Part shown: one piece after another, positions 1 to 64,000 of the stretch
How positions within the stretch are numbered: the stretch's first letter is position 1
How the letters are laid out: each line of letters starts with the position of its first letter
Origin: Haloferax elongans ATCC BAA-1513
Lineage (GTDB): Archaea; Halobacteriota; Halobacteria; Halobacteriales; Haloferacaceae
DNA length: 64,000 nucleotides
Assembly (NCBI RefSeq): GCF_000336755.1
Contig: NZ_AOLK01000015.1
Span: 405,509-469,508 of the forward strand
Direction of reading: 5' to 3'
The notes under the pieces: model-generated
The model's database searches: none
Told to the model about the DNA's origin: nothing
Seen by the model: the letters and a program-made list of their open reading frames with translations, nothing else
Program-made: the position numbers and the translations under genes

Positions 1-836
1 AAGTGTGGGTTTCACCCGGTGCTGACGGCGCAATCGACTACCTGACGCGAGCGATGCTCGAACCCGACGACCGCGTCCTCGAACCGTCGCCTGGCTTCAC
101 CTACTACTCGATGAGCGCTCGCTACCACCACGGCGACGCCGTCCAGTACGAGGTGTCGAAAGACGACGACTTCGAACAGACCGCCGAGTTGGTTCTCGAT
201 GCCTACGACGGCGAGCGCATGGTCTACCTGACGACGCCGCACAATCCGTCGGGGGCGACTTTCGCTATCGACGAGATTCGAACCCTCGCCGAATCGGTCG
301 AAGACCACACGCTCCTCGTCGTCGACGAAGCCTACGGCGAGTTCTCCGACGAACCGTCGGCCATCGACTTGCTCTCGGAGTACGACAACATCGCGGTGCT
401 GCGCACGTTCTCGAAGGCCTACGGCCTCGCCGGACTTCGAATCGGCTACGCCTGCGTTCCCGAGTCGTGGGCGGACGCCTACGCCCGCGTGAACACGCCG
501 TTCGCAGCGAGCGAACTCGCCTGCCGCGCCGCACTCGCCGCCCTCGACGACGAGGACCACGTCGAGAAGACGGTCGAGTCGGTCGAGTGGTCCCGCGACT
601 ACCTCCGCGCCGAACTCGACGTGCCGACGTGGGAGAGCGCCGGGAACTTCGTCCTCGCACAGGTTGGTGACGCCACCGCCGTCTCGGAAGCCTCCCAGCG
701 CGAGGGCGTCATCGTCCGCGACTGCACCAGTTTCGGCCTGCCGGAGTGCATCCGCATCTCCTGTGGCACGAAAGCGCAGACGAAACGCGCCGTCGAAGTG
801 CTCAACCGAATCGTCTCGGAGGTGCCGCCCGCGTGA
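1..836 (+). CDS. hisC: Histidinol-phosphate aminotransferase, 5' end outside window
   Basis: This is the C-terminal 277 residues of a fold-type I PLP aminotransferase; the reading frame is open to the window edge, so the true start lies upstream. HisC transfers an amino group from glutamate to imidazole-acetol phosphate in histidine synthesis. The Schiff-base lysine lies in TFSKAYGLAGLRIGY, preceded by the PLP-binding VVDEAYGEF and by TTPHNPSGA, which contains the substrate-binding Asn-Pro-Ser-Gly. The phosphate-binding arginine is probably in the C-terminal IRISCGT. The stop codon overlaps the GTG of the next gene (GTGA), so the two are probably co-translated. Histidinol-phosphate is the likely substrate, but a related aromatic or cobyric-type aminotransferase cannot be excluded without the N-terminus. 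Confidence 0.85.
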   Translation, partial: VWVSPGADGAIDYLTRAMLEPDDRVLEPSPGFTYYSMSARYHHGDAVQYEVSKDDDFEQTAELVLDAYDGERMVYLTTPHNPSGATFAIDEIRTLAESVEDHTLLVVDEAYGEFSDEPSAIDLLSEYDNIAVLRTFSKAYGLAGLRIGYACVPESWADAYARVNTPFAASELACRAALAALDDEDHVEKTVESVEWSRDYLRAELDVPTWESAGNFVLAQVGDATAVSEASQREGVIVRDCTSFGLPECIRISCGTKAQTKRAVEVLNRIVSEVPPA

Positions 837-1342
837 GAGTCGCCATCACCGGAACCCCCGGAACCGGGAAAACGACGGCGACCGACGCCGTTGCCGACAC
901 ACTCGACCTCGACGTGGTCCACCTCAACCAACTCGTCAAAGACGAGGGACTGTGGACCGAGCGCGACGAAGACCGCGACACGCTCGTCGTCGACCTCGAC
1001 GCCGTCCGCGACCACCTCGGCGACTGGGACGGTATCGTCGAGAGCCACCTCGCACACCACCTCGACGCCGACCGAGTCGTCGTCCTTCGCTGCCGCCCGG
1101 ACATCCTCGAACAGCGCCTGCTCGACCGCGGCGAACCCGAGGCAAAAGCCCGCGAGAACCGGGAGTCAGAAGCCCTCGACGTTGTTCTCGGCGAAGCCGT
1201 CGAGTTCCACGGGGAGGAGTCGGTCTACGAAATCGACACGACCGACCGCGACCCCGAGGCTGTCGCCGACGACATCGAAGCCGTCGTCGCGGGTGAGCGC
1301 GAACCGTCCGCCGGAACCGTCGACTTCATCGAATACCTATGA
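833..1342 (+). CDS. AK6/Fap7-type adenylate kinase family NTPase
   Basis: The 169-residue P-loop kinase begins at a GTG that overlaps the hisC stop. A longer frame to 746 exists but would lie inside hisC, and the GTG puts the P-loop GTPGTGKTT at residues 7-15, as is normal for the family. The rest is compact, with the CRP and LLDRGEPEAKARENRESE motifs of archaeal AK6 proteins, which combine adenylate kinase activity with a role in late small-subunit ribosome maturation (Fap7/hCINAP). It is shorter than canonical adenylate kinases (about 215 residues) because the LID insertion is missing. It also overlaps the next gene (ATGA), so hisC, this gene and the CDP-alcohol transferase form one operon. 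Family assignment is firm; the cellular role is inferred. Confidence 0.85.
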   Translation: MRVAITGTPGTGKTTATDAVADTLDLDVVHLNQLVKDEGLWTERDEDRDTLVVDLDAVRDHLGDWDGIVESHLAHHLDADRVVVLRCRPDILEQRLLDRGEPEAKARENRESEALDVVLGEAVEFHGEESVYEIDTTDRDPEAVADDIEAVVAGEREPSAGTVDFIEYL

Positions 1343-1941
1343 CGCTCGACCAGTATCGCGACACCGCCGACAAACTCCTCGTTCCGTTCGTCTCGGCCGC
1401 CGATACCGCGGGACTCACCCCGAACGGCGTGAGCGTCATCGCCTTCGGATTCGCCATCGCCGCGGGCGTCGCCTTCGGCCTCGCCGACCCGTTGTGGTAC
1501 GGGGCTGGAGCCGTGTTCGTCTTCCTCAACGGTTGGCTCGACCTCGTCGACGGCGCACTCGCACGCGAACAGGGCGTCTCCTCGGAGGCCGGTGACCTGC
1601 TCGACCACGTGTTGGACCGCTACGCAGACATCGTCGTGCTCGTCGGTCTCGCGGCCGGAATCGAGTCGTATGCGCTTGGCCTCGCCGCGGTCACGGGCGT
1701 CCTCATGACCTCCTACCTCGGGACACAGATACAGGCAGTCGGCCTCGGCCGCGCCTACGGCGGCCTCGTCGGCCGCGCCGACCGACTGGCACTCATCGGC
1801 CTCGTCGGCGTCGCGTCGGCGGTCTACACCGACACGCTCGCCGGGTTCACGCTCGTCGGGTGGCTGCTGGTGTTCTTCGCCATTATCGGTCACTTCACCG
1901 CGTTCCAGCGGTTCTGGGGCGCGTGGGGCGACCTAACGTAA
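1339..1941 (+). CDS. CDP-alcohol phosphatidyltransferase family membrane protein
   Basis: This 200-residue integral membrane enzyme has the complete CDP-alcohol transferase signature D-x2-DG-x2-AR-x8-G-x3-D-x3-D, seen between LDLVDGALAR and DHVLDRYAD (about residues 67-95). Such enzymes displace CMP from a CDP-activated lipid with a polar alcohol. In archaea the lipid is CDP-archaeol and the head group is glycerol phosphate, serine or inositol phosphate. Hydrophobic stretches on both sides predict about five or six transmembrane helices. The start ATG overlaps the preceding stop (ATGA). Archaetidylglycerophosphate or archaetidylinositol-phosphate synthesis are both possible; the head group cannot be read from the sequence. 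Confidence 0.85.
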   Translation: MTLDQYRDTADKLLVPFVSAADTAGLTPNGVSVIAFGFAIAAGVAFGLADPLWYGAGAVFVFLNGWLDLVDGALAREQGVSSEAGDLLDHVLDRYADIVVLVGLAAGIESYALGLAAVTGVLMTSYLGTQIQAVGLGRAYGGLVGRADRLALIGLVGVASAVYTDTLAGFTLVGWLLVFFAIIGHFTAFQRFWGAWGDLT

Positions 1942-1973
1942 GAAATTAGTTTTTCGACACTTTCGGTCGGAGT

Positions 1974-2414
1974 GTGTCTTCCGTCGTTCCGTCACTCGGT
2001 CAGGCTGGTTCGGTTGCGCTTCTCGGGACTCTCGTCGTCGCCGAGTCAGTCTGGCTCTCCGAGAACGCGGCGGCTCGCGGCCACGGATTTCCGAACCTCC
2101 TCGGCGCACTCCTCGCCGTGATTCCTATTGGCGCACTCGCGTATCTCGTCGCGTACTGTCCAGCGCATCCACGGACGCACTCTCCGAGCGCGGCGGAGCG
2201 AGTCGCACTGACTGTGTTTTTCGCGGCTGCTGGGTCGTTCGCCGTCGTTGGCTCCTTTCCGGTGTCACCCCCGGGGCTCCGCGAACTGCTGTATCCGCTT
2301 GGCTTGGTCGTGTTCCTTCCGTTTTCGCACCTCGTGGTGTATCGGCGTGGCTATCGCGTGGTGACCAGTCCGGCCGGTCGTCAGGTGGCGGTATTTCGCC
2401 GCCGCCAAGAATAG
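1974..2414 (+). CDS. Small integral membrane protein of unknown function
   Basis: This 146-residue protein starts at a GTG. I do not recognise the family. Four hydrophobic stretches can be seen, at about residues 10-25, 40-60, 75-95 and 105-125, followed by a basic C-terminal tail ending RRRQE, which suggests a multi-pass membrane protein with a cytoplasmic tail. A TATA-like stretch lies at about 1944-1955, so it can be transcribed separately from the operon upstream, although only 32 nt separate them. Codon choice is typical of the neighbours. Confidence 0.6.
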   Translation: MSSVVPSLGQAGSVALLGTLVVAESVWLSENAAARGHGFPNLLGALLAVIPIGALAYLVAYCPAHPRTHSPSAAERVALTVFFAAAGSFAVVGSFPVSPPGLRELLYPLGLVVFLPFSHLVVYRRGYRVVTSPAGRQVAVFRRRQE

Positions 2415-2475
2415 CTGGATGAACTGGGAGACGCGGCCGTGCTCACAAGTCGCACCGCGTGACCGGTGGCGTGTC

Positions 2476-2482
2476 TTTTATA
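2476..2482 (+). promoter_or_regulatory. TATA box of the MBF1 gene
   Basis: TTTTATA lies 24 nt before the ATG at 2507, the spacing expected for a leaderless haloarchaeal transcript. It also argues against the longer reading frame from 2459, whose start would lie upstream of the promoter. Confidence 0.65.
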
Positions 2483-2506
2483 CGCGGCCGGGGGGTACGT
2501 GAGTGT

Positions 2507-3028
2507 ATGCCTCAGTGCGAGATGTGCGGCTCCAACCAAGCCTCTCTGAAGAAAGTGAAGGTCGAAGGCGCAGAGCTACAACTGTGCGACGACTGCGCCG
2601 AGTTCGGCACGGAGGTCCGCACCGAGTCGACGTCCTCCAGCGCGAGCACGAAGTACTCTACCTCCTCGTCGAGTTCGAAGGCGTCTCGCTCTTCGGGGTC
2701 GTCTTCGTCGTCGTCGAACACCCGCCGTCGTCGAGACATGTTCGACGACATGGACGAGATTGCAGCCGACTACGACGCTCGCATCCGCGACGCACGCGAG
2801 TCCCGCGGCATGAGCCAAGAGGACCTCGCGCAGTCGCTCAACGAGAAGGCGAGCCTCATCCGCAAACTCGAACGCGGCGACATCCTGCCACCAGACTCCG
2901 TCCGTGAGAAACTCGAACGCAACCTCGACATCTCACTCGTCGAGGGCGAAAGCGACGACGAGTCGGAGTGGTCCGGCGGCAGCGACACGACCACGACTCT
3001 CGGCGACGTCGTCAAGCGCAAAGACTGA
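2507..3028 (+). CDS. Multiprotein bridging factor 1 family transcription factor
   Basis: This 173-residue protein has an N-terminal zinc ribbon (CEMCG and CDDCAEFG, two CxxC pairs), a 45-residue Ser/Thr-rich linker, and a C-terminal Xre-type helix-turn-helix around IRDARESRGMSQEDLAQSL with the recognition region KASLIRKLERGD. Archaeal and eukaryotic MBF1 proteins share this HTH. Archaeal versions carry the zinc ribbon and associate with ribosomes and/or the basal transcription machinery. The polyserine linker (SSSSKASRSSGSSSSSS) is longer than in many archaea. It is a single-gene unit with its own promoter. The Lys-rich, DNA-binding-like linker edge RRRRDMFDD precedes the HTH. Assignment is firm; whether it acts in transcription or translation is unknown. 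Confidence 0.9.
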   Translation: MPQCEMCGSNQASLKKVKVEGAELQLCDDCAEFGTEVRTESTSSSASTKYSTSSSSSKASRSSGSSSSSSNTRRRRDMFDDMDEIAADYDARIRDARESRGMSQEDLAQSLNEKASLIRKLERGDILPPDSVREKLERNLDISLVEGESDDESEWSGGSDTTTTLGDVVKRKD

Positions 3029-3117
3029 CGACTTCGATTCGGTTTCGGACGCTCGTTTCCTCACGATTTTCAACGATAGAGACGCCGTCTCGTGGCAACG
3101 ACGGCCCCGAAAACCAA

Positions 3118-3124
3118 TTTATTA
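3118..3124 (+). promoter_or_regulatory. TATA box of tpiA
   Basis: TTTATTA lies 24 nt before the GTG at 3149. It supports that GTG, and a leaderless mRNA, over the upstream in-frame ATG at 3092, which precedes the promoter. Confidence 0.6.
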
Positions 3125-3148
3125 GTCTCGCCGCACCCCACCTCCGGT

Positions 3149-3793
3149 GTGTTCATCCTAGTCAATCTCAAGGCGTACCCGTGTGACCCCATCGAAGTAG
3201 CAACCGCCGCGCGCGACGTCGCCGAAGAGTCCGGCGTCCGAATCGCTGTCTCGCCACAGGCAGCAGACATCTCCCGCGTCGCCGACACAGGCGTCGAGAC
3301 GTGGGCGCAGCACGTCGACCCCAACGACTACGGGAGCCACACCGGCAGCACCCTCGCAGAAGCAGTCGCAGAAGCGGGGGCGGTCGGAACGCTCATCAAC
3401 CACTCCGAGAACCGCCTGAAACTCGCCGACATCGACGGGTCGATTCAGGCGGCCGAACGCGCCGGTCTGGAGACCTGTGTCTGCGGCAACAACCCCGGAC
3501 AAATCGGTGCTGTCGCCGCGCTCGGTCCTGACTCGGTTGCAGTCGAACCGCCGGAACTCATCGGCGGCGACGTGTCCGTCGCGACTGCCGACCCCGGTAT
3601 CGTCACCGACGCCGTCGACTCCGCGGCAAACGTGGACGAAGACGTTGACGTGTACTGCGGCGCTGGCATCTCCACCGGCGACGACGTTGTCACGGCCGAA
3701 GAACTCGGCGCGTCCGGTATCCTCCTCGCGTCCGGCGTCGCCAAGGCCGACGACCCGCGTGCAGCGCTCGAAGACCTCGTCTCGGGCCTGTAG
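3149..3793 (+). CDS. tpiA: Triosephosphate isomerase, archaeal short type
   Basis: This cytoplasmic enzyme interconverts dihydroxyacetone phosphate and glyceraldehyde 3-phosphate. It is 214 residues long, the compact archaeal form (bacterial enzymes are about 250). The catalytic residues are visible: Lys8 in VNLKAYP, His85 in LINHSENR and Glu133 in [10 protein letters not shown], with phosphate-binding loops GISTGDDV and [12 protein letters not shown] near the end. The GTG start gives VFILVNLK, matching the normal N-terminus of archaeal enzymes, and agrees with the TATA box. It is monocistronic and converges on the HerA-like ATPase gene with a 32-nt spacer. Confidence 0.95.
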
Positions 3794-3825
3794 AAACGAC
3801 TCGAAGAATCTGTTTTCTGACGACG

Positions 3826-5658
3826 CTACTCGTCGCTTTCAGTGGTGCTGCTGGACAGCAGTTCGGCCTCGTCAGCAGTACTGTCAGCAGCGTCAGGGTC
3901 GTCGGCGGCGTCAGAGTCGTCCGGTTCGTCGGTCTCGTCGAGGAACGCTGCTTCGATAGCCGCGACCGTCTCGGCCAACTCGTCGGGGTCGAGGAGGTCG
4001 TCGTACTCGTCGCGGACGAGGTCCGGCAGGGCGTACTCGTAGATGCCGCGTCCGGCATGTCGGATGAACCCTGCCCGTCGAAGTGGCCTGTTTCGCCCGT
4101 ATGCGAGGTGCTGGTCGGCTGTCTCACCCGCTGCGACGTGCGCCGTGACGGGGTCGGAGACGTGTCGCTCGCGATAGTGCTGGAGCATTCCGTGGTGAAC
4201 GTCGCTCAGTGCGCTCACGACGGCCGTCATCCGGTCGACCACGTCGCGTCGGTCCTGTGCACCCGGTGCCGGTTGCAGGTCCGCCGGTTCGAAGTCACCC
4301 ATCTCGCTCTCGAAGTCGAACTCGTTGTCGGACCCGGATGCCGTGGTATCTTCGAGATGGCCGAACCCGTGGGTCGGCCACGGCGGTCCGTCGGGAGCTT
4401 CCAGTAGTGGTCTGGGAGGCGTGTCAGATGCGGCTTGCAGTTCGCTCGCATCATCGGCAGCCTCGGTGTCTGCGTTCGCTGTCGCCTCGGCAACGTCTTC
4501 GTCACTCGGTTCGCCAGCGTTCTGATTGTACTCTCCGAGCGCGGCTTGCTTCTCTTCGGGGCGATTCAGGTTTCTCCCCGAGCCACCGCGATAGGGCGCT
4601 TCCGCCTTCTGGAACATCGCCTGTGCGAACTGGTCTGCCATCCGCGAGAGGTCGCGGGCTTCCTCTAGCTCGCGTTCGAGTTGTCGGATTTTGGCCTCCT
4701 TCTTTTCGAGTTCCTGTCGCAGGTCGGCGATTTCGCTCTCACGGCGGGCTTTCTCGTCGGATATCTCTTTGAGGTCCGAAACGAGGTCGCCGTCGACAGA
4801 CTTCAGGTCGGGGCGTTCGAAGTCGTCGAGTCCGGGCGTCGCACCCGCGTCGAACGTCTGTTTCTTGTGGAACTGGACGCGCCGAATCGACTCCGACCAG
4901 TCGGTGACGAGGAATCCCTCGCCGTTGCCCATATCCTCGATGGCGTCGGCGTACTCCGACCCGAGGATGCGACCGACGACCTTGGTGTCGTTGCGCCAGG
5001 TGAGGCGGTGCCAGACGAGCCAGTCACACTGGGTGATGAAGTCCTTCTTGACGTCCGCGGGGCGCTGTGAGATACCGACGACGCCGAGGCCGTGTTTTCG
5101 CCCGCGCTTGCCGATTTTGATGAGCATCTTGCCCGCTTCGTCCATCCCGCCTTTTTCGGGGATGTACTCGTGGCACTCCTCGATGAGCATCAAAAACGGT
5201 TTCTTCAGCTTCTTCTCCTTGGCGAAGAGGTGCTTTGCGACCTCGGTCACTAACTCGTCGGCCGCGGCGTCGTCGAGGTAGCCGGACACGTCGAGGATAA
5301 TCGGCACGTTCTGTTCGAGTGCAAGTGTCGCGAGTCGCTCTGCGTGTTCGGGACTCACCTGAATGTCGCACTCGTCGTCCGCGCCCGCGTGAAGCAGTTC
5401 GAACTCCTGTTTGAGTCCGTAGTACTCGCCGTCGGTATCAACGATGAGCACTGGGAAGTTCGACGACAACAGGTTCTCAATCATGACCGAAGCCGTGTTC
5501 GACTTCCCGGACCCGGATTTGCCCGTGATGAACCCTCGGCCAGTCAAGATATCGACGACCGGTAATTCGACCGTCGTACCCGGGTCTTCGGTGCCCACTC
5601 CCCCTGGACCGTCGCTAATCTCGGCTACCGAGATGGTTTCCGTGTCCGAATCCGTCAT
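3826..5658 (-). CDS. HerA-like (DUF87) ATPase with coiled coil and C-terminal winged helix
   Basis: This 610-residue protein has the HerA/FtsK-superfamily ATPase core in its first 270 residues: Walker A GKSGSGKS (46-53) and Walker B FLMLIEEC (155-162), followed by HGLGVVGISQRPADV and a motif with an arginine-finger candidate (LVWHRLTWRNDT). A charged coiled coil follows (about 310-370), then an acidic low-complexity linker, and a folded C-terminal region resembling a winged helix (MTAVVSALSDVHHGML onward). HerA proteins pump DNA, for example with NurA in end resection. No nurA partner is adjacent, so this is one of the stand-alone haloarchaeal HerA-like ATPases. The start at 5658 is chosen over an upstream ATG at 5712 because the latter lies in the divergent promoter region. 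Confidence 0.8.
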   Translation of the reverse strand: MTDSDTETISVAEISDGPGGVGTEDPGTTVELPVVDILTGRGFITGKSGSGKSNTASVMIENLLSSNFPVLIVDTDGEYYGLKQEFELLHAGADDECDIQVSPEHAERLATLALEQNVPIILDVSGYLDDAAADELVTEVAKHLFAKEKKLKKPFLMLIEECHEYIPEKGGMDEAGKMLIKIGKRGRKHGLGVVGISQRPADVKKDFITQCDWLVWHRLTWRNDTKVVGRILGSEYADAIEDMGNGEGFLVTDWSESIRRVQFHKKQTFDAGATPGLDDFERPDLKSVDGDLVSDLKEISDEKARRESEIADLRQELEKKEAKIRQLERELEEARDLSRMADQFAQAMFQKAEAPYRGGSGRNLNRPEEKQAALGEYNQNAGEPSDEDVAEATANADTEAADDASELQAASDTPPRPLLEAPDGPPWPTHGFGHLEDTTASGSDNEFDFESEMGDFEPADLQPAPGAQDRRDVVDRMTAVVSALSDVHHGMLQHYRERHVSDPVTAHVAAGETADQHLAYGRNRPLRRAGFIRHAGRGIYEYALPDLVRDEYDDLLDPDELAETVAAIEAAFLDETDEPDDSDAADDPDAADSTADEAELLSSSTTESDE

Positions 5659-5713
5659 CCGGTTTTTTCGACTCTTTCGGGGGTCATAGTTCCTCCCCTC
5701 CGGACGAGTCAAG

Positions 5714-5720
5714 TTTTATC
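5714..5720 (+). promoter_or_regulatory. TATA box of the receiver-PAS histidine kinase gene
   Basis: TTTTATC lies 24 nt before the ATG at 5745, consistent with a leaderless transcript. The divergent HerA-like gene starts 86 nt away, so the two share this short control region. Confidence 0.55.
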
Positions 5721-5744
5721 ACGAATCACGTCAAGTTCCGGTCG

Positions 5745-7598
5745 ATGATAGACGGGGGCGGAGACGACATCTCCATTCTTCACGTCGATGACGACCCGAT
5801 GTTCTCTGAACTCGTTTCTCACAACCTCACGCGGCGCATCGACGGAGTGCACATCGACACGTGCGAGCGACCAGATGTTGTACTCGACCGGGTCGAGTCC
5901 GACGCGGTCGACTGCATCGTCTCGGACTACCAGATGCCGGGCATGAATGGCGTCGAACTGCTCGAAGCAGTTCGCGAATCGAGTGATGTCCCGTTCATTC
6001 TCTTTACGGGTCACGGCTCTGAGGCGGTCGCGAGCGACGCGATCGCCGCCGGCGTCACCGACTACGTCCAGAAAGACCCCGGAGGCGACCAGTGGGTCCT
6101 ACTCGCCAACCGCGTTCGGCGGGCGATTTCCGAATACCGAGCAGTAGAAGCTCAAAAAGAGTCGAACCGTCGATTCTCGACGCTCATCCGGGCGATGCCC
6201 GGCGTCGCGTATCGTTCGCCAATCGACTCGGCGTGGCCCATGGACTTCGTCTCCGAAGGCTGTCGAGAACTCACCGGCTACGACCCTGCGGAACTCGAAT
6301 CCGGCGAGGTCATGTGGGGTGCAGATATCGTCCACCCTGAACATCGAGGTGACGGCTGGGACGAAATCCTCGCCGCGGTCGAAGCGGGCGACCGATTCGA
6401 CCGAACCTACCGGATTCGAACCCGCGACGGCGAGACGAAGTGGGTTCGAGAACAGGGCCTCGGCGTGATGGAAGACGGCGAGGCCGTCGCCATCGAAGGC
6501 TACATCTTCGACGTGACTGACGAACACCGCCGCGGTATCGAGTTACGACAAAAGGAGACGCTTCTCGATTCGCTGTTCGAAAACGTCCCCGTGCACCTCT
6601 TCGTGAAGGATGACGAGGCCAGACACGTCCGCGTAAGCTCCGCTCTCGTCGACGACCCCGAATCGTTCGTCGGAAAGACCGACCTCGAAGCGTGTGTCGC
6701 CTCGGAGATACAGCACCGCCGCCGCGCCTACGAAGACGACCGCCACGTCCTCGAAACCGGCGAGCCGATATTGGACAAAGAAGAGTACGTGTCCAACCTC
6801 GACCGGTGGAACCTCACCTCGAAGGTTCCGTGGACCGACGACGATGGGAACGTCGTCGGAATCATCGGCGTCTCTCAGGACACCACGGAGCGAAAGCGAC
6901 GAAAACAGGTCCTCTCTCGGCAGAACGAACGGCTCGCGGAGTTCGCGAACATCGTCAGCCACGACCTTCGAAATCCGCTGAGCGTCGCCCACGGCAACCT
7001 CGAACTCCTTCAAGACGACATCGACGACGAGCGACTCGAGACAGTCGCCGACACGCTCGACCGCATCGACGACATCGTCGAGGACGTCCTCTCGATGGCA
7101 CGTGAGGGTCGGAACGTCCTCGACAGAGAGCGCGTCAGTCTCGCTGACGCCGTCGAGGAAGCGTGGCAGACCGTTCACGCGGAAGGTGCGACACTGGAAC
7201 TGCCCGAATCGCTCGGGACGATTCATTGCGACCGAGCGCGACTCGTTCGCCTCCTCGAAAACCTGCTTCGGAACGCCACAGAACACGCCTTCACGGACGA
7301 CCGAACGACACCAGAGATAACTGTCCAACGGCTCGAAGACGAGGTCGGTTTCGCCGTGATAGACGACGGGCCGGGCATCCCGGACGCCGAACGAGAGTCA
7401 GTCTTCGAACGCGGATACACGACCGACGAAGACGGGACCGGCTACGGTCTCGCCATCGTCGCCGAAATCGCCGACGCACACGACTGGGACGTCCGAATCC
7501 GAGACGCGGCCGGCGGTGGCGCACGAATCGAAGTCCGAACCGGACAAGGACTCGCTCCCGAGGCTGACGCTCAGTCGAACTCGACGAGCGAGGACTGA
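5745..7598 (+). CDS. Hybrid sensor kinase: receiver, two PAS domains, HisKA, HATPase
   Basis: This 617-residue soluble two-component protein has an N-terminal receiver domain with acidic residues D15/D16 and phosphoacceptor D61 in IVSDYQMPG, then GVTDYVQKD containing the conserved Lys. Two PAS domains follow (about 145-265 and 270-380; the first contains GYDPAELESGE, the second FVGKTDLEA). The HisKA dimerisation helix carries His406 in IVSHDLRNPLSV, and the HATPase domain carries the N box LLRNATEHAF, DDGPGIPD (G1) and GTGYGLAIV. No transmembrane segment is present, so the signal is intracellular, possibly redox, light or a ligand bound by PAS. The receiver-first order is common in haloarchaea. 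Its last 28 nt overlap the 3' end of dinB on the other strand. The cognate partner is unknown. Confidence 0.9.
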   Translation: MIDGGGDDISILHVDDDPMFSELVSHNLTRRIDGVHIDTCERPDVVLDRVESDAVDCIVSDYQMPGMNGVELLEAVRESSDVPFILFTGHGSEAVASDAIAAGVTDYVQKDPGGDQWVLLANRVRRAISEYRAVEAQKESNRRFSTLIRAMPGVAYRSPIDSAWPMDFVSEGCRELTGYDPAELESGEVMWGADIVHPEHRGDGWDEILAAVEAGDRFDRTYRIRTRDGETKWVREQGLGVMEDGEAVAIEGYIFDVTDEHRRGIELRQKETLLDSLFENVPVHLFVKDDEARHVRVSSALVDDPESFVGKTDLEACVASEIQHRRRAYEDDRHVLETGEPILDKEEYVSNLDRWNLTSKVPWTDDDGNVVGIIGVSQDTTERKRRKQVLSRQNERLAEFANIVSHDLRNPLSVAHGNLELLQDDIDDERLETVADTLDRIDDIVEDVLSMAREGRNVLDRERVSLADAVEEAWQTVHAEGATLELPESLGTIHCDRARLVRLLENLLRNATEHAFTDDRTTPEITVQRLEDEVGFAVIDDGPGIPDAERESVFERGYTTDEDGTGYGLAIVAEIADAHDWDVRIRDAAGGGARIEVRTGQGLAPEADAQSNSTSED

Positions 7599-8953
7599 CC
7601 TCGCGGCTTCGAATTCGGCGCGCGGTCGTCGTGGGTACTGTCGTCGTGGACGCTGTCCTTTTGTCGGGAACCCCGGCTGTCTTTTGGCTGGGCACTCTGG
7701 CTGTCTTCTCGTTGAGAACTCCGGCTGCGTTCTTGTTCGTCGTCACGTTCACTGCTGTTGCTTTTCTCGCCCGCTGCGGACTCCCAGCCGTCGAGGCTCG
7801 ACTGGTCTGCCGACGAAAACGAGAGGTTAGAGACGCGAACACCGAGCTTTCGAACCGTTTCGGTTTCGAACTCGGTGTCTAACAGGTCGAGTGCGACGTC
7901 GGTCACGAGGTCGGGTTCGTCCACCGGACCGGGCAGTGACCGCGCCCGCGTGTTGATGTCGAACGGCGGGACGACCACCTTGATTCCAATCGTTCGGTAC
8001 ATCGCTCCGCGAGAGCGAGCGCGGTCTGCGACGTCGGCAGCGAGCGTGCGAACCACGTCGCGTTTGGCCTCGGGGTCGTCGGTCGGGTCGGTGAACGCTG
8101 ATTCTCTAGAGAGGCTCTTTGGCCGCCCCGTGGGCGTGACTGCACGGTCGTCGTCGCCGTTTGCCCGCTCGGCGAGTTCGCGCCCTCGCGACCCAAAGCG
8201 CGACTCAAGCGTGCTCACGTCGGCCTCTGCGAGGTCGCCCGCAGTTTCGATGTCGAGCGACCGAAGTTCGCGGGCCGTGACCGGGCCGACGCCGTGAATC
8301 TCGTCGACCGGGATGGGAGCGAGAAACGACCGCACCTCGCCGGGCGGAACGACGACCAGCCCGTCCGGTTTGTCGAAGTCCGACGCGATTTTCGCGGTCG
8401 ACATGTTGGGTGCGACGCCAATCGACGCGGTGACGCCAACTTCGCGCTCGATGCGCTGTTTCACGTATCGTGCGAAACCTTCCGCGAGCGTCCGGTCCCC
8501 AGACGGGGCGTAGTCCCACGCCGTGCGCTCGGTCACGTCCAGATACGCTTCGTCGATGCTCACCTCGCGGACGACATCGGCGCAGTCGTGGAGTATCTCC
8601 TTGACGTCGGCGGCGACGTCCTTGTAGAAGTCGAGGTCGACCGGGCGATAGTAGCCTGCTGCGTCGGGGTCGTCGTCGGGACCGAGGTCCTCGGTTCGCG
8701 GGAGTCTGTCGAGCGCCGCCGAAATCGGCTGGGCGCTCTCGACGCCAAACGTTCGGGCTTCGTAGCTTGCCGTGGCGACCGCACCGTGTCCTTCACCCGC
8801 TTCGTAGCCCATGCCGACGACGAGCGGTTCGCCGCGCAGTTCGGGTTCTCGAAGGCGCTCGCAAGCGGCGTAGAAACAGTCCATATCCACGTGGAGGACG
8901 ATGCTGTCGGAGCGGTCGTCGGTCTCCGTTCCGGGCAGCGTCTCCCCCGCCAT
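7571..8953 (-). CDS. dinB: DNA polymerase IV (Y family)
   Basis: This 460-residue translesion polymerase has catalytic acidic residues in LHVDMDCFYAAC (D23, D25) and VSIDEAYLDV (about 133-142), the helix-hairpin-helix region IHGVGPVTARELRSL, and the little-finger domain. It is longer than E. coli DinB (351) because of a polar Ser/Asp/Gln-rich tail of about 80 residues. The protein ends in QSSLVEFD, a canonical PCNA-interacting (PIP) motif that would recruit it to the sliding clamp. A T-rich element at about 9001-9011 could be the promoter. Convergent overlap with the histidine kinase 3' end means the two transcripts are antisense at their tails. Confidence 0.93.
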   Translation of the reverse strand: MAGETLPGTETDDRSDSIVLHVDMDCFYAACERLREPELRGEPLVVGMGYEAGEGHGAVATASYEARTFGVESAQPISAALDRLPRTEDLGPDDDPDAAGYYRPVDLDFYKDVAADVKEILHDCADVVREVSIDEAYLDVTERTAWDYAPSGDRTLAEGFARYVKQRIEREVGVTASIGVAPNMSTAKIASDFDKPDGLVVVPPGEVRSFLAPIPVDEIHGVGPVTARELRSLDIETAGDLAEADVSTLESRFGSRGRELAERANGDDDRAVTPTGRPKSLSRESAFTDPTDDPEAKRDVVRTLAADVADRARSRGAMYRTIGIKVVVPPFDINTRARSLPGPVDEPDLVTDVALDLLDTEFETETVRKLGVRVSNLSFSSADQSSLDGWESAAGEKSNSSERDDEQERSRSSQREDSQSAQPKDSRGSRQKDSVHDDSTHDDRAPNSKPRGQSSLVEFD

Positions 8954-9052
8954 AGTCGTGGGTTAGAGATGGACGTACCTGAAGCTTCAGATAGCGCGGT
9001 GAAAATAAAGCACCGGACGGGTTCCTGAGGGGTGCCGACGAAACAGTACCGA

Positions 9053-9481
9053 TTACTTCAGTCGCTCCTGCAAGAACGAAGGGTGCGCAGCGGTGACGCC
9101 GTCGATAGAGAGAATTTCGTCGGAGATAACGCCGCCGAGCGCGTCGCCGTCCGAGGCTCGGACCTCGGCCATCAACATGTGGTCGCCGGACGATGTGTAC
9201 AGCGATTCGACCGATTCGAGAGCTTTCAACGCTCGGGTGACTTCGACGTAGCGCTCGCTTGCGACCTCGATGCCGACCATGGCGATAGACTGTCCGGTGA
9301 GCTTCTTCGGGTCGATGTCAGCCGAATAGCCGATGATGACGCCGTCGTCTTCGAGCTTGTTGATGTACTTTCGAACCGTCGGCTTCGACACGCCCGCCCG
9401 GTCCGCTATCTCGGCGTACGACGCTTTCGCGTCGTCCTCCAAGACGGCGAGGATGCGTCCCTCCGTGGACGTGGATTCCAT
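9053..9481 (-). CDS. Lrp/AsnC family transcriptional regulator
   Basis: This 142-residue regulator has an N-terminal helix-turn-helix (AEIADRAGVSKPTVRKYINKLEDDGVI, residues 23-49) and a C-terminal RAM/ligand-binding domain (VGIEVASERYVEVTRALKALESVESLYTSSGDHMLMAEVRA). Lrp proteins form octamers that bind DNA and respond to amino acids or other small ligands. It lies 95 nt downstream of porB in the same orientation but has its own TATA box. Haloarchaeal Lrp genes often sit beside the operon they regulate, so control of porBA or of itself is plausible but not shown. Confidence 0.88.
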   Translation of the reverse strand: MESTSTEGRILAVLEDDAKASYAEIADRAGVSKPTVRKYINKLEDDGVIIGYSADIDPKKLTGQSIAMVGIEVASERYVEVTRALKALESVESLYTSSGDHMLMAEVRASDGDALGGVISDEILSIDGVTAAHPSFLQERLK

Positions 9482-9504
9482 GGCTTCAGGTTTTCCAAGG
9501 GGAG

Positions 9505-9513
9505 AAAAATATC
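9505..9513 (-). promoter_or_regulatory. TATA box of the Lrp-type regulator gene
   Basis: Read on the minus strand the element is GATATTTTT, 24 nt before the ATG at 9481. It shows that the regulator can be transcribed independently of porA-porB. Confidence 0.6.
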
Positions 9514-9576
9514 TTGCGAATCCGAAAAGGGTTCTCCGTCACGCCGAAGCCGTTGACGACGGACGGTGAAACGCCG

Positions 9577-10515
9577 TTATTTGTGCTTGTCGAGGAACTT
9601 GTCGTAGGACCGTTCCCACTCGTAGGAGTCGTCGAAGTAGCGCTCGGCGAGCGGTTCTTCGGGCATCTCGCCGATTTGCTTTTTCTCCTGCTGGTAGGAC
9701 GGACGGTCCGATTCGACGTAGTACCGGCCGGTGAGGACGGTACCCTCGTGGAGTGCGTTCTCGGTCTCGAACATCATCTCGGAGGCCTCCGCACGGTTCG
9801 TGTTGTCGAACTCGTAGTCGTCGGACTCGTTGATGTCGATGTACGGGACGTACTGACGGGCGTCCTTGTTCCACGTCGGACACTGCGTGAGGAAGTCGAC
9901 GTGGGAGAAGCCGTCGTGCTCGATGGCTTCCACGATGATTTCCTTGGCCTGGTTCGGGTTGACAGCGGCCGTGCGTGCGATGTAGGACGCACCGGCGTTC
10001 AGCGACAGCGAGAGCGGGCGCAGCGGCGTCTTGGCCGAGCCGTGAGGCTGGGTCTTCGACTTGTGGCCCTTCGGCGACGTCGGGGACGTCTGTCCCTTCG
10101 TCAGGCCGAAAATCTCGTTGTTGAACACGATGTACGTGATGTCGTGGTTCTCACGGGCGGTGTGCATGAAGTGGTTGCCACCGATACCGTAGCCGTCACC
10201 GTCACCACCGGCAGCCACGACCGTGAGGCCGGGGTTGGCCAGCTTCGCGGCGCGGGCGATGGGCAGCGAGCGGCCGTGGATGGTGTGGAAGCCGTAGCTG
10301 TTGAAGTAGCTGTTGAGCTTCCCGGAACAGCCGATACCCGTCATGACCATCATCTCGTCGGGCGAGAGGCCGAGTTCGGCCGCCGCACCCTTCAGAGCCT
10401 TCAGGACACCGAAGTCACCACAGCCAGGACACCACGTCGGCTGGGGTTCGAGTCCAGGGGTGAACTCGTTTTGGTCTTTCTCCGTTTCTTCACCGATTGC
10501 GCTGAATGCACTCAT
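9577..10515 (-). CDS. porB: 2-oxoacid (pyruvate):ferredoxin oxidoreductase, beta subunit
   Basis: This 312-residue thiamine-diphosphate-binding subunit has the N-terminal motif PTWCPGCGDFGVLKAL, GIGCSGKL, and the TPP/Mg binding stretch GGDGDGYGIGGNH followed by NNEIFGLTKGQTSPTSP. Together with PorA it oxidises pyruvate to acetyl-CoA with reduction of ferredoxin, replacing pyruvate dehydrogenase in haloarchaea. The ferredoxin-like delta subunit is absent, as in other halophilic two-subunit enzymes. It begins 2 nt after the porA stop, so the genes are co-transcribed and probably translationally coupled. A 2-oxoglutarate enzyme is the main alternative, since haloarchaea have both. Confidence 0.88.
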   Translation of the reverse strand: MSAFSAIGEETEKDQNEFTPGLEPQPTWCPGCGDFGVLKALKGAAAELGLSPDEMMVMTGIGCSGKLNSYFNSYGFHTIHGRSLPIARAAKLANPGLTVVAAGGDGDGYGIGGNHFMHTARENHDITYIVFNNEIFGLTKGQTSPTSPKGHKSKTQPHGSAKTPLRPLSLSLNAGASYIARTAAVNPNQAKEIIVEAIEHDGFSHVDFLTQCPTWNKDARQYVPYIDINESDDYEFDNTNRAEASEMMFETENALHEGTVLTGRYYVESDRPSYQQEKKQIGEMPEEPLAERYFDDSYEWERSYDKFLDKHK

Positions 10516-10517
10516 GA

Positions 10518-12413
10518 TTATTCACCCACCTTGGGGACGAACTTCGTACGGTTGTCCGGGAGCGCCTCGCCTTCGAGGAGCGCCGTCTCGAACCCTTCGA
10601 CGATGTCGAGCGGTTCGAACGGATTCCCGTTGTATTTGAGGAGACTCGACATCTTGTCGCCGTAGCCGCCGAGTTCCTTCTGGACGAGTCCGCGGAACTG
10701 CGCGGACGCCGTCATCTCCACGACGAGCGCCTCGTCGACGCTGTCGAGGAACGATTTGACCTGCTCTTTCGGGAACGGCATCAGTTCGGAGACACCGAGG
10801 ACCTTGACCGAGTGGCCCTTCTCGTTGAGTTCGGCTGCCGCCTCTTCGACGGTACCCTGCTGGCTACCGAACGTGACGAGACCGTAGTCGGCGTCTTCCG
10901 GACCGTAGACCGTGTTGAACTCGCCGTCTTCGTCGAGTTCCTCGCGGATGGACTCGACCTTCTGCATGCGGCGGTTCATCTGGGCGATACGGTTGTCGGG
11001 GTCCTCCGAGATGTGACCCGCGGGCATGTGTTCGTTACCCGTGGCGAGGTAGCGACCGCCCTTCTGACCGGGCAGCGAGCGCGGCGAGACACCGTTTTCG
11101 GTGTCGTGCTGGTAGCGCTGGTACTTGCCCGAATCGTCGTGCGGTGCCTCTTCGAGTTCGGCTTCCGAGAGGACAGAGCCGAGGTCCGCGTTCGGCTCTT
11201 CGTCGAAGACCGACGCCGGGACGTTCGAGAGTTCGCCACCGAGCTTCTGGTCGTAGAGGACGATAGACGGAATCTGGTACTCGTAGGCGATTTGGAACGC
11301 CTTGCGCGTCTGGTCGTACGCTTCGGCAGCCGTGCCGGGTGCGAAGACGATGCGGTGGGAGTCACCCTGCGAGGTGTACAGGACGTGCTCCATGTCGGAC
11401 TGCTCGGGCTTCGTCGGCATACCCGTCGACGGACCGGCGCGCATGGCCTCGACGAGGACGAGCGGCGTCTCGGTAATCTCGGCGAGACCGAGCGGCTCGG
11501 ACATCAGCGAGAAACCGCCACCGGACGACCCGGACATGGCCTTCACACCGGCGTGGGACGCACCCATCGCCAGCGCGGCGGCCGCAATCTCGTCTTCGAC
11601 CTGCTCGGAGATACCGCCGAGTTCAGGGAGATTCTGCGACATGATGACGAAGACTTCCGTCCACGGGGTCATCGGGTAACCCGAGATGAAACGGCAACCT
11701 TCGTCGATAGCGGCGTAGGCAATCGCGTCAGAACCGGAGATGAGAACCTGCTCTTCGTCGTGTTCGCCTGTCGGTGCCGACACGTCGGGGGTGTCGACAT
11801 CGTACTCGGACTGGACAGTTTCGTAGGCGTCGTCGAAGACTTCGAGGTTCGGTTCGAGAATCTTGTCCGGCATCGCGTCGGACATCAGGCTCTTGATGAC
11901 GTCCGGCTCGATGTCGGCGATGGCGCACGTGACAGCGACACCGGCGGTGTTACGCATGACTTCGCGACCGTGCTCGCGAGCCATACTGCGAAGGTCGATG
12001 TCGTAGACGTGCCAGTTGTTCTCTTCGACGCGCTCGTCGAAGTTCTCGATTTCGGAGGCGTCGAGCAGACCGGAGTCGTAGACGATGACGCCGCCTTCGG
12101 CAAGTTCGTCGAGATTCTCGGAGAGCGGTTTAATCTCCTCGTTGCCGTAGTAAGCACCCTCGCTCGGGTTTCGAGCGAAGGAGTCACCGAGCGCGAGGAG
12201 GAAGTTGTACCCGTCACCACGCGACTGAATCGGGTCCGCACTCACACGGACCTCGGTGTACGTGTGGCCACCGCGGATGCGCGATGGATAGTGGCGATGC
12301 GTGAAAACGTGTAGCCCCGCTCGCATCAGGGCTTTGGCGAAGTTCTGGCTGGTCGAGGCGATACCGTCACCGGAACCCCCTGCGATGCGCCAGATAAGTT
12401 CGTGGTCAGTCAT
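10518..12413 (-). CDS. porA: 2-oxoacid (pyruvate):ferredoxin oxidoreductase, fused gamma-alpha subunit
   Basis: This 631-residue subunit fuses the gamma domain (about 1-190, starting ELIWRIAGGSGDGIASTSQNF, with RIRGGHTYTEVR) to the alpha domain (about 210-600, with SGYPMTPWTEVF, GMPTKPEQSDM and the pyrimidine-binding region). It pairs with PorB downstream. The ATG at 12413 is preferred. An in-frame GTG 12 nt upstream is possible, because a TATA-like CTTTAATC at about 12466-12473 predicts transcription starting near 12440 and hence a short leader containing a GC-rich hairpin. Specificity for pyruvate rather than 2-oxoglutarate is inferred from resemblance to haloarchaeal PorA. Confidence 0.88.
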   Translation of the reverse strand: MTDHELIWRIAGGSGDGIASTSQNFAKALMRAGLHVFTHRHYPSRIRGGHTYTEVRVSADPIQSRGDGYNFLLALGDSFARNPSEGAYYGNEEIKPLSENLDELAEGGVIVYDSGLLDASEIENFDERVEENNWHVYDIDLRSMAREHGREVMRNTAGVAVTCAIADIEPDVIKSLMSDAMPDKILEPNLEVFDDAYETVQSEYDVDTPDVSAPTGEHDEEQVLISGSDAIAYAAIDEGCRFISGYPMTPWTEVFVIMSQNLPELGGISEQVEDEIAAAALAMGASHAGVKAMSGSSGGGFSLMSEPLGLAEITETPLVLVEAMRAGPSTGMPTKPEQSDMEHVLYTSQGDSHRIVFAPGTAAEAYDQTRKAFQIAYEYQIPSIVLYDQKLGGELSNVPASVFDEEPNADLGSVLSEAELEEAPHDDSGKYQRYQHDTENGVSPRSLPGQKGGRYLATGNEHMPAGHISEDPDNRIAQMNRRMQKVESIREELDEDGEFNTVYGPEDADYGLVTFGSQQGTVEEAAAELNEKGHSVKVLGVSELMPFPKEQVKSFLDSVDEALVVEMTASAQFRGLVQKELGGYGDKMSSLLKYNGNPFEPLDIVEGFETALLEGEALPDNRTKFVPKVGE

Positions 12414-12426
12414 ATTTGAGCTCACG

Positions 12427-12439
12427 GCCCCGCTGGGGC
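12427..12439 (-). promoter_or_regulatory. Short GC hairpin in the porA leader
   Basis: GCCCC-GCT-GGGGC is a perfect 5-bp inverted repeat with a 3-nt loop, between the predicted porA transcription start and its start codon. It could be an operator half-site pair or an RNA hairpin affecting initiation. Nothing else supports a function. Confidence 0.3.
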
Positions 12440-12613
12440 GCTATCTGATGACTTGGTGGGGGTTCGATTAAAGACTTTGCTATGGATTAACAAGAAAAGA
12501 TAATGAAGGACTTAATATTCCTAAATTGGTGGTCAGATGCCTCCCGAAAAGTGGACAAACGGATATTCAGAAATTGCCGCAACCCGATAAACGATAACTC
12601 GGAATGGAGTTAT

Positions 12614-13771
12614 CTACTGGTTTTCGGGACTCGACGGGTGATAGGTTGTGTCGTATTCACCGACCTGTCCGTCGAGTCGGTCCGGGTTGATGTGGCCTGA
12701 CAGGAGCATGAAGTCGAGAATCGTCGCGTAGAGCATCGCCTCGACGACGGGCACACCCCGTGGCGGCAACACCGGGTCGTGGCGGCCGACGACCTGAATC
12801 TCCTTTTCCTCGCCCGTCTCCCAGTCGACCGTGTGCTGTTTCTTCGGAATCGATGTCGGCGCGTGAAGCGTCATCTCCCCGAAGATTGGCTGTCCCGTCG
12901 TGATGCCGCCCTGGATGCCACCGTGTTTGTTGCCGACGGGAAGCGGGTCGCCGTTCTCGTCGAACTCCCAGTCTTCGTTGCGATCGGAGCCGGTCCACTC
13001 GCGGGCCTCGCGGCCGAGACCGAATTCGAAGGCCGTCGCGGCGGGGACAGCCATCATCGCCTGCCCGAGTCGCGCGGAGAACGAGTCGAATCGCGGTGCG
13101 CCGAGGCCGCGGGGGACGCCCTGCGCTTCGAAGTAGATAGAACCGCCGATAGAGTCGCCTTCCGTCTGGTACTGTTCGATGACGTCCATCATCTTCTCGG
13201 CCGTCTCGGGGTGGGCACACCGCACGTCGTTTTCTTCGGTGTGTTCGAGCATCTCCTCGAACGTGACCGGCGGTGCTTCCACGTCGCCGATTTGGTTCAC
13301 GTGCGCCTTGACCTCGATGTCGTACTCGCTCTGTTCGAGGACCTGCTTCGCCACGGCACCCGCGGCGACCCAGTTTACTGTCTCGCGCGCAGACGAGCGC
13401 CCGCCGCCGCCCCAGTTGCGCGTGCCGAACTTCGCCGAGTAGGTGAAGTCGCCGTGCGACGGACGCGGAGCGGTCACATAGGATTCGTACTTGCCCGAGC
13501 GGGCGTCCTTGTTCTGGACGACCATCCCAATGGGCGTGCCCGTCGTGTACCCGTCGAGCGTCCCCGAGTTGATGACCACGGCGTCCGGTTCGCCACGACT
13601 CGTCGTAATCATCGACTGGCCCGGTTTTCGTCGGTCGAGTTCCTTCTGTACGTCTTCGACGGAGAGTTCCACGCCCGCAGGGCACCCCGAGATAGTGACG
13701 CCCATGGCGTCGCCGTGACTCTCGCCGTATGTGGTCACCCGAAAGAGGCGACCGAATTCGTTCCCGTTCAT
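12614..13771 (-). CDS. aroC: Chorismate synthase
   Basis: This 385-residue FMN-dependent lyase converts 5-enolpyruvylshikimate 3-phosphate to chorismate. The three family signatures are present: GRLFRVTTYGESHGDAMG near the N-terminus, GGGGRSSARETVNWVAAGA in the middle and KHGGIQGGITTGQPI toward the end. The chosen ATG yields MNGNEFGRLF, the normal N-terminus; the frame upstream of it is not conserved-looking. An AT-containing element ACACTAAAT at about 13796-13804 on the minus strand fits a promoter for a leaderless mRNA. The gene is alone in its unit; the next shikimate gene, aroA, is 1.9 kb away. Confidence 0.95.
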   Translation of the reverse strand: MNGNEFGRLFRVTTYGESHGDAMGVTISGCPAGVELSVEDVQKELDRRKPGQSMITTSRGEPDAVVINSGTLDGYTTGTPIGMVVQNKDARSGKYESYVTAPRPSHGDFTYSAKFGTRNWGGGGRSSARETVNWVAAGAVAKQVLEQSEYDIEVKAHVNQIGDVEAPPVTFEEMLEHTEENDVRCAHPETAEKMMDVIEQYQTEGDSIGGSIYFEAQGVPRGLGAPRFDSFSARLGQAMMAVPAATAFEFGLGREAREWTGSDRNEDWEFDENGDPLPVGNKHGGIQGGITTGQPIFGEMTLHAPTSIPKKQHTVDWETGEEKEIQVVGRHDPVLPPRGVPVVEAMLYATILDFMLLSGHINPDRLDGQVGEYDTTYHPSSPENQ

Positions 13772-13898
13772 TACCGGACCCTCGGGGGGCCGCCCATTTA
13801 GTGTTTGTAGATAGGTGCAATCGTCGTTCGGAACGGTGCAATCGCTGAAGTGTCTCGGCTCACGGAGGTTCATAACCGATGGCGGGCAACGCACTACT

Positions 13899-14387
13899 AT
13901 GGTATCGACAACCGACGGGAGCCTCCGCGACCGTCTCGAAGCGACGTTCTGGGAGCGCCACGCCAACCCGTGGAGCGCTGGAACGAGAATCCTCGTGTAT
14001 CCGGTGTTTATGTACGCCATTTACCGACGCGACGCGAAACTCTTCGCCGCGACGCTGGCATTCATCGCCGTCAACCCAGTGTTGTTCTCGCGCCCGGAAC
14101 GCACCGACAACTACCTCAGTCGCATCGTCCTCGCCGAACGTGAGTGGTTAGACGAAGGGAGAGGTACGATGGGACTGGACTACCCGAACGTCCTCAACGT
14201 CCTCAACATCCCGGTCACCTTCTACGCGTTCGCGTCCGCGATTCGCCGTAAGCCAGTCGGAACCGTGCTCGGGACGCTCGGCGTGATGGTGCTCAAACTC
14301 TGGTGGACCGACGCAATTGTGAAGAAGACGGGCGTGACCGGTTCGGGGCCGGGAGATGCGGATTCTGACGACTCAGTCGGCCAGTGA
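13899..14387 (+). CDS. Conserved membrane-associated protein (DUF6653-like)
   Basis: This 162-residue protein begins RDRLEATFWERHANPWSAGTR and has hydrophobic segments at about 35-70 and 105-140. The pattern of FWxRHxNPWSxxTR followed by NPVLFSRPE recalls the uncharacterised DUF6653 family; no activity is known to me. The ATG at 13899 is chosen because TTCATAACC at about 13869-13877 provides a TATA-like box about 24 nt upstream. The gene is divergent from aroC and its 3' end overlaps the end of the phosphatase gene by 15 nt on the opposite strand. Confidence 0.6.
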   Translation: MVSTTDGSLRDRLEATFWERHANPWSAGTRILVYPVFMYAIYRRDAKLFAATLAFIAVNPVLFSRPERTDNYLSRIVLAEREWLDEGRGTMGLDYPNVLNVLNIPVTFYAFASAIRRKPVGTVLGTLGVMVLKLWWTDAIVKKTGVTGSGPGDADSDDSVGQ

Positions 14388-15611
14388 GTCGAGCGTCGCC
14401 GTCGCAAAGGGAATCAGCATCTCGTCGGGGTGTAGGCCACCGTGCATGCCGATGTAGTCGAGTTTGTCTCGGGCTTCGTCCCCGTACCAGACGCTGAGGT
14501 CGCGGTGGACGACGACGAGGTCGCCGAGTCGTCGCTCGAACACTGAAGACGGATTCGACCCGAAGAGGTCGGCGTCGAGCACTTCCTGCTTTCGGAGTAC
14601 TTTCGCATCGAGTTCGGCTGTGAGCGTGTCGTACACGTCGTCGATTCGGTCCGGTCGGAGGTGGAGGTGGGCGTTCCGGGCGCTGCCCGAGAATCGAATC
14701 GGCGTCCCGTCGGAGAGCGCCTTCAGGTCCGAAACGAGGTCGAACGGCGGTGCCGAAAGGTCGACGTTACGCTCGGGGTCGGTGTCGATGAGTCCGTGGT
14801 CGGCGGTGAGACAGACGAGTGTCTCGCCGTGGTCGTCGGTCTCCTCGGCGAGTGTGTCGATGGCCGCGGCGACCCGGTCGAACGTCTCCGCAGTTATCTT
14901 TCGGTATGCCTCGGAATCGACGCCTTCGGCGTGGGCGGTGGCGTCGGTCTGCGGGAGGTACGCGAAGATGTACGACGGGTCCGACGCTTCCGCGGCCGCC
15001 TCATCGAAGGCGTCCGAAAACGTCGAGAGGTCTTCCGCGTCGTAGGTGTGCGGAACCGTGGATTCCGACGGGAAGGGCGTCACGTGGTGCGTCTCGACGC
15101 CCGCGGCTTCGAGTTCGGGATAGATTGGGTCAGCATTGGCTACGTCTTCGATGTCGATGCGCTCGGGTTCGGTACCGTCCTTTCGGAGGAACGGAAGCGC
15201 CTCGAACATCTCGTCGGCGTCCGGTTCGTAGACGTTCCAGCCGACGACGCCGTGTTCGGCAGGGAGGGTCGCGGAGTGGAACGTGTTCATCGCGGCGGCC
15301 GTCTCCGAGGGGAAGATGGTGGTCAACGGTTGTACCGCCCCGGCGCGTTCGAAGTCGCGTAAGAACGGAATTCGTTCGCGCTCGCCGTCCCACTGCGCGA
15401 GACCGAAGCCATCGACGAGGAAGACGACGACACGGGAGATATCGTCGTACTTGTCGGTCGCCGCTTCGGGGAGTCGCGGTCCAACGTCGGCACCGAGCAG
15501 GTCGGCGACGGTGCCCGGAATCCGGGAGAAGCACCAGTCCTCGTACGCCGGGAGAAGATACTCGCCGTCTTGCTGGCGCTCCTGCAGTGCCGACGGGTCC
15601 GATAACTGCAT
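14373..15611 (-). CDS. Alkaline phosphatase superfamily hydrolase (phosphodiesterase/pyrophosphatase type)
   Basis: This 412-residue enzyme has alkaline-phosphatase-superfamily metal sites: the first Asp in VVVFLVDGFGLAQWD, the nucleophile region IFPSETAAAMNTF (Ser or Thr), YLPQTDATAHAEG providing Asp and His, TADHGLIDT providing Asp-His, and a late His in IGMHGGLHPDE. This order matches type I phosphodiesterase/nucleotide pyrophosphatases. No signal peptide is visible, so it is probably cytoplasmic. It lies between aroC and aroA with its own T-rich promoter at about 15636-15645. Substrate unknown; a role on nucleotide sugars, a phospholipid or cofactor fragments would all fit. Confidence 0.78.
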   Translation of the reverse strand: MQLSDPSALQERQQDGEYLLPAYEDWCFSRIPGTVADLLGADVGPRLPEAATDKYDDISRVVVFLVDGFGLAQWDGERERIPFLRDFERAGAVQPLTTIFPSETAAAMNTFHSATLPAEHGVVGWNVYEPDADEMFEALPFLRKDGTEPERIDIEDVANADPIYPELEAAGVETHHVTPFPSESTVPHTYDAEDLSTFSDAFDEAAAEASDPSYIFAYLPQTDATAHAEGVDSEAYRKITAETFDRVAAAIDTLAEETDDHGETLVCLTADHGLIDTDPERNVDLSAPPFDLVSDLKALSDGTPIRFSGSARNAHLHLRPDRIDDVYDTLTAELDAKVLRKQEVLDADLFGSNPSSVFERRLGDLVVVHRDLSVWYGDEARDKLDYIGMHGGLHPDEMLIPFATATLDSLAD

Positions 15612-15658
15612 GACGAATTCGCCGGACGGTGTCGGGAAAAAGGTTCTGTCGTGGAAGC

Positions 15659-16951
15659 TCAGTCTTCGCGTACGTCAGCGCCGAGGTCGCGCATCGTCTC
15701 GAAGAAGTTCGGGAACGACACGTCGACGTGTTCCGACCCGGCGACGGTCGTCTCGCCGTCGGCCACGAGGCCAGCAATGGCCAGCGACATGACGATACGG
15801 TGGTCGTGGCGACCGTCGACGTCGGCACCGACGAGGTCGGTCTGGCCGCCGTGGATGGTGAGGCGGTCCTGCTCTTCTGTGACGTGGGCGTTCATCTTGG
15901 ACAGTTCTTCGGCCATCGCGCTGACGCGGTCTGTCTCCTTGTACCGGACGTGTTCGCAGTTCTCGATGACCGTGTCGCCGTTGGCAATCGCACCGAGGAC
16001 CGCAATCGTCGGCAGGAGGTCGGGCGTGTCGCCGACATCGACGGTAATCCCCGAGAGCGGGGCAGGTGAGACGGTCAGTTCACCGGCTTCTTCGTCCCAA
16101 TCAACTTCTGCGCCCATGTCGCGGACGATATCGACGATAGCGCTGTCTCCCTGCGCGGAGGGGCGTGCACCTTCGATGACGACAGAGTCGCCCTCGGCAC
16201 CGGCAACTGCACCCGCTGCAAGGAGGTACGACATCGACGAGAAGTCGCCGGGGACGCTGTACTCGCCGCCAGTCGGGCGGTACGACTGCCCGCCGGGGAC
16301 CGAGAATCCCTCGTCGGTTCGCTCGGCTTCGATGCCGAAGTCAGCCAGCACTTCCAGCGTGATATCGACGTACGGGGCAGACTTGAGTTCAGTCGTCAGT
16401 TCGACGTCGATACCCTCGTCGGTGACGGCCCCGGCCATCAGGAGCGCCGTGATGTACTGCGAGGAGACGTCGCCGGGGATTTCGACTGTGCCGCCGGTCA
16501 TTCCGTCACCGACGACCAGTGGAGCCAGTCCGTTTCGTCGTGTGCTCTCCGCACGGCCGTCGAGGTCGGAGACGGCTTCGAGAAGCGGACCTTGTGGGCG
16601 CGAGCGGAGGGATTCGTCGCCGGTGAGGACAGTTAGGTTCTCGCCCAGTCCGGCACAGGCCGTGACGAGTCGCATCGTCGTCCCCGAGTTGGCGCAGTCG
16701 ATGACGTCTGCTGGCGTCTCGGGTCGGCCGTCGAAGCCCGTCACCTCGACCGTCTGTCCCTCGCGGTCGACACTGCCGCCGAAGCCCTCGACAGCGCGCA
16801 TTGTCGCCTTCGTGTCGGCGCTGACGAGCGCGTCGCGAACGACCGCGCCGTCGCTGTATCCGGCGGCAAGAATGGCTCTGTGCGTGTAGCTCTTCGACGG
16901 AGGTGCTCGTGTTCGACCCCGAACGCGAGACTGCGAGATGTGGGCGTCCAT
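15659..16951 (-). CDS. aroA: 3-phosphoshikimate 1-carboxyvinyltransferase (EPSP synthase)
   Basis: This 430-residue enzyme transfers enolpyruvate from PEP to shikimate 3-phosphate, the sixth shikimate step; its product is the substrate of the chorismate synthase encoded nearby. Recognisable motifs are [14 protein letters not shown] (PEP and phosphate binding), [28 protein letters not shown], the [13 protein letters not shown] repeat, and [16 protein letters not shown] near the C-terminus. Length is typical. A weak TATA-like GATACTATC lies about 15-25 nt upstream of the start on the minus strand. Confidence 0.94.
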
Positions 16952-17126
16952 ACCCGGGCGTCGTCAGGGGATAGTATCAGGGTACCGGACGCGGCGACGT
17001 TCTCATATGGTTAGAATAACGACCATTACCTTAGGCTACGAACGTCAACGTGCGTCAGGGGTGCTTCGAAGCGCACAGTCCGGGACGATGGTTGGATACT
17101 GTTCGTCCAGTGCTGACGGGGCGTCT
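16952..17126. other. Spacer between aroA and the structured hairpin
   Basis: There is no convincing reading frame. It contains the divergent aroA promoter and AT-containing stretches (around 17009-17035) that could act as a promoter reading toward the hairpin at 17127-17203. I looked for tRNA, 7S RNA and RNase P RNA landmarks and did not find them. Confidence 0.4.
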
Positions 17127-17203
17127 CGGCGGTTCCGGCGGCTATCACACGGGGAGTCCTTGCCCGAGTAGACTCCCCGCGTGGCCGAAACCGGAAACCG
17201 CCG
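17127..17203. ncRNA. 77-nt near-continuous hairpin, candidate structured RNA
   Basis: An imperfect inverted repeat spans the whole element. From the base: CGGCGGTT/AACCGCCG (8 bp), a bulged A, CCGG/CCGG, a three-base AAA bulge, CGGC/GCCG, a TAT bulge, CAC/GTG, one A/C mismatch, then CGGGGAGTC/GACTCCCCG (9 bp) closing a 12-nt loop (CTTGCCCGAGTA). It lies upstream of the TATA box of the M24 peptidase, so it is not in that gene's predicted leader. It could be a small RNA, a terminator-like structure or a DNA-level inverted repeat. The strand is not determined and expression is unknown. Confidence 0.4.
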
Positions 17204-17248
17204 TACCAGACGCGAGGCCTTTACTACCACCCCAGACAACCCCGGAGT

Positions 17249-18424
17249 ATGGAACCCGACTTCTCTCGACTCACCGAGTTCCTCGGCGACGACTTCGACG
17301 GCTATCTCATCTCCGCCGATGGCAGCGACTCGAATCAGTTGTACCTCTCGGGATTCGACGCGCCGGACCCGTACGTGACGCTCTTCACTCCGGACGAAAC
17401 TGCCCTCCTCGTCTCCGCGCTCGAATACGGACGCGCGAAGAAAGAGAGCCGCGCCGACACCGTTTCTCGACTCGCCGACTACGACTACCGCCAGAAGTAC
17501 ACCGAATATGGCCCAACTGTCGGGAAAGCGAAGGCGATTGCCGAGTTCCTCGCCGACCACGGCGTCGAGACACTCGCGACGCCCGCCGACTTCCCGCTCG
17601 GCCTCGCTGACAGCCTCCGCGACGAGGGTGTCGCGGTCGACGCAGAAACCGACGACGTGCTGACAAAAATCCGCGCAGTCAAGTCCGACGAGGAAGTCGA
17701 ACACATCCACGCGGCACAGAAAGCGAACGAGGCGTCGATGCAGGCGGCAGAAGACCTCATCCGCGCCGCCGACGTGGCCGACGACGGCACGCTCCACTAC
17801 GAGGGCGAACCGCTGACGAGCGAGCGAGTCAAAGAGGAAATCGAGATTACGCTGCTCCGACACGGCTGTGCCCTCGACGAGACTATCGTCGCCTGTGGTG
17901 CCGATGCCGCCGACCCCCACGACCGTGGAAGCGGCCCGCTCTCTGCTGACGAAGCCATTATCGTCGATATCTTCCCGCGAGACAAGGAGACGAAGTACAA
18001 CGGCGACATGACCCGGACGTTCGTCAAAGGCGAGCCGACCGAAGCGGTCCGCGAATGGTTCGACCTCACCGAAGAAGCCTTCCACGCGGCACTCGACGCC
18101 ATCGAACCGGGTGCGACCGGCGAAGACGTCCACGACGCCGTCTGCGACGTGTACGAAGCGGCTGGCGAGAACACACTTCGCGCGAATCCGACTGCTGAAA
18201 CCGGATTCATCCACAGCACCGGCCACGGCGTCGGACTCGACGTTCACGAACTCCCGTCTGTGAGCCAAGCCGGCGAGGAACTCGAACCCGGACACGTCAT
18301 CACTATCGAGCCTGGCCTCTACGACCCTGAAATCGGCGGAGTCAGAATCGAGGACCTCGTGGTCGTCACCGAAGACGGCTACGAGAACCTGACCGACTAT
18401 CCGGTCGAACTGGTCGTCGAATAA
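17249..18424 (+). CDS. M24 family metallopeptidase (Xaa-Pro aminopeptidase-like)
   Basis: This 391-residue protein has the creatinase-type N-terminal domain (1-150) and the pita-bread catalytic domain. The five metal ligands are visible: Asp in IIVDIFPRD, Asp in NGDMTRTF, His in HSTGHGVGLDVHELP, Glu in ITIEPGLYDPE and Glu in RIEDLVVV. This pattern fits aminopeptidase P/prolidase enzymes that remove residues next to proline; which substrate is used cannot be read. The TATA-like CTTTACTACC at about 17219-17228 precedes the ATG by about 20 nt. It is monocistronic. Confidence 0.85.
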   Translation: MEPDFSRLTEFLGDDFDGYLISADGSDSNQLYLSGFDAPDPYVTLFTPDETALLVSALEYGRAKKESRADTVSRLADYDYRQKYTEYGPTVGKAKAIAEFLADHGVETLATPADFPLGLADSLRDEGVAVDAETDDVLTKIRAVKSDEEVEHIHAAQKANEASMQAAEDLIRAADVADDGTLHYEGEPLTSERVKEEIEITLLRHGCALDETIVACGADAADPHDRGSGPLSADEAIIVDIFPRDKETKYNGDMTRTFVKGEPTEAVREWFDLTEEAFHAALDAIEPGATGEDVHDAVCDVYEAAGENTLRANPTAETGFIHSTGHGVGLDVHELPSVSQAGEELEPGHVITIEPGLYDPEIGGVRIEDLVVVTEDGYENLTDYPVELVVE

Positions 18425-18471
18425 CACCGCTGCTCACCCGTCGAATACTTCGAAAACTCAGTCGGTCGGTC

Positions 18472-18996
18472 TTAACTGTCGAGGGCGTTGTCACCCGCCT
18501 GTTCGGGCGACGCGGTCGCATCGAGCCAGTCGGAATTGGCTTCGCGCCACTCTTGTAACAGGGCTTCGAGTGCGTCGGCGGTCTTCGGCGTGATGACGCC
18601 CGCGGCCTGCCTAACGACTGTTCCGTCTTCGATAAGCAGCGCATAGATGTTCCCCTCGCCGAGGAGACCGAGACGGCGCTGGAGTGCCGTCTTGTCGACC
18701 CGCGCCATGAGCGCGTTATCGTGCCGCTTGTTCCGCGCGGCACCAGGGGACATCCCGCCGCCACCGCCGAACGACGGCATCATCCCGCTTCGGCCACCGA
18801 GAACCATCAGTTCGTAGTACTCGAAGTGGTCGTAGGTCTCGGAGAGTTCTTCTGCGAACCCGCGCCACGACCCGACAAGCGACTGCTGTCGACGGTCGAA
18901 ACTGATGAGCAAGAGCGTCTGCTCACCGTCCAGATCGTCCGGTAAGACGACCTTTTGACCGCTCGTATCTTGTGAGGGGAGGCGCGGGAAGTCCAC
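18472..18996 (-). CDS. Thioredoxin-fold-like protein, possibly ATP10-like
   Basis: This 174-residue protein starts at a GTG. LLLISFDRRQQSLVGSWRGFAEEL looks like the beta-alpha start of a peroxiredoxin-type thioredoxin fold without the CxxC, and NIYALLIEDGTVVRQAAGVITPKTADALEALL resembles the final strand-helix of such folds. The layout recalls ATP10-type and other redox-inactive thioredoxin-like proteins. A glycine-rich loop (FGGGGGMSPG) lies in the middle. No cysteine is present, so redox catalysis is unlikely. It has a strong TATA box preceded by a palindrome. The family assignment is tentative. Confidence 0.55.
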   Translation of the reverse strand: MDFPRLPSQDTSGQKVVLPDDLDGEQTLLLISFDRRQQSLVGSWRGFAEELSETYDHFEYYELMVLGGRSGMMPSFGGGGGMSPGAARNKRHDNALMARVDKTALQRRLGLLGEGNIYALLIEDGTVVRQAAGVITPKTADALEALLQEWREANSDWLDATASPEQAGDNALDS

Positions 18997-19018
18997 GAAT
19001 TATTCGAACCTCTATGGC

Positions 19019-19027
19019 TATATAAGT
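19019..19027 (-). promoter_or_regulatory. TATA box of the thioredoxin-fold-like gene
   Basis: ACTTATATA on the minus strand lies 22 nt before the GTG at 18996; it supports that GTG and a leaderless mRNA. Confidence 0.65.
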
Positions 19028-19031
19028 CTAA

Positions 19032-19046
19032 TTGCCGATTCGGCAA
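19032..19046. promoter_or_regulatory. Palindrome abutting the TATA box, candidate operator
   Basis: TTGCCG-ATT-CGGCAA is a perfect 6-bp inverted repeat placed 4 bp upstream of the TATA box at 19019-19027, where the BRE element sits. A dimeric regulator bound there would compete with or recruit TFB. No regulator is identified. Confidence 0.35.
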
Positions 19047-19180
19047 ATTGTTCCATCACTCTGAACGTTTTCCTGAACTTGAGAGTGGTGGGACTCATTA
19101 TCGGTGGTGGGTCGTTCAAATACATAAATCTACGGCTCTGAGTCTCAGCGGAGATAATTAGCTTCAGGACGGGGAGGCTG

Positions 19181-20026
19181 TTACCGTTCGTACTCGGTGT
19201 CGAACAGTTGGGCCGACATCGGTCCCGGGTTGCTCCCCTCGACGACGTTGTACGCCGAGAAGTCTTCGACACCAGCCTCGCTCAGCAGTTCCTCGTCGTA
19301 GAAGGTGTTCCCCGTACAGGCCGTCGGCTCACGAGAGAACAGTTCAGTCACTGCGTCGCACATGATTTGCGGCTTTCGCCAGTCTTCGGGCGTTCCCATC
19401 CCGAAGTGGCGGGTCGCTTCGGACTCGATTGCGGCCACCGGCCACAGTGCGTTTACTGCGATATCGTCGCTCGCGAGTTCCTGTGCGAGTGACTCGGCGA
19501 TGAACGTCATGCCGTACTTCGAGAGCGCGTACGCGACCTTTCCGGGTGCGGGTTCTGCGGGGCGCGGTGGGGAAAACGTCACCACGTGCGCGTGGTCGCT
19601 CTCGCGGAGGTGCGGGAGCGCGGCGTGCGTCGTCGCGTACGTCCCGCGAGCGTTCACATCCATGAGGAGGTCGAATCGATTCGGCGGCGTGTTCTCGAAG
19701 TTCGCGATGTGAATCGCGCCCGCGTTGTTGACGACGAAGTCGATGCCACCGAACTCGTCGACCGTCTCGTCGATAGCGTTCTGGATGGACTCGTCGTCAC
19801 GAACGTCGAGTTGGCACCAGATAGCGTTGCCACCTCGCTCGCGAATCTCCTCGGCTGTCTCGACGATGGTCCCCGGCAGGTCGTCGCGCTCTTCGACGGT
19901 CTTGCCGGTCGAGACGACGTTCGCCCCGCGGTCGGCGAGTTCCAGCGCGATTTGCTTGCCGATTCCGCGACTGGTTCCCGTGATGAAGGCCGTTCGGCCC
20001 TCGAAATCTACATCATCAAACGCCAT
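19181..20026 (-). CDS. Short-chain dehydrogenase/reductase, HSDL2-like
   Basis: This 281-residue SDR has the Rossmann motif TGTSRGIGKQIA (15-26), LDVRDDES, NNAG (about 97-100), and the catalytic YALSK dyad, with the upstream position occupied by TFSPPRPAEPAPGK. Ser/Tyr/Lys catalysis and NAD(P)H use are expected. VSTGKTVEERDDLPGTIVETAEEI and the C-terminal PTACTGNTFYDEELL are characteristic of the hydroxysteroid dehydrogenase-like 2 subgroup often linked with fatty-acid or peroxisomal-type metabolism. The gene stands alone, and the substrate is unknown. Confidence 0.83.
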   Translation of the reverse strand: MAFDDVDFEGRTAFITGTSRGIGKQIALELADRGANVVSTGKTVEERDDLPGTIVETAEEIRERGGNAIWCQLDVRDDESIQNAIDETVDEFGGIDFVVNNAGAIHIANFENTPPNRFDLLMDVNARGTYATTHAALPHLRESDHAHVVTFSPPRPAEPAPGKVAYALSKYGMTFIAESLAQELASDDIAVNALWPVAAIESEATRHFGMGTPEDWRKPQIMCDAVTELFSREPTACTGNTFYDEELLSEAGVEDFSAYNVVEGSNPGPMSAQLFDTEYER

Positions 20027-20177
20027 AGAGACTCATTGTCAATCGGCCACTTGACGTTTCGCACACGGCAACTCCGTTCAACCGGGTTTGTCGTATTGCG
20101 GTCGGTCCGGCGTGAACTCACGACGACATCCGCCAGCACCGATTGCCTTTTGGGCGGCCCGCGTCCACACGATACCG

Positions 20178-20948
20178 ATGGACTTGCTCGTCGTCGGTGC
20201 TGGTGCCATGGGCCGGTGGTTCGGCCGGACAGTGGATGCCGAACCCGCGTTTGCAGACGTCGACCTCGATGTCGCCGAGAGCGCGGCCGACGAAGTCGGC
20301 GGGCGCGTCGTCCCCTTCGACGGAGACGAGCAATTCGACCTCGTCTGCCTCGCTGTTCCCATGGGCCTCGCCGAAGAGGCCATCGCGGAACACGCCCACC
20401 GGGCGACCGGTGGCATGTGCGACGTGACGGGTGCGATGGGCGGCCCGGTTAGCGCGATGCGCGAGCACCTGCCGGACCGCGAGCGATTCAGCCTCCACCC
20501 ACTGTTTGCCCCGCAGAACGCCCCCGGAAACGTCGCTGTCGTCAGCGACACCACGGGACCGCTTGCAGACGCCGTCTGTGCCGACCTCTCGACTGCGGGG
20601 AACCACGTCTTCGAGACGACACCCGACGAACACGACGCCGCGATGGAGACCGTGCAGGCCGCGGCCCACGCCGCCGTCCTCGCGTTCGGACTCGCTGCGG
20701 ACGACGTTCGCGACGAGTTTGCGACGCCCATTTCAGCCGCCCTCGACGAACTCGTCACGGCGGTTTCCGGCGGCACGCCTCGCGTGTACACCGACATTCA
20801 ATCGCAGTTCGGTGCCGGGACAGACCGCGTTGCGGACGCGGCACGCGCCCTTGCGATGGCCGACGACGAGACGTTTGCCGACCTCTACCGGGCAGTCGCT
20901 TCGACAGGCGCTGTGTCGCTCGACGACGTCAGCGACGCCGACACCTGA
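20178..20948 (+). CDS. tyrA: Prephenate dehydrogenase family protein
   Basis: This 256-residue protein starts with the NAD(P)-binding VVGAGAMGRWFGR, followed by CLAVPMGLAEEAI, VTGAMGGPVSAM and RFSLHPLFAPQNAPGNVAVV. The SLHPLFAPQ element and its position are typical of archaeal TyrA proteins, which oxidatively decarboxylate prephenate to 4-hydroxyphenylpyruvate for tyrosine. It is shorter than bacterial TyrA and lacks a fused chorismate mutase; a free mutase is encoded at 33877-34203. The ATG at 20178 is selected because the frame upstream carries non-conserved sequence and the Rossmann motif should be at the extreme N-terminus. Confidence 0.85.
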   Translation: MDLLVVGAGAMGRWFGRTVDAEPAFADVDLDVAESAADEVGGRVVPFDGDEQFDLVCLAVPMGLAEEAIAEHAHRATGGMCDVTGAMGGPVSAMREHLPDRERFSLHPLFAPQNAPGNVAVVSDTTGPLADAVCADLSTAGNHVFETTPDEHDAAMETVQAAAHAAVLAFGLAADDVRDEFATPISAALDELVTAVSGGTPRVYTDIQSQFGAGTDRVADAARALAMADDETFADLYRAVASTGAVSLDDVSDADT

Positions 20949-21022
20949 CCGCGACTCGCCCCCGTTTCGACGACTACCCGACCGATAGATAGACCGATGA
21001 TACCTGACCTGCTGTTCCGACG

Positions 21023-22426
21023 ATGATAGATAGAGACGCCGTCCGCGACAACGCGAAGTACCTCCGAAACGTTCGCCCGATAGACCCCGACGAGATTGCC
21101 GAATACATCGAAGGCGCACCGCACCCTGCGGTGGTCAAACAGACGCTCCGCGAGGAAGCCTACGACCTCGGCCTGTTCGAGCAAGACGACGGGACGTTCG
21201 TCCCCGCCAACGACGACCCGGTTCCGCTTCCCGGGTGGTCGCCCGAAGCGTTCCCCAGTGACTACTCGTTCGCGGTCGAAGACTTGCTCATCCAGCGCTA
21301 CGGAGCGAACTGGCACGTCGGCGACTCCGGCGACCGACTCCGAGAACGCATTCGCCAACTGAAGGCAGACTACTTCGAGGGCAACCCCGTCGAGTACGAC
21401 GAAGACGCTGCTCTCGGGTACGCTATCTACCACCTCCCGGACTACTACGCGACCGTCGGCTACGTCCTCGACGACCTCACAGAACGTGGGTTGCTGCCGC
21501 GACAACTCCGCGTCCTCGACGTTGGTGCGGGAACTGGCGGCCCGGCACTCGGACTCCACGACTACCTGCCTGACGACGCGCTCGTGGACTACCACGCGCT
21601 CGAACCCAGTGCCTCCGCCGACGTGCTCGAACGGATGCTCTCTGAGACGCGCCGCAACTTCCGGACGAGTATCCACCGCGAGACGGCCGAAGCGTTCGAC
21701 CCCGACGGCGAGTACGACATCGTCCTCTTCGGAAACGTCCTGAACGAACTCGACGACCCCGCCGAAGTCGTCCAGAAGTACCTCGACGTCGTCGCCGACG
21801 ACGGCGCTATCGTCGCCATCGAACCCGCCGACAGAAACACGAGTATCGGTCTCCGCGAGGTCGAACGCGAGGTCGCTCCCGTGAACGGCGACGTGACTAT
21901 CTACTCGCCTACGCTTCGCCTGTGGGACGGATACGCGCCCTCTGACCGCGGATGGTCGTTCGACGTGCAACCGGACTTCGACGTTCCCGCGTTCCAGTCT
22001 CGACTGGACGACGGGCGCGACGCCGGCGAGGACGAAGGCACCTTCGTCAACGTGGACGTGCAGTACTCCTACAGTATCCTCCGAACCGACGGTGAGCGCC
22101 GGTTCGGAATCCGGGCCAACCCCGAGCGCTTCGCCAAGATGGCCGAGATGGAACGCCACGTCACGAACCGCATCGACCTCCTCGCCGTCAAACTGAGCCA
22201 CGACCTCTCAGAGAGCCGAAATCAACTGTTCAAAATCGGTGACGGCAGCGAGGAGACTGACCACTACGCAGTCAGGACGAAGCCGACCATCCTGAACGCC
22301 GACCTCGAGGAGGCCGACTACGGCGACATCCTCGTCTTCGAAAACGTCCTGGTCCTCTGGAACGACGACGAAGAAGCCTACAACCTCGTCGTGGACGACG
22401 AGACCATCGTCGACCGCGCGGTCTGA
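21023..22426 (+). CDS. Rsm22-like class I SAM methyltransferase
   Basis: This 467-residue protein has an N-terminal helical region of about 150 residues and a Rossmann methyltransferase domain with motif I RVLDVGAGTGGPALGL, acidic motif II HALEPSASADVL, and IVLFGNVLNEL at motif IV. This arrangement and the YAIYHLPDYYATVGYVLDDL lead-in resemble the Rsm22 (mitochondrial ribosome small-subunit assembly) family. The four-cysteine iron-sulfur site of mitochondrial Rsm22 is not visible; the C-terminal 150 residues instead are acidic and cysteine-free. The role could be rRNA methylation or ribosome assembly. It follows tyrA by 74 nt and may be co-transcribed. Confidence 0.7.
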   Translation: MIDRDAVRDNAKYLRNVRPIDPDEIAEYIEGAPHPAVVKQTLREEAYDLGLFEQDDGTFVPANDDPVPLPGWSPEAFPSDYSFAVEDLLIQRYGANWHVGDSGDRLRERIRQLKADYFEGNPVEYDEDAALGYAIYHLPDYYATVGYVLDDLTERGLLPRQLRVLDVGAGTGGPALGLHDYLPDDALVDYHALEPSASADVLERMLSETRRNFRTSIHRETAEAFDPDGEYDIVLFGNVLNELDDPAEVVQKYLDVVADDGAIVAIEPADRNTSIGLREVEREVAPVNGDVTIYSPTLRLWDGYAPSDRGWSFDVQPDFDVPAFQSRLDDGRDAGEDEGTFVNVDVQYSYSILRTDGERRFGIRANPERFAKMAEMERHVTNRIDLLAVKLSHDLSESRNQLFKIGDGSEETDHYAVRTKPTILNADLEEADYGDILVFENVLVLWNDDEEAYNLVVDDETIVDRAV

Positions 22427-22522
22427 CCTGACTTCGACGGGCCACCGAAGCGAGGGAGTGTGGTCGGCACGTCGACAGCCGCGAGGCGTGGATTTTTGCG
22501 CGCTCCGGCCGGAGTCGAAGCC

Positions 22523-23311
22523 ATGAGTGAACGCTCCATCCTCCTGACGAACGACGACGGTATCGAGAGCGTCGGGTTTCGGGCCCTCTACGACGCCCTC
22601 TCGGAGTTCGCGGACGTGACTGCTGTCGCGCCGAAGACGGACCAAAGCGCCGTCGGGCGGAAGATGTCGTCCGACGCCATCGTCGCCGAACACGAACTCG
22701 GCTACGCACTTGAGGGGACGCCCGCCGACTGCACTGTAGCCGGTCTCGAAGCGCTCTGTCCCGACGTAGACATGGTGGTCTCCGGCATCAACAAAGGCGC
22801 GAACATCGGGGCGTACGTCCTCGGCCGGTCCGGGACCGTCAGCGCGGCCGTCGAAGCCGCGTTCTTCGACGTGCCCGCAATCGCCGTCTCGATGTACATC
22901 CCCAACGACGGCGACGTTCCGTGGCACGAACTGGCGACCGACCCGCGGGACTACCGCGAGGCGACGCACGCGGCTTCGTACCTCGCCAAACACGCTGTCG
23001 GTGCGGGCGTGTTCAAGCAGTGCGACTACCTGAACGTCAACGCGCCGATGCGCTCGACTGGCACCCCGGCCGACATGGAGGTGACACATCCCTCGGAGAT
23101 GTACGACATGACCGCCGAGTTCGAGAACGGCTCCGTCAGACTCCACGACCGAATCTGGGAGCGCATGCGCAGCGGCGACATCCCCGACCCGGACGGAACC
23201 GACCGCCGTGCCGTCATCGACGGTAAGGTGTCCGTCTCGCCACTGACGGCACCACACACGACGCAGCACCACGAGGCGCTCGACGCGCTCGCAGAGACAT
23301 ACATCGAGTAA
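22523..23311 (+). CDS. surE: SurE-type 5'/3'-nucleotidase
   Basis: This 262-residue phosphatase has the SurE metal site at the N-terminus (LLTNDDGIES, N10/D11/D12), a Ser in QSAVGRKMS, and SGINKGANIG, whose Asn and Ser complete it. SurE removes phosphate from nucleoside monophosphates and helps survival in stationary phase in bacteria. The ATG at 22523 is preceded by T-rich GATTTTTGC about 25 nt upstream, indicating a leaderless transcript. Length is typical. It is monocistronic. Confidence 0.92.
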   Translation: MSERSILLTNDDGIESVGFRALYDALSEFADVTAVAPKTDQSAVGRKMSSDAIVAEHELGYALEGTPADCTVAGLEALCPDVDMVVSGINKGANIGAYVLGRSGTVSAAVEAAFFDVPAIAVSMYIPNDGDVPWHELATDPRDYREATHAASYLAKHAVGAGVFKQCDYLNVNAPMRSTGTPADMEVTHPSEMYDMTAEFENGSVRLHDRIWERMRSGDIPDPDGTDRRAVIDGKVSVSPLTAPHTTQHHEALDALAETYIE

Positions 23312-23344
23312 GTCCCGGGCCGGAACGCTGATTCAGTCTCGTTC

Positions 23345-23587
23345 TCAGTCTGTTCGCGTCTCGCGGAGTAGTTTGTACGCGATACCGACGAGTCCAGCGA
23401 ACGTTGCGAGGACGCCAGCGAGGAAAGCGACAACGCCGACGAACGACATTACTCCGACAGTGAGCCGGTTGAAGGCGAATTCGGCGACGAACAGGAGGAG
23501 CCACCCACCAGAGACGACGACGTAGAGTTTCACCATCTCATCTTCTGTGGCGTAGCGGAGGGCGTCGCGGGCGGAGACTTCGGCCAT
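23345..23587 (-). CDS. Small two-helix membrane protein
   Basis: This 80-residue protein has a polar N-terminus (MAEVSARDALRYATEDEM), then two hydrophobic segments (about 22-40 and 45-70) joined by a short loop, and a basic tail KLLRETRTD. I do not recognise the family. It is divergent from the AAC(3)-like gene with 96 nt between the starts. It is probably an inner-membrane small protein with both ends in the cytoplasm. Confidence 0.6.
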   Translation of the reverse strand: MAEVSARDALRYATEDEMVKLYVVVSGGWLLLFVAEFAFNRLTVGVMSFVGVVAFLAGVLATFAGLVGIAYKLLRETRTD

Positions 23588-23683
23588 AGTATTCGCAACA
23601 CGGGAGGACGGATTGAGTTTTTTGCCCGCATTCGAGAGGGAGACAAACGAACCTTGAAGCGTTGGCCACGTGAGACGAGAGTC

Positions 23684-24490
23684 ATGACGGAAGCAGACGC
23701 CATCGAGCGAGTCGACGAGCCAGTCACGGTCTCGTCGCTCGTCTCCGACCTCCGCGAACTCGGCATCGGTGCCGGCGATACCCTTCTCGTTCACGCCTCG
23801 ATGAGTTCGCTCGGATGGGTCGCTGTCGACCCGACGGCCGTCGTCGACGCTCTCCAGACAGTGCTGACTGAGGACGGGACGCTCGTAATGCAGACCCACA
23901 GCGGCCAGTACTCCGACCCAGCGGTCTGGGAGAATCCCCTGGTCCCTGACGACTGGGTGCAGACGGTCCGTGACGAACGACCACCGTACCGCCCCGAGGT
24001 CACACCGACTCGCGGGATGGGTGCGATTCCGGAGTGTTTCCGAAACTATCCCGGCGTCGTCCGAAGCGACCACCCGGTGTACTCCGCCGCCGCGTGGGGC
24101 GCCGAGGCTGAGGAAATCGTCGCCAACCACAGCATCGACCACGGACTCGGTGAAGACTCGCCACTTGCCCGTGCCTACGACCGAGACGCTGACGTGCTCC
24201 ATCTCGGGACGGGATACGACACGAACACGTCGATTCACCTCGCCGAGTACCGCGCCGACTTCGACAAAGAGTACATCACAGCGTCGGCACCGATTCTCCG
24301 CGACGGCGAGCGCGTCGTCGTCAAGTACGACGACCTTGAAATCAGCACCGACGACTTCGAGGAACTCGGAGCAGACTTCGAAGCTGAAGTCGGCGTCACG
24401 GAGGGAGTCGTCGGCGCAGCGACGTGCAAACTGATGGACCAACCCGAACTCGTCGATTTCGCCGTCGAGTGGTTCGGGGCGAATCGGTGA
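23684..24490 (+). CDS. AAC(3)-family N-acetyltransferase
   Basis: This 268-residue protein has the antibiotic_NAT fold markers: GDTLLVHASMSSLGWV, GTLVMQTHSGQYSD, TPTRGMGAIPECFRNYPGV with RSDHPVYS, and HLGTGYDTNTSIHLAEY, which in AAC(3) enzymes line the CoA and aminoglycoside sites (including the conserved His and Glu). Bacterial homologues acetylate the 3-amino group of aminoglycosides; haloarchaeal versions are common, although most aminoglycosides act weakly on archaea, so a native amine substrate is more likely. It starts at the second ATG (23684), the one nearer the conserved region. Confidence 0.85.
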   Translation: MTEADAIERVDEPVTVSSLVSDLRELGIGAGDTLLVHASMSSLGWVAVDPTAVVDALQTVLTEDGTLVMQTHSGQYSDPAVWENPLVPDDWVQTVRDERPPYRPEVTPTRGMGAIPECFRNYPGVVRSDHPVYSAAAWGAEAEEIVANHSIDHGLGEDSPLARAYDRDADVLHLGTGYDTNTSIHLAEYRADFDKEYITASAPILRDGERVVVKYDDLEISTDDFEELGADFEAEVGVTEGVVGAATCKLMDQPELVDFAVEWFGANR

Positions 24491-24530
24491 GTCGCGGGAG
24501 TCGCCGACACTCGGCCGACTGAGGCGGCGG

Positions 24531-25541
24531 TCAGAACACTCCAACGATGAAGCCGATTCCCATGACGATGAGCACGGCTGCCGAGAAAACTGGGAGATAC
24601 GGCGTGTACTTCTCCACTTCGGATTCAAACGACTGGTAGCCCGCGATGAGGACCATCGTCAGGGCGACGATGCCGAAAATGACCGTGAGCGCATAGGTGC
24701 TCATCAGTTCGAGACAGTAGTTCGACCCGGCGCACATAGCGATTATCTCGAACTCCTCTTCGTGTGCGAACCCGAGGACGAACGCGAACCACGCGATACC
24801 GAGGAGTCCGCGGTCTGTGGCTTCGTCGAGGCCCTGGTTGTGGTCGTGGCCGTGGTCGTGATGGCCGTGCGAGTGCCCGCCAGTGAACGGGAGGGAGTTC
24901 CAAAGACGGGAGAAGAGTCCAGTGTGGTCGTCGTGGTTGTGGTGGTTGTGGTGGCTGTCGTGGTTGTGGTGGCTGTCGTGGCTGTCGTGGCTGTCGTGGC
25001 TGTCGTGGCTGTCGTGGTTGTAGTGAGTGTGTCCGTCGCGGGCGAGTGTCTGCTGGGCGTCGAGGGTGCCCCGAATGCGATGCGTCTGGGACTGGCTGGC
25101 GGCGGCGTGGTCGTGGTTGTCGTCGTCGTAGATGTGGCCGCCGTGGCTGTGGTCGCTGTGGTCGTGAGAATTCTCCACCCCGTGACTGTGTGAGTGCCCG
25201 CCGCCGCGATACTCTCGAATACCGAGTGCGATGAGGAGCACACCGGCAACGAGACTCACCGGCCCGCCGATTTGGACGCCGCCGAGTATCGTCAGCGGTT
25301 CGTTGACCTGCGTGGGTTCGAAGTACGACTTCGCGTAGAAGAACACCGCGACCATCGCGAGACTGCTCACGAGATGTCCGACACCGAGGATGAAACTCGC
25401 GGCGAACCCGTAGAGCCATTCGTTCGCCTGGTCGAGGGCGTAGGAGGCGGCCACGGGCCAGCCGTGGCCCGGCTCGATACCGTGGACGACGCCGAGCGCG
25501 ACAGCCCCCGCGAACAACCCAATCGTGTCGGTTCCGAACAT
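24531..25541 (-). CDS. NicO/RcnA-like nickel/cobalt transport membrane protein with His-rich loop
   Basis: This 336-residue multi-pass protein has GVVHGIEPGHGWPVAASYAL in its first helices, the signature of NicO/RcnA proteins (HGxxPGH) that move Ni(II) or Co(II), usually outward. Six hydrophobic segments are visible, three on each side of a 110-residue soluble loop that is packed with His, Asp and Ser, including HDS and HHN tripeptides repeated in tandem. The loop probably binds metal. The second half has FAHEEEFEIIAMCAG, with acidic and Cys/His candidates within a helix. The gene is divergent from nikR, which supports a nickel role. The repeat DNA is listed separately. Confidence 0.82.
   Translation of the reverse strand: MFGTDTIGLFAGAVALGVVHGIEPGHGWPVAASYALDQANEWLYGFAASFILGVGHLVSSLAMVAVFFYAKSYFEPTQVNEPLTILGGVQIGGPVSLVAGVLLIALGIREYRGGGHSHSHGVENSHDHSDHSHGGHIYDDDNHDHAAASQSQTHRIRGTLDAQQTLARDGHTHYNHDSHDSHDSHDSHDSHHNHDSHHNHHNHDDHTGLFSRLWNSLPFTGGHSHGHHDHGHDHNQGLDEATDRGLLGIAWFAFVLGFAHEEEFEIIAMCAGSNYCLELMSTYALTVIFGIVALTMVLIAGYQSFESEVEKYTPYLPVFSAAVLIVMGIGFIVGVF
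24925..25023 (-). repeat. 9-bp minisatellite encoding His-Asp-Ser repeats
   Basis: Eleven tandem 9-bp units are present; on the plus strand they read TGGCTGTCG (six exact copies, five of them uninterrupted at 24970-25014), with the variants TGGTTGTGG and TGGTCGTCG at the edges. On the coding strand each unit is one tripeptide (HDS, HHN or similar). The unit keeps the frame, so copy number could change without disrupting the transporter. Confidence 0.9.
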
Positions 25542-25569
25542 CGCTTCGGAAGCCCCTCCGCCGCCGTCC

Positions 25570-25576
25570 TGTATAG
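25570..25576 (-). promoter_or_regulatory. TATA box of the nickel transporter gene
   Basis: CTATACA on the minus strand lies about 29 nt before the ATG at 25541, next to the repeated TAATAC sites, which suits repression by NikR. Confidence 0.45.
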
Positions 25577-25583
25577 CGGTTGT

Positions 25584-25611
25584 TAATACCGGAACCCGGT
25601 GGTCGTAATAC
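25584..25611. promoter_or_regulatory. TAATAC-N16-TAATAC, candidate NikR binding site
   Basis: Two identical hexamers are separated by exactly 16 bp between the divergent nickel transporter and nikR genes. The E. coli NikR operator is GTATGA-N16-TCATAC with the same overall length of 28 bp but inverted half-sites; here they are direct. The spacing match is the reason to flag it; binding is unproven. Confidence 0.4.
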
Positions 25612-25646
25612 AGACTCTCTTAGTGCTGGCCGAGGCACGTCCGTAC

Positions 25647-26039
25647 ATGCGAACGAGTTTCAACATCCCCGACGAGGTCGTCGCCGAATTCGACCGGGTG
25701 TGGAACGAACAGGGGATGGAAAACCGCTCACGAGCGGTCAGAGAGGCGATGCAAGAGTACATCGAGTCCCACACGCGACTGGAAGACACCGATGGGACCG
25801 TCGTCGCGCTGGTCGGCTTCGACTATCGACACCACGAGGTCATCGGCGAACTCCATTCGGTGCAACACGACTACCAGGACGTCATTCTGAACACGAGTCA
25901 CACCCACCAAGGCGAGTGGTGTCTCGAATCGCTGTTCTGCCGCGGGCCGAGTGAACGCGTCCGACAACTGACCTACCGCCTCCGCGACTTCGACGGCGTC
26001 CGCCGGGTGAAGGTGATGATGATTCGAGACGGGGAGTGA
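25647..26039 (+). CDS. nikR: NikR-like nickel-responsive ribbon-helix-helix regulator
   Basis: This 130-residue regulator has an N-terminal ribbon-helix-helix domain (MRTSFNIPDEVVAEFDRVW..NRSRAVREAMQEYI) and a C-terminal ACT-like metal domain. Candidate nickel ligands are the histidines of YRHHEVIGELHSVQH and HTHQGEWC, close to the H-x13-H-x-H-x5-C layout of E. coli NikR but with one residue fewer before the Cys. Nickel binding normally increases DNA affinity. Start 25647 is chosen because the reading frame upstream runs through the promoter. The neighbouring gene, a nickel-type exporter, is its probable target. Confidence 0.88.
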   Translation: MRTSFNIPDEVVAEFDRVWNEQGMENRSRAVREAMQEYIESHTRLEDTDGTVVALVGFDYRHHEVIGELHSVQHDYQDVILNTSHTHQGEWCLESLFCRGPSERVRQLTYRLRDFDGVRRVKVMMIRDGE

Positions 26040-26058
26040 GTCGAGGGAGCGCCGCGTT

Positions 26059-26070
26059 CGGTTTTTGTTC
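26059..26070 (+). terminator. T-rich stretch after nikR, probable terminator
   Basis: GTTCGGTTTTTGTT lies about 20 nt after the nikR stop codon. A run of five T residues is a typical haloarchaeal termination signal; no hairpin is required. Confidence 0.35.
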
Positions 26071-26272
26071 TGCGGAAGCCCGGCCAAAAGATTCACAATC
26101 GACTGAGCGGTGCTCTGGAGTACGTGTGGCAGTCAGGAGTCGCGCGCCCCTCTCGACGACCACACGTTTTGTGACGGTCGTGTCTGGCAGACCGTCCGCC
26201 ACAGTTCTCCGCAGAAACACCCGTAGCCACGTGCGTCAGCACCGCGGAAAATAGTCTGTCCGGAGACCGTGC
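26071..26272. other. Intergenic region between nikR and the OsmC gene
   Basis: I see no credible gene. A 42-codon frame (GTG 26126 to stop at 26254) has no family resemblance and no promoter, and is treated as chance. A 7-bp perfect inverted repeat GACGGTC..GACCGTC occurs at 26173-26196 with a 10-nt loop. Confidence 0.5.
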
Positions 26273-26701
26273 TTAGCTCACAAGCGACGCGTCGAGCGTA
26301 ATCTCAGGCCCGGCGAGGGCTTTCGAAACCGGGCACCCCTCTTTCGCGCGCTGTGCCAGTTCCTTGAACGTCTCGTCGTCGATTTCGGGAATGTCTGCCT
26401 CCAGCGTCAGGTCGATGCGTGGAATCTCGAATCCACCGTCGTCGGCCCGTTCGAGATGCACGTCCGCGGCCGTGTGAAGGCTGTTTGGAGTGTAGCCTTC
26501 GGCGTCGAGGAACGCGGTCAGCTGCATCGAAAAGCAGCCGGAGTGCGCCGCGCCGATAAGCTCCTCCGGGTTCGTTCCGGGGTCGTCCTCGAACCGGGTC
26601 GGGAACTTGAACGTCCCAGAAACGTCGCCACTCTCGGTCTCGAAGTCACCGTGACCGTCTTTGCCACCCTGCCACGTCGTTTCGGCTTGCTTTGTGGGCA
26701 T
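26273..26701 (-). CDS. OsmC/Ohr family peroxiredoxin-like protein
   Basis: This 142-residue protein has the two redox cysteines expected: Cys56 in AAHSGCFSMQL and Cys123 in AKEGCPVSKAL, with NPEELIGAAHSGC and the GDVSGTFKFPTRF region. OsmC/Ohr enzymes reduce organic hydroperoxides using a thiol reductant. The ATG at 26701 fits the family start; the longer frame to 26749 has the AT-rich promoter element (minus strand AAATAATATG at 26747-26756) inside it and is rejected. It is a single gene. Confidence 0.88.
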   Translation of the reverse strand: MPTKQAETTWQGGKDGHGDFETESGDVSGTFKFPTRFEDDPGTNPEELIGAAHSGCFSMQLTAFLDAEGYTPNSLHTAADVHLERADDGGFEIPRIDLTLEADIPEIDDETFKELAQRAKEGCPVSKALAGPEITLDASLVS

Positions 26702-26854
26702 TCCAGAAGCACATACACACTCCACCGGCATGGTAATGTCGGCGAACATATTATTTTGGACGGCGCAGTAGATACACTCTCGCGGGTGTCGGACGTGTCA
26801 TAGTGGGCGAGATGTTATCTCTCTTGGCGTGCTATGTGCTAGCTGTGAGCACGA

Positions 26855-27292
26855 ATGGAATACTCGACAGTACCAACTGAAACAGCGGTCGAAACGGAGT
26901 GGCACCACATCACGCGTGCGCTCGTCGGTGGACTCGCGGCAGCAAGCGCGATGTTTCTTCACATTTCAGTCGTCCAGACTCCCGGGTTAAACCCGCCGCC
27001 ACAGACAGCCGCACTGTTCCTCGTCGCCGCGACCGGGGGCGTGATAAGCTACCTCTTGCTCACCCGGGAAACCGTGGTTGCGTACGCGATGGCTGCACTG
27101 ACTAGCGTATTCGTCCTCATCGCGGTGGGAGTGACCGTCCTCGGTGTGTACGGACCCGCCGGACCCGAGACGAACCCGGTCGGTCCGATTGCATACGTCC
27201 TGCTCGCGGTACTCGTCATCGTCACGTCCGGGTTGTCGTGGCGGAGTCGTGAAACGAGAGAACTCGGTCCCGAACCAACGACGACGCCGTAG
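26855..27292 (+). CDS. Four-helix membrane protein of unknown function
   Basis: This 145-residue protein has a polar N-terminus MEYSTVPTETAVETEWHH and four hydrophobic segments (about 22-40, 50-70, 75-101, 112-130), and ends in a short charged tail. The family is unknown to me. Its promoter region is shared with the divergent OsmC gene (about 150 nt between the two starts). It could be a halophile-specific membrane protein; nothing specific can be assigned. Confidence 0.6.
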   Translation: MEYSTVPTETAVETEWHHITRALVGGLAAASAMFLHISVVQTPGLNPPPQTAALFLVAATGGVISYLLLTRETVVAYAMAALTSVFVLIAVGVTVLGVYGPAGPETNPVGPIAYVLLAVLVIVTSGLSWRSRETRELGPEPTTTP

Positions 27293-27332
27293 AAAAATCG
27301 CCTGACCGGAAGTCAGACGGTGTCCCAGTTTT

Positions 27333-27746
27333 TCAGTCGTCGGCGTTTAGTTGTTCTTCGAGGTGTTCGGCCATCCGTTCGAATTCGTCTTCGAACGTGT
27401 CCATGTCGTAGTCCATCCCGTGGATGATGGCGCTGTAGCGAGCGGTCCAACTGGCAAGGAATGCAACCTCGTTGAGTTCCTCTTCGGTCGCACCGTGCAT
27501 CTTGGCTGCCGATTTGTGGAAGTACTGGCAGTACGGACACTTGATGTTCGCCGCGATAGCCAACCCGATTAGCTCCTTGTATTTGGGCGGAATCGCCGTC
27601 TCTTCGAACGCGTGCCGTTTGAAGTTCGGCCATTCGTTGACGAGGTCTGCGTCGTTCAGCTCCCAGAACCCCGGCACGAACCCGAGCGTCTCTTCGATGT
27701 CTGCCCGCACCGCGCCGACATCGCCTCTCCCTGCTGTCGTTGCCAT
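27333..27746 (-). CDS. Carboxymuconolactone decarboxylase/AhpD-like protein
   Basis: This 137-residue protein has the AhpD-type motif IKCPYCQYFH with Cys70 and Cys73, preceded by KYKELIGLAIAANI. In AhpD proteins these cysteines and a nearby His reduce peroxiredoxin; other family members are decarboxylases lacking the CxxC. A redox role is therefore more likely. An OsmC-like peroxidase is encoded 0.6 kb away in the same orientation, an association that may be functional. It is convergent with the four-helix membrane protein gene. Confidence 0.78.
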   Translation of the reverse strand: MATTAGRGDVGAVRADIEETLGFVPGFWELNDADLVNEWPNFKRHAFEETAIPPKYKELIGLAIAANIKCPYCQYFHKSAAKMHGATEEELNEVAFLASWTARYSAIIHGMDYDMDTFEDEFERMAEHLEEQLNADD

Positions 27747-28032
27747 ATCTTGTCTCTCCTGTGATTCTAGCGCTCACGTCCCACGTTCCGGTTCGAACTC
27801 CATCCCACCGTGTGCGTCAGAACCACGTACCTGTTGGTGTGCAAATCTAATAAAAATATATAAATATTGTTATATTTGTTACTGTGTAGTCGCACAGGAA
27901 GTCCCAGAATCAGACGCAAACGAGCCTTACACTCTCGTATTCGCTGCTCGTTGCTCACTCGGTTGGTCCGAGCACCCACGAGGACCCTGAAGTGGCGGAA
28001 GTTTGAATTATTCACCGACAGTATATGTGCTA
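27747..28032. other. AT-rich intergenic region between the AhpD-like and grpB-like genes
   Basis: No gene is seen. The segment 27844-27881 is about 90 percent A/T in a background near 63 percent G/C and contains several TATA-like words on both strands. A T-arm-like string at 27797-27815 was checked and does not fold as a tRNA. The grpB-like gene has its own TATA-like GAATTAT at 28005-28011. Confidence 0.5.
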
Positions 28033-28599
28033 ATGGTTAGCATCGACGACGACCCAATCGAACTCGTGCCGTCGAAGTACGAACGGTGGTGTGACGAATT
28101 CGTCGCCGAGCGAAACCGAATTTTGGCCACACTGACGACGAGCGGGCTTGAACCGGCGATCGAGCGAATTGACCACGTTGGGTCGACCGCTGTCCCTGAC
28201 TTGGCGGCGAAAGACGTCGTCGACCTCGATATCGTCGTCGCCGACGACGTTGTCAGCGACGTCTCGCAAGTGCTCGAAGCAACACTCGGTGGTGAACGGG
28301 CCAAGAACTCTGAGTGGTGGCACCCCGTATTTCGACGACAGGACGGCCAGCGATTCAACGACCACGTGTTTGGAGCGTCAAGCGACAAGTGGAAAGCACG
28401 CGTCGTCACGCGCGACGTGCTTCGGACACACCCGGACCTGTGTGCCGAATACGAGCAATTAAAACGAGAACTGATCGTGGAACACGACGACGTAACTGCC
28501 TATTCGGAGGGCAAACGCGTGTTCATGGAGCGTGTGCTCGGCGTCGCACGAGCGGACCGAAATATCCAATACGAGTTTGCACTCCCTGCCGAGTTATAG
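28033..28599 (+). CDS. GrpB family protein (UPF0157), nucleotidyltransferase fold
   Basis: This 188-residue protein has the GrpB signature IERIDHVGSTAVPDLAAKDVVDLDIVV, which contains the acidic residues of the nucleotidyltransferase fold (HVGSTAVPxLAAKxxxDxDI), and the late YSEGKRVFMERVL. The family is sometimes fused to dephospho-CoA kinase, but its function is unestablished. The ATG at 28033 gives a leaderless arrangement with TATA GAATTAT 22 nt upstream. Third-position G/C is slightly lower than in neighbouring core genes, compatible with recent acquisition. Confidence 0.82.
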   Translation: MVSIDDDPIELVPSKYERWCDEFVAERNRILATLTTSGLEPAIERIDHVGSTAVPDLAAKDVVDLDIVVADDVVSDVSQVLEATLGGERAKNSEWWHPVFRRQDGQRFNDHVFGASSDKWKARVVTRDVLRTHPDLCAEYEQLKRELIVEHDDVTAYSEGKRVFMERVLGVARADRNIQYEFALPAEL

Positions 28600-28645
28600 G
28601 TCGAACCGAATTCTGCGACACGCGACTGGGTGCCCTGTGGGTATC

Positions 28646-28699
28646 GAGTTACCACTGGGAAACGGGTATCTCGAGCCACCGCTGGGAAACGAGTATATG
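28646..28699. repeat. 27-bp tandem duplication carrying a TATA box
   Basis: Copies at 28646-28672 and 28673-28699 match at 21 of 27 positions (shared core CCACTGGGAAACGGGTAT versus CCGCTGGGAAACGAGTAT). Base changes near the end of the second copy turn it into AGTATATGG, the TATA box used by the gene at 28721. Confidence 0.55.
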
Positions 28700-28720
28700 G
28701 TTAGAGAATCAACACGAAAT

Positions 28721-29074
28721 ATGGTGCGTTCGTATTCCAAAGTCGACGTGCTACGGGGTGCGTCGGTCACAGCAGTCGCGATTACGACGGTCGTCCTGCT
28801 GGTGTTACTCCCGCGACCGGGGTTCAGAACGTCGCGTCTCGTCCTGTTCGCTGCCGTCGTCGCCCTCGGATGGATTGGGGCGTTCGGCGCGGTTCGAAAA
28901 CAGTTCTGGCCGACGGTAGTTGGCGGCCTCGGTCTCTTCCTCCTCGGATTCTGGCAGTTCACTATCGGACTGGTGATGCTGCCCACGTCGGCGATGCTCC
29001 TGCTGACCGCGCTTTTCGTCCGTGGGAGTGCGGCGGGGTCGAACGGAGGACTTTCCAGAATCGCGCGGAGTTAG
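28721..29074 (+). CDS. Small membrane protein of unknown function
   Basis: This 117-residue protein has a basic N-terminus MVRSYSKVDVLRG and four hydrophobic segments up to residue 105. The ATG at 28721 is about 22 nt downstream of a TATA box (TATAT at 28694-28698). An in-frame ATG at 28697 overlaps that box and is rejected. Family unknown. The promoter is formed by a tandem duplication; the gene follows the grpB-like gene by about 120 nt. Confidence 0.6.
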   Translation: MVRSYSKVDVLRGASVTAVAITTVVLLVLLPRPGFRTSRLVLFAAVVALGWIGAFGAVRKQFWPTVVGGLGLFLLGFWQFTIGLVMLPTSAMLLLTALFVRGSAAGSNGGLSRIARS

Positions 29075-29113
29075 GACTCGGACGTTCTCGAACGTGGCCG
29101 TCGAGAAGCGACT

Positions 29114-29659
29114 TCACACGTCAGATTTCGACGCTGGATAGGGCCTCGTCGCCACTTCGTCGTAGAGTACTGACGATGGTGAGCGCTCGAACCACCCGAC
29201 TTCGGCGATTTCGCCCGGACGGGCGCGTGGGTCACCGCCTGTGTACACGCCGTCGAATATCACGATTGCCTCGAAAACCGATGGGTGGTCGGCCTCGCTA
29301 CACCGATTTTCGATGACGTGGACCTCGCGCACCCCCGTGAGTTCGCACTCGACACCCGCTTCTTCCCGCGTCTCTCGCCGTGCAGCCACCTCGTAGGACT
29401 CCCCGGGTTCGACTTTGCCACCGGGGTCGCACCAGCCGTCGTCACCCTCGTTGCGAACCAAGAGAACCTCTCCGGCATCATTGGTCAGCCAAACACCCGC
29501 CCCACCGAGTCCACCGTTTTCAGCCCGTTCGAGAACGGTTTCATACTGCGACGGCGAGTGCGTCCACGTCTTTTCGACGACTTCGAACGCGCCGTATTCG
29601 CGTCGTAACTTGTTCCGCAGTGCTTCGACCGCTTGGATGGTTTGCGTAGTGAGTGACAT
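29114..29659 (-). CDS. Nudix hydrolase
   Basis: This 181-residue enzyme has a complete Nudix box beginning at about residue 79: GGKVEPGESYEVAARRETREEAG, with G-x5-E-x7-RE-x2-EE-x-G intact, so it should coordinate Mg and hydrolyse a nucleoside diphosphate linked to X. An N-terminal 45-residue helical extension is present (MSLTTQTIQAVEALRNKLRREYG), as in several archaeal Nudix proteins. Substrate cannot be inferred. It stands alone between two opposite or unrelated units. Confidence 0.87.
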   Translation of the reverse strand: MSLTTQTIQAVEALRNKLRREYGAFEVVEKTWTHSPSQYETVLERAENGGLGGAGVWLTNDAGEVLLVRNEGDDGWCDPGGKVEPGESYEVAARRETREEAGVECELTGVREVHVIENRCSEADHPSVFEAIVIFDGVYTGGDPRARPGEIAEVGWFERSPSSVLYDEVATRPYPASKSDV

Positions 29660-29740
29660 GGGTGAAATGAGAGCTGTGTGATTCAGTGAGGTGGGGTGGC
29701 AATGAGAGCGATGCGGGTCAGAGAGGGTTACGACGACACG

Positions 29741-30130
29741 TTACCCCATGATGGCGCCTTCGCTCCGCCCGCGAAGAACCACGTCGCCATCTTCGGTTTC
29801 ACAGACGAACGAGACTTCGAGATACGTGCAGTCGTCCTGTTTCTCGACCGATTCGTACGTGGCCTCGCACGTTATCTCGACGCCAGTATACGCAGGACGG
29901 GGGAACTCGAACTCCATCGTTCGAGCGAGGTAGTTGAGGTCGCCCCCGAGTTTCGTCGGCATCGTCGCCGTCAGCAGGCCGTGCAACACGACTTGTCCGT
30001 CCTCGTCCGCGACGAGGTGGTGGTATCCCGTATCGTTCGATAGCTCTGCAAACTGCTGGACTTCCTCGTTCGTGAACGTTCGCGTGTACGTCTTCGAATC
30101 ACCCTCTCGAATCCTGTCATGTGTTGTCAT
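29741..30130 (-). CDS. MaoC-like hot-dog dehydratase
   Basis: This 129-residue protein fits the single hot-dog MaoC/R-hydratase fold: FAELSNDTGYHHLVADEDG with the catalytic region (Asp and His of the D-x4-H type motif), VVLHGLLTATMP, and YLARTMEFEFPRPAYTGVEI. Such enzymes hydrate 2-enoyl-CoA, for example in PHA synthesis or fatty-acid degradation. In haloarchaea with PHA metabolism it could supply R-3-hydroxyacyl-CoA, but no PHA gene is near. It follows the Nudix gene by about 80 nt on the same strand but has its own start context. Confidence 0.78.
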   Translation of the reverse strand: MTTHDRIREGDSKTYTRTFTNEEVQQFAELSNDTGYHHLVADEDGQVVLHGLLTATMPTKLGGDLNYLARTMEFEFPRPAYTGVEITCEATYESVEKQDDCTYLEVSFVCETEDGDVVLRGRSEGAIMG

Positions 30131-30279
30131 TGGGTGTGAAATCGTATCGACACAGTCGCGGGTAAAGCTTCTCGAATAGTCATAAACAAAACACGAATTT
30201 ACACTCGGCGAACGCCGGTGTCAGCCCATCGCCGGGTCGTCATTCTTCCGGCGATGTCGTTGAGTGGACGCCAACCCAG

Positions 30280-30963
30280 TCAGTGCTCGGCTTTAGCGAC
30301 GTCCTGCTGGAGATGAGATTCGAGCATCGTGTTCATGGCACGACGGAGTCGCTCTGACATCGCCTGTGACCCGATATCGAACTCCTTGCTCAGTTGTTCG
30401 AGTGACGTTCCTTTCGGGACCCCGAAGTATCCATTCTCGTAGGCAGCCACCAGCGCATCGTACTGGTCGTCCGTGAGGCGGTCCATCGAAGGACACCCGA
30501 AGTTAGTCTCATCCGGTGGGTTCGTTTCGGAATAGAGCGTGTTCAACTGGGTGGTGTTCCCCTCACGACGACACTCCGATAGGACGTCGGCGAGGTTCTT
30601 CCGGCTCGGACTGCGGACCCGAAGTTGCCAGTTCGAATCGCCCGATGGACTCGTCGCTTCGAGAATTTGGATGTTCTGGCTGGCGAGATGTTCCGAGACG
30701 AGCGTGGGTACGTCACCGGCGGTAATGTTGTAGACGCGCACGTCCGAAAAGTCGGAGACGTGCTCGTACGAGCCGATAGACGGGTCTGTTTCGACCTTCG
30801 ACTCGAATTCGTCGAAGTCGCACTCGCGAACGACGAGCCCCGCTTTCTCGGAAGAGCCCTGGTATTGTATCCTGATTTCAGCCTCTGGAAGCTCTTGTAA
30901 GGTATGTTCCGTTAAAACGGCACTCGGCCCAGAAACGCGGATATCTGCGATGACTGAAACCAT
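30280..30963 (-). CDS. HTH-10 (bacterio-opsin activator type) regulator
   Basis: This 227-residue regulator has a C-terminal HTH-10 domain: LTDDQYDALVAAYENGYFGVPKGTSLEQLSKEFDIGSQAMSERLRRAM (the pattern LTxxQxxALxxAYxxGYFxxPRxxxxxxLAxxLxIS is characteristic of Bat-type haloarchaeal regulators). The N-terminal 170 residues are an uncharacterised sensory or dimerisation region rich in beta-strand propensity (HTLQELPEAEIRIQYQGSSE). Bat activates the opsin gene in Halobacterium, but this protein lacks PAS and GAF domains. Target unknown. Confidence 0.85.
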   Translation of the reverse strand: MVSVIADIRVSGPSAVLTEHTLQELPEAEIRIQYQGSSEKAGLVVRECDFDEFESKVETDPSIGSYEHVSDFSDVRVYNITAGDVPTLVSEHLASQNIQILEATSPSGDSNWQLRVRSPSRKNLADVLSECRREGNTTQLNTLYSETNPPDETNFGCPSMDRLTDDQYDALVAAYENGYFGVPKGTSLEQLSKEFDIGSQAMSERLRRAMNTMLESHLQQDVAKAEH

Positions 30964-31200
30964 GCCTTTTCCACCTTATGCTAGCGTACCACACCAGCAC
31001 GGATAAGTGGAACTTTTCATTCAAAACGCACAAATGCACCAAGGTGTGGCCTGGGTCTTTACGAAACCACTGGAACCGGCGCACCGTCATTGAGACGTAC
31101 AGCGGGAAATCTGGAGCCCCCGAGAGAATTCAGCCCAAAGAACGTACGTGACTGGATTGCCATCGAGGCATATTCTGAACATAGGTCTCGTCTAGAGTCG
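30964..31200. other. Intergenic region upstream of the UspA transcription unit
   Basis: No gene is seen in these 237 nt; the G/C content is below average. The region contains the divergent promoter of the HTH-10 gene (GCTAGCATAA on the minus strand, 30977-30986) and runs into the promoter of the short frame at 31233. Confidence 0.4.
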
Positions 31201-31208
31201 ATTTTATC
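31201..31208 (+). promoter_or_regulatory. TATA box of the short-frame-UspA unit
   Basis: ATTTTATC lies 24 nt upstream of an ATG at 31233, the usual distance for a leaderless start, so the first codon translated on this transcript would be the short frame rather than uspA. Confidence 0.5.
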
Positions 31209-31232
31209 ACATCTTGGCCACATTATAGAGGT

Positions 31233-31313
31233 ATGAACGCCGATATCCAAACCTCCAGCAAACGTCTGTTCGGTGGCTGTATCGGCGAGTCAACCACACC
31301 TCTTCCTCAGTAG
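31233..31313 (+). CDS. 26-residue leaderless small reading frame upstream of the UspA gene
   Basis: The frame begins MNADIQTSSKRLFGG and has 26 codons, stopping TAG at 31311-31313. The promoter spacing makes its ATG the predicted 5' end of the transcript. The stop codon is adjacent to GGAGTG (31313-31318), a Shine-Dalgarno-like match to the 16S 3' end, 9-10 nt before the UspA ATG. The layout suggests the small frame delivers ribosomes that re-initiate on uspA. The peptide has no recognisable family; it may be a regulatory leader rather than a functional protein. Confidence 0.4.
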   Translation: MNADIQTSSKRLFGGCIGESTTPLPQ

Positions 31314-31327
31314 GAGTGTTCCCCCCA

Positions 31328-31741
31328 ATGTCACAAACGAACCTCACCAGCCACGTACTCGTCCCCGTCGCAAACGAAGACGACGCTCGCGTCACTGCGA
31401 AGGCCCTCGAACCGTACTCCGTCGACCGCGTCACAGTCGTACACGTCGTCGAGAAAGGCGAAGGAGTGCCGGACAAAACGCCGGTCGAACAGTCCGAGTC
31501 GCTCGCTGCCGAGTCGTTCGCTGCGTTCCGCGACACCTTCCCCGACGCTGAGTCGGAGATAACGTATCGACGCGATGTCGTCGAGGGTATCGTCGACGTC
31601 GCCAACGACATCGACGCGAGTGCGGTCGCGTTCCACCCGAGACAAAGCGGTCGTATCATCAAATTGCTCTCTGGCGACCGAACACTCCAATTAGTCACGG
31701 GTGCTCCACTCCCCATCATCGCGCTCCCACACCCAGAATAA
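31328..31741 (+). CDS. UspA-family universal stress protein
   Basis: This 137-residue protein has the alpha/beta Usp fold: LTSHVLVPVANEDDARVTAKAL at the N-terminus, DRVTVVHVVEKGEG, and GRIIKLLSGDRTLQLVTGAPLPIIALP at the C-terminus, which is the usual end with an ATP-type loop region. The ATP-binding G-x2-G-x9-G(S/T) motif is weak here, so this may be a non-ATP-binding member. A ribosome-binding-site-like GGAGTG (31313-31318) is used, unlike most genes in the window. Confidence 0.8.
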   Translation: MSQTNLTSHVLVPVANEDDARVTAKALEPYSVDRVTVVHVVEKGEGVPDKTPVEQSESLAAESFAAFRDTFPDAESEITYRRDVVEGIVDVANDIDASAVAFHPRQSGRIIKLLSGDRTLQLVTGAPLPIIALPHPE

Positions 31742-31743
31742 GG

Positions 31744-31896
31744 ATGGCCCCCAGCGACGAGGAACTCGCGAAAGACCTATCGCAAAGCAACACGGCGAAT
31801 CGTCGACGCCATCCACATCGTGAGTCGAGCAACTGTTTGGCTAACACCGAAGCGACCGAGAGAGCGCCTATCACTCGGGATTCTTCAATTATCTAA
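31744..31896 (+). pseudogene. 50-codon remnant, possibly a frameshifted gene fragment
   Basis: Starting 2 nt after the uspA stop, a frame begins MAPSDEELAKDLSQSNTANR, with acidic, coding-like use. After about residue 20 its composition becomes odd, while the adjacent frame (starting around 31785) reads ATRRIVDAIHIVSRATVWL, which looks like a continued amphipathic protein. A frameshift inside a once longer gene would explain this. Alternatively it is chance. Stop TAA at 31894-31896 is in the original frame. Confidence 0.3.
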
Positions 31897-31900
31897 CTCA

Positions 31901-31910
31901 CATATTTATC
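31901..31910 (+). promoter_or_regulatory. TATA box of the short-frame-histidine-kinase unit
   Basis: CATATTTATC lies 24 nt before an ATG at 31935, which is therefore the predicted first codon of a leaderless transcript leading into the histidine kinase gene. Confidence 0.5.
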
Positions 31911-31934
31911 AAGACTGTCCAAAGAGTAGCACAT

Positions 31935-32036
31935 ATGGTCGCGCAGCGAGCATCGGCTCTTTTCCTGTCTTCTAGCCGGAGTGGGGCGGATTCGAGACGT
32001 CGCCTCAGGTGTCATTCGAGGGTGGCGGGGAGATGA
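31935..32036 (+). CDS. 33-residue leaderless small frame coupled to the histidine kinase gene
   Basis: The frame begins MVAQRASALFLSSSRSG, contains many Arg codons, and stops TGA at 32034-32036. The kinase ATG is at 32033, so the junction is ATGA, the overlap typical of translational coupling. Upstream is a well-placed TATA box. The sequence is not acidic, unlike real haloarchaeal proteins, so it could be a translated leader (regulatory) rather than a functional protein. Confidence 0.4.
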   Translation: MVAQRASALFLSSSRSGADSRRRLRCHSRVAGR

Positions 32037-33412
32037 GCGAGGATTTGAGACGAGAACTCGAGAGAACGGAGCGCTTCCTGAATCTTGTTCTCGAAACCGG
32101 AGAGATGAACGGTTCGAAGGTCGATACCAACCTCCGCCACACGTGGGTTCACAACTCGTCTCCCGAACCGCCAGAAGAAGAGATTCTCGGGCAGACAGAC
32201 GAAGAACTGTTCCCTGGTGAGCTTTCGCGGCCGACGACAGAACTGAAGCGTGACGCAATCGAGACGAAGTCGCGTGTCGAACGCGAGTTTACGTTCGTCA
32301 AGCCGTGGGGACAAAACCGCTACCGGGCTGCTGCCGAGCCGCTATACGATACCGGTGGCGACGTCGAAGGAGCCATGTTCGCGGCCATCAACCTCTCAGA
32401 CCGGTATCGGTTCCTTGAACGAACGACTGATGCGGTCTTCACCGTCGACTCCGAGTGGGTCGTCACGTTTTGGAACGAACGGATGGCCGACCGAACCAGG
32501 ATTGATGCGAACGAAATCGTCGGGGAAAACTACTGGGACGTGGTTGGTGAGGACGTTCCGTCGAAACTCGAAGCGGAGTACCGAGACGTGATGGAGACCG
32601 GCGGGTCGAGGGAGTTTGAACACTACTTCCCGGAGCCGATGGATATGTGGGTCGAGATTCGAGTGTTCGCCGACGACGATGGGTTCACCGTTTTATCACG
32701 CGACATCTCTGAACGAAAGGAGTACGAAAAACGACTGGAGAGACAGCGCAACACGCTCGAAATACTCAATCAGGTGCTTCGCCACGATATCCGAAACGAC
32801 CTCCAGTTGGTCATCGCCTACGCCGAGTTCGTCTCTGACAAATTGGACGACGAAGGGAAGGCACACTTAGAGACCGTCCGCGCGAGAGCGAATCACGCAG
32901 TCGAACTGACGAAGACTGCAGGCGACATCTCGAAAGTTCTGTTTTCGGAGGCTTCCGCGTCCGAGCCTGTGAACTTCCGAAGCGTTCTGGAACGCGAACT
33001 CGAAGATGCTCGGTCGTCGTTCCCCGAATCGGTGATTATCTCCGAGGGGCCACTCCCGAGCGTCACTGTCCGAGGCGACGACATGTTGGAGTCCGTCTTC
33101 CGCAATCTGTTGAAGAACGCGAACCAGCACAACGACAAGGAGATTCCGAATATAACCGTCTCCGCGGAGGAACGCGACGAAGACGTCGTGGTTCACATCG
33201 CAGACAACGGCCCCGGGATTCCAGACGGCCACAAGGAGAACATCTTCGGAAAAGGTGAGAAAGGCCTCGGGAGCAACGGCACCGGCATGGGTCTGTATCT
33301 CGTCCAGTCTCTCGTCGACACCTACGGCGGAGACATCCGCGTCGAAGACAACGACCCCGAAGGGTCCGTGTTCTCGGTCACGCTCCCGAAGGTGACTCGG
33401 TCGACTGCGTAA
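32033..33412 (+). CDS. PAS-PAS sensor histidine kinase
   Basis: This 459-residue soluble kinase has a first PAS-like region (about 25-120, LRHTWVHNSSPEP..EILGQTDEELFP), a second PAS (about 125-230, RTTDAVFTVDSEWVVTFWNE), a HisKA helix with His251 in VLRHDIRNDLQL, and an HATPase domain with the N box LKNANQHNDK, DNGPGIPDG, and GLGSNGTGMGLYLV. No transmembrane segment and no receiver are seen. An upstream in-frame GTG at 32009 is possible, but the ATGA overlap and start 32033 are favoured. Its response regulator is not adjacent. Confidence 0.88.
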   Translation: MSEDLRRELERTERFLNLVLETGEMNGSKVDTNLRHTWVHNSSPEPPEEEILGQTDEELFPGELSRPTTELKRDAIETKSRVEREFTFVKPWGQNRYRAAAEPLYDTGGDVEGAMFAAINLSDRYRFLERTTDAVFTVDSEWVVTFWNERMADRTRIDANEIVGENYWDVVGEDVPSKLEAEYRDVMETGGSREFEHYFPEPMDMWVEIRVFADDDGFTVLSRDISERKEYEKRLERQRNTLEILNQVLRHDIRNDLQLVIAYAEFVSDKLDDEGKAHLETVRARANHAVELTKTAGDISKVLFSEASASEPVNFRSVLERELEDARSSFPESVIISEGPLPSVTVRGDDMLESVFRNLLKNANQHNDKEIPNITVSAEERDEDVVVHIADNGPGIPDGHKENIFGKGEKGLGSNGTGMGLYLVQSLVDTYGGDIRVEDNDPEGSVFSVTLPKVTRSTA

Positions 33413-33419
33413 GTACCGG

Positions 33420-33767
33420 CTATCGATTCTGCCGCTTTCGAAGACGACAGTCAACCGTCGTCAGAACACCGCGTACGAGAGGAATCGAGAACAAGCTAAC
33501 TGCAAGTATCTCTGCCGCGATAGCTGGAAGGGCGCGCCAGAATGGCCCGTAACCGAAGCCCGACGAAGGAGTCAACACTGCGTCGACGTACCCAAACCGA
33601 CGAATCGTAAACCAGAGCAGTGCGACTGCTCCGAACACTCCGACGATGGCGGTGAAGCTCCGTACTCGACCCTGTGGACTCTCCCGCGTTCGGAGACGCC
33701 AGACCGTCGCCACGACGAGCACCGTCCCCGAGAGAACGAAATCGAGCGTCGTGGTGGGTGGGAACAC
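33420..33767 (-). CDS. Three-helix membrane protein of unknown function
   Basis: This 115-residue protein, GTG start, has hydrophobic stretches at about 8-24, 38-55 and 78-103 and a basic tail LRKRQNR. The family is not recognised. It is convergent with the histidine kinase (8 nt apart). Nothing links it to a pathway. Confidence 0.5.
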   Translation of the reverse strand: MFPPTTTLDFVLSGTVLVVATVWRLRTRESPQGRVRSFTAIVGVFGAVALLWFTIRRFGYVDAVLTPSSGFGYGPFWRALPAIAAEILAVSLFSIPLVRGVLTTVDCRLRKRQNR

Positions 33768-33876
33768 ACGATGTCAGAGCAGCAGCACCGTCATCACCTT
33801 TCTGGGGAGAACTGACCGATAGCTGGAGATTCCGCTCTATCCGGTCGATATCGAGGTCAAAAACCGCCGTCTTCGA

Positions 33877-34203
33877 CTACCGACTCTCGCGCTGTTCTGC
33901 TTTGTTTATCTCGATGAGCAACCGGAAGATGGCCTTCACGAGATTCGAATCGACGCCGAAGTGGTCGGCGTTCTCGCCCGCCCGCTGCATGACGCGTTCT
34001 TCCTGCGATTCGTCGGTCGTCGGCAGGTCCTTTTCGGCTTTAACTTGCGCGACAGCGTCGGCGACGTAGGTTCTGCGGGCGATGAGTTCGACGAGTTCGT
34101 GGTCGATGTCCGCGATTTCCGCACGGAGTTCGTCGAGTGTCATGTCTTGAATCGATTCGGCGGCATCGACGCTGTCTGCAGTGTCTGCGGTGTTTTCTGT
34201 CAT
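33877..34203 (-). CDS. Chorismate mutase, AroQ class
   Basis: This 108-residue helical enzyme converts chorismate to prephenate. MTLDELRAEIADIDHELVELIARRTYVADAVAQVKAE is the first AroQ helix with the conserved Arg and Lys substrate ligands (R/K in LIARR and VAQVKAE), and the C-terminal EERVMQRAGENADHFGVDSNLVKAIFRLLIE contains the rest. A short acidic extension precedes it. The gene overlaps the shikimate kinase stop (ATGA), so the two make one operon; its product feeds TyrA (20178-20948). Confidence 0.9.
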   Translation of the reverse strand: MTENTADTADSVDAAESIQDMTLDELRAEIADIDHELVELIARRTYVADAVAQVKAEKDLPTTDESQEERVMQRAGENADHFGVDSNLVKAIFRLLIEINKAEQRESR

Positions 34204-35069
34204 AAGATTCGTGCTCCATCAGTTCGCGTGGTGGTCAGTCGTGTCTCGCCGTCGCGGGCGTCCCACAAGTCGCGGACGACTTCGAGGTCGTCTCGGTCGC
34301 CGACCGCGACGACGCTTGGTCCAGTCCCGGACAGCGAGACTCCATCCGCGATTGGCATCGCTTCGACGGCGGGGTCAGTCGGGAAGTCGAGCGCGGCAGA
34401 GAACGCCAGCCCGTTGACGGTCATCGCCTCGGCGTACCGGCCTTCGAGTGCGAGGTCGGCGACGAGGTCGGCCATCGAGGCGACGTTCTCACAGCGGGAG
34501 ACGTCGGCGTCGGCGCTGTAGGCGCGCTCCGGCGGCGTCCAGACGAGGACGTCCCACTCGACTTCGTCGCGGACGACCAGTTCGTCTGCGCTGTTGTCGG
34601 TGACGACGACGCCCCCGAGCATCGAGGCGGTCGCATCGTCGAACGCGCCCGTGACAGTCACGCCAACGTCGCGGGCGGCCTCCACGCCGAGGCGACAGGC
34701 GTCGAGACGTGAGATATCGTCGTCCGGGCCGGGACCGACCGACGCGCCGACCGCGTCGAGGGTGGCGAGTACCGTGGCGTTGGCGGCGGCGCTGGAGCTT
34801 TTGAGCCCGGCGGCCATCGGCACGTCGCTCTCGGTTTCGACCGTTCCACCCTCACCGTCGCCGAAGCGCTCGACGACGAGTTCGACACAGCGCTCGATGA
34901 GTCGGGTGTCGGCGTCCGGGTCTTCCGCAATCGTGCCGGAGACCGCGTTCGAGTCGTCGAGTTCGACCGTCGCGGTCGTCTCGGCGTCGATGGCGAACGC
35001 TGACCCAGTGTGTGTGGCGAGTGCGTTCAGTATCGTCCCCGCACCGAGGGCGGCTGCTCGGCCGTGCAT
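34200..35069 (-). CDS. aroK: Shikimate kinase, archaeal GHMP type
   Basis: This 289-residue kinase phosphorylates shikimate at C3. It belongs to the GHMP superfamily unlike bacterial AroK: MHGRAAALGAGTILNALATHTGSAFAID at the N-terminus, the ATP-binding PMAAGLKSSSAAANAT (about 85-100), the Asp-rich DDDISRLDACRLGVEAARDVGVTVTGAFDDATASMLGG, and C-terminal SLSGTGPSVVAVG. The ATG at 35069 is chosen to give the conserved start; an ATG at 35111 would add MDRYFFASARFGTD. It is upstream of chorismate mutase. Confidence 0.92.
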   Translation of the reverse strand: MHGRAAALGAGTILNALATHTGSAFAIDAETTATVELDDSNAVSGTIAEDPDADTRLIERCVELVVERFGDGEGGTVETESDVPMAAGLKSSSAAANATVLATLDAVGASVGPGPDDDISRLDACRLGVEAARDVGVTVTGAFDDATASMLGGVVVTDNSADELVVRDEVEWDVLVWTPPERAYSADADVSRCENVASMADLVADLALEGRYAEAMTVNGLAFSAALDFPTDPAVEAMPIADGVSLSGTGPSVVAVGDRDDLEVVRDLWDARDGETRLTTTRTDGARIL

Positions 35070-35222
35070 ATCTGTACCGAAACGAGCGGAGGCAAAGAAG
35101 TAGCGGTCCATGCCATATCCACCGCTGTCGCGTGGGTGGGGTCGGCGAGATTTGAACTGACACGGGAGGCGGTGCGTTCGTGTACCGCGTTCCTTTTCAC
35201 CGCACCGACGTAATCGCGTGGT

Positions 35223-35651
35223 ATGAGCGCCCGAAACGACGTTGCCCCGAGTACACTCGGTGTGGAACTCCTCGACTACGGCGTCGCGGTGGAGTACCTC
35301 GACGGTCGGACGACCGTCTATCGGGGCGTCCCCGAGGCGGTCACGGACACGCTGACGACCAAGCCCGGGCGAGAAGTCCACGTCCTCGTCACCGACCCGT
35401 CGGAGACGGAAGGCGTGATGATGTACGTCAACGACCTCAAGACACACGACGAGGTGCTCGAATCGAGCGGCGTCGGTCGGGTCATCCTCGCCGAGGGTGA
35501 AGAAGAAGAACTCTTCCCCGGCGTCGTCGCCCGCCGCATCTCCGGGCATCGCTTCGAAGTCGACGCAGACCCCGAAGTCGCCCGCGGTCGCGTGTTCGTC
35601 TTCGTCGAAGACGACTGGAGCGAAGACGCCTACGAGTTCGTCGCCGAGTGA
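35223..35651 (+). CDS. Conserved haloarchaeal protein (DUF5796-like)
   Basis: This 142-residue acidic protein contains LGVELLDYGVAVEYLDGRTTVYRGVPE, TTKPGREVHVLVTDPSETEGVMMYVNDLKTHDEVLESSGVGRVIL, and RGRVFVFVEDDWSEDAYEFVAE. I associate this pattern with the halobacterial DUF5796 family; function unknown. The start ATG is preceded by a T-rich CCTTTTCAC at about 35191-35199. Its stop overlaps the ATG of the next gene (TGATG), so the two are co-translated. Confidence 0.65.
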   Translation: MSARNDVAPSTLGVELLDYGVAVEYLDGRTTVYRGVPEAVTDTLTTKPGREVHVLVTDPSETEGVMMYVNDLKTHDEVLESSGVGRVILAEGEEEELFPGVVARRISGHRFEVDADPEVARGRVFVFVEDDWSEDAYEFVAE

Positions 35652-35887
35652 TGCTTCGGAAACGCTGGCAACCGCTGGATAAACCGACCATCGGGAAGGC
35701 ACCGGAAGCCTACGGTTACTACGAACTCGGCGACGCCGACGGCACCCTCGTCGGTCGCGGTGTCGGTGTCCTCCGTGACGAACTGAAAGAGGCGTTGGCG
35801 TACGGTGACGGCGAGCAAGTCCGCTGGGAGCGAGCGACGTCACTCGAACACGCCGAGCGCATCGCCGCCGAACACGACCCTGCGTAG
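35651..35887 (+). CDS. Mini-protein resembling a GIY-YIG fold start
   Basis: This 78-residue protein has KPTIGKAPEAYGYYELGDADGTLVGRGVGVLRDELKEAL, which aligns by eye with the first half of UvrC/homing-type GIY-YIG domains (PGVYxxxDxDGxxxYVGKAxxLRxRL), but the tyrosines and the catalytic Arg/Glu appear altered, and the protein is too short for a full nuclease. It is co-translated with the DUF5796-like gene. Could be a binding module; the comparison is speculative. Confidence 0.55.
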   Translation: MLRKRWQPLDKPTIGKAPEAYGYYELGDADGTLVGRGVGVLRDELKEALAYGDGEQVRWERATSLEHAERIAAEHDPA

Positions 35888-35985
35888 CGTCTACTGCATC
35901 ACCACCGTCATTTCCATCCCCGTTGGGACTCTCCGTCTCGTCCTCGTTGGCACCACCATTCTCCCCCTCATTGGCACCGTCGCGT

Positions 35986-36120
35986 TTACTGGAGGTACGA
36001 CGGACTGTCCGTGTCGCAATACTCCTCGTGAGCCTTGGCGTCTTCTTCGAGGTCGAACAGCATGTCGCACTCTTCACACCGGTACCACGTCGACCCGTCT
36101 TTCTGAGTCGTGGCGACCAT
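35986..36120 (-). CDS. 44-residue zinc-finger microprotein
   Basis: The small frame encodes MVATTQKDGSTWYRCEECDMLFDLEEDAKAHEEYCDTDSPSYLQ in spaced form: CEEC near residue 15-18, then His and Cys at HEEYC (residues 31-35), giving a C-x2-C-x12-H-x3-C ligand set. Small zinc proteins of this kind are frequent in haloarchaea and several affect motility or stress. The frame is conserved-looking, acidic and separate from the large neighbour cdc48. The ATG lies 79 nt from the divergent cdc48 start. Confidence 0.6.
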   Translation of the reverse strand: MVATTQKDGSTWYRCEECDMLFDLEEDAKAHEEYCDTDSPSYLQ

Positions 36121-36198
36121 GTGTAGAGCTATCACATCGTTGGGCAAAACGGTTGTCCCGGGCGAACCCTCAAGAGTCGGGCGGTCTAATCGCACTCC

Positions 36199-38379
36199 AT
36201 GGCTGAAAACGGGGTGACACTTGTCGTCCGCGCCGCGGAGAAGCGAGACGCCGGACGTGGTATCGCCCGACTTCCAGAGGATGCACGGAAGGAACTCGGC
36301 GTGTTGAGCGGCGAGACGGTCGTTATCGACGGCTCCAGGGAAACTGTCGCAAAGATGTGGCCCGCTCGGCCGGGTGCCGACGCTGGCGAGATACTGGTCG
36401 ACGCCGACACCCGCGCCAACGCCGGCGTGAAAATCGGTGACTCCGTCAACGTGCGCAAGGTCTCTGTCGAGGACGCGACAGCCGTCACACTTGCCGGGCC
36501 TGACGCGCTCGACCGAACCAGTGTCAGTCGCGACACCGTCGAAGAGGTCGTTCGCGCCGAGATTCGAAATCGTCCGCTCCGCTCCGGCGACCGCGTTCGC
36601 GTCGAACGCCTCGGCGGCGCGGCTCTCACGGTCAAATCGACGACCCCGGAGGGCATCGTTCGCGTCACCGATTCGACGAAAGTCACTGTGACGGTCGATA
36701 GCTCGAAAGGAGCCAGCGAGGCAGTCCGTGACGCCGTCAAGACCGTGACCGGTGGCGAAAAATCCGACGGGAGTCGCGGCCGTGCCACGGGTATCACCTA
36801 CGAAGATATCGGTGGCCTCGACGACGAACTCGAACTCGTCCGAGAGATGATAGAGCTCCCACTCTCCGAGCCGGAGGTGTTCACGCATCTCGGGACCGAA
36901 TCGCCGAAAGGCGTCCTCTTACACGGCCCACCGGGAACCGGGAAGACGCTCATCGCCAAAGCCGTCGCGAACGAGGTGAACGCGACGTTCATCACCGTCT
37001 CCGGGCCGGAAGTCGTCTCGAAGTACAAAGGCGAATCCGAAGAGAAGCTCCGCGAGGTGTTCCAAGCGGCCCGCGAGGAGTCACCGAGTATCATCTTCTT
37101 CGACGAAATCGACTCTATCGCGTCCAAGCGCGACGACGGCGGCGACCTCGAAAGTCGCGTCGTCGGCCAACTCCTCTCGCTTATGGACGGTCTCGACGCC
37201 CGTGGCGACGTAATCGTCATCGGCGCGACGAACCGAGTCGACAGTCTCGACCCCGCGCTTCGCCGCGGTGGCCGGTTCGACCGCGAGATAGAGATTGGCG
37301 TTCCGAACGAACCCGGTCGCAGAGAGATTCTGGACGTTTACACTCGCCGGATGCCACTCGCCGACGACGTGGACGTGGACCGACTCGCGTCCCGAACCCA
37401 CGGCTTCGTCGGTGCCGACCTCGAATCGCTGGCGAAGGAAGCCGCCATGACTGCCCTCAGGCGTGCCCGCAGAAATGGTGCCGACTCACCGATTTCGGAG
37501 ATGACTGTCACCCGCGCCGACTTCGAGGCGGCGATGGCCGCAGTCGAGCCCTCGGCGATGCGCGAGTACGTCGCCGAGCAACCCACGAAAGGATTCGAAG
37601 CGGTCGGCGGACTCGACGACGTGAAACAGACGCTCGAACGCGCCGTTACGTGGCCGCTGACCTACGCACCGCTGTTCGAAGCGGCTTCGACCGACCCGCC
37701 GACCGGCGTCCTCTTACACGGCCCACCGGGAACCGGAAAGACGCTTCTCGCCCGTGCTATCGCCGCCGAAAGCGGTGTCAACTTCATCCACGTTGCCGGG
37801 CCGGAACTTCTCGCCGCGCCAGTTGGCGAGTCCGAGAAGTCTGTCCGCGAGGTGTTCGCCCGCGCCCGACAGGCCGCCCCGAGTATCCTCTTTTTCGACG
37901 AAATCGACGCGCTCGCCACCGACCGCGACAGCATGAGCTCGGACTCGGGTGTGGCAGAACGCGTCGTCTCGCAACTCCTGACCGAGATGGACATCGCCGC
38001 CGACAACCCGAACCTCGTCGTCCTCGCGGCGACCAACCGCCGCGACGCCCTCGACCCGGCGCTTCTCCGACCGGGACGACTGGAGACACACGTCGAAGTC
38101 CCCAATCCGGATATCGAGGCGCGGCGCGCTATCATCGACGTACACGTCCGGAACAAGCCACTCAGCACCGATATCGACCTCGACGACGTCGCCGCTCACA
38201 TGGACGGCTTCAGCGGTGCTGACGTTGCTGCGGTCTGCCGCGAGGCCGCACTTCGTGCTATCGAAGACGTGGCGAACGCCTACGAAGGAACGGCCGCGAA
38301 CGACCACGCCGACGAGATTCGCATCACCCGCGAGCACTTCAACGCGGCAATCTCGACCGTCAGGCCGATGCTCGACTGA
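36199..38379 (+). CDS. cdc48: Cdc48/VAT-type AAA+ ATPase
   Basis: This 726-residue double AAA+ unfoldase starts with the N-domain (about 1-180; double-psi beta barrel RGIARLPEDARKELG and a second beta barrel), then D1 with Walker A GPPGTGKT near residue 243, Walker B IIFFDEIDSIA and the second-region-of-homology GATNRVDSLDPALRRGGRFDREIEIG, and D2 with Walker A GPPGTGKT near residue 508, ILFFDEIDALATDRD and AATNRRDALDPALLRPGRLE. It extracts and unfolds proteins for degradation by the proteasome; SAMP-modified substrates are likely in haloarchaea. Haloarchaea usually carry several such genes. Confidence 0.95.
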   Translation: MAENGVTLVVRAAEKRDAGRGIARLPEDARKELGVLSGETVVIDGSRETVAKMWPARPGADAGEILVDADTRANAGVKIGDSVNVRKVSVEDATAVTLAGPDALDRTSVSRDTVEEVVRAEIRNRPLRSGDRVRVERLGGAALTVKSTTPEGIVRVTDSTKVTVTVDSSKGASEAVRDAVKTVTGGEKSDGSRGRATGITYEDIGGLDDELELVREMIELPLSEPEVFTHLGTESPKGVLLHGPPGTGKTLIAKAVANEVNATFITVSGPEVVSKYKGESEEKLREVFQAAREESPSIIFFDEIDSIASKRDDGGDLESRVVGQLLSLMDGLDARGDVIVIGATNRVDSLDPALRRGGRFDREIEIGVPNEPGRREILDVYTRRMPLADDVDVDRLASRTHGFVGADLESLAKEAAMTALRRARRNGADSPISEMTVTRADFEAAMAAVEPSAMREYVAEQPTKGFEAVGGLDDVKQTLERAVTWPLTYAPLFEAASTDPPTGVLLHGPPGTGKTLLARAIAAESGVNFIHVAGPELLAAPVGESEKSVREVFARARQAAPSILFFDEIDALATDRDSMSSDSGVAERVVSQLLTEMDIAADNPNLVVLAATNRRDALDPALLRPGRLETHVEVPNPDIEARRAIIDVHVRNKPLSTDIDLDDVAAHMDGFSGADVAAVCREAALRAIEDVANAYEGTAANDHADEIRITREHFNAAISTVRPMLD

Positions 38380-38452
38380 CGGGCGGAGCACGGGGTGCTC
38401 TCGGCCCCACGCAGATTATCTTTCTCCCCGGCCAATACTGACGCATGTTCAC

Positions 38453-38788
38453 ATGCAACGGTGGTGTGTCGTGAGTGCCGGGTGGCGGCGGAAAGTCCGT
38501 CGAGAGTGGGGTGCACTCACGGGCGGGCCGCTCTCTACCGGGTGGTGGCTCACCAAAGCAGGAATCAGAGTGGTGTTCGCGGAAGTCGTCTTCATGGGTC
38601 TCGTCCTCTTGAACAGCGAGATGGCGGCCGTCGAGGCGGTCAACAGCGGTGACGCGTCCGTGTTCTCGCTCGTCGCGCTCGTCGTGACGACGACTGACTA
38701 CCTCGCAATTGCTGGAATCGTCTTCGTCGTCGCCCTGTTGCTCCCGTTTCTGCCGAGACGGAACGAAGCGACGAATCGGTGGGAATGA
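38453..38788 (+). CDS. Two-helix membrane protein of unknown function
   Basis: This 111-residue protein has a basic N-terminal region (RRKVRREWGALTGG), hydrophobic helices at about 35-55 and 78-100, and a basic tail LPRRNEATNRWE. Family unknown. An AT-rich TTATCTTTC about 28-37 nt upstream may be the promoter. The start (ATG 38453) is uncertain; an internal GTG is possible. Confidence 0.5.
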   Translation: MQRWCVVSAGWRRKVRREWGALTGGPLSTGWWLTKAGIRVVFAEVVFMGLVLLNSEMAAVEAVNSGDASVFSLVALVVTTTDYLAIAGIVFVVALLLPFLPRRNEATNRWE

Positions 38789-38857
38789 CGAGCAATTCGA
38801 GAGCGCTGTGCGGCCGCGACCCGACCGCGACCTCGGCCGCGCCTTCGACCCCGACCG

Positions 38858-39565
38858 TCAGCGAAGCCGGGCCTTGAAGTAACTCGATTCGGGGGCCGAG
38901 TACGACACGTCAGCAACGTCGAGACCGGCGTCGGACGCGACCTCTCGCAGTCGCTCCGGCGAGACGAGGAGGAATTCGAGGTCCGGCCCGCGCAGGTCAC
39001 CGTATTCGACGTGGAACGTCCGGCGCGCAATCCCGGTACGCGAGTCGGGTCTGTAGCCGAAGAACTCCTCGGAGTCGATTCGAGTCGAGTCGTAGGAGTC
39101 GACCACGAGTTCGCCCGTGTCGGTGGTGTACTCAGAGAGCGACGCGAGTAGGTTTGCGAGGTCACCGAGTGACCCTGCGAGACCGATTTGTGTGCCGTTT
39201 GCGAGGACCGTCTCGAACCGACCAGATTCGGTCGGTGGGTCGAACATGTCCCCGACCAAAGCCGACTCGACACCTCGCGCTCGGGCCGTGCGAACCGCGT
39301 TCGGACTCACGTCGAAGGCGACGACCTCGCCGCGGTCCTGTATCGCGAGTGCGTGCTGTCCCGCGCCGCAACCGACATCTAACACGGGCGGGCGAAGCGA
39401 CTCGACGAACTCCCACTTCGACTCAGGCCAGCGCTCGGACGGGACGAGATAGTGCTCGTAGATATGCGCGTCGCCAGTGTCTGCGCCGTCGCGGTAGATG
39501 CAGGGCGCGCGCAGGCATCCGCGGAACCTATCGAGCATCGCCAGTCCGAGTGCGTCGTCGGGCAT
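38858..39565 (-). CDS. SAM-dependent methyltransferase, class I
   Basis: This 235-residue enzyme has motif I PVLDVGCGAGQHALAI, motif II EVVAFDVSPNAVRTA, motif III ESALVGDMFD and a substrate-side helix. The N-terminal 45 residues include a Cys pair (FRGCLRAPCIY) and the HIYEHYLVPSERWPE segment. Target (small molecule, protein or rRNA) cannot be determined. It has a TATA box ATTAAATTTATC at 39590-39602, about 25-37 nt upstream. Confidence 0.8.
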   Translation of the reverse strand: MPDDALGLAMLDRFRGCLRAPCIYRDGADTGDAHIYEHYLVPSERWPESKWEFVESLRPPVLDVGCGAGQHALAIQDRGEVVAFDVSPNAVRTARARGVESALVGDMFDPPTESGRFETVLANGTQIGLAGSLGDLANLLASLSEYTTDTGELVVDSYDSTRIDSEEFFGYRPDSRTGIARRTFHVEYGDLRGPDLEFLLVSPERLREVASDAGLDVADVSYSAPESSYFKARLR

Positions 39566-39629
39566 GACGAATTAGGAGTCGCACGTTTGTCAGATAAATT
39601 TAATCTGTTATTCGGTAACGATAAACAAT

Positions 39630-40250
39630 CTAATCGAGGCGCGCCAAATCACCGTGGAGTTCTCTGTTCATCACGTCCGCGACGAAGAGTCGGATGCGCT
39701 TGTGCAGTTCTTCTTCGGTGTCGTACGTCTCGACTCGCAGGTCCCAGCGCGCCCGTGCGGCCCGAATCATTTCGCTCGTGACCGACGCCTCGTGGACGAA
39801 GACGATTCTGTCGCCGTGGGTCTCAGAGAGACGTTCGAGAACGGACCCTGCCTCCTCGCCGACGCCGAAGTTGTGGCCGAGAAACGGGAGGACGAACACG
39901 GTCGCGTTGCTCGCCTCCGCGAAGGCGAGACTCTGTGTCGCTGCGTCCACGTCGTCGGTATCGATGTCCACGTCCACGGCGAGAAAAGCGTTCACCCCGG
40001 GGTCGGCTCGCAGCGACCCCTGAACTCGGCGGAGGAGCGCCAGCGCGTCGTCGATGTCCTCGCGCGCCGAGAACAACTTTCGAATCGGACCGGGGAGTTC
40101 TTCGATGTCGATGTTCGCCAGTTCCCGCTCTGAGAGGACGTAGTTCAGATTGAAGGACTTGTAGGGACCCATCACGTAGACGAGAAACCGGTCGTAGGCG
40201 GTGGTTCCGAGCGCGTCGTGGATATCATCGCGCGTGATGGCGTCCTGCAT
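39630..40250 (-). CDS. Conserved haloarchaeal protein (DUF7509-like)
   Basis: This 206-residue acidic protein has FLVYVMGPYKSFNLNYVL near the start and later AATQSLAFAEASNATVFVLPFLGHNFGVGEEAGSVLERLSETHGDRIVFVHEASVTSEMIRAARARW, an alternating strand-helix pattern resembling a Rossmann-like/TIR-like or nucleoside deoxyribosyltransferase fold (GPYKS as a possible phosphate loop). I associate it with DUF7509; no function known. It is divergent from the ArsR-type regulator. Confidence 0.55.
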   Translation of the reverse strand: MQDAITRDDIHDALGTTAYDRFLVYVMGPYKSFNLNYVLSERELANIDIEELPGPIRKLFSAREDIDDALALLRRVQGSLRADPGVNAFLAVDVDIDTDDVDAATQSLAFAEASNATVFVLPFLGHNFGVGEEAGSVLERLSETHGDRIVFVHEASVTSEMIRAARARWDLRVETYDTEEELHKRIRLFVADVMNRELHGDLARLD

Positions 40251-40274
40251 GTGACGACGTACTGACCGAAACTA

Positions 40275-40284
40275 CTTATAAAAA
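40275..40284 (-). promoter_or_regulatory. TATA box of the DUF7509-like gene
   Basis: TTTTTATAAG on the minus strand lies 24 nt before the ATG at 40250 in the 100-nt region shared with the divergent regulator gene at 40351. Confidence 0.6.
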
Positions 40285-40350
40285 ACGGCCTTTTCAGCGA
40301 TGTTTGACTCGAGAACTGTTAAGTCTGTACGCTGCATCTAGCGAACTGAG

Positions 40351-40752
40351 ATGGCGACGAACTCCCCTGCCGACTCGGACGGCCACCCAGAAGACCCGGC
40401 CGAGTTGCTGCCACCGACGAGCGTCCTGACGCTGGACGAGTATCTCGACATGCAGGCGGCCATCGGCGACCGGACGCGATTTACGCTCCTCTACCGGTTG
40501 GTCCACTTCGGCGAGCGGAGTCCGAAAGAACTGGAGGAGGCACTCGATATTCGAGCGAACAACCTCCACTATCACCTCCGGAAACTCGTCGACGCCGGAC
40601 TCGTCGAGAAACGAAAACGCTCTCGCGCCGACGAGGACGGTCTGTTCTCCTACTACCGCGCCACGTCGCTCGGGGAGGACATCCTTGAATACGGTGTCGA
40701 GGAACTCATTCGCCGCGAGCGCGACTACCGCGAGGCCTACTCGTCGGAGTGA
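40351..40752 (+). CDS. ArsR-like winged-helix regulator
   Basis: This 133-residue protein has an ArsR/HTH_20 winged helix from about residue 35: GDRTRFTLLYRLVHFGERSPKELEEALDIRANNLHYHLRKLVDAGLVEKRKRSRADEDGLFSYYRAT. The recognition helix is NNLHYHLRKL and the wing is KRKRSRADEDGLF. No metal-binding cysteines are present. Divergent orientation with the DUF7509-like gene suggests it controls that gene and itself. Confidence 0.85.
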   Translation: MATNSPADSDGHPEDPAELLPPTSVLTLDEYLDMQAAIGDRTRFTLLYRLVHFGERSPKELEEALDIRANNLHYHLRKLVDAGLVEKRKRSRADEDGLFSYYRATSLGEDILEYGVEELIRRERDYREAYSSE

Positions 40753-40848
40753 GCCGCGGCGAACACTGACGCCGACTCAAGTCACCCGCCGCCGCGGTAC
40801 CTGCCGCAGACACCGTCTATTTGTTACTTCGTCGCACACCCACAGGCG

Positions 40849-41238
40849 ATGTCAAATCTCCTTCCCGACGAGGCCCAAGCGAAGTTGGTGACGACGTGCC
40901 GGACCGCGGTCGGCGACAGTTTGCGGTCGCTCACGTACTTCAACCGCTTCGACTACGTGCAGGTCTACCTCCGCGACGACCTCGAACAGGAAGCCGACCT
41001 GAACTCCTTTATCGGCAACGAGTGGCACGACTTCAAGATGACCCAAGACGCCTACCGCGGGTCCGAACTCGGCGACTACGAGTACACGATTCGCGTGTTC
41101 GAAAACGGCTACCTCGTCCGTATCACGCTCGAAGACATCGGCGTGTTCGTCACGACCGACGGCATCTCGATGCAGGACTTCGAAGCTCTCGCCAGCGCGA
41201 CGACCGAGATTCTCGACGAGTGGGCGATAGCGGAGTGA
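40849..41238 (+). CDS. Conserved haloarchaeal protein of unknown function
   Basis: This 129-residue acidic protein has a helical start LLPDEAQAKLVTTCRTAVGDSLRSLTYF, a motif YVQVYLRDDLEQEADLNSFI, and a C-terminal sensory-like portion FENGYLVRITLEDIGVFVTTDGISM. It looks like a globular small domain. The pattern has been seen in haloarchaea (DUF7522-like) but I cannot confirm it. It converges on lhr with 4 nt between stops. Confidence 0.5.
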   Translation: MSNLLPDEAQAKLVTTCRTAVGDSLRSLTYFNRFDYVQVYLRDDLEQEADLNSFIGNEWHDFKMTQDAYRGSELGDYEYTIRVFENGYLVRITLEDIGVFVTTDGISMQDFEALASATTEILDEWAIAE

Positions 41239-41242
41239 GTCT

Positions 41243-44056
41243 TCAGTCCCAAAACGACTGCGTCCGGGCGTATTCACGCTCGCGTTCGAGGATGTCGCGG
41301 TAGAAGTCGTCCTCGTCCTCGCGGAGTTTGTTGATGATACGCGCCGCGTTGTGCGGGCCGACGCCGCGGGCCGCGAGCGCGACGACCGCTTTCCGGCCGT
41401 GTGCTTGCACCAGACTCGCCGAGCGATACGCTCGCTTCGTCAGACGCTCTTGTTCTTCGTCTTTCTCCTTGGCCCGTACCGCCTTCACCGCCTCGTCGTC
41501 CCACGGATTCAACGCGGCGATGCGTGTCGCACCGCACTCGGGGCACTTCGGCGGGTCGCGAACGCGCTTGACCGGTTTCTTCCGCGTCCAGTCCTTGCAG
41601 TGGAGGCATGCGAGCAACACGCGGTCGTTCTGGATGCGCTCTTTGACCGTCTGGATGACGCTGGCGTCGGCGTTTTCGGGGACGAGCAAGTCGGTTCCCG
41701 ACCCGCGTCCGCCGATTCCGATTGGCGTCGGTTCGCGGGCGACCACCAGTTCCACGTCGCCGTCGTGGATACGCCGGAGCAGTTCGACCGTTTCGCCGAC
41801 CGCGAGGTCCGTGTGGAACACCTCGCGAACCGCCTCGTCGTAGACTGGCGTGCCTTCGAGGGCCGCGAGGAGTCTGTCGCCGCCGAAGCGGCCCTTCCCC
41901 TGGTACCGTTTGAGCGTCCCGAATTTCGCGGCGACCTGTGCGAGCGTGAACTTCAGCGAGTCCGAGCGCTTGAGCGCGAGTTCGATGAGGGCTTCGACGT
42001 GCTCGGGGTCGGTCTCCCGAAGCACCTCGGCGAACGTCGTCGGACTTACCTTCCCCGGCACGTCGAACTCGACGCGGTAGGGGTCGACCTCCATCCCGAC
42101 CGACGACCCGGTTCGCTGGCCGACGAGCGCCGACAGAAGGCGGCCGAGCGTCTCGTTCACGCGGTGGCCGTAACAAGTGTTGAGCGTCACTTGTCGGGGC
42201 GAGCCTTCGAGGACGAGTCTGTCGGCGGTCGGTATCGGTGCGTCCGTCTCGACCTGTCGTTCGATGGGGCCGAGCGCAGAGGAGACGGTTTCGGCGTCTG
42301 TCGGGTACTGCGTGGTGATGTCGCGTGCGACCCCCTCGCGGTCTGCCCCCGACTCGAACTGCGGGGCGGCCACGTCTCGAAGTTCGCCGACCTCCCCGGC
42401 GACTGCGGCAGGAACCGGAATCTCCGAGCCGACCCACGACGGGACTTCGCCGCCGGGGTCTTCGATTGGCGAGACGTTCACCCGCGCTTCCTCGTCGTCC
42501 ACGTCGTTGACGCGCCACATCTCGCCGCGCTGGATGAACGTCGCACCCGGCGTGGCGAAGTTGAGGACGAACTTCTCGTCGAGCGTCCCGATTTGCCGCC
42601 GCGAGGAGATGTCGTGGACCTCGTAGGTCTCCTCGTCGGGAATCATCGAGAGATTCGCGTAGAAGTACTGCCACGTCCCGCTGGACTTTTCGAGGAGGTC
42701 CTTTTCCTCTTCGACCCAGAGCAGTCGGTTCTGCGAGAGTTCGCGAACGATTCCGCGGAAGTCGTCCTCCGAGAGGTCGCGGAAGGGGTACGCCCGAGTA
42801 ACGATTTCGTACGCCCGCCGGGCCGACACGTCGCCGTAATCCATGACGATGCCGACGATTTGGTTCGCGACGGTGTCGAGACTCCCGTGGTGGACGCGAG
42901 CGGGTTCGACCTCGCCAGATTCGGCGCGGCGGGCGATAGCCAGCGCTTCGAGCGTGTCGTCCGGGTGGTCGGTGACGATGGTGCCACGGGAGACGACCCC
43001 GAGGCGGTGGCCCGCCCGCCCGACTCGCTGGAGCAGGCGGGCGACCTCGCGCGGACTGTTGTACTGGACGACGTGGTCCACGCGCCCCACGTCGATGCCG
43101 AGTTCCATCGACGACGTACAGATGAGCGCGTCCAACTCGCCTGCTTTGAATCGGTCCTCAACGTCGATTCGCACGTCCTTCGACAGCGACCCGTGGTGGA
43201 CCTCGATGGGGTCGTCGAGTGCCTTGAACCGCGACCCGAGCGCTTCGGCCGTCTGGCGGGTGTTGACGAAGACGAGCACCGATTCGTGGCTTCGGACGAT
43301 GTCGCGTATCGTTCGGACGTGACTCGCTATCTCGGGGTCCGTGGCGAGTTTCCCTGCCAGTCGCTCGTCCTCGTTCGTCACCTGCGGCCGCACGACTTCG
43401 AACTCCACGCGATTGTCCACGTCCACTTCGATAATCTCGAAGTCTCGGTCTCCGGTAAGGAATCGACCGACCTCTGCTGGCGAGCCAACAGTCGCCGAGA
43501 GACCGATTCGCTGGAACGACCCGGCGAGTTCCCGAAGGCGCTCCAAACCGATGGTCAACTGCGCGCCGCGCTTGGCCGACGCGAGTTCGTGAACCTCGTC
43601 GACGACGACGTGTTCCACGTCCGAAAGCGCCGTTCTGAGCTTCTTCCCGGTCAACATCGCTTGCAGGGTCTCGGGCGTCGTCACCAGCACGTCCGGCGGG
43701 TCGTTGGCCTGCTTTTGGCGCTGGTACTGCGTGGTGTCGCCGTGGCGAACGTCGATGTCGATTCCGAGGTGCTCGCCCCACCAGTCGAGGCGCTGGCGCA
43801 TGTCGCGGTTCAGCGCCCGAAGCGGCGTGATGTACAGTGCCGAGATTCCGAATCGCTCGTCGGCGTCGGCGATGGCCGAAAAGACTGGCAACATGGCCGT
43901 CTCGGTCTTGCCGGTCCCGGTCGGTGCGATGATGAGGCCGTTCTTTCCGGCGGCGAGCGGGGGTATCGCCCGGCGCTGTGGCTCCGTCGGTGTCGTGAAT
44001 CCGCGCTCCGAGAGGGCGTCGCGGACGGGTTGCGAGAGCCTCGTAAAGGCGTCCAT
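41243..44056 (-). CDS. lhr: Lhr-type ATP-dependent DNA helicase
   Basis: This 937-residue SF2 helicase has Walker A GLIIAPTGTGKTETAMLP, the DEVH box HVVVDEVHELASAKRG, motif III SATVG, motif IV FVNTRQTAEALG, and VGRAGHRLG (motif VI), then a winged helix and the Lhr-core beta-barrel with YGHRVNETLGRLLSALV. A C-terminal zinc motif is visible: ACLHCKDWTRKKPVKRVRDPPKCPECGATR (two CxxC pairs). Lhr unwinds DNA forks and is implicated in repair. The ATG at 44056 is preferred to 44080. It lies downstream of the tandem membrane-protein pair; its promoter is in the divergent space before 44171. Confidence 0.9.
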   Translation of the reverse strand: MDAFTRLSQPVRDALSERGFTTPTEPQRRAIPPLAAGKNGLIIAPTGTGKTETAMLPVFSAIADADERFGISALYITPLRALNRDMRQRLDWWGEHLGIDIDVRHGDTTQYQRQKQANDPPDVLVTTPETLQAMLTGKKLRTALSDVEHVVVDEVHELASAKRGAQLTIGLERLRELAGSFQRIGLSATVGSPAEVGRFLTGDRDFEIIEVDVDNRVEFEVVRPQVTNEDERLAGKLATDPEIASHVRTIRDIVRSHESVLVFVNTRQTAEALGSRFKALDDPIEVHHGSLSKDVRIDVEDRFKAGELDALICTSSMELGIDVGRVDHVVQYNSPREVARLLQRVGRAGHRLGVVSRGTIVTDHPDDTLEALAIARRAESGEVEPARVHHGSLDTVANQIVGIVMDYGDVSARRAYEIVTRAYPFRDLSEDDFRGIVRELSQNRLLWVEEEKDLLEKSSGTWQYFYANLSMIPDEETYEVHDISSRRQIGTLDEKFVLNFATPGATFIQRGEMWRVNDVDDEEARVNVSPIEDPGGEVPSWVGSEIPVPAAVAGEVGELRDVAAPQFESGADREGVARDITTQYPTDAETVSSALGPIERQVETDAPIPTADRLVLEGSPRQVTLNTCYGHRVNETLGRLLSALVGQRTGSSVGMEVDPYRVEFDVPGKVSPTTFAEVLRETDPEHVEALIELALKRSDSLKFTLAQVAAKFGTLKRYQGKGRFGGDRLLAALEGTPVYDEAVREVFHTDLAVGETVELLRRIHDGDVELVVAREPTPIGIGGRGSGTDLLVPENADASVIQTVKERIQNDRVLLACLHCKDWTRKKPVKRVRDPPKCPECGATRIAALNPWDDEAVKAVRAKEKDEEQERLTKRAYRSASLVQAHGRKAVVALAARGVGPHNAARIINKLREDEDDFYRDILEREREYARTQSFWD

Positions 44057-44170
44057 TCCAGCGGCCTCGCCGTCTGGCATCGCCCGAGGTTACGGGTGAA
44101 CGCGATTAAACGCACCGCTCGGGGTGGTCGTCTCCGGCAGATTCATGTCGAATGTGAGTGAAGTTCGGCC

Positions 44171-44449
44171 GTGTCCCCGAATCGCGTCTATTGGCTCTCG
44201 TTCGTGTGCTTCGGCCTCGCCGCAGCAGCCAGTGCTGGCGTGAAAATCGCCCACGGGGCGACCGACATCGCGACGCTCGTTTCGGCCCTCGGAGGGACCG
44301 TCCTCGTCGCTGTCGCGGTGGTCGCGCTGACGAATCCCGAGCGTGCCGACGGCCCAACGGAATGGGGGCCGCTCGTCTATCTCGTCGCGGGGAGTGCAGC
44401 CCTCTACGCCGGAATACATGCGTGGGAGCTTGTTTCGGTGGTCGTCTGA
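44171..44449 (+). CDS. 92-residue membrane protein, paralogue A
   Basis: The protein starts at a GTG: MSPNRVYWLSFVCFGLA, and has two or three hydrophobic helices (about 7-25, 38-52, 68-90). It aligns from end to end with the next gene product, both of 92 residues, the start signature being M-[ST]-P-x-R-x-[YF]-W-L-S. Overall identity is low, so the duplication is old. Function unknown. Its stop TGA is followed 1 nt later by an in-frame GTG of the downstream gene; the two are one unit. Confidence 0.55.
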   Translation: MSPNRVYWLSFVCFGLAAAASAGVKIAHGATDIATLVSALGGTVLVAVAVVALTNPERADGPTEWGPLVYLVAGSAALYAGIHAWELVSVVV

Positions 44450-44483
44450 TGTGGTCGCCACGCGCCGAGGGTGGGGTACCACT

Positions 44484-44762
44484 GTGACCCCGGAACGGAC
44501 GTTCTGGCTATCGCAGGCAGGGTTCACTGCCGGGAACCTGCTTATCGTGCTCGGCACCCAGCGAGACGACCTCGCGGCGTGGCAACTGGTCTTCGCCGCA
44601 GTGCTTGTGCTTTCGAGTCTCTGGTTCGTCGTCTATGCTGTTCGGGAACGAGAGAAAGGCGTTCCAGCGTTCTTCTTCGAGTGGACCGGCTGGCAGCGAC
44701 TCGCTCGCGTGACGGCCGGTTCTGTGTTTGTCCTCGGTACTCTCACGTTCGCCTTCGCGTAG
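44484..44762 (+). CDS. 92-residue membrane protein, paralogue B
   Basis: Start GTG 44484 gives MTPERTFWLSQAGFTAGNLL and 92 residues with three hydrophobic segments (about 8-25, 34-52, 70-92), matching the paralogue upstream. A GTG at 44451 would add 11 residues not found in the partner, so it is not chosen. The protein has a charged loop VREREKGVPAFFFEW. It is convergent with rpe. Role unknown. Confidence 0.55.
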   Translation: MTPERTFWLSQAGFTAGNLLIVLGTQRDDLAAWQLVFAAVLVLSSLWFVVYAVREREKGVPAFFFEWTGWQRLARVTAGSVFVLGTLTFAFA

Positions 44763-44812
44763 GCGCGTCAGAAAACGGAGACCGTGTTTGGCGACCCTGA
44801 CAACTGCTCCGC

Positions 44813-45595
44813 TCAGACGTTCCGATAGTCACCCAACCGCGTCCCATCGAGCAGGTACGCCTCCCCATCTACCAGCCCGTCCGGCAGGAACGGCGAGAGA
44901 AACTCCTGCCCGGGGACGTTGACCCACGTTCCCCCGGAGGTGTTGTTGAACGCCGGGAACACGACCAATTCGGGGTCGTGCCACTCCAACTCCGATACGT
45001 CCACGTCGAAGTGGTCGGCAAAGACCTCCGCCGCGAGCGACCCACGAAGCCAGACGCGCTCTTTTCGCCCGCCGCCAACTTCGTCTTCGAGTCTGACTGC
45101 CGGGTGTTCGTGCGCCGAGCAGACGATATCGGCCGCCAGCACCTCTCGCGAGGGCCACGTATGGCCGTGGCAAAACCCAACGTCGCCAAGCCGGACGCCG
45201 GAGCCGTCGGTCACCTCTACTCGGTCGCCGAAAAAGTCCGCGAGCCCGCCGTCGTGGTTGCCGGGAACGAGCGTCATCTCCGCGTGGTCGGTCACGGCCT
45301 CCACGAGGTCAGTCAGCTCCTCGGCTTCGTCGCCCTTCGGACCGGAAATTCGGTGTCCGAGGTCGCCGAGGACGACCAATCGGTCGGCGTCGGTCCGGTC
45401 GAGAAGCGACAGCAGTCGCTCGCGGCGAACGTCGGTGTTCGACGGGAGTTCGACGCCGCGTTCGTATCGCAGACCCGCCTCGATACCGGCGTGGTAGTCG
45501 GCGACGACGAGCGACCGCTCGGGGAAGTCCCGGCGTGTCGTTCGTGCGACCGCCGCGGGATGGCCGGGAATCGGTTCGACGAGTGGGTCGGTCAC
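44813..45595 (-). CDS. rpe: RPA-associated calcineurin-like phosphoesterase
   Basis: This 260-residue metallophosphoesterase shows the catalytic metal motifs: ADYHAG (Asp-His), VVLGDLGHRI, LVPGNHDGGLA, and GFCHGHTWPS with the last His pair; C-terminal VFPAFNNTSGGTWVN completes the family. In Haloferax volcanii the third gene of the rpa1-rpap1-rpe operon encodes such a protein (COG1407), and the context here (4 nt after rpap1) is the same. Activity on DNA or nucleotides is likely, not proven. Confidence 0.9.
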   Translation of the reverse strand: MTDPLVEPIPGHPAAVARTTRRDFPERSLVVADYHAGIEAGLRYERGVELPSNTDVRRERLLSLLDRTDADRLVVLGDLGHRISGPKGDEAEELTDLVEAVTDHAEMTLVPGNHDGGLADFFGDRVEVTDGSGVRLGDVGFCHGHTWPSREVLAADIVCSAHEHPAVRLEDEVGGGRKERVWLRGSLAAEVFADHFDVDVSELEWHDPELVVFPAFNNTSGGTWVNVPGQEFLSPFLPDGLVDGEAYLLDGTRLGDYRNV

Positions 45596-45599
45596 GCCC

Positions 45600-47516
45600 T
45601 CAGATTGCCTTCAGGACGTCTTCCTTCGGTTCGTAGCAGCGACCGCCGAGAAGTGCCTCCTCGATGGCATCGTCGACTGCGGCCGCGTCCACGCCGTACT
45701 CGTCCACGACGGAGTCGACGACTGCGTCGCGTGCAGCGCCGTCACCATCGTCGAGGCCCTCCATCGCCTCCACAACGACCGCTTCGAGGTTCACGTCCTC
45801 GGCAGCGACGTCCGGTTCGTCCGATTCCGCTGCTGGTTCGGGGTCCGATTCAGCCGCGGGTTCCGTCTCCGCGTCTGCTTCTGGTTCAGGTTCAGGTTCG
45901 GACTCCGACTCGACATCGAGCGCCGGTTCGTCGCTAGCCGGTTCGGTGTCTGCCGCCGGTTCATCTGCGGCTTCCGCTTCGAGCTCGTCTGCGTCGGGCA
46001 CGTCGATGTCTGCCTCGCCAGCGGGGTCGACCTCCGCACCGCTCGTGAACTCGGTTCCGAACTCGGATTCGATTTCTTCGCGCTCTTCCTCGTCGAGTTC
46101 GTACATCCCGTTCGGGTCGGCCGCGTCGGTTGCACCGGTCGCGTCGGCCGTGCTGGCTGTGTCGTCGTCAGTCGAATCTGGTTCGTCTCCGAAGTCACCG
46201 AGCTCTCCATCGGTCGACTCGGACCCGTCGTCGAAGTCGCCGAGCGTTCCGCTTTCGGTGTCGTCGAAGTCACCCAACTCACCCGATTCGGCCGTCGAAT
46301 CGCCGAAGTCACCGAGGTCGTCGGCCGTGTCCAGCGACGGCTCAGCGTCGGCTTCAGCATCCAGCGATGGCTCGGAGCCGGGTTCGGATTCGATATCAGG
46401 TTCTGATTCGGATTCGATGTCAGGCTCTGGCTCGGAGTCGATGGCGGATTCCGACTCTGGTTCGGACACAGGGTCGGCTTCAGGCTCCGACTCCAGTTCC
46501 GGTTCTGGCTCAGGCTCAGATTCAATCTCCGGTTCAGGTTCAGATTCTGGCTCTGGTTCAGTCTCGGGCTCCGAAGTGTCGGATTCGAGGTCGAGTTCCG
46601 ACTCTGACGGTGTCGAGTCCGAGCCGGGCGAATCAGCCGAGTCAGCCGAGTCGACCGACGCTTCGGCAGCAATCGGCTCAGACTCGGTTGGCGTCTCGGC
46701 CGGTTCTTCGGCCGCGTCCGTCTCCGGAGCGTGGTCGGCGTCTGTCTCTTCGACCGACTCCTCGATAGCGACGGCATCGGCAGGTTCGAGGTCGAGTTCC
46801 GGCAGCGTGCCGAGCGTCACGTCGCCGGGTTCGTCTGGCGAGACGGTGAGCTGGTCGACTTCCGTTCGGTCGCCCGTGACGAGTTCGAGCGTCTGGACGG
46901 CGAGCGTCCGCATGGCTTCGAGGTACCGGCGGGTCGTCCCGTAGTGGTCGATTGCACGCGGGATGCCGGCGGCCAGCGTCGGGTCGACACCGCGGGCTTC
47001 CAGCGCTGTCTGGAGGTTCTCACCGCGGTAGGGCATCGAGAGCGCCTCGTCGAAGACGGCGATGCGTTCGAGTGTCGCTTCGGCCGCGGAGACGACCCAA
47101 CGGTCCCGAACGTCGGCGTCAACGTCGTTGACGCTCTCCGGTCGAATCGACGTGAAGACCACGTCGGAGTCGTCCGGCTCGTAGGTTCGCGCCTTGCCGG
47201 TGAGTGCGACGAACGCGGGGGGCTTGGTCTGGTCGAGGAACGCCATCGCCTCGGGCTGGTACTGTCCGGCGTAGGTGACGAACACGCCCGTCGGGTCAGC
47301 GAAGCGGCCGCGAAGGACCTCGTCGTTGACGGGTTCGACTTCCGTGAGGACGCCCGCAACGAACGTCCGGTTGAGGCGCGCGCCCGTCGGCGTGACAACG
47401 TAGTTCGGGGCACGCTCTTCGTCGCTCTCGGAGTACGACAGCGACGCGTCGTCGAACTCGGCGGCGAAGACGCGGTAGGCGACTTCGCGCGTTCCGACGA
47501 CTGGTGAGGAGCTCAT
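45600..47516 (-). CDS. rpap1: RPA-associated protein RPAP1 (COG3390)
   Basis: This 638-residue protein has a globular N-terminal region of about 250 residues with an OB-like beta pattern (VGTREVAYRVFAAEFDDASLSY, LNRTFVAGVLTEVEPV, FVTYAGQYQPEAMAFLDQT, ALTGKARTYEPDDSDVVFTS), a long acidic linker (about 260-570) rich in Ser/Glu/Pro/Asp, with SEPEPE, DSADSADS and DFDDxxS repeats, and a C-terminal domain of about 65 residues (VNLEAVVVEAMEGLDDGDGAARDAV..CYEPKEDVLKAI) that looks like a winged helix. It binds RPA1 in Haloferax. Overlap ATGA with rpa1 upstream confirms coupling. Confidence 0.9.
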   Translation of the reverse strand: MSSSPVVGTREVAYRVFAAEFDDASLSYSESDEERAPNYVVTPTGARLNRTFVAGVLTEVEPVNDEVLRGRFADPTGVFVTYAGQYQPEAMAFLDQTKPPAFVALTGKARTYEPDDSDVVFTSIRPESVNDVDADVRDRWVVSAAEATLERIAVFDEALSMPYRGENLQTALEARGVDPTLAAGIPRAIDHYGTTRRYLEAMRTLAVQTLELVTGDRTEVDQLTVSPDEPGDVTLGTLPELDLEPADAVAIEESVEETDADHAPETDAAEEPAETPTESEPIAAEASVDSADSADSPGSDSTPSESELDLESDTSEPETEPEPESEPEPEIESEPEPEPELESEPEADPVSEPESESAIDSEPEPDIESESEPDIESEPGSEPSLDAEADAEPSLDTADDLGDFGDSTAESGELGDFDDTESGTLGDFDDGSESTDGELGDFGDEPDSTDDDTASTADATGATDAADPNGMYELDEEEREEIESEFGTEFTSGAEVDPAGEADIDVPDADELEAEAADEPAADTEPASDEPALDVESESEPEPEPEADAETEPAAESDPEPAAESDEPDVAAEDVNLEAVVVEAMEGLDDGDGAARDAVVDSVVDEYGVDAAAVDDAIEEALLGGRCYEPKEDVLKAI

Positions 47517-48793
47517 GCGCCCACCTCCGTGAGGAGGGCCGCGGCACGTTCAGCCGGGTCGTCGTCAGTCTCTTCGAACTCGTCGGCTTCGAGGTTCGCG
47601 CCGTACTCGTCCACAGAGAGGTTCCCGCGAACGCGGTACTCGCGGCCGACGAGCGTGTCGGCGATGTCGTCGGCGACGACTTCCTTGTCCATCGCCTCTC
47701 GCGCTTGGGCCATCGCGTCTTCCATCGTCCCGCCGTAGACTGCTTCGGTCAGGTCGCGGTCGAGGATAGCCGTCACGGTTCCCGTGCCGTCGTCGAGAAT
47801 CGCCTTGACGCGCATGTCGTCCTCGCCGTCGACATCGCCGTGTTGGCGACACTGGCCGTTCTGGAGGACGCGACTACAGTCGGAACAGCGTTCGATGAGT
47901 CCCGACCCGTCGCGTACTTCGAGGACGTTGCCGAGGAGTTCGATGTCGAAGACGCCGCCTGCGTCGACCGCCTCGCCGATTTTGAGGCGCGGCGCGGAGT
48001 CGGAGACTTCCACAGCGTCGTCGAGCACTTCGACGGTCGTGAACTCCGAGAGGTTCACTTGCGGGACTCCGCGGAACTCGCGGACGTACACGTCCGAGAG
48101 GCGAAGGCTTGCACCTTCTTTCAGGTCCGGGCGCGGTGCCCAATCGGTGAAGGGGAGTCGCCCGGTTTCGTCGGCGAGGACGCCAGAGAGGATAGTCGTC
48201 TCACCGTCGCGGCCGTCGATAGTCCGCGATTCGACTTCGAGCACGCGCGTCTCGACGACCCGGCCGCGGTCGCCAGCCTGCAGGTCGATGAGGTCGGCAT
48301 CGCCGCCGATTTGGTCGTCGTAGGGCGTCTCGACCGGTTCAGATTCGACCGCGACGGTCGATGCTGCGCCGATGTTTAATTCAGGTTTGCCGTCCCACTC
48401 TCGGACGCCAGCGTTGCCGATAGTGACGGAGTCCCCGGGTTCGAATCCGAAATCCTGCCACGCGGTGTAGGAGATTGTCCCGGAGCCGTCGGCGAGTTTC
48501 CCCTCGTGAATCGTCTGGGATTCGCCCTGGTAGACGATAGAGCGCGTACCAACCGTTAGGACGCGGACAGTCACCGAGACGTTGCCGCCGTTGGGTTCGA
48601 TGTCGGCGATGCGCTTGGCCGACGGCGGAGCATCACTGCTCGACGAGCTTCCACCGTGTTTTCGTCGGACGCTCTGTTTCGCTTCGTCCAGCGGGACGCT
48701 GTACTGCAAGAGGTTCTGCAAGTCGCTTTTGACCTCCTCTTTGTCGACACCGAGGGCGGAGGCAAGCTCCTCGGCATGGTGATCGAGTTCCAT
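47513..48793 (-). CDS. rpa1: Replication protein A, RPA1, three OB folds and zinc finger
   Basis: This 426-residue single-stranded-DNA-binding protein has a helical N-terminus, three OB folds (about 70-170, 180-275, 285-400), and a C-x2-C-x8-C-x2-H zinc finger CSDCSRVLQNGQCRQH starting near residue 301 in the third fold. It coats ssDNA in replication and repair. The ATG at 48793 is chosen because the TATA element CTTTTTATTG lies about 23-32 nt upstream; an ATG at 48814 would sit in the promoter. Its operon continues with rpap1 and rpe, as in Haloferax volcanii. Confidence 0.93.
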   Translation of the reverse strand: MELDHHAEELASALGVDKEEVKSDLQNLLQYSVPLDEAKQSVRRKHGGSSSSSDAPPSAKRIADIEPNGGNVSVTVRVLTVGTRSIVYQGESQTIHEGKLADGSGTISYTAWQDFGFEPGDSVTIGNAGVREWDGKPELNIGAASTVAVESEPVETPYDDQIGGDADLIDLQAGDRGRVVETRVLEVESRTIDGRDGETTILSGVLADETGRLPFTDWAPRPDLKEGASLRLSDVYVREFRGVPQVNLSEFTTVEVLDDAVEVSDSAPRLKIGEAVDAGGVFDIELLGNVLEVRDGSGLIERCSDCSRVLQNGQCRQHGDVDGEDDMRVKAILDDGTGTVTAILDRDLTEAVYGGTMEDAMAQAREAMDKEVVADDIADTLVGREYRVRGNLSVDEYGANLEADEFEETDDDPAERAAALLTEVGA

Positions 48794-48815
48794 CGGTGAG
48801 GGCTTCGCCCCCATT

Positions 48816-48825
48816 CAATAAAAAG
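48816..48825 (-). promoter_or_regulatory. TATA box of the rpa1-rpap1-rpe operon
   Basis: CTTTTTATTG on the minus strand, 23-32 nt before the ATG at 48793, gives a leaderless operon mRNA. A separate element serves the divergent SPYQ-repeat gene. Confidence 0.65.
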
Positions 48826-48909
48826 GATTGCCGGGCCGCCAACTCGACTGCGAACCCGGGTCGCCTACGGGAGCGAATCACTAAGTGTTCGCGTGTCAGT
48901 TGCATTCGT

Positions 48910-49275
48910 ATGACGAACGACGCCGACCCCGACGCCGCGGAGGCAGTTTCCTTCTCCGTGACCGTCGAAAACGGGTGGACGACTATCGTGATGGAGGGCG
49001 ACAAGGACACCGCGGTCATCGTCCGCTCGGAGTCGGGCGAGCGAATCTATCTCCCACCAGAAGGCTTCGACACCGACGCGTCCGGCGATAGCCCGTACCA
49101 GCGCTCCGACAGCGCCTACCAGTCGGCTGACTCGCCGTACCAGTCAGTCCAGACCGACGATTCACCGTATCAGTCAGCCCGCGGGACGATGCCCCGAGAA
49201 GGGATGGTACCGACGCGAGACGGCTACCGAATCCGGCACCCGGAACCGGTGACAGACCTGCGATTGCTGCGGTAG
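48910..49275 (+). CDS. Acidic protein with SPYQ tandem repeats
   Basis: This 121-residue protein has an N-terminal immunoglobulin-like or beta-sandwich part (VSFSVTVENGWTTIVMEGDKDTAVIVRSESGERIYLPPE), then residues 60-90 with four copies of [DS]-S-[PA]-Y-Q-[RS] (DSPYQR, DSAYQS, DSPYQS, DSPYQS), and a basic tail RDGYRIRHPEPVTDLRLLR. The family is unknown to me. The ATG at 48910 follows a TATA-like CACTAAGTG at 48880-48888. Divergence from rpa1 within 116 nt makes a link with ssDNA metabolism worth testing but not established. Confidence 0.6.
   Translation: MTNDADPDAAEAVSFSVTVENGWTTIVMEGDKDTAVIVRSESGERIYLPPEGFDTDASGDSPYQRSDSAYQSADSPYQSVQTDDSPYQSARGTMPREGMVPTRDGYRIRHPEPVTDLRLLR
49087..49179 (+). 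repeat. Four coding repeats of SPYQ
   Basis: The units are 6-residue blocks centred on S-P-Y-Q, separated by 2-5 residues. Codon differences (CCGTACCAG, GCCTACCAG, CCGTATCAG) show the duplication is old or selected at the protein level. Confidence 0.7.
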
Positions 49276-49283
49276 TCCGGTCC

Positions 49284-50342
49284 CTATTCTTCGTCGTCTA
49301 ACACGTCGTGGTAGTATTCGACCGTCTCGTCGACGACGCGGTCCCACGTGTACGGTTCGTATTCGGGTTCACCCTCCAGTGAGAGGCCGTACTCGATACC
49401 GTCGGCGATAGAGTGCGAGTCGGGTTCGACTTCGATGACGCAGTCGTCGGGAAGGACCTCCGCGGCACCGCTTTCGGTGGCGACGACGCGCGTCCCGACC
49501 GAGAGGGCTTCGACGATTGTGATGCCGAACGGCTCCGACAGCGACGGCGAGACGAACAGGTCGGCGGCGGCGTAGTAGTCGCCGAGTGCGTCTTCGGGGA
49601 CGTACCCTGCCCACTCGATTCGGTCTCCGACGCCGAGCAGTTCGGCGAATCGCTTGAGTTGGTCGGTGAGGTGTCCCGACCCACCCATGACGAGCGTCAC
49701 GTCGTCGCGGTCGAGTTTTTCCAGCGCGTAGACGAGATGTGAGATTCCCTTCTGGTCTGTGTGCCGCCCGACGAAAAAGAGCATCTTCCCGTCGATACCG
49801 AGTTCGGATTTGATGTCGCGGCCGGTCGTCTCACACTCCGAGAAGCCGTTGTAGATGACGTGGCAGTCGCCGCCGTACTCCTCTTTGACCTTTCCAGCGA
49901 GGAGCTTGCTCACCGCGATGAGATGGTCGCATCGCTCGACGACGCGGCGCTCGGTTTCGACCTCTCGCTGCGGCGGGTCGATGTTGCGGTCCGACGACAG
50001 CGAGTGGAACGTCGAGACCCACGTCACGTCCTCGTTGTTCGACTTCGCGCGCGACCCGGGACCGTAGCCGAACCAGTCGTGGGTGTGGACGATATCGGCG
50101 TCTTCGGCTCGCTCGGCGAACGTCGACCCTAACCGGCCGATGCGCGTGATGATGTCGCCGTCGCCTGTCGGGACTCCGATGATGCCCTCACGCTCCGGGG
50201 CGTACTCGGCAGGCAACACGAGTTCGATTTCGACGTCGTCGCGGTCTTCGAGACGTTCGAACATTTCGCCGACATGTGTGTCGAGGCCGCCGCTGACGTT
50301 CGGCGGGAACCCCCACCCCAGCATGAGGACCTTCGGAACCAT
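49284..50342 (-). CDS. Glycosyltransferase family 4
   Basis: This 352-residue protein has the GT-B fold of GT4: KVLMLGWGFPPNVSGGLDTH at the N-terminus, HTHDWFGYGPGSRAK, LIAVSKLLAGKV, ADLFVSPSLSEPFGITIVEAL with the E-x7-E motif (E..PFGITIVE) binding the nucleotide sugar, and the C-terminal TRVVATESGAAEVL. Nucleotide-sugar donor and acceptor are unknown; glycogen-synthase-like and cell-surface roles are possible. The ATG at 50342 agrees with a TATA box (AATTAAATAG, minus strand 50369-50378). Confidence 0.88.
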   Translation of the reverse strand: MVPKVLMLGWGFPPNVSGGLDTHVGEMFERLEDRDDVEIELVLPAEYAPEREGIIGVPTGDGDIITRIGRLGSTFAERAEDADIVHTHDWFGYGPGSRAKSNNEDVTWVSTFHSLSSDRNIDPPQREVETERRVVERCDHLIAVSKLLAGKVKEEYGGDCHVIYNGFSECETTGRDIKSELGIDGKMLFFVGRHTDQKGISHLVYALEKLDRDDVTLVMGGSGHLTDQLKRFAELLGVGDRIEWAGYVPEDALGDYYAAADLFVSPSLSEPFGITIVEALSVGTRVVATESGAAEVLPDDCVIEVEPDSHSIADGIEYGLSLEGEPEYEPYTWDRVVDETVEYYHDVLDDEE

Positions 50343-50368
50343 TGATGGCACAAGGTAGCACGGTGGCC

Positions 50369-50378
50369 TATTTAATTC
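50369..50378 (-). promoter_or_regulatory. TATA box of the GT4 gene
   Basis: AATTAAATAG on the minus strand lies 26 nt before the ATG at 50342. The divergent reductase gene begins at 50436. Confidence 0.6.
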
Positions 50379-50435
50379 CTCTCCGGCAAACTCGGTCACC
50401 GAAAGGGGTTTTCGACGCCCGCGCGACTCGCGAGT

Positions 50436-51095
50436 ATGCACGTCCACGTGAACGCCGCCACGAGCGTCGACGGAAAGCTCTCTTCTCGGCGACGCGAACA
50501 GGTCATGATTAGCGGCGACGACGACTTCGAGCGCGTGGACAGGATACGCGCGGCGTCCGACGCGGTCCTCGTGGGTGTCGGGACGGTTCTCGCCGACGAC
50601 CCGCACCTCACACTCGACGCCGAGGAACTCGTCGCTGAGCGCGCCGAGAACGGAGACAGTGCTCACCCAGCACGAGTCGTCGCCGACTCGCGCGCCAGAA
50701 CGCCGACTGACGCACGCATTTTGGACGACGCAGCGACGACGTACCTCCTTATCTCCGAGGACGCACCAGAGGCCCGCCGTCGGGAACTCGAAGCCGCGGG
50801 CGCGACGCTCGTCGTCGCCGGGGCTGAACGAGTCTCGTTTCCGGCCGCGTTCGAGGCTCTCGAAGACGTAGGCGTCGAGCGATTGATGGTCGAAGGCGGC
50901 GGCGAGGTCATCTTCTCACTGTTCGACGACGACCTCGTGGACGAACTCACGCTCTACGTCGGGTCGATGGTTATCGGCGGTCGCGACGCGCCCACACTCG
51001 CAGACGGCGACGGATTCGTGTCCGACTTTCCCCGACTCTCGCTTCGAGACGTGGAGCGCGTCGACGACGGGGTACTGTTGACGTACGACTGCTGA
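50436..51095 (+). CDS. arfC: RibD/RIB7-like 2,5-diamino-6-ribosylamino-pyrimidinone phosphate reductase
   Basis: This 219-residue RibD C-terminal-domain protein has HVHVNAATSVDGKLSSRRREQ, ASDAVLVGVGTVLADDP, ARVVADSRARTPTDARIL, and RLMVEGGGEVIFSLFDDDLVDELTLYV, the NADPH-binding and active-site stretches. It is a reductase without the deaminase domain, so it reduces the ribose of the riboflavin/F420 precursor, as expected for the archaeal order of steps. The T-rich GGGGTTTTCG about 25-30 nt upstream may be the promoter. Confidence 0.88.
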   Translation: MHVHVNAATSVDGKLSSRRREQVMISGDDDFERVDRIRAASDAVLVGVGTVLADDPHLTLDAEELVAERAENGDSAHPARVVADSRARTPTDARILDDAATTYLLISEDAPEARRRELEAAGATLVVAGAERVSFPAAFEALEDVGVERLMVEGGGEVIFSLFDDDLVDELTLYVGSMVIGGRDAPTLADGDGFVSDFPRLSLRDVERVDDGVLLTYDC

Positions 51096-51207
51096 GTGGC
51101 AGTCGCTCGTTAGAACGGCCCACTCGTCAGAAATTCGACTTCTGCGGTCGTGCATTCCGGCGCAGACGGGCGCAACCGGTAAGAGTGTCGCGCGAATATG
51201 AATCTGC

Positions 51208-51543
51208 ATGAGTACACCCGAAGCAACCGGCTCACCTATTCACGTCGAGAGTGCGGACCACCTCGACGAACTCCTCGCCGACCACGATATCGTCCTCGTG
51301 GACTACCACGCCGAGTGGTGCGGGCCGTGCAAGATGCTCGAACCGACGGTCAAGGAGATTGCCGAGGAGACCGACGCGGTCGTCGCTAAGGTCGACATCG
51401 ACGAACTCCAGGCACTCGCCCGCGACAAGCAGATTCGTAGCGTTCCGACCCTCCAGTTCTACCACGACGGCGAGCAGGTAAAGCAGGTCATCGGCGTCCA
51501 GAGTAAAGAGGACCTCGTCGAAATCATCGAGCAACTCGCATAG
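51208..51543 (+). CDS. trxA: Thioredoxin
   Basis: This 111-residue redox protein has the active site WCGPC (W37-C38-G-P-C41) in VDYHAEWCGPCKMLEP, cis-Pro in RSVPTLQFY, and the final helix SKEDLVEIIEQLA. The active-site Lys is present after the CGPC. It reduces disulfides with NADPH-dependent reductase as electron source. Monocistronic. Confidence 0.95.
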   Translation: MSTPEATGSPIHVESADHLDELLADHDIVLVDYHAEWCGPCKMLEPTVKEIAEETDAVVAKVDIDELQALARDKQIRSVPTLQFYHDGEQVKQVIGVQSKEDLVEIIEQLA

Positions 51544-51645
51544 GCTCGGACGGCCGTACTCACTCGAATTCGTGTTTTACTCCGTCACTCGCGTAGCGAA
51601 CGCTCTCCTCGCGGCGGCGAGAACGTGCCTCTCAGAAACTCGCGT

Positions 51646-51960
51646 TCAGAACGGTACGTCGGAGATGTCGGGGTCGACTCCGGAACCCTGCCCGTCGTCG
51701 TAGGAGCCACCAGTCGTGGCGTGGACTGCGTCGATTTCGTCGAACTCGGCGACCATCCGGGACTTCAGCGCCTGAATCGTCATCGGCGAGATACCGCAGC
51801 CAGAACACGCGCCGGTGAGCGAAATCCACACTTCGCCCGTCTCTTCGTCGATAGCGTCGATGCCAGCACTGCCGCCGTGCATCTGAATCTGAGGGAAGTT
51901 GCGGCGCATGAACAACTCGATGCGCTCTTCGAGTGACTTCTCGGAGGCTTGGGAACTCAT
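51646..51960 (-). CDS. NifU C-terminal-domain iron-sulfur scaffold protein
   Basis: This 104-residue protein is a NifU-like domain: LEERIELFMRRNFPQIQMHGGSAGI, and CSGC (Cys52, Cys55) in LTGACSGCGISPMTIQAL. Such proteins bind an iron-sulfur cluster for transfer. The ATG at 51960 is favoured because a second ATG at 51987 lies within the promoter sequence. It is next to thioredoxin but convergent with it. Confidence 0.87.
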   Translation of the reverse strand: MSSQASEKSLEERIELFMRRNFPQIQMHGGSAGIDAIDEETGEVWISLTGACSGCGISPMTIQALKSRMVAEFDEIDAVHATTGGSYDDGQGSGVDPDISDVPF

Positions 51961-52055
51961 GCCAGAATGTGGGTAGTCGGCGGGCATAACGGTTTCTTCG
52001 TCGGAAAATCGACGAATACCCAGTGCGACCGCCGTCGTTCGACAGGCGGCGAGGG

Positions 52056-52063
52056 CTTTTTAC
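52056..52063 (+). promoter_or_regulatory. TATA-like element of the SBDS gene
   Basis: CTTTTTAC lies 22 nt before the ATG at 52086, giving a leaderless transcript and excluding the longer frame from 52023. Confidence 0.55.
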
Positions 52064-52085
52064 CTCGGAGAGTGAATCGCCGTCT

Positions 52086-52802
52086 ATGATTTCACTCGAC
52101 GAAGCAGTCACTGCCCGCTTGGAATCACACGGCGCACGCTTCGAGGTCCTCATCGACCCCGACGCGGCACTGGCAATCAAGCGCGGCGAGTTCGACGGCG
52201 ACCTAGAGGACGTCATCGCCGCCGAAGACGTGTTCGAAGACGCGTCTCGCGGCGACCGTCCCGCAGAGAACGATCTCGAAGAGGTCTTCGGGACGACAGA
52301 CCCGCTGACCATTATCCCCGAGGTCGTCAAGAAAGGTGAGATTCAGATTACCGCCGAGCAGCGCCGCGAGATGCAAGAACAGAAGCGTCGGTCGCTCATC
52401 AACCGCATCGCGCGGAACGCGGTCAACCCGCAGATGAACGACACGCCGCACCCACCAGAGCGAATCGAGCGAGCGCTCGAAGAGGCCGGGTTCACCATCG
52501 ACCCGATGGAACCGGTCGAATCGCAGGTCGACGACGCGCTCGACGCGCTCCGTCCCGTCCTTCCCATCAAGTTCGCCGAAGTCACTGTCGCCGTCCAACT
52601 GCCCGCCGAATACGCCGGGAGCGGACAGGCGCAGATTCGAAGCTACGGCGACCTCGAACGCGAAGAGTGGCAAAGCGACGGCTCGTGGGTCGGCGTCATC
52701 ACCTTCCCGGCGGGGATGCAGAACGACTTCTACGACAAGGTCAACAACATCACAAGCGGGACCGCCGAGACGCGTATCGTCAAAGACGAAGACGACCTGT
52801 AA
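52086..52802 (+). CDS. sbds: SBDS family ribosome maturation protein
   Basis: This 238-residue protein has the three SBDS domains: the N-terminal FYSH domain ([37 protein letters not shown] with the [11 protein letters not shown] loop), a middle helical domain ([39 protein letters not shown]), and the C-terminal ferredoxin-like domain ([33 protein letters not shown]). It releases eIF6 from the 50S subunit. Length is that of archaeal SBDS. Confidence 0.93.
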
Positions 52803-52868
52803 CGACCGAGACGCGACTCAGCGTCGGCTCTGACCGAGCGAAAATCAGCCGCGAAAACCGGCCGCGAA

Positions 52869-53198
52869 TTACCCTTTCTTGAAGCCGACGAGGAAGCCGC
52901 CGGAGAAGCCAGCCGAGATGGAGAGCGTCGAGAGGATGGTCGAAATCCAGTCCGGTGGTGCGCCGGTCGCGGCGTCCTGCGTCGCGCTCACGAGGCCGCC
53001 GGTGAGACGCTCCCAGTCGACGGTGATGATGCCCCGCGATTCGAGGAATTTGAACACAGCGAGTTCGAGGCCGACGATGACGGCGATGAGCTTTGCCACC
53101 TTCTTGGCGGCGAAGCCGATGATGCCGCCGACGACGGCCCCGCTTCCGAATTCGAGACCGAGTTGTTGTGGGTCGATGCTCAGTTGCAAGGGGTCCAT
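52869..53198 (-). CDS. FUN14 family membrane protein
   Basis: This 109-residue protein has GLEFGSGAVVGGIIGFAAKKVAKLIAVIVGLELAVFKFLESRGIITVDWERL, typical of FUN14 (Gx3GxxxGxxxKK then GxxxxxxxxL and WxR), and SISAGFSGGFLVGFKKG at the end. Two or three transmembrane helices. In mitochondria FUNDC1 works in mitophagy; archaeal function unknown. The ATG at 53198 agrees with a strong TATA box (CACTTATATG, minus strand 53220-53229). Confidence 0.85.
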   Translation of the reverse strand: MDPLQLSIDPQQLGLEFGSGAVVGGIIGFAAKKVAKLIAVIVGLELAVFKFLESRGIITVDWERLTGGLVSATQDAATGAPPDWISTILSTLSISAGFSGGFLVGFKKG

Positions 53199-53219
53199 AC
53201 GCCGAACATCCTGCGCGTT

Positions 53220-53229
53220 CATATAAGTG
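53220..53229 (-). promoter_or_regulatory. TATA box of the FUN14-family gene
   Basis: CACTTATATG on the minus strand lies 21-31 nt before the ATG at 53198 and overlaps the alternative start at 53222, which is therefore rejected. Confidence 0.6.
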
Positions 53230-53464
53230 ATTTGTGGGGCGGATTCCTCGCAGGGGGACTCACGACGTTCGCGAAAGCGACGATGACTGTCACTCTGTGG
53301 GCGATAACCTACAAGACTCGGCCCGTGGTATCACTCGTATGGACGTGGAGGTGACGAGCACCCATCTCGTCGTATGAGTCTGCCCGAGGGGGGCTTAAGT
53401 GCCTCCGCCGGCTAGGGTACACCGACACAGTGCAGGCGAGATACCAGACGAACGGGGGACGGCG

Positions 53465-54760
53465 ATGACTCGCGTCGTCGTCGCGAAGCGCGTCGACAGG
53501 GGAGACGCCGACCTCTCCGAGATAACCGACCTCGCGCGAGCGGCTGGCTACGACGTCGTCGCGAGTCTCACGCAAACTCGTGACGAAGACCCCGCGTTCC
53601 ACTTCGGTGAAGGGAAGGCCGAGGAGTTAGCGTCGCTCGTCGCTCGCGAGGACGCCGGGGCGGTCATCATCGACAACCGACTGGGCCCGTACCAGACGTA
53701 CAACATCGCCCAGAAACTGCCGACCGACACCGAGGTCGTCGACCGCTTTACGCTCATCCTCGAAATCTTCGGACAGCGAGCGAGTACGCGCAAGGCACAG
53801 TTGCAGGTCGAGTTGGCCGAGTTGCGCTACGAACTGCCGCGTGCCGAGGCGAAGGCGTCGCTGGCGAAGCGCGACGAACGCCCCGGATTCATGGGGCTCG
53901 GCGAGTACGACGAGAGCCGCGAACGCGACATCAAAGCGCAGATTTCGCGCATCAAGAACGAACTCGACTCTATCGCCGAGAAAGAAGAGACGCGGCGCGA
54001 ACAGCGCCGGGAATCGGGCTTCGACCTCGTGGCGCTCGCGGGCTACACGAACGCCGGGAAGTCGACGCTCATGCAGCGTCTCGCGGCGGACCTCGAAGTC
54101 GGGGAGAACGACGACCTCCATCCCGACCTCGACCCGACCGCCGAGTCACAGGACAAACTGTTTACGACGCTCGGCACGACGACGCGCCGGGCCGAAACAG
54201 GCAAGCGAGACGTCCTTCTGACCGACACTGTCGGATTCATCTCTGACTTGCCACACTGGCTCGTCGAGTCGTTCAAGTCGACGCTCGATTCGGTCTACCG
54301 TGCCGACCTCGTGCTCTTGGTCGTGGACGCGTCGGAATCGCTCGAAGCGATGCGGGAGAAACTCGTCACGAGCCACGACACGCTCTACGAGCGCAACGAG
54401 GCTCCTATCGTGACCGTGTTCAACAAGGTGGACAAGGTCGACGACGAGGAACTCGAAGAAAAGCGTGCGGCGCTGTCGGCGCTCGCGCCGAACCCGGTGC
54501 CCGTCTCGGGACTCACCGGAGAGAACATCGAGGAGTTGACCGAGCGCGTCGAGCGCGCCCTGCCCGCATGGGAACAGGAACGACTCTTGCTTCCGATGGC
54601 GGACGACACGATGAGCCTCGTCTCGTGGCTCTACGACCACGCACACGTCGAAAGCGAGGAGTACGAAGGCGAGCAAGTGCTCGTCGAGTTCGAGGCCCGC
54701 CCCGAAATCGTCGAGAAGGCGCGGGCGAAGGCCTCATCGCTGTCTGCTGCGCCGAACTAG
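53465..54760 (+). CDS. hflX: GTPase HflX
   Basis: This 431-residue TRAFAC GTPase has the HflX domain (FHFGEGKAEELASLV, GAVIIDNRLGPYQTYNIAQKLPTDTEVVDRFTLILEIFGQRAST, a coiled coil with ELPRAEAKASLAKRDE..ISRIKNELDSI), then the G domain: G1 ALAGYTNAGKSTLMQ, G2/G3 LLTDTVGFISDLPHWL, G4 TVFNKVDKVD, G5 VSGLTGEN, and a C-terminal extension. It binds the 50S ribosome in bacteria and dissociates stalled ribosomes. Start 53465 gives MTRVVVAKR. Confidence 0.92.
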   Translation: MTRVVVAKRVDRGDADLSEITDLARAAGYDVVASLTQTRDEDPAFHFGEGKAEELASLVAREDAGAVIIDNRLGPYQTYNIAQKLPTDTEVVDRFTLILEIFGQRASTRKAQLQVELAELRYELPRAEAKASLAKRDERPGFMGLGEYDESRERDIKAQISRIKNELDSIAEKEETRREQRRESGFDLVALAGYTNAGKSTLMQRLAADLEVGENDDLHPDLDPTAESQDKLFTTLGTTTRRAETGKRDVLLTDTVGFISDLPHWLVESFKSTLDSVYRADLVLLVVDASESLEAMREKLVTSHDTLYERNEAPIVTVFNKVDKVDDEELEEKRAALSALAPNPVPVSGLTGENIEELTERVERALPAWEQERLLLPMADDTMSLVSWLYDHAHVESEEYEGEQVLVEFEARPEIVEKARAKASSLSAAPN

Positions 54761-54773
54761 CGATACCGAGTCT

Positions 54774-54788
54774 GATTTTCAAAAAAGG
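54774..54788. terminator. Oligo-T/oligo-A pair between hflX and the surface-protein gene
   Basis: ATTTTCAAAAAAGG lies in the 90-nt convergent gap. On the minus strand it reads TTTTTT, suited to termination of the surface-protein transcript; the plus-strand TTTT could serve hflX. Confidence 0.35.
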
Positions 54789-54849
54789 CCGTCGAGAGAT
54801 TGCTTCTTGCTCGACCGAGACGGTTGGTGTCGACCGCGACGGTAGGTGG

Positions 54850-57800
54850 TTAGTCGCGCCAGACGCGCGCAGCCACCAGTGCGAGTGCGGCCAGTGCGAC
54901 AGTCACCCCGAATCCGGGTGCGTCACTCTGGGTCGTCGAGGCCGCCGTCGTCGGCTGTTGCGTCTCGGTGGCGGTCGTCGCGTCCGAAGACGTGGTCGTC
55001 TCAGTCTGTTCCGCCGCGTCTTCGCTCGACTCGGTCGTCGTCTCGTCGCCAGCGTCTGCCGACTGGGCCGAGATGGCGAACACGGAGAACCCCGGCGTCA
55101 CGGCAGCGTAGCGGTCACCGCCGAGGTGGGTCGTCTCCAGCGTTTGCCACTCGCCGTCGTGGTAGCGAGACAGCGTCACGTCTGACGGGTCGGTCCCGGA
55201 CTGTTCGAGTCTCTTCGACGGAACCGTGAACGTGATTGTCGCGTCCTCGATGTCGTCGTCGGTCGTTCCAGAGAGGTCGATTTGCAGGTAGCCGACCACC
55301 TCCGAACTCGACTCGCCATCGTCCGACTCGGTCCCCGTGAATTCAGGCGTTCCGTCAGGTGCCTCGTCAGCGGAACTGACCGAGACGCCCATCTCCGGGG
55401 CCTCCGACGAGAGGTTGAGGTCGAGTTGCGAGACCGACGGTCGCGTGTCGTTCGACGCGTCTTCGGTCGTGTTCGTGGTCGTCGCGTTCGCGGACGTCTC
55501 GTTCGTCGCCGACTCGTTCGTGGTCGTGCCGTTCGTAGTCGTCTCGTTGCTGGACACGTTCGACGCGTCGTTCAGGCGGTCGAGGTCGATGCTCACCGTC
55601 TCGTCCGGGGAGGCGTTGGTGAGCGTCACCGTCGTCTCCTCGTCGGTGGTCGAGGCGGTTGCGGTTTCCGCGCCCGAGACGGACGTACTTGCGTCGACTT
55701 CGGTGGTCGAACTCGTGTCGTCAGTCTCGTCGCTGGTGGTCGTTGTGGTGTCTGCGTCGTCGTCGTCATCATCGTCATCACCGTCGTCGCTCGTGGAAGA
55801 CGACGGGCTCGAACCGGACGAGGGCGACGACCCCGAAGACGACGGGGAATCGCCCGACTCGGAGTCGCTTCCGGAGTCCGGCGCTAAGTTGACCTGTCCT
55901 GCAGAGTAGTGGATGTCGAAGCCGACGTCGATACTGCCGTCGGAGTTCGACTGGGCGTTGACCGACTTGTTCTCACCCTCGTAATCTGCAGAGAGGTCGG
56001 ACGGCGACGACACGCCCCATTGGTTGAGCAGCGCCGACGGGAGCGTCGCTTCGAACCGTCCTGTGTTGTTGTCGCCAGTGATGGTCTTGTGCGGCCCGGC
56101 GACTTCGACTTCGAGCTGTCCGGCCGTATCGTTGTATCTGGGCGGCGTGAACGCCTGTGCGTCGGTGGCGACGACAAGCCCCGACATGTTCGGATTGAAC
56201 GTCTGGACGCTGTCGTTCGAGACGAACGCGAGCGAGAACATCGGCTTGAACGCCGCAGTCGCCTTGTCTTCGTTCGACGGGAGCGTCTCCCAATCACTCA
56301 CACCGGTCGCGTTACTGGTGTACTGCGACTCGATTGGGTTCGCCGTGACGTTCACCTCGTAGTAGGAGGACTTGTTCGTCACGTTCATCGAGACGTTCTG
56401 TGCCGTCGCGATGAGGACGCCGGGCTCGTAGGAGTGGTTGACGTGGAGCGTCACCTTGACTCTCGATTCGTTCGTGAGGCCGGTCCCAGAGAGGTTCTGC
56501 GACCACGTCTTCTGGTAGTCGTTGAGGTCGAACTGAAGGAGTCCGCCCTGCCCCGACGGTGGGGCGACAGACGACTCGACGACGGTCGTGTTCGTCGGAC
56601 CGGAGACGACGCTCCATCCCTGGACGGTCGCGAGGTCCTCGACACTGACCGTGACGGGCGTCTCGTTGCCGGCGCTGAGTTGGTACGACCCGGACGTGTA
56701 CGAACTGGAATACGACACCATGACGCTCACGGTGCGCTCGCTGTTCGGTTGGACTTCGAACGTGCTGCTGTTGAGCGCCTCGTAGCCGCCCGCTTGCGGG
56801 TACACGTGAACCGTGTAGTTCTGTGCGGTCCCGCCGGTGTTGTTCAGCGTGACGTTCACCGGGTACGACCGGCCTTTGAACAGCGGGTCGTCGTCGACGG
56901 TGTACGATTCGAGCGTGACGTCGTTCGTCACGTTCACCGAGAAGCGGTCCTTCGCGACGGGGTTGAGCGACGCCCACTGCATCGAGTCGTCGATGACTGC
57001 CGCGCGGACGCGGAAGTCGCCTGCTGCCGTCTTCGCGGGCAGCGTGAAGGTCGCAGAGCCGTCGAGCGTGCTCAGCGAATTGTTGTGGTCGATGACGCCG
57101 TTCGGACCACGGAGCGTGAGGTTCGCGTTGTCCTTCGTGACCGAGCCCGTGACGTTGTACTGGACAGTCACGTCCACCGTCGAACCGGCCGTCGTCGACT
57201 GGTCCGAGACGGTGACACTCGGCGATGAGGAACCGGAGCCACCGCCGCCAGAGCTGTTGACTTGCACGCTGGTCGTCGTCTCGTTGTTGAGCGTGAGTTG
57301 CCGCGTCGTGCCCGCAGCGGACGCTCCGTAGGCGACCGAGATATTGACGGTGGTCGACGCACCACCCAAAAGCGTCTCGGTCGTACTGTTCATCGGCGTC
57401 GAGTTACCCTGCTCTCCGTAGACGCGCGCGTCGAAGTCCTCGGAGACACCGCCAGTGTTGTTCAGCGTGGCGTTGACCCAGAACGTCTCACCGGCGTCGA
57501 CCGCCGTCTCGGAGACGCTGTACGACTCGATTGTGACGTTGCCCCCGGAGTCGACGACGAACGTCTGCGAGACGAGTCCCTCCATCGAAGAACTGTTGTA
57601 CGTCGTCGCGATGAGCCGCTTTGCCCCCGTGTTGAGCGTCCCATCAGTGATAGACATCGTCGTCGAATCGACGAGCGGCGGGCTACTGGAGTTCGACACC
57701 AGCGTCCCTCCCGTAGCCGGGTCGACGACGCTGACGACCAAGTCTGATTGGTCGACAGCCCCCGTCAGATTGTATGCGACCCCGATATCGGTCGATTGCC

Positions 57801-57960
57801 CCGGCGTGATTGTCGTCTGTGCTTGTGCTCTGATTTCGGGCGACGACGCCGGTGCCGTCAGCCCGGCGGCGGCCGTCACCATCGCCCCGAGTGGAACGAC
57901 TGACGTAACGACTACGAGCGCCACCACTAATGTCAGAATTTTATCCCTGTCCCCTGCCAT
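54850..57960 (-). CDS. Large PGF-CTERM surface protein with PGF-pre-PGF domain
   Basis: This 1036-residue protein begins with a signal peptide (DKILTLVVALVVVTSVVPLGAMVTAAAG) and ends with APGFGVTVALAALALVAARVWRD: a PGF motif, a transmembrane helix and a basic tail, the sorting signal processed by archaeosortase A with attachment to archaeal lipid. Between lie two or more CARDB-like beta-sandwich segments (VNATLNNTGGVSEDF and VNVTLNNTGGTAQNY, at about 165 and 370), many N-glycosylation sequons, an acidic stretch (DDGDDDDDDDDADTTTTTS), Thr/Ser-rich stalks, and a PGF-pre-PGF domain (LQIDLSGTTDDDIEDATITFTVPSKRLEQSGTDPSDVTL). It is an anchored, glycosylated surface protein; ligand unknown. Confidence 0.92.
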   Translation of the reverse strand: MAGDRDKILTLVVALVVVTSVVPLGAMVTAAAGLTAPASSPEIRAQAQTTITPGQSTDIGVAYNLTGAVDQSDLVVSVVDPATGGTLVSNSSSPPLVDSTTMSITDGTLNTGAKRLIATTYNSSSMEGLVSQTFVVDSGGNVTIESYSVSETAVDAGETFWVNATLNNTGGVSEDFDARVYGEQGNSTPMNSTTETLLGGASTTVNISVAYGASAAGTTRQLTLNNETTTSVQVNSSGGGGSGSSSPSVTVSDQSTTAGSTVDVTVQYNVTGSVTKDNANLTLRGPNGVIDHNNSLSTLDGSATFTLPAKTAAGDFRVRAAVIDDSMQWASLNPVAKDRFSVNVTNDVTLESYTVDDDPLFKGRSYPVNVTLNNTGGTAQNYTVHVYPQAGGYEALNSSTFEVQPNSERTVSVMVSYSSSYTSGSYQLSAGNETPVTVSVEDLATVQGWSVVSGPTNTTVVESSVAPPSGQGGLLQFDLNDYQKTWSQNLSGTGLTNESRVKVTLHVNHSYEPGVLIATAQNVSMNVTNKSSYYEVNVTANPIESQYTSNATGVSDWETLPSNEDKATAAFKPMFSLAFVSNDSVQTFNPNMSGLVVATDAQAFTPPRYNDTAGQLEVEVAGPHKTITGDNNTGRFEATLPSALLNQWGVSSPSDLSADYEGENKSVNAQSNSDGSIDVGFDIHYSAGQVNLAPDSGSDSESGDSPSSSGSSPSSGSSPSSSTSDDGDDDDDDDDADTTTTTSDETDDTSSTTEVDASTSVSGAETATASTTDEETTVTLTNASPDETVSIDLDRLNDASNVSSNETTTNGTTTNESATNETSANATTTNTTEDASNDTRPSVSQLDLNLSSEAPEMGVSVSSADEAPDGTPEFTGTESDDGESSSEVVGYLQIDLSGTTDDDIEDATITFTVPSKRLEQSGTDPSDVTLSRYHDGEWQTLETTHLGGDRYAAVTPGFSVFAISAQSADAGDETTTESSEDAAEQTETTTSSDATTATETQQPTTAASTTQSDAPGFGVTVALAALALVAARVWRD

Positions 57961-57980
57961 GCGAACGAGTAGCTAGACTA

Positions 57981-57990
57981 AATTGATAAA
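57981..57990 (-). promoter_or_regulatory. TATA box of the surface-protein gene
   Basis: TTTATCAATT on the minus strand lies 21-30 nt before the ATG at 57960, giving a leaderless mRNA. Confidence 0.6.
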
Positions 57991-58119
57991 ACTGACTTCA
58001 ACAGAGTCAGAATTGATATCGGGAGAGCGGCCGAGAGAACGATTACGGGCAGTTAGCGCAGTCGTATGCTGTTGTATTCAAAGAAAATAATATCTCCGAG
58101 ACTCAGAGAGTGCGACTGG

Positions 58120-58653
58120 CTACGAATACTTCTCTTTGCGTATAACTTCGATATCTGATAGTTTCGTCCCAGGGTACTGCCCGTCGTCGTCTTTCTCGGC
58201 TGCCTTGACCATGTCCCAGACCACGTTGAGACCAGTCGTGACACCTTCCAGCGCCTCCATCTCACACCCGGTCTTTCCTGTCGTCTCGACAGTGACCGAG
58301 AGCGTGACTGCGTCGTCGCCGACCTCGAAGTCGGTGTCGACGTTGGTGATGGGAATCTGGTGGCACATCGGAATCGTCTCCCACGTGTGTTTGACCGCCT
58401 GAATCGCACCGATACGGGCGGTTGCGAGCACGTCTCCCTTCCCGATTTGGTCGTCCCGAATCGCCCGAACCGTGGACTCGCTGAGGTGAATCGTGCCGCG
58501 GGCGACTGCCCGACGGTGTGTATCGGGCTTCGCGCCGACGTCGACCATCTGGACGTTTCCGTCGTCGTCGACGTGTGTCAGGTCGTCCTGTGTGGCTGCG
58601 TCGTCCGGCTCGGTTGGAGCGTCTTGGGTAGTCGCGTCGTCTTCTCCCGTCAT
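58120..58653 (-). CDS. moaC: Cyclic pyranopterin monophosphate synthase
   Basis: This 177-residue enzyme converts 3',8-cyclo-7,8-dihydro-GTP to cPMP in molybdopterin synthesis. It has MVDVGAKPDTHRRAVARGTIHLS, GDVLATARIGAIQAVKHTWETIPMCHQIPIT and EMEALEGVTTGLNVVWDMVKA, with the catalytic Lys and Asp of the family (KTGCEMEAL region and DMVKAAEK). An acidic N-terminal extension (about 35 residues, DDATTQDAPTEPDDAATQDD) precedes it. It overlaps the upstream NAD(P)HX-repair gene with ATGA. Confidence 0.94.
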   Translation of the reverse strand: MTGEDDATTQDAPTEPDDAATQDDLTHVDDDGNVQMVDVGAKPDTHRRAVARGTIHLSESTVRAIRDDQIGKGDVLATARIGAIQAVKHTWETIPMCHQIPITNVDTDFEVGDDAVTLSVTVETTGKTGCEMEALEGVTTGLNVVWDMVKAAEKDDDGQYPGTKLSDIEVIRKEKYS

Positions 58654-60083
58654 TCGTCCACCTCCAGACCGGCAGGCACGCGGTTCAGAACGTCGGTCGC
58701 GACGAGTCCACCACCGAACTCCTCGACTGCAACGTCACCTGCACGGCCGTTCACGTACGCGCCGACAGCGGCGGCGTCGAGAGGCGGGAGCACACACGCA
58801 AGCGCCCCCGTCACACCTGCGAGCACGTCGCCAGTACCACCGACAGTCATTCCCGGATTGCCGGTTCGATTGACGCGCACGTCGTCGCCGTCCGAAACGA
58901 TATCGTAGGCACCCTTGACGAGGAGCACGTGCCCGAGTTCGCCTGCGAAGTCGCGGACGAGTTCGCACCGGGCATCCCAGTCGTTGGCTGTCTCGCCGCC
59001 CATCTTCTGCAACTCTCCCTGATGGGGCGTACAGATGAGCGTCGCGTCGGTGTCAACTTCGGGGACGACCTGCAACGCGTCGGCGTCGACGACGGCGGTC
59101 CCGTCGAAGTCGGCGAGGAACGACCCGACTGCGTCGAGCGTCGCATCGGCGTCGCCGAGTCCCGGACCGAAGACGACGACGTCGCGGTCGGCGGCGAGTT
59201 CGAGCAGGTCAGGAACGTGGTCGGGCGTGAGGTGGGCACCCGAGAATCCCGAGACGATGAGGTTCTCAGAGTACCCCTGAATCTCGCGGGCGACGTGTTC
59301 GGGTGCTGCGACGCGGGCGAGGTCGGCACCGGCGCGGAGTGCGGCCTGCGCGGCGAGCGCGGGCGCACCAGTGTACGGACCGCCACCGACGACCAGCACG
59401 TCGCCGTGGTCGCCTTTGTGGCTCTGTGAGTCGCGTCCGAGCGCGATGAGGTCGCCGGGACCGGTGAACAACTCGGCGGCGTCCGGGATGCCGATGTCGG
59501 CGACCGTCACCTCGCAGTCGAGCGCGTCGAGGCCGGGCTTGTCGTCGTGAAAAGTGACGACGTGGTCGGCCGCGACCGAGACGCCTTCGGCCTCGCCCGT
59601 GTCGGCATCGACACCCGAAGGAACGTCCACAGCGAGCACTGTCGCGTCGGTATCGTTGATTGCTCGGGCAGCGGTCGCTTCAGGTTCGCGGAGCGCGCCC
59701 GTGACGCCGGTTCCGAGCATCGCGTCGATGACCACGTCCGGGTCACCGAGGTCGAGGTCGGCTGAGTCGGTGACGGTCCGCACGTCGGCTTCGGCGGCGA
59801 CGAGCGCGTCCCAATTCTCGCGGGCGATGTCGGTCGAGATGGTTTCGGGACGGCCGAGCAGGTGGACCGTTACGTCGTACGCTTTCAGGAACCGGGCTGT
59901 GACGAGGGCGTCGCCCCCGTTGTTGCCGCGCCCGGCGACGATAGCGACCGTGGAACCGGGGTCGGCGAGGTCGCGACACGCCCGAGCGACGGCGTTCCCA
60001 CTCGACTCCATGAGCTGTTTCCGCGGGACGCCGAGTGATTCGGCGTTCAGGTCGACCGCGGCCATGCGTCGACTCGTAATCAT
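58650..60083 (-). CDS. nnr: Bifunctional NAD(P)H-hydrate epimerase / ADP-dependent dehydratase
   Basis: This 477-residue fusion repairs hydrated NAD(P)H. The N-terminal epimerase (about 1-210) has MITSRRMAAVDLNAESLGVPRKQLMESSGNAVA, GRGNNGGDALVTARFL and DAMLGTGVTGALREP. The C-terminal dehydratase (about 220-477), a ribokinase-like fold, has GDVLVVGGGPYTGAPALAAQAALRAGADLARV, CTPHQGELQKM and GGTGDVLAGVTGAL (ADP-binding). Start 60083 puts the conserved MITS at the N-terminus; the frame further upstream is not conserved-looking. Overlap with moaC shows an operon. Confidence 0.92.
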   Translation of the reverse strand: MITSRRMAAVDLNAESLGVPRKQLMESSGNAVARACRDLADPGSTVAIVAGRGNNGGDALVTARFLKAYDVTVHLLGRPETISTDIARENWDALVAAEADVRTVTDSADLDLGDPDVVIDAMLGTGVTGALREPEATAARAINDTDATVLAVDVPSGVDADTGEAEGVSVAADHVVTFHDDKPGLDALDCEVTVADIGIPDAAELFTGPGDLIALGRDSQSHKGDHGDVLVVGGGPYTGAPALAAQAALRAGADLARVAAPEHVAREIQGYSENLIVSGFSGAHLTPDHVPDLLELAADRDVVVFGPGLGDADATLDAVGSFLADFDGTAVVDADALQVVPEVDTDATLICTPHQGELQKMGGETANDWDARCELVRDFAGELGHVLLVKGAYDIVSDGDDVRVNRTGNPGMTVGGTGDVLAGVTGALACVLPPLDAAAVGAYVNGRAGDVAVEEFGGGLVATDVLNRVPAGLEVDE

Positions 60084-60189
60084 GTGGTGGTGTTCGGCCG
60101 GTCCCGCGTTACCGTTTGTGGTCCGGGACCACGCCTCTCGTGCGTCCAGATTCGCAACGTTTGACTCGCCCCCGTCTGAATCGAGGGTA

Positions 60190-61374
60190 GTGACTCGCCG
60201 CCTCTTCGGAACCCTCTGCGGACTCGTCTTTCTCGTCAACTTCGGTCGTGTGGCCTTCCCACCGTTAGTCGAAACCTTGCAGAACCAGTTCGGCGTGGGA
60301 CCGGCGACAATCGGTATCGTGACCAGTCTCGTCTGGTTGGGGACGGCGCTGCCGCGTATCCCGGTCGGATACCTGCTTACTCGCATTCCTCGTCATCGCG
60401 TCGTCCTCGCCTCGGGGACGCTGCTCGTGCTCGCGTCGGCGTTCACCGCGAGCGCGACGTCGATTCCGATGCTTCAGGTCGGCGCGTTCACCATCGGTGT
60501 CGCCTCGGGCGCGTACTTCGTCTCTGCGGTGCCGCTCATCGGCGAGTTGTTCCCGGAGCGCGTCGGCCGCATGGTCGGTATCCACGGCACCGCCAGCCAA
60601 GTCGCGGCCGTGGTCGCCGCGCCAATCGTCGTCGCCATCCTCGCCGCCTTCTCGTGGCGTGAGACGTTCTGGGCGCTCTCTGTCGTGGCGGCGGCAGTGA
60701 CGCTCATTCTCTTTGTCGTCTCCCGCGACGGGAGCATGGACGCAGCGACCGGCGCGGACCGGAACTTCATGGCCGCACTCGCTCACTGGAAAGTCATCCT
60801 CACGGGCATCCTCCTTATCGCGCCCGCCGGGTTCATCTGGCAGGGCTTGTTCAACTTCCTCGTCTCGTACATGACGCAGGCGAAGAGCTTCGACCCGACG
60901 ACGGCGAGTACGATGCTCACTATCGTCTTCGCTGCCGGTGTCCCGGCGTTTTCGCTATCGGGGAGACTCGCCGACAAACTCCCGCACGTGCCCTACATCT
61001 TTGCGCTTCTCGTCGCCTTCTCGGGTGCGTTAGTCGCACTGACGTTCGCGCAGGGCTTTCTCGCCGTCGCCGCCGTCATCGCAATCCTCGGGTACGTCAT
61101 CCACAGCCTGTTCCCCGCACTGGACACGTTCATGCTTTCGTCGCTTCCGAGTGACGTGCGCGGGAGCGCCTACGCAATCTTCAGCGGCGCAGCGCTCCTC
61201 TTGGAAGCGAACGGTAGCGGGGCTGTCGGGTTCCTGACCGAGGCGAACTACGGATTCGAGTTCATCTTCCAGACGCTCGCTGGCGCGCTCATCGTGACTG
61301 TCGTCCTGCTGTCTGTCCTTTACGCCGCCGACCGACTACCAGGAGTACAACGGAAAACGAGGCCGTCTACGTAG
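60190..61374 (+). CDS. Major facilitator superfamily transporter
   Basis: This 394-residue protein starts with a GTG (VTRRLFGTLCGLVFLVNFGRVAFPPL) and shows 12 hydrophobic segments, with the MFS motif between helices 2 and 3 as GTALPRIPVGYLLTRIPRHRVVL, and the second half with FSLSGRLADKLPHVPYI. The substrate is not deducible; drug-like or organic-anion transport is possible. The upstream reading frame (to 59554) overlaps the nnr gene on the other strand and is rejected. Confidence 0.83.
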   Translation: MTRRLFGTLCGLVFLVNFGRVAFPPLVETLQNQFGVGPATIGIVTSLVWLGTALPRIPVGYLLTRIPRHRVVLASGTLLVLASAFTASATSIPMLQVGAFTIGVASGAYFVSAVPLIGELFPERVGRMVGIHGTASQVAAVVAAPIVVAILAAFSWRETFWALSVVAAAVTLILFVVSRDGSMDAATGADRNFMAALAHWKVILTGILLIAPAGFIWQGLFNFLVSYMTQAKSFDPTTASTMLTIVFAAGVPAFSLSGRLADKLPHVPYIFALLVAFSGALVALTFAQGFLAVAAVIAILGYVIHSLFPALDTFMLSSLPSDVRGSAYAIFSGAALLLEANGSGAVGFLTEANYGFEFIFQTLAGALIVTVVLLSVLYAADRLPGVQRKTRPST

Positions 61375-61387
61375 GACTCCGAAACGG

Positions 61388-61396
61388 TTTACTATC
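61388..61396 (+). promoter_or_regulatory. TATA box of the winged-helix gene at 61419
   Basis: TTTACTATC lies 22 nt before the GTG at 61419 and marks that codon, rather than TTG at 61407, as the start. Confidence 0.5.
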
Positions 61397-61418
61397 TTCA
61401 CTTCATTTGGCTGATATT

Positions 61419-61814
61419 GTGTCAGGGTTGTTACCGTCTGACGGCGACGTCGATGTCGGTGGTGAGGGGTCGCCGCGTGTCCATTTATTCGACGACGAGG
61501 AGACGGAGGAACTCATCGGAAGTCTCTCGTGTGCGACTGCGCGGGAGATACTGTCGAGTCTACACGAGTCGCCCGCGACGGCCGCGGAACTCGCCGACTC
61601 GGTCGATACGTCGATACAGAACGTGCGCCACCACCTCGGAAACCTCGAAGACGCCGAGTTGGTCCAACTCGCCGGGACGCGATACTCGGAGAAAGGCCGA
61701 GAGATGAAAGTGTACGCACCGACCGACGACCCGTTCGTCGTTTGTGTCGGCGGACTCGACGACGATGGTGCGAGAGAAGGTATCGTCGACGCCATCGAGT
61801 CCTTTTTAGAGTAG
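61419..61814 (+). CDS. ArsR/HTH_20-type winged-helix regulator
   Basis: This 131-residue protein has an acidic N-terminus and a winged helix: LFDDEETEELIGSLSCATAREILSSLHESPATAAELADSVDTSIQNVRHHLGNLEDAELVQLAGTRYSEKGREMKVYAPTDDPFVV. The recognition helix is QNVRHHLGNLEDA; no metal-binding cysteine cluster is seen beyond the Cys in SCATAREIL. Its target may be the adjacent MFS transporter or the XPD-like helicase; unproven. Confidence 0.82.
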   Translation: MSGLLPSDGDVDVGGEGSPRVHLFDDEETEELIGSLSCATAREILSSLHESPATAAELADSVDTSIQNVRHHLGNLEDAELVQLAGTRYSEKGREMKVYAPTDDPFVVCVGGLDDDGAREGIVDAIESFLE

Positions 61815-61893
61815 TTCGGCCGGCGAGGAAGAGGCACCCCCCACCACCGCCGAACGTTCAAATACGAAACCGCGGCCACTCACCGACACCCCT

Positions 61894-64000
61894 ATGGCCG
61901 TCGCAACTGGACCTGAGAGCGTGACCTGGCAGGAGGTGTTTGGCCACCCGGAGGCGTACCCGGAACAAGCCGACGGAATCGAGACTGCGATAGAGACTGC
62001 CCGAGACGACGGCTTCACGGTCGTCGAAGGAGCCTGCGGAACTGGCAAGACGATGCTGGCGCTCACCGCGGGTATCGAACTCGTGCGCGACCCCGACTCC
62101 GACTACGACCGCGTGGTCGTCCTCACGAGCGTCAAACAGCAACTCCGGCAGTTCGAAGCCGACCTCCGAACCATCAACGAGAACCTTCCCGACGAGTGGA
62201 AGCCCGTCTCCGGCCTCACGCTCGTCGGGAAAGCAGACGTCTGTCCGTACAGTAGAGAGCGCTGCGGCGGCATCGACGAATCGACCGTCTACGACCGGTG
62301 TGACGGTCTCCGCGACCGGACCCGTGGCCTCGTCGGCGACGGCGGTCGCACCAGCGCGGAGACACTGGCGAAAGACGCCCGCGAGCAGCAGACCGGACTC
62401 CTCGACACTGGCTCGTCGGCGGCCGGTCCGTCTTACCTCGAAACTGCGGGCGACCCGACACCGTACCCGAAGTCGATGCCCGAATACGAGGACGTGGAGT
62501 ACTGCCCGTTCTATGCGAACTTCCTCGCCGACCTGCCCGAAGACGGCGACCCTGTCGAGGCTGTCCCCTTCGAGTTCGACGACGTGGGCCACATCACGCC
62601 CGACGACCTCGTCTCGCTGGCCGCCGGTGCTGGCTCGTGTCCACACTCCGTGATGGGCGCACTGTTGCCCCACATCGAGGTCGTCGTCGGCAACTACTAC
62701 CACGCGTTCGACCCGACGACGGTCGGCACGTTCACCGGCCCGCTCGTCGACGACTCGACGTTCGTCATCTGCGACGAGGCGCACATGCTCGAACCGCGCG
62801 TCCGCGACCTCGTTTCGGTCGGCGTCGGCGACCGAACCCTCCGCGACGCCGAAAGCGAGTACACTCGCGTCATCCAGCCCGTCGAGTTCGACGACGCGGG
62901 CAAGTCCACCGCCGACGCGGAACTCGTCCGCGGCGAGTTGCAAGAAGCCGACGTGACGCTCCGCGAACTGAAGGAGACACGAGATTTCATCCGCGACCTC
63001 CGCGAGGAACTCGACCGCCGTGTGACCGCCTATCTCGACACCGAGTACGTCGGATGGCGCGCCGACGTGACCGAACTCGACGACGAGGAGATTCCCCTTC
63101 GCGACCCCGAAGAACCCGGCGTGGACGAACTCACCGAGTGGGCCGAGGAAAACGGCTACGACGAGGGAACGTGGGTCCGCTCGGAAGCCACGGGGTCTGC
63201 GGTCGCTCGCATCCTCGATTCGGTCGAAGAAGAAGACAAGCGCCGTGCTGCACCCGCCGCGGGTCGCGCACTCGCCACGTGGGCCTACGCCGACCACGAG
63301 CGCTATTTCCGCGAAATCGACCTCGAACGGACGTGGGACGAGATGGAACCGGCCGAGTCGTGGCGGCGGGCCTACAACGCCCACCTGTCGGTCCACAACT
63401 GCGTCCCCGGCGAGGCAATCGCCGAGCGCCTCGCCGACTTCGGCGGTGGCGTGCTCATGAGCGCGACGCTTGAACCGCTCGACGTGTTCCGGCGCGTCAC
63501 TGGCCTGGACTCCCTCGTGGACGACGGCCGCCCGGTCGCCGAGCGAACCTACGGTCTCGGCTTCCCCGACGAGAACCGCGCGAGTTTCGCCGTCGACGTA
63601 CCGAAATTCACCCACAGCAACCGCGGCGCGCCGGGAGAGGAAAACGAGACGCGACTGGCGCACGCCGACGCTGCGGTCGAAGTCTGTCGGCGCTCGGCCG
63701 GAAACGTCCTCGTCGGGATGCCGAACTACGCCGAAGCGGAGTGGATGGCTGGCGTCCTCGACGAACGCGTCGAGCGCCCGGTTCTCCTCGACGAATCGTC
63801 TGACGACGGTGCGACAGAGGACCTCAAAAGCGACTTCTTCGGCGGCGAGGCGAAAGTCCTCGTAACGAGCCTCCGGGGGACGCTGACCGAGGGCGTCGAT
63901 TACAGCGGTGACCGCCTCTCGGCCGCCGTCGTTTGCGGCGTCCCGCTCATCAATACGTCGTCGCCACGGACGCGCGCGGTGATGACGGCCTACGACAGAG
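61894..64000 (+). CDS. XPD/Rad3-family (DinG-like) DNA helicase, 3' end outside window
   Basis: The frame from ATG 61894 is open to the window end (702 codons seen). It has Walker A VVEGACGTGKTML (46-53), a DEAH box CDEAHML (DEAH 294-297) and SF2 motifs VLVTSLRGTLTEGVDYSG and VLMSATLEPLDVFRR (motif V/III region). A four-cysteine iron-sulfur site is plausible: CPYSRERC, then YCPFY and SCPHS, in the segment where XPD carries its 4Fe-4S cluster. It unwinds DNA 5' to 3' in nucleotide excision repair or related functions. TATA-like CAAATAC lies about 28 nt upstream. Confidence 0.9.
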   Translation, partial: MAVATGPESVTWQEVFGHPEAYPEQADGIETAIETARDDGFTVVEGACGTGKTMLALTAGIELVRDPDSDYDRVVVLTSVKQQLRQFEADLRTINENLPDEWKPVSGLTLVGKADVCPYSRERCGGIDESTVYDRCDGLRDRTRGLVGDGGRTSAETLAKDAREQQTGLLDTGSSAAGPSYLETAGDPTPYPKSMPEYEDVEYCPFYANFLADLPEDGDPVEAVPFEFDDVGHITPDDLVSLAAGAGSCPHSVMGALLPHIEVVVGNYYHAFDPTTVGTFTGPLVDDSTFVICDEAHMLEPRVRDLVSVGVGDRTLRDAESEYTRVIQPVEFDDAGKSTADAELVRGELQEADVTLRELKETRDFIRDLREELDRRVTAYLDTEYVGWRADVTELDDEEIPLRDPEEPGVDELTEWAEENGYDEGTWVRSEATGSAVARILDSVEEEDKRRAAPAAGRALATWAYADHERYFREIDLERTWDEMEPAESWRRAYNAHLSVHNCVPGEAIAERLADFGGGVLMSATLEPLDVFRRVTGLDSLVDDGRPVAERTYGLGFPDENRASFAVDVPKFTHSNRGAPGEENETRLAHADAAVEVCRRSAGNVLVGMPNYAEAEWMAGVLDERVERPVLLDESSDDGATEDLKSDFFGGEAKVLVTSLRGTLTEGVDYSGDRLSAAVVCGVPLINTSSPRTRAVMTAYDR

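Follow-up and report, generated by a model that had tools for sequence, protein, structure and literature searches.

The question raised by this locus of a Haloferax genome is what kind of element a long hairpin can be when it lies between aroA and the gene of an M24 peptidase and no gene overlaps it, mechanical open reading frames aside. A first, sequence-only reading of the DNA had described here a hairpin of 28 bp with five stems and a 12-nt loop in a gene-free spacer. Folding bore out the structure at every coordinate, with stems of 8, 4, 4, 3 and 9 bp on the plus strand at 17127-17203, and the gene-free setting stood as well. The MFE of the plus-strand hairpin is -49.9 kcal/mol (z = -6.4), none of 200 dinucleotide shuffles being as stable, and that of the minus strand is -53.9 kcal/mol (z = -6.6, likewise against dinucleotide shuffles). 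Throughout the window, by which we mean the whole 64-kb stretch of DNA analysed, position 17127 has the lowest energy among 31,962 plus-strand segments of 77 nt taken at a step of 2, and the next unrelated plus-strand site reaches -45.9 kcal/mol in segments of the same length. The hairpin and its surroundings are as follows.

15659..16951, minus strand: aroA (EPSP synthase), the divergent neighbour.
17010..17032, plus strand: distal promoter-like block, GTTAGAATAACGACCATTACCTT, the proposed promoter of a long leader, matching a block upstream of the CBS gene described below.
17121..17126, plus strand: outer extension GCGTCT, which prolongs the stem outward by pairing with AGACGC at 17208-17213, with an asymmetric 4-nt bulge.
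17127..17203, plus strand: the whole hairpin, containing an hBHBh' motif, with the energy given above and covariation among relatives.
17220..17228, plus strand: proximal TATA-like box, TTTACTACC, invariant in 15 of 15 genomes of the genus and placed 29 nt ahead of the ATG.
17249..18424, plus strand: HVO_1309 orthologue encoding the M24 peptidase (Creatinase_N + Peptidase_M24).

Two further features of this neighbourhood may be recorded beside the hairpin. About 45 nt at 16960-17004, upstream of aroA and including GTATCAGGGTACCGGACGCGGCGACGTTCTC, are nearly identical throughout the genus and partly so in other genera, and are likely the aroA promoter; after the M24 gene, a protein of 174 aa is encoded at 18475-18996 on the minus strand, for which a Pfam search gave no match.

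It is in the interruptions of the stem where the nature of the hairpin begins to appear. The sequence-only reading had noticed small bulges, and these are indeed present, but what it left unrecognised is that two of them measure exactly 3 nt around a helix of exactly 4 bp, which makes them a BHB, the motif recognised by the archaeal splicing endonuclease EndA according to the definition in PMC7714728. The form is the canonical one, with a central helix CGGC/GCCG, 3-nt bulges TAT and AAA, and longer helices on either side. In the MFE fold both bulges lie 3' of their own helix strand, and the central helix is bordered by CCGG/CCGG as outer stem and by CAC/GTG as inner stem, with six contiguous outer pairs and three inner ones, in keeping with the h and h' of a substrate for the euryarchaeal alpha2 EndA. 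The reverse complement places the bulges 5' of the helix strands, which is the wrong polarity for EndA. In each bulge this enzyme cuts between the second and the third base, and therefore the predicted intron runs from 17145 to 17189. The gene endA is present in this genome as one ORF with two domain matches to PF01974 (E = 1.3e-26). The parts of the motif, with pairings taken from the fold and cuts from the BHB geometry, are listed here.

17135..17138, plus strand: outer helix h, 5' strand CCGG, pairing with 17191-17194.
17139..17142, plus strand: central 4-bp helix, 5' strand CGGC.
17143..17145, plus strand: 5' three-nt bulge TAT, of constant length in 14 genomes, with the predicted cut at 17144/17145.
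17145..17189, plus strand: predicted intron, 45 nt.
17146..17158, plus strand: inner helix h', 5' strand, pairing with 17171-17183 with one A/C interruption.
17162..17167, plus strand: loop motif GCCCGA.
17184..17187, plus strand: central 4-bp helix, 3' strand GCCG.
17188..17190, plus strand: 3' three-nt bulge AAA, with the predicted cut at 17189/17190.
17191..17194, plus strand: outer helix h, 3' strand CCGG.

We suggest keeping in mind that a BHB motif is not rare by chance, as about 0.8 are expected per strand in 64 kb when Watson-Crick pairs only are counted, and therefore our argument draws on position, conservation and a published orthologue, and not on the motif alone. The orthologue comes from Schwarz et al. 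2020 (PMC7714728), where circRNA-seq of Haloferax volcanii yielded one new EndA product, a circular intron of 46 nt, whose source is the 192-nt 5' UTR of HVO_1309, an M24 peptidase. The same paper relates that the HVO_1309 intron was cut in vitro by recombinant EndA and that repression of endA lowered the level of HVO_1309; its authors knew one other mRNA case, cbf5, and could not tell if the intron serves any function. In our comparison, a single M24 match at E<=1e-40 turned up per Haloferax genome, and the cut rule applied above predicts an intron of 46 nt in the genomes of the volcanii group, which is the published HVO_1309 length. Judging by the gene, the intron length and the nearest relatives, the hairpin of this window and the intron in the HVO_1309 5' UTR are almost certainly the same element. 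Very probably, then, the M24 peptidase mRNA carries this hairpin in its 5' UTR as a BHB intron, released by EndA, with its splicing here assigned by analogy with H. volcanii. The earlier remark that no matching haloarchaeal RNA family was known gives way to this kinship with the HVO_1309 type, despite the fact that Rfam returned no family at gathering score (its best hit, a plant-virus element, had 20.7 bits vs. a cut-off of 100).

The promoters of the locus need to be considered in this light, given that the hairpin had been taken not to be a leader of the peptidase gene on the ground that it lies upstream of the TATA box. The box is there, but the conclusion drawn from it is probably wrong, for the 192-nt UTR of H. 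volcanii includes the intron (PMC7714728). In the genomes of the volcanii group, as measured in G013 and G014, the position 192 nt ahead of the ATG is preceded at about 25 nt by a TATA-like CATATAT box, a spacing that fits a promoter for a 192-nt leader. The distal block of the window departs from its volcanii-group counterpart and lacks a clear TATA consensus; with GTTAGAATAACGACCATTACCTT vs. GTTAGAATCACGAGCATTCCTTT in the species that bear the CBS gene, it retains the promoter-like block of that gene. In addition, the proximal TATA-like box suggests, from its sequence and place, a second peptidase message, leaderless and intron-free, beside the long one.

Put together, these elements permit the following mechanism to be proposed. 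Transcription would proceed from the distal promoter (~17010-17035), with a start presumably near 17057, and through the hairpin, whose plus-strand RNA would fold into hBHBh'; EndA would then cleave both 3-nt bulges behind their second base and release 17145-17189, and the intron would be circularised, by analogy with H. volcanii, while the exons are presumably joined. Even after joining, the leader would retain a short hairpin, formed by TTCCGG-CGGCTAA-CCGGAA. We infer that removal of the large hairpin would leave a shorter leader and favour better expression of the peptidase, and a leaderless mRNA, started at the proximal TATA-like box, may coexist with the spliced one.

The conservation of the hairpin was followed in the aroA-M24 spacer of all 15 genomes of the genus. 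It is found in 14 of them, one copy each and in the same place, and the alignment of these 14 carriers has 92.6% of its cells paired. Changes on both sides were observed in 14 of 31 pairs, as compared with 7.1 +/- 1.8 in shuffles, none of the 500 reaching the observed value, and sliding the pairing partner along the alignment destroyed the covariation signal; the compensatory changes in relatives that the sequence-only reading had named as a check of its hairpin are therefore real. G-U outnumbers A-C by 42 to 6 cells and by 14 to 4 pairs, the latter being the safer figure because alignment cells are not independent. Equal numbers are expected if there is no strand preference, and thus this excess indicates selection on the plus-strand RNA. 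Both BHB bulges have 3 nt in 14 of 14 genomes, with no length variation, and all four pairs of the central helix are standard in 13 of them, H. denitrificans having A-G at one pair; elsewhere in the motif, H. massiliensis has T-T at the first inner pair, and the CBS-bearing species have C-C in the outer helix. The predicted intron measures 45-47 nt across the 14 genomes, and the distance from the 3' site to the ATG is 59 nt in every genome with a scan-called homologous motif. None of the 14 departs from the loop sequence GCCCGA, which lies next to a stem that varies freely, and inspection by eye of the leader and the 3' exon found no conserved partner for it.

Beyond the genus, a covariance model search of 170 family genomes plus 391 class genomes (86 genera sampled) matched only Haloferax, and no such hairpin was found in 14 short aroA-M24 spacers from other genera. 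A weak match in one genome (G115), which lies inside a threonine synthase-like coding frame, was set aside as chance. A repeat or mobile element (MITE) was also ruled out, the hairpin being single-copy in this genome.

Where the intron may have come from is indicated by four genomes, those of G005, G006, H. marinum (G007) and H. profundi (G012), in which a gene for a CBS-domain protein of 139 residues stands between aroA and the hairpin site.

L012:1063-1479, and also within the spacers of L009, L010 and L016, the last one belonging to H. marinum: CBS-domain gene, 139 aa.

In G005, G006 and H. profundi, the last CBS codons, GAR TTC CCG CGG followed by TAA or TAG, supply the BHB with its 5' half, and the predicted 5' cut falls directly behind the stop codon (CGGTAA/A or CGGTAG/A, the slash marking the cut), while in the species devoid of the gene a relic of the CBS gene end constitutes their 5' arm. 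The CBS gene is also found in the same place in another genus, g26 (G164-G166), with a short gap to M24 and no hairpin, and in G167 another stretch lies in between. In a tree of M24 plus aroA, the CBS-bearing species group together (99%) as the sister of the window and H. larsenii (90%), the latter (G004) being the nearest relative of the window, and the volcanii group with G010 is placed on the other side (98%). The occurrence in g26 suggests an ancestral CBS gene, and on that assumption at least two losses of it took place in which the hairpin was retained. H. marinum, nested in the CBS-bearing group, has kept the CBS gene intact and lost the BHB, and thus provides a natural comparison. The pairing conserved throughout the genus, the retention of the hairpin after two CBS losses and the invariant loop together indicate that the intron is under selection.

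The CBS-bearing species illustrate a route by which a gene's end can give rise to an intron of this sort. As a tentative scenario, which we offer as a conjecture, the intron might have arisen inside a two-gene transcript, at the junction of the genes, with the CBS end (Glu-Phe-Pro-Arg-stop) serving as the 5' half of the EndA site and cleavage after the CBS stop setting the expression of each gene apart; it might then have been kept after CBS loss as a leader intron, with a functional circular product bearing GCCCGA. The same arrangement lends itself to another reading, namely that EndA works at this locus as a processing nuclease that cuts the peptidase mRNA free of an upstream transcript and leaves the exons unjoined. 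A CBS stop that ends exactly at the predicted 5' cut would suit clean 3'-end formation of the CBS mRNA, and the available text on HVO_1309 reports no joined exon junction (PMC7714728), but the intron described there is circular in H. volcanii, which means that a ligase acts on the products; we regard processing without joining as possible, if on the doubtful side. Rather unlikely, in our view, is a free-standing sRNA made from the old CBS promoter and acting in trans through its GCCCGA loop, with EndA cutting as an incidental event or as maturation. This would agree with a loop that is invariant in 14 genomes, with an upstream promoter-like block that outlasts CBS loss, and with a 77-nt sRNA adjoining aroA in an H. 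mediterranei listing (PMC5852579); it does not agree with bulge and helix lengths fixed to the needs of EndA, nor with an H. volcanii orthologue that is spliced out of the leader (PMC7714728).

The sequence-only reading had left the choice among a structured small RNA, a terminator and a binding site for a protein, and it is the structured RNA element that survives. A DNA palindrome, working as an operator or cruciform at the peptidase promoter, is very improbable: the hairpin does lie directly upstream of the proximal TATA-like box, and an inverted repeat would likewise keep its pairs, but G-U over A-C by seven to one is unexpected for DNA, the asymmetric 3-4-3 bulges are fixed, and the orthologue is cut by EndA (PMC7714728). 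A terminator of an upstream transcript has just as slight a chance, for even though the hairpin comes after the CBS stop codon in the CBS-bearing species and hairpins precede some H. volcanii termination sites (PMC7237163), no T run directly follows it (its 3' flank is TACCAGACGCGAGGCC), it is kept after CBS loss, its place is in a leader, and in H. volcanii transcription continues across it into HVO_1309 (PMC7714728).

Archaeal mRNA introns spliced by the tRNA enzyme are very rare, and although this kind is already known from HVO_1309, its maintenance throughout the genus, its origin and its two-cistron form appear to be undescribed. Among known systems, the sRNA HM28_V of Haloferax mediterranei (PMC5852579) resembles the hairpin in being 77 nt long and in lying between aroA and HFX_1377, and differs in its minus-strand listing; compared by length and place, it may correspond to this hairpin as detected by RNA-seq, in which case the strand would disagree. 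The crenarchaeal cbf5 mRNA intron (PMC2738675) is likewise a case of a protein-gene transcript spliced via a BHB, but of another gene, inside a protein-coding gene instead of a leader, and without homology. The pre-tRNA and pre-rRNA substrates of EndA in Haloferax share the 3-4-3 motif, the enzyme and the circularised products (PMC7714728), but are precursors of stable RNAs and not mRNA. The HVO_1309 intron differs from the one proposed here in its stem sequence, that of the volcanii group, in the promoter block, of the CATATAT type in that group and of the CBS type here, and in that its excision has been shown in H. volcanii (PMC7714728) whereas splicing here is predicted; it shares with it the same M24 gene, the leader position and the hBHBh' motif, with 46 nt there and 45 nt here.

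Follow-up and report, generated by a model that had tools for sequence, protein, structure and literature searches.

A short frame behind a leaderless-type promoter overlaps a histidine kinase start in Haloferax elongans: a candidate feeder of ribosomes

The window analysed here is a stretch of 64,000 nucleotides from Haloferax elongans ATCC BAA-1513, in which a sensor histidine kinase gene (32033..33412, + strand) is directly preceded by a frame of 33 codons, stop included (31935..32036, +). The kinase has 459 aa and carries the Pfam domains PAS_4 and HATPase_c, with HisKA below the cut-off, and it is 93% identical to its counterpart in Haloferax larsenii JCM 13917 (L009). The short frame begins with ATG at 31935-31937 and ends with TGA at 32034-32036, and the kinase begins with ATG at 32033-32035, so that stop and start share the four letters ATGA (32033..32036, +), as in a termination-reinitiation pair. 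The overlap is also present in H. larsenii. Before the frame lies a TATA-like box, CATATTTATC, at 31901-31910, which belongs to a BRE/TATA-type promoter (CACATATTTATCAA; 31899..31912, +) in register with ATG 31935. The encoded peptide, MVAQRASALFLSSSRSGADSRRRLRCHSRVAGR, is basic and Arg/Ser-rich, with a predicted pI of 12.0. The earlier note on this DNA had given the box, the ATG, the codon number and the overlap, all of which proved exact by direct reading of the letters, and its description of the peptide as Arg/Ser-rich and not acidic agrees with the predicted pI. A plasmid search gave no matches to the locus.

The next gene upstream belongs to the Usp family (31328..31741, +; Pfam Usp), its start being taken from promoter scoring. 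It is preceded by a frame of 26 codons (31233..31313, +) with a strong leaderless-type promoter (9.34). The earlier note had also claimed that the same architecture occurs about 600 nt away. The frame at ATG 31233, which is the nearest candidate and by our guess the one that was meant, ends with a TAG that is separated from the Usp ATG by 14 nt and forms no ATGA, so that this detail of the note is not confirmed. Gaps of about 20 nt are reported to nearly abolish coupling in H. volcanii (PMC10666635), and therefore a frame with a 14-nt gap should couple poorly. A counterpart of the 26-codon frame is visible in H. larsenii (L290). In another genome (G005, L291), the place upstream of Usp is taken by a frame with CxxC pairs, which we take to resemble a zinc-finger small protein. 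Downstream of the Usp gene, a deletion scar is what remains of an amino-acid permease that had Usp domains at its C-terminus (31744..31844, +); the three pieces of this remnant match the start, the middle and the end of an intact 750-aa gene of H. larsenii (L009 561-2813). Three more distant permease matches were found elsewhere in the genome of the window, the best of them 62% identical. The possibility that the short frame is a piece of the decayed permease was rejected, since the remnant is closed earlier by TAA 31842-31844; likewise, the H. larsenii permease stops at 2813, and the frame there begins at 2903.

Promoters were scored with a BRE/TATA matrix trained on 261 start regions from 864 kb of the organism's own genome. 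The matrix was seeded with BRE+TTTATA, a seed that we chose ourselves, as we did the position prior; after training it recovered an A-rich BRE-like block and a TTWT core, which are elements reported for haloarchaea (PMC4983044). A first model, obtained by free EM, was discarded and replaced by the seeded matrix, as it had drifted to a codon-like TCGTC motif that is not a promoter. Under this rejected model the start in the window still scored high, and those of H. larsenii (equalled or exceeded at 28% of random positions) and of a more distant relative (G077) did not. With the seeded matrix, ATG 31935 scored 8.67, which is above more than 99.9% of the sampled window positions (fraction as high 0.0009, that is, the top 0.1%) and above about 85% of the matrix's own training starts. 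The box is correctly spaced for a leaderless transcript beginning at this ATG, in accordance with the spacing proposed earlier. No promoter was found by the same matrix at the kinase start, where ATG 32033 scored -0.1 and the in-frame GTG 32009 scored -8.59, both at or below background.

The kinase start itself had to be considered with care. GTG 32009 was examined as another start, the kinase frame being open from 31976 onwards; this start was rejected because the starts of the relatives align with ATG 32033 and no fitting promoter was found for it. H. larsenii carries TTG where the window has this GTG. From where the relatives start, ATG 32033 is thus the favoured, predicted start. A frameshifted N-terminus of the kinase was ruled out as well, since TAG at 31973-31975 stands in the kinase frame in both species, and the kinases of the relatives do not extend further N-terminally, which argues against a frameshift in the window.

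How easily such an arrangement could appear by itself was estimated by dinucleotide shuffles of the upstream region. Some ATG frame of 15-60 codons ending 1-10 nt inside the kinase start was obtained in 13% of the shuffles, and such a frame together with a promoter score of at least 6 in only 0.3% (observed score, 8.67). These rates bear on an alternative explanation, in which the short frame lies by chance in an ordinary 5'-UTR some 100 nt long, initiation at the kinase is independent of it, and the ATG and the open frame are coincidental in GC-rich DNA. Haloferax is known to initiate on leadered mRNAs independently of an SD motif, and the first rate leaves room for a chance overlap, whereas the second speaks against one in promoter register. 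Taking all the evidence given below together, we regard this explanation as unlikely.

Among the 78 loci of the kinase search, only L009 was used for close comparison, the rest being distant histidine kinases of at most 33% identity; genome G004 has the same sequence as L009 over the compared stretch. In H. larsenii (L009 2903-3004) the ATG, the 33 codons and the ATGA are all kept, with 25 substitutions in 99 positions and no indel. The box there is altered (CACACACTTATG) and 1 nt has been lost between box and ATG, and the score in register is still 8.35; both Haloferax species thus have a promoter in register with the ATG of the short frame and none at the kinase start. By codon position, the differences between the two species number 9/9/7 in the short frame and 24/12/85 in the kinase. 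The peptides agree at 18 of 33 positions, and random placement of the same substitutions gives a mean of 18.2. From the flat distribution over codon positions and an identity no better than random, the frame appears to survive with its peptide unselected, and no sign of purifying selection on the peptide was seen between the window and H. larsenii. The same random placement keeps the ATG and the open frame in 15% of trials, so that finding both in a single sister species carries only modest weight. A second reading frame of the same stretch is also free of stops in both species, for which reason the open frame by itself counts for little; this, like the lack of selection on the peptide, is what a coincidental frame would be expected to give.

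The same comparison decides largely against a genuine small protein made in an operon with the kinase, which is the least probable of the readings considered. Its own promoter, its ATG and its overlap are those of operon genes, but the codon-position differences of 9/9/7 do not fit a conserved protein, the peptide has no Pfam match, and its pI of 12.0 stands against the low pI of the uORF peptides reported from H. volcanii (PMC4983044). The suggestion in the earlier note that the peptide may be purely regulatory was strengthened in so far as the peptide looks dispensable. Another explanation goes further and takes the frame as a regulatory leader, in which translation of the short frame would sense a signal, through pausing or codon supply, and switch translation of the kinase as attenuating leader peptides do. 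The geometry would permit it, and leaderless short frames acting as leaders have been described in mycobacteria. However, a run of a single codon was looked for in the peptide and is absent, the peptide differs between the window species and H. larsenii, and the leader RNA folds more weakly than its shuffles in the two species (z +1.7 and +1.4), with no stable structure in either; a structured leader of the riboswitch or attenuator type was ruled out by this result. We therefore hold a regulatory leader to be highly improbable.

A full-length ortholog of the kinase was found in only two of 15 Haloferax genomes, that of the window and G004. More distant relatives were sought with the N-terminal 132 residues in overlapping sets of 197, 392, 146, 125, 170 and 391 genomes, and those with at least 54% identity over these residues were kept, plus one of 42% (L193), so that nine further kinases (42-73% identity) were examined. 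In L192 (70%), a frame of 38 codons with a promoter score of 6.07 ends as ATGA on the kinase. In L187 (72%), a frame of 32 codons with a promoter score of 6.26 overlaps the inferred GTG start of the kinase by 8 nt; its promoter core, TTCTT, deviates from the TTWT consensus. In both, the kinase start lacks a promoter (-6.48 in L192, -3.56 in L187), and no promoter-like site within 220 nt upstream scores better than that in register with the short frame. The shuffle rate of a promoter-backed overlapping frame is 0.0013 for L192 and 0.0067 for L187, and summed over the nine kinases from outside Haloferax the expectation is 0.034, against two observed. These two recurrences, which look independent, argue against chance.

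The other seven of the nine have no promoter-backed overlapping short frame, among them G077, the only other relative found from the same family, and this absence in most distant relatives agrees with a chance frame. As regards relatives, then, the claim of the earlier note holds for the sister species and fails for the majority of more distant kinases. Promoter scores at the kinase start are 3.56 in L127, 4.57 in L188, 5.12 in L190 and 3.6 in L194, values that are plausibly compatible with leaderless kinases having a promoter at their own start; in L189, L191 and L193 they are 1.1-1.5. The kinase tree is largely unresolved, and the kinases with the frame do not group in it (3 changes, with 221 of 500 label shuffles as low); a single origin of the short frame among the kinases would also be compatible with this tree.

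For a wider view, 2.4 Mb of the organism's own genome were surveyed, with 2038 long frames, 1151 of them with a usable ATG. Short frames were counted when they had an ATG and 12-60 codons, lay outside other genes and stopped within 60 nt of a gene start, and a promoter was scored as present at 4.5 or more at the right distance. By this measure 10 of 54 short frames ending as ATGA were promoter-backed, compared with 11 of 298 ending elsewhere within 60 nt (Fisher p=3.0e-4), so that ATGA frames carry a correctly spaced promoter about five times as often as the others; without the kinase of the window the figures are 9 of 53 and p=9.5e-4. When the motif was sought at six wrong distances, no excess was seen among ATGA frames (p 0.28-0.95), and an excess confined to the right promoter distance speaks against coincidental frames. 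Over thresholds from 3 to 8, p ranged from 5.8e-5 to 0.17; these p-values are indicative, since an initial scan of 864 kb had preceded the choice of threshold. Overlaps of 1 nt (19, two with promoter) and the other overlaps of 2-10 nt (13, four with promoter) were set apart from the main comparison; once every overlap of 1-10 nt is pooled, a promoter is present in 16 of 86 against 11 of 298 (p=2e-5). Nine of the ten promoter-backed ATGA cases precede genes without a promoter of their own, and one precedes a gene with a strong one (8.76). The peptide pI in the ten cases is above 10 in seven, 8.3 in one and below 6 in two. Further promoter-backed overlapping frames in this genome are found at C23 235165-235299, C19 316526-316660, C19 96010-96078 and C11 176950-177027, and the genes behind them resemble, judging by eye, an enzyme of the glucose-dehydrogenase type, a KaiC-type ATPase, an enzyme of the aldolase type and a permease.

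One of the ten is an unannotated leader frame of 36 codons (L163 13560-13670, - strand), which ends as ATGA on cheB, a gene whose product carries the Pfam domains CheB_methylest and Response_reg. The leader is present in all 15 Haloferax genomes compared (L195-L209), with the same TTTATATA box, an ATG frame and ATGA onto cheB; as several of these genomes are near-identical, they do not amount to 15 independent tests. It has 36 codons in 13 genomes, 37 in L205 and 52 in L199. Insertions of 3 and 48 nt lie inside the frame, and the only other indel, of 1 nt, lies between box and ATG. All 15 genomes keep the leader frame open; of the other two reading frames, one is open in 0 and one in 11. In codons 13-30, the differences by position number 530/527/581, without an excess at the third position, and such equal change at the three positions suggests a drifting peptide in a frame that is preserved. 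The promoter score at the cheB start is -0.2 or lower in 14 of 15 genomes and 3.3 in L199. A frame kept in 15 of 15 genomes, with insertions that stay in frame, again speaks against coincidence. The earlier proposal of a general leader strategy gains support from the cheB leader and the genome-wide excess, and it loses the instance on which it had partly been built, as the upstream frame 600-700 nt away does not overlap its gene. Overall, the interpretation given in the earlier note is partly supported.

In our opinion, the short frame is probably a leaderless feeder that passes ribosomes to the kinase by termination-reinitiation, its peptide being dispensable. Transcription would begin at ATG 31935 or a few nt from it, and a ribosome would initiate at the 5'-terminal AUG of the short frame in leaderless mode, translate the 33 codons, stop at UGA 32034-32036 and reinitiate at the overlapping kinase AUG 32033. 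As the kinase appears to have no promoter of its own, its translation rate would be set by leaderless initiation at the feeder frame. The features preserved are the promoter spacing, the ATG, an open frame and the ATGA, and the peptide appears dispensable. We infer the loading and the hand-over from what is reported for H. volcanii: 72% of its protein-coding transcripts are leaderless, which makes this its main mode of initiation (PMC4983044); strict coupling was found in 13 of 14 overlapping pairs tested, nine of them from H. volcanii (PMC6728339); and the sequel to that work gives overlaps of 4, 1 and 8 nt as the usual coupled forms (PMC10666635).

The present case shares with these coupled pairs of H. 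volcanii the 4-nt overlap, the genus and a downstream start that seems to lack an initiation signal of its own, and the 8-nt overlap of L187 is also among the coupled forms reported (PMC10666635). It differs from them in that their upstream partner is an annotated gene, whereas here it is a frame of 33 codons without a sign of selection on its peptide, right behind a leaderless promoter. uORFs have been reported in 16 of 97 H. volcanii transcripts with leaders of 150-250 nt, their peptides having a low pI (PMC4983044). These short frames are of similar size, and they too stand in leaders of normal genes of this genus, but the leader here has 98 nt, and the frame is basic, starts at the predicted end of the transcript and overlaps the gene. 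The part of that report dealing with uORFs is confined to leaders of 150-250 nt, so that those of about 100 nt fell outside it, and it mentions no overlap of the uORFs with a gene start. A leaderless bicistronic design in Corynebacterium glutamicum likewise has a leaderless fore-cistron feeding the next gene, but it is engineered, bacterial and reported to need an SD motif (PMC10367133), whereas the case in the window occurs naturally and in an archaeon. The pervasive leaderless translation of Mycobacterium tuberculosis resembles it in the many short leaderless frames that escape annotation; the parts of that report drawn on here state no tie to an overlap with the downstream gene (PMC9094748). 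In the openly licensed papers searched, no literature was found on leaderless short frames overlapping haloarchaeal gene starts. While both ATGA coupling and uORFs are known from Haloferax, their combination in a leaderless short frame looks new as a recurring class.

More tentatively, we propose that haloarchaea possess a class of natural leaderless feeder frames, among them those of signalling genes such as this kinase and cheB. Such frames would have a mostly dispensable peptide and an overlap of 4 (or 1 or 8) nt, would open leaderless initiation to genes without a promoter at their own start and set their dose, and would arise and be lost repeatedly. If this is true, some haloarchaeal genes with an apparent untranslated leader of about 100 nt would actually be fed by a short leaderless frame, and this would help to explain initiation on leadered mRNAs in a genus largely without Shine-Dalgarno initiation (PMC3986360). 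It would also add unannotated frames that are selected for the act of translation and not for the peptide. As all 15 Haloferax genomes compared have the cheB leader, the feeder idea is testable in a tractable laboratory organism.
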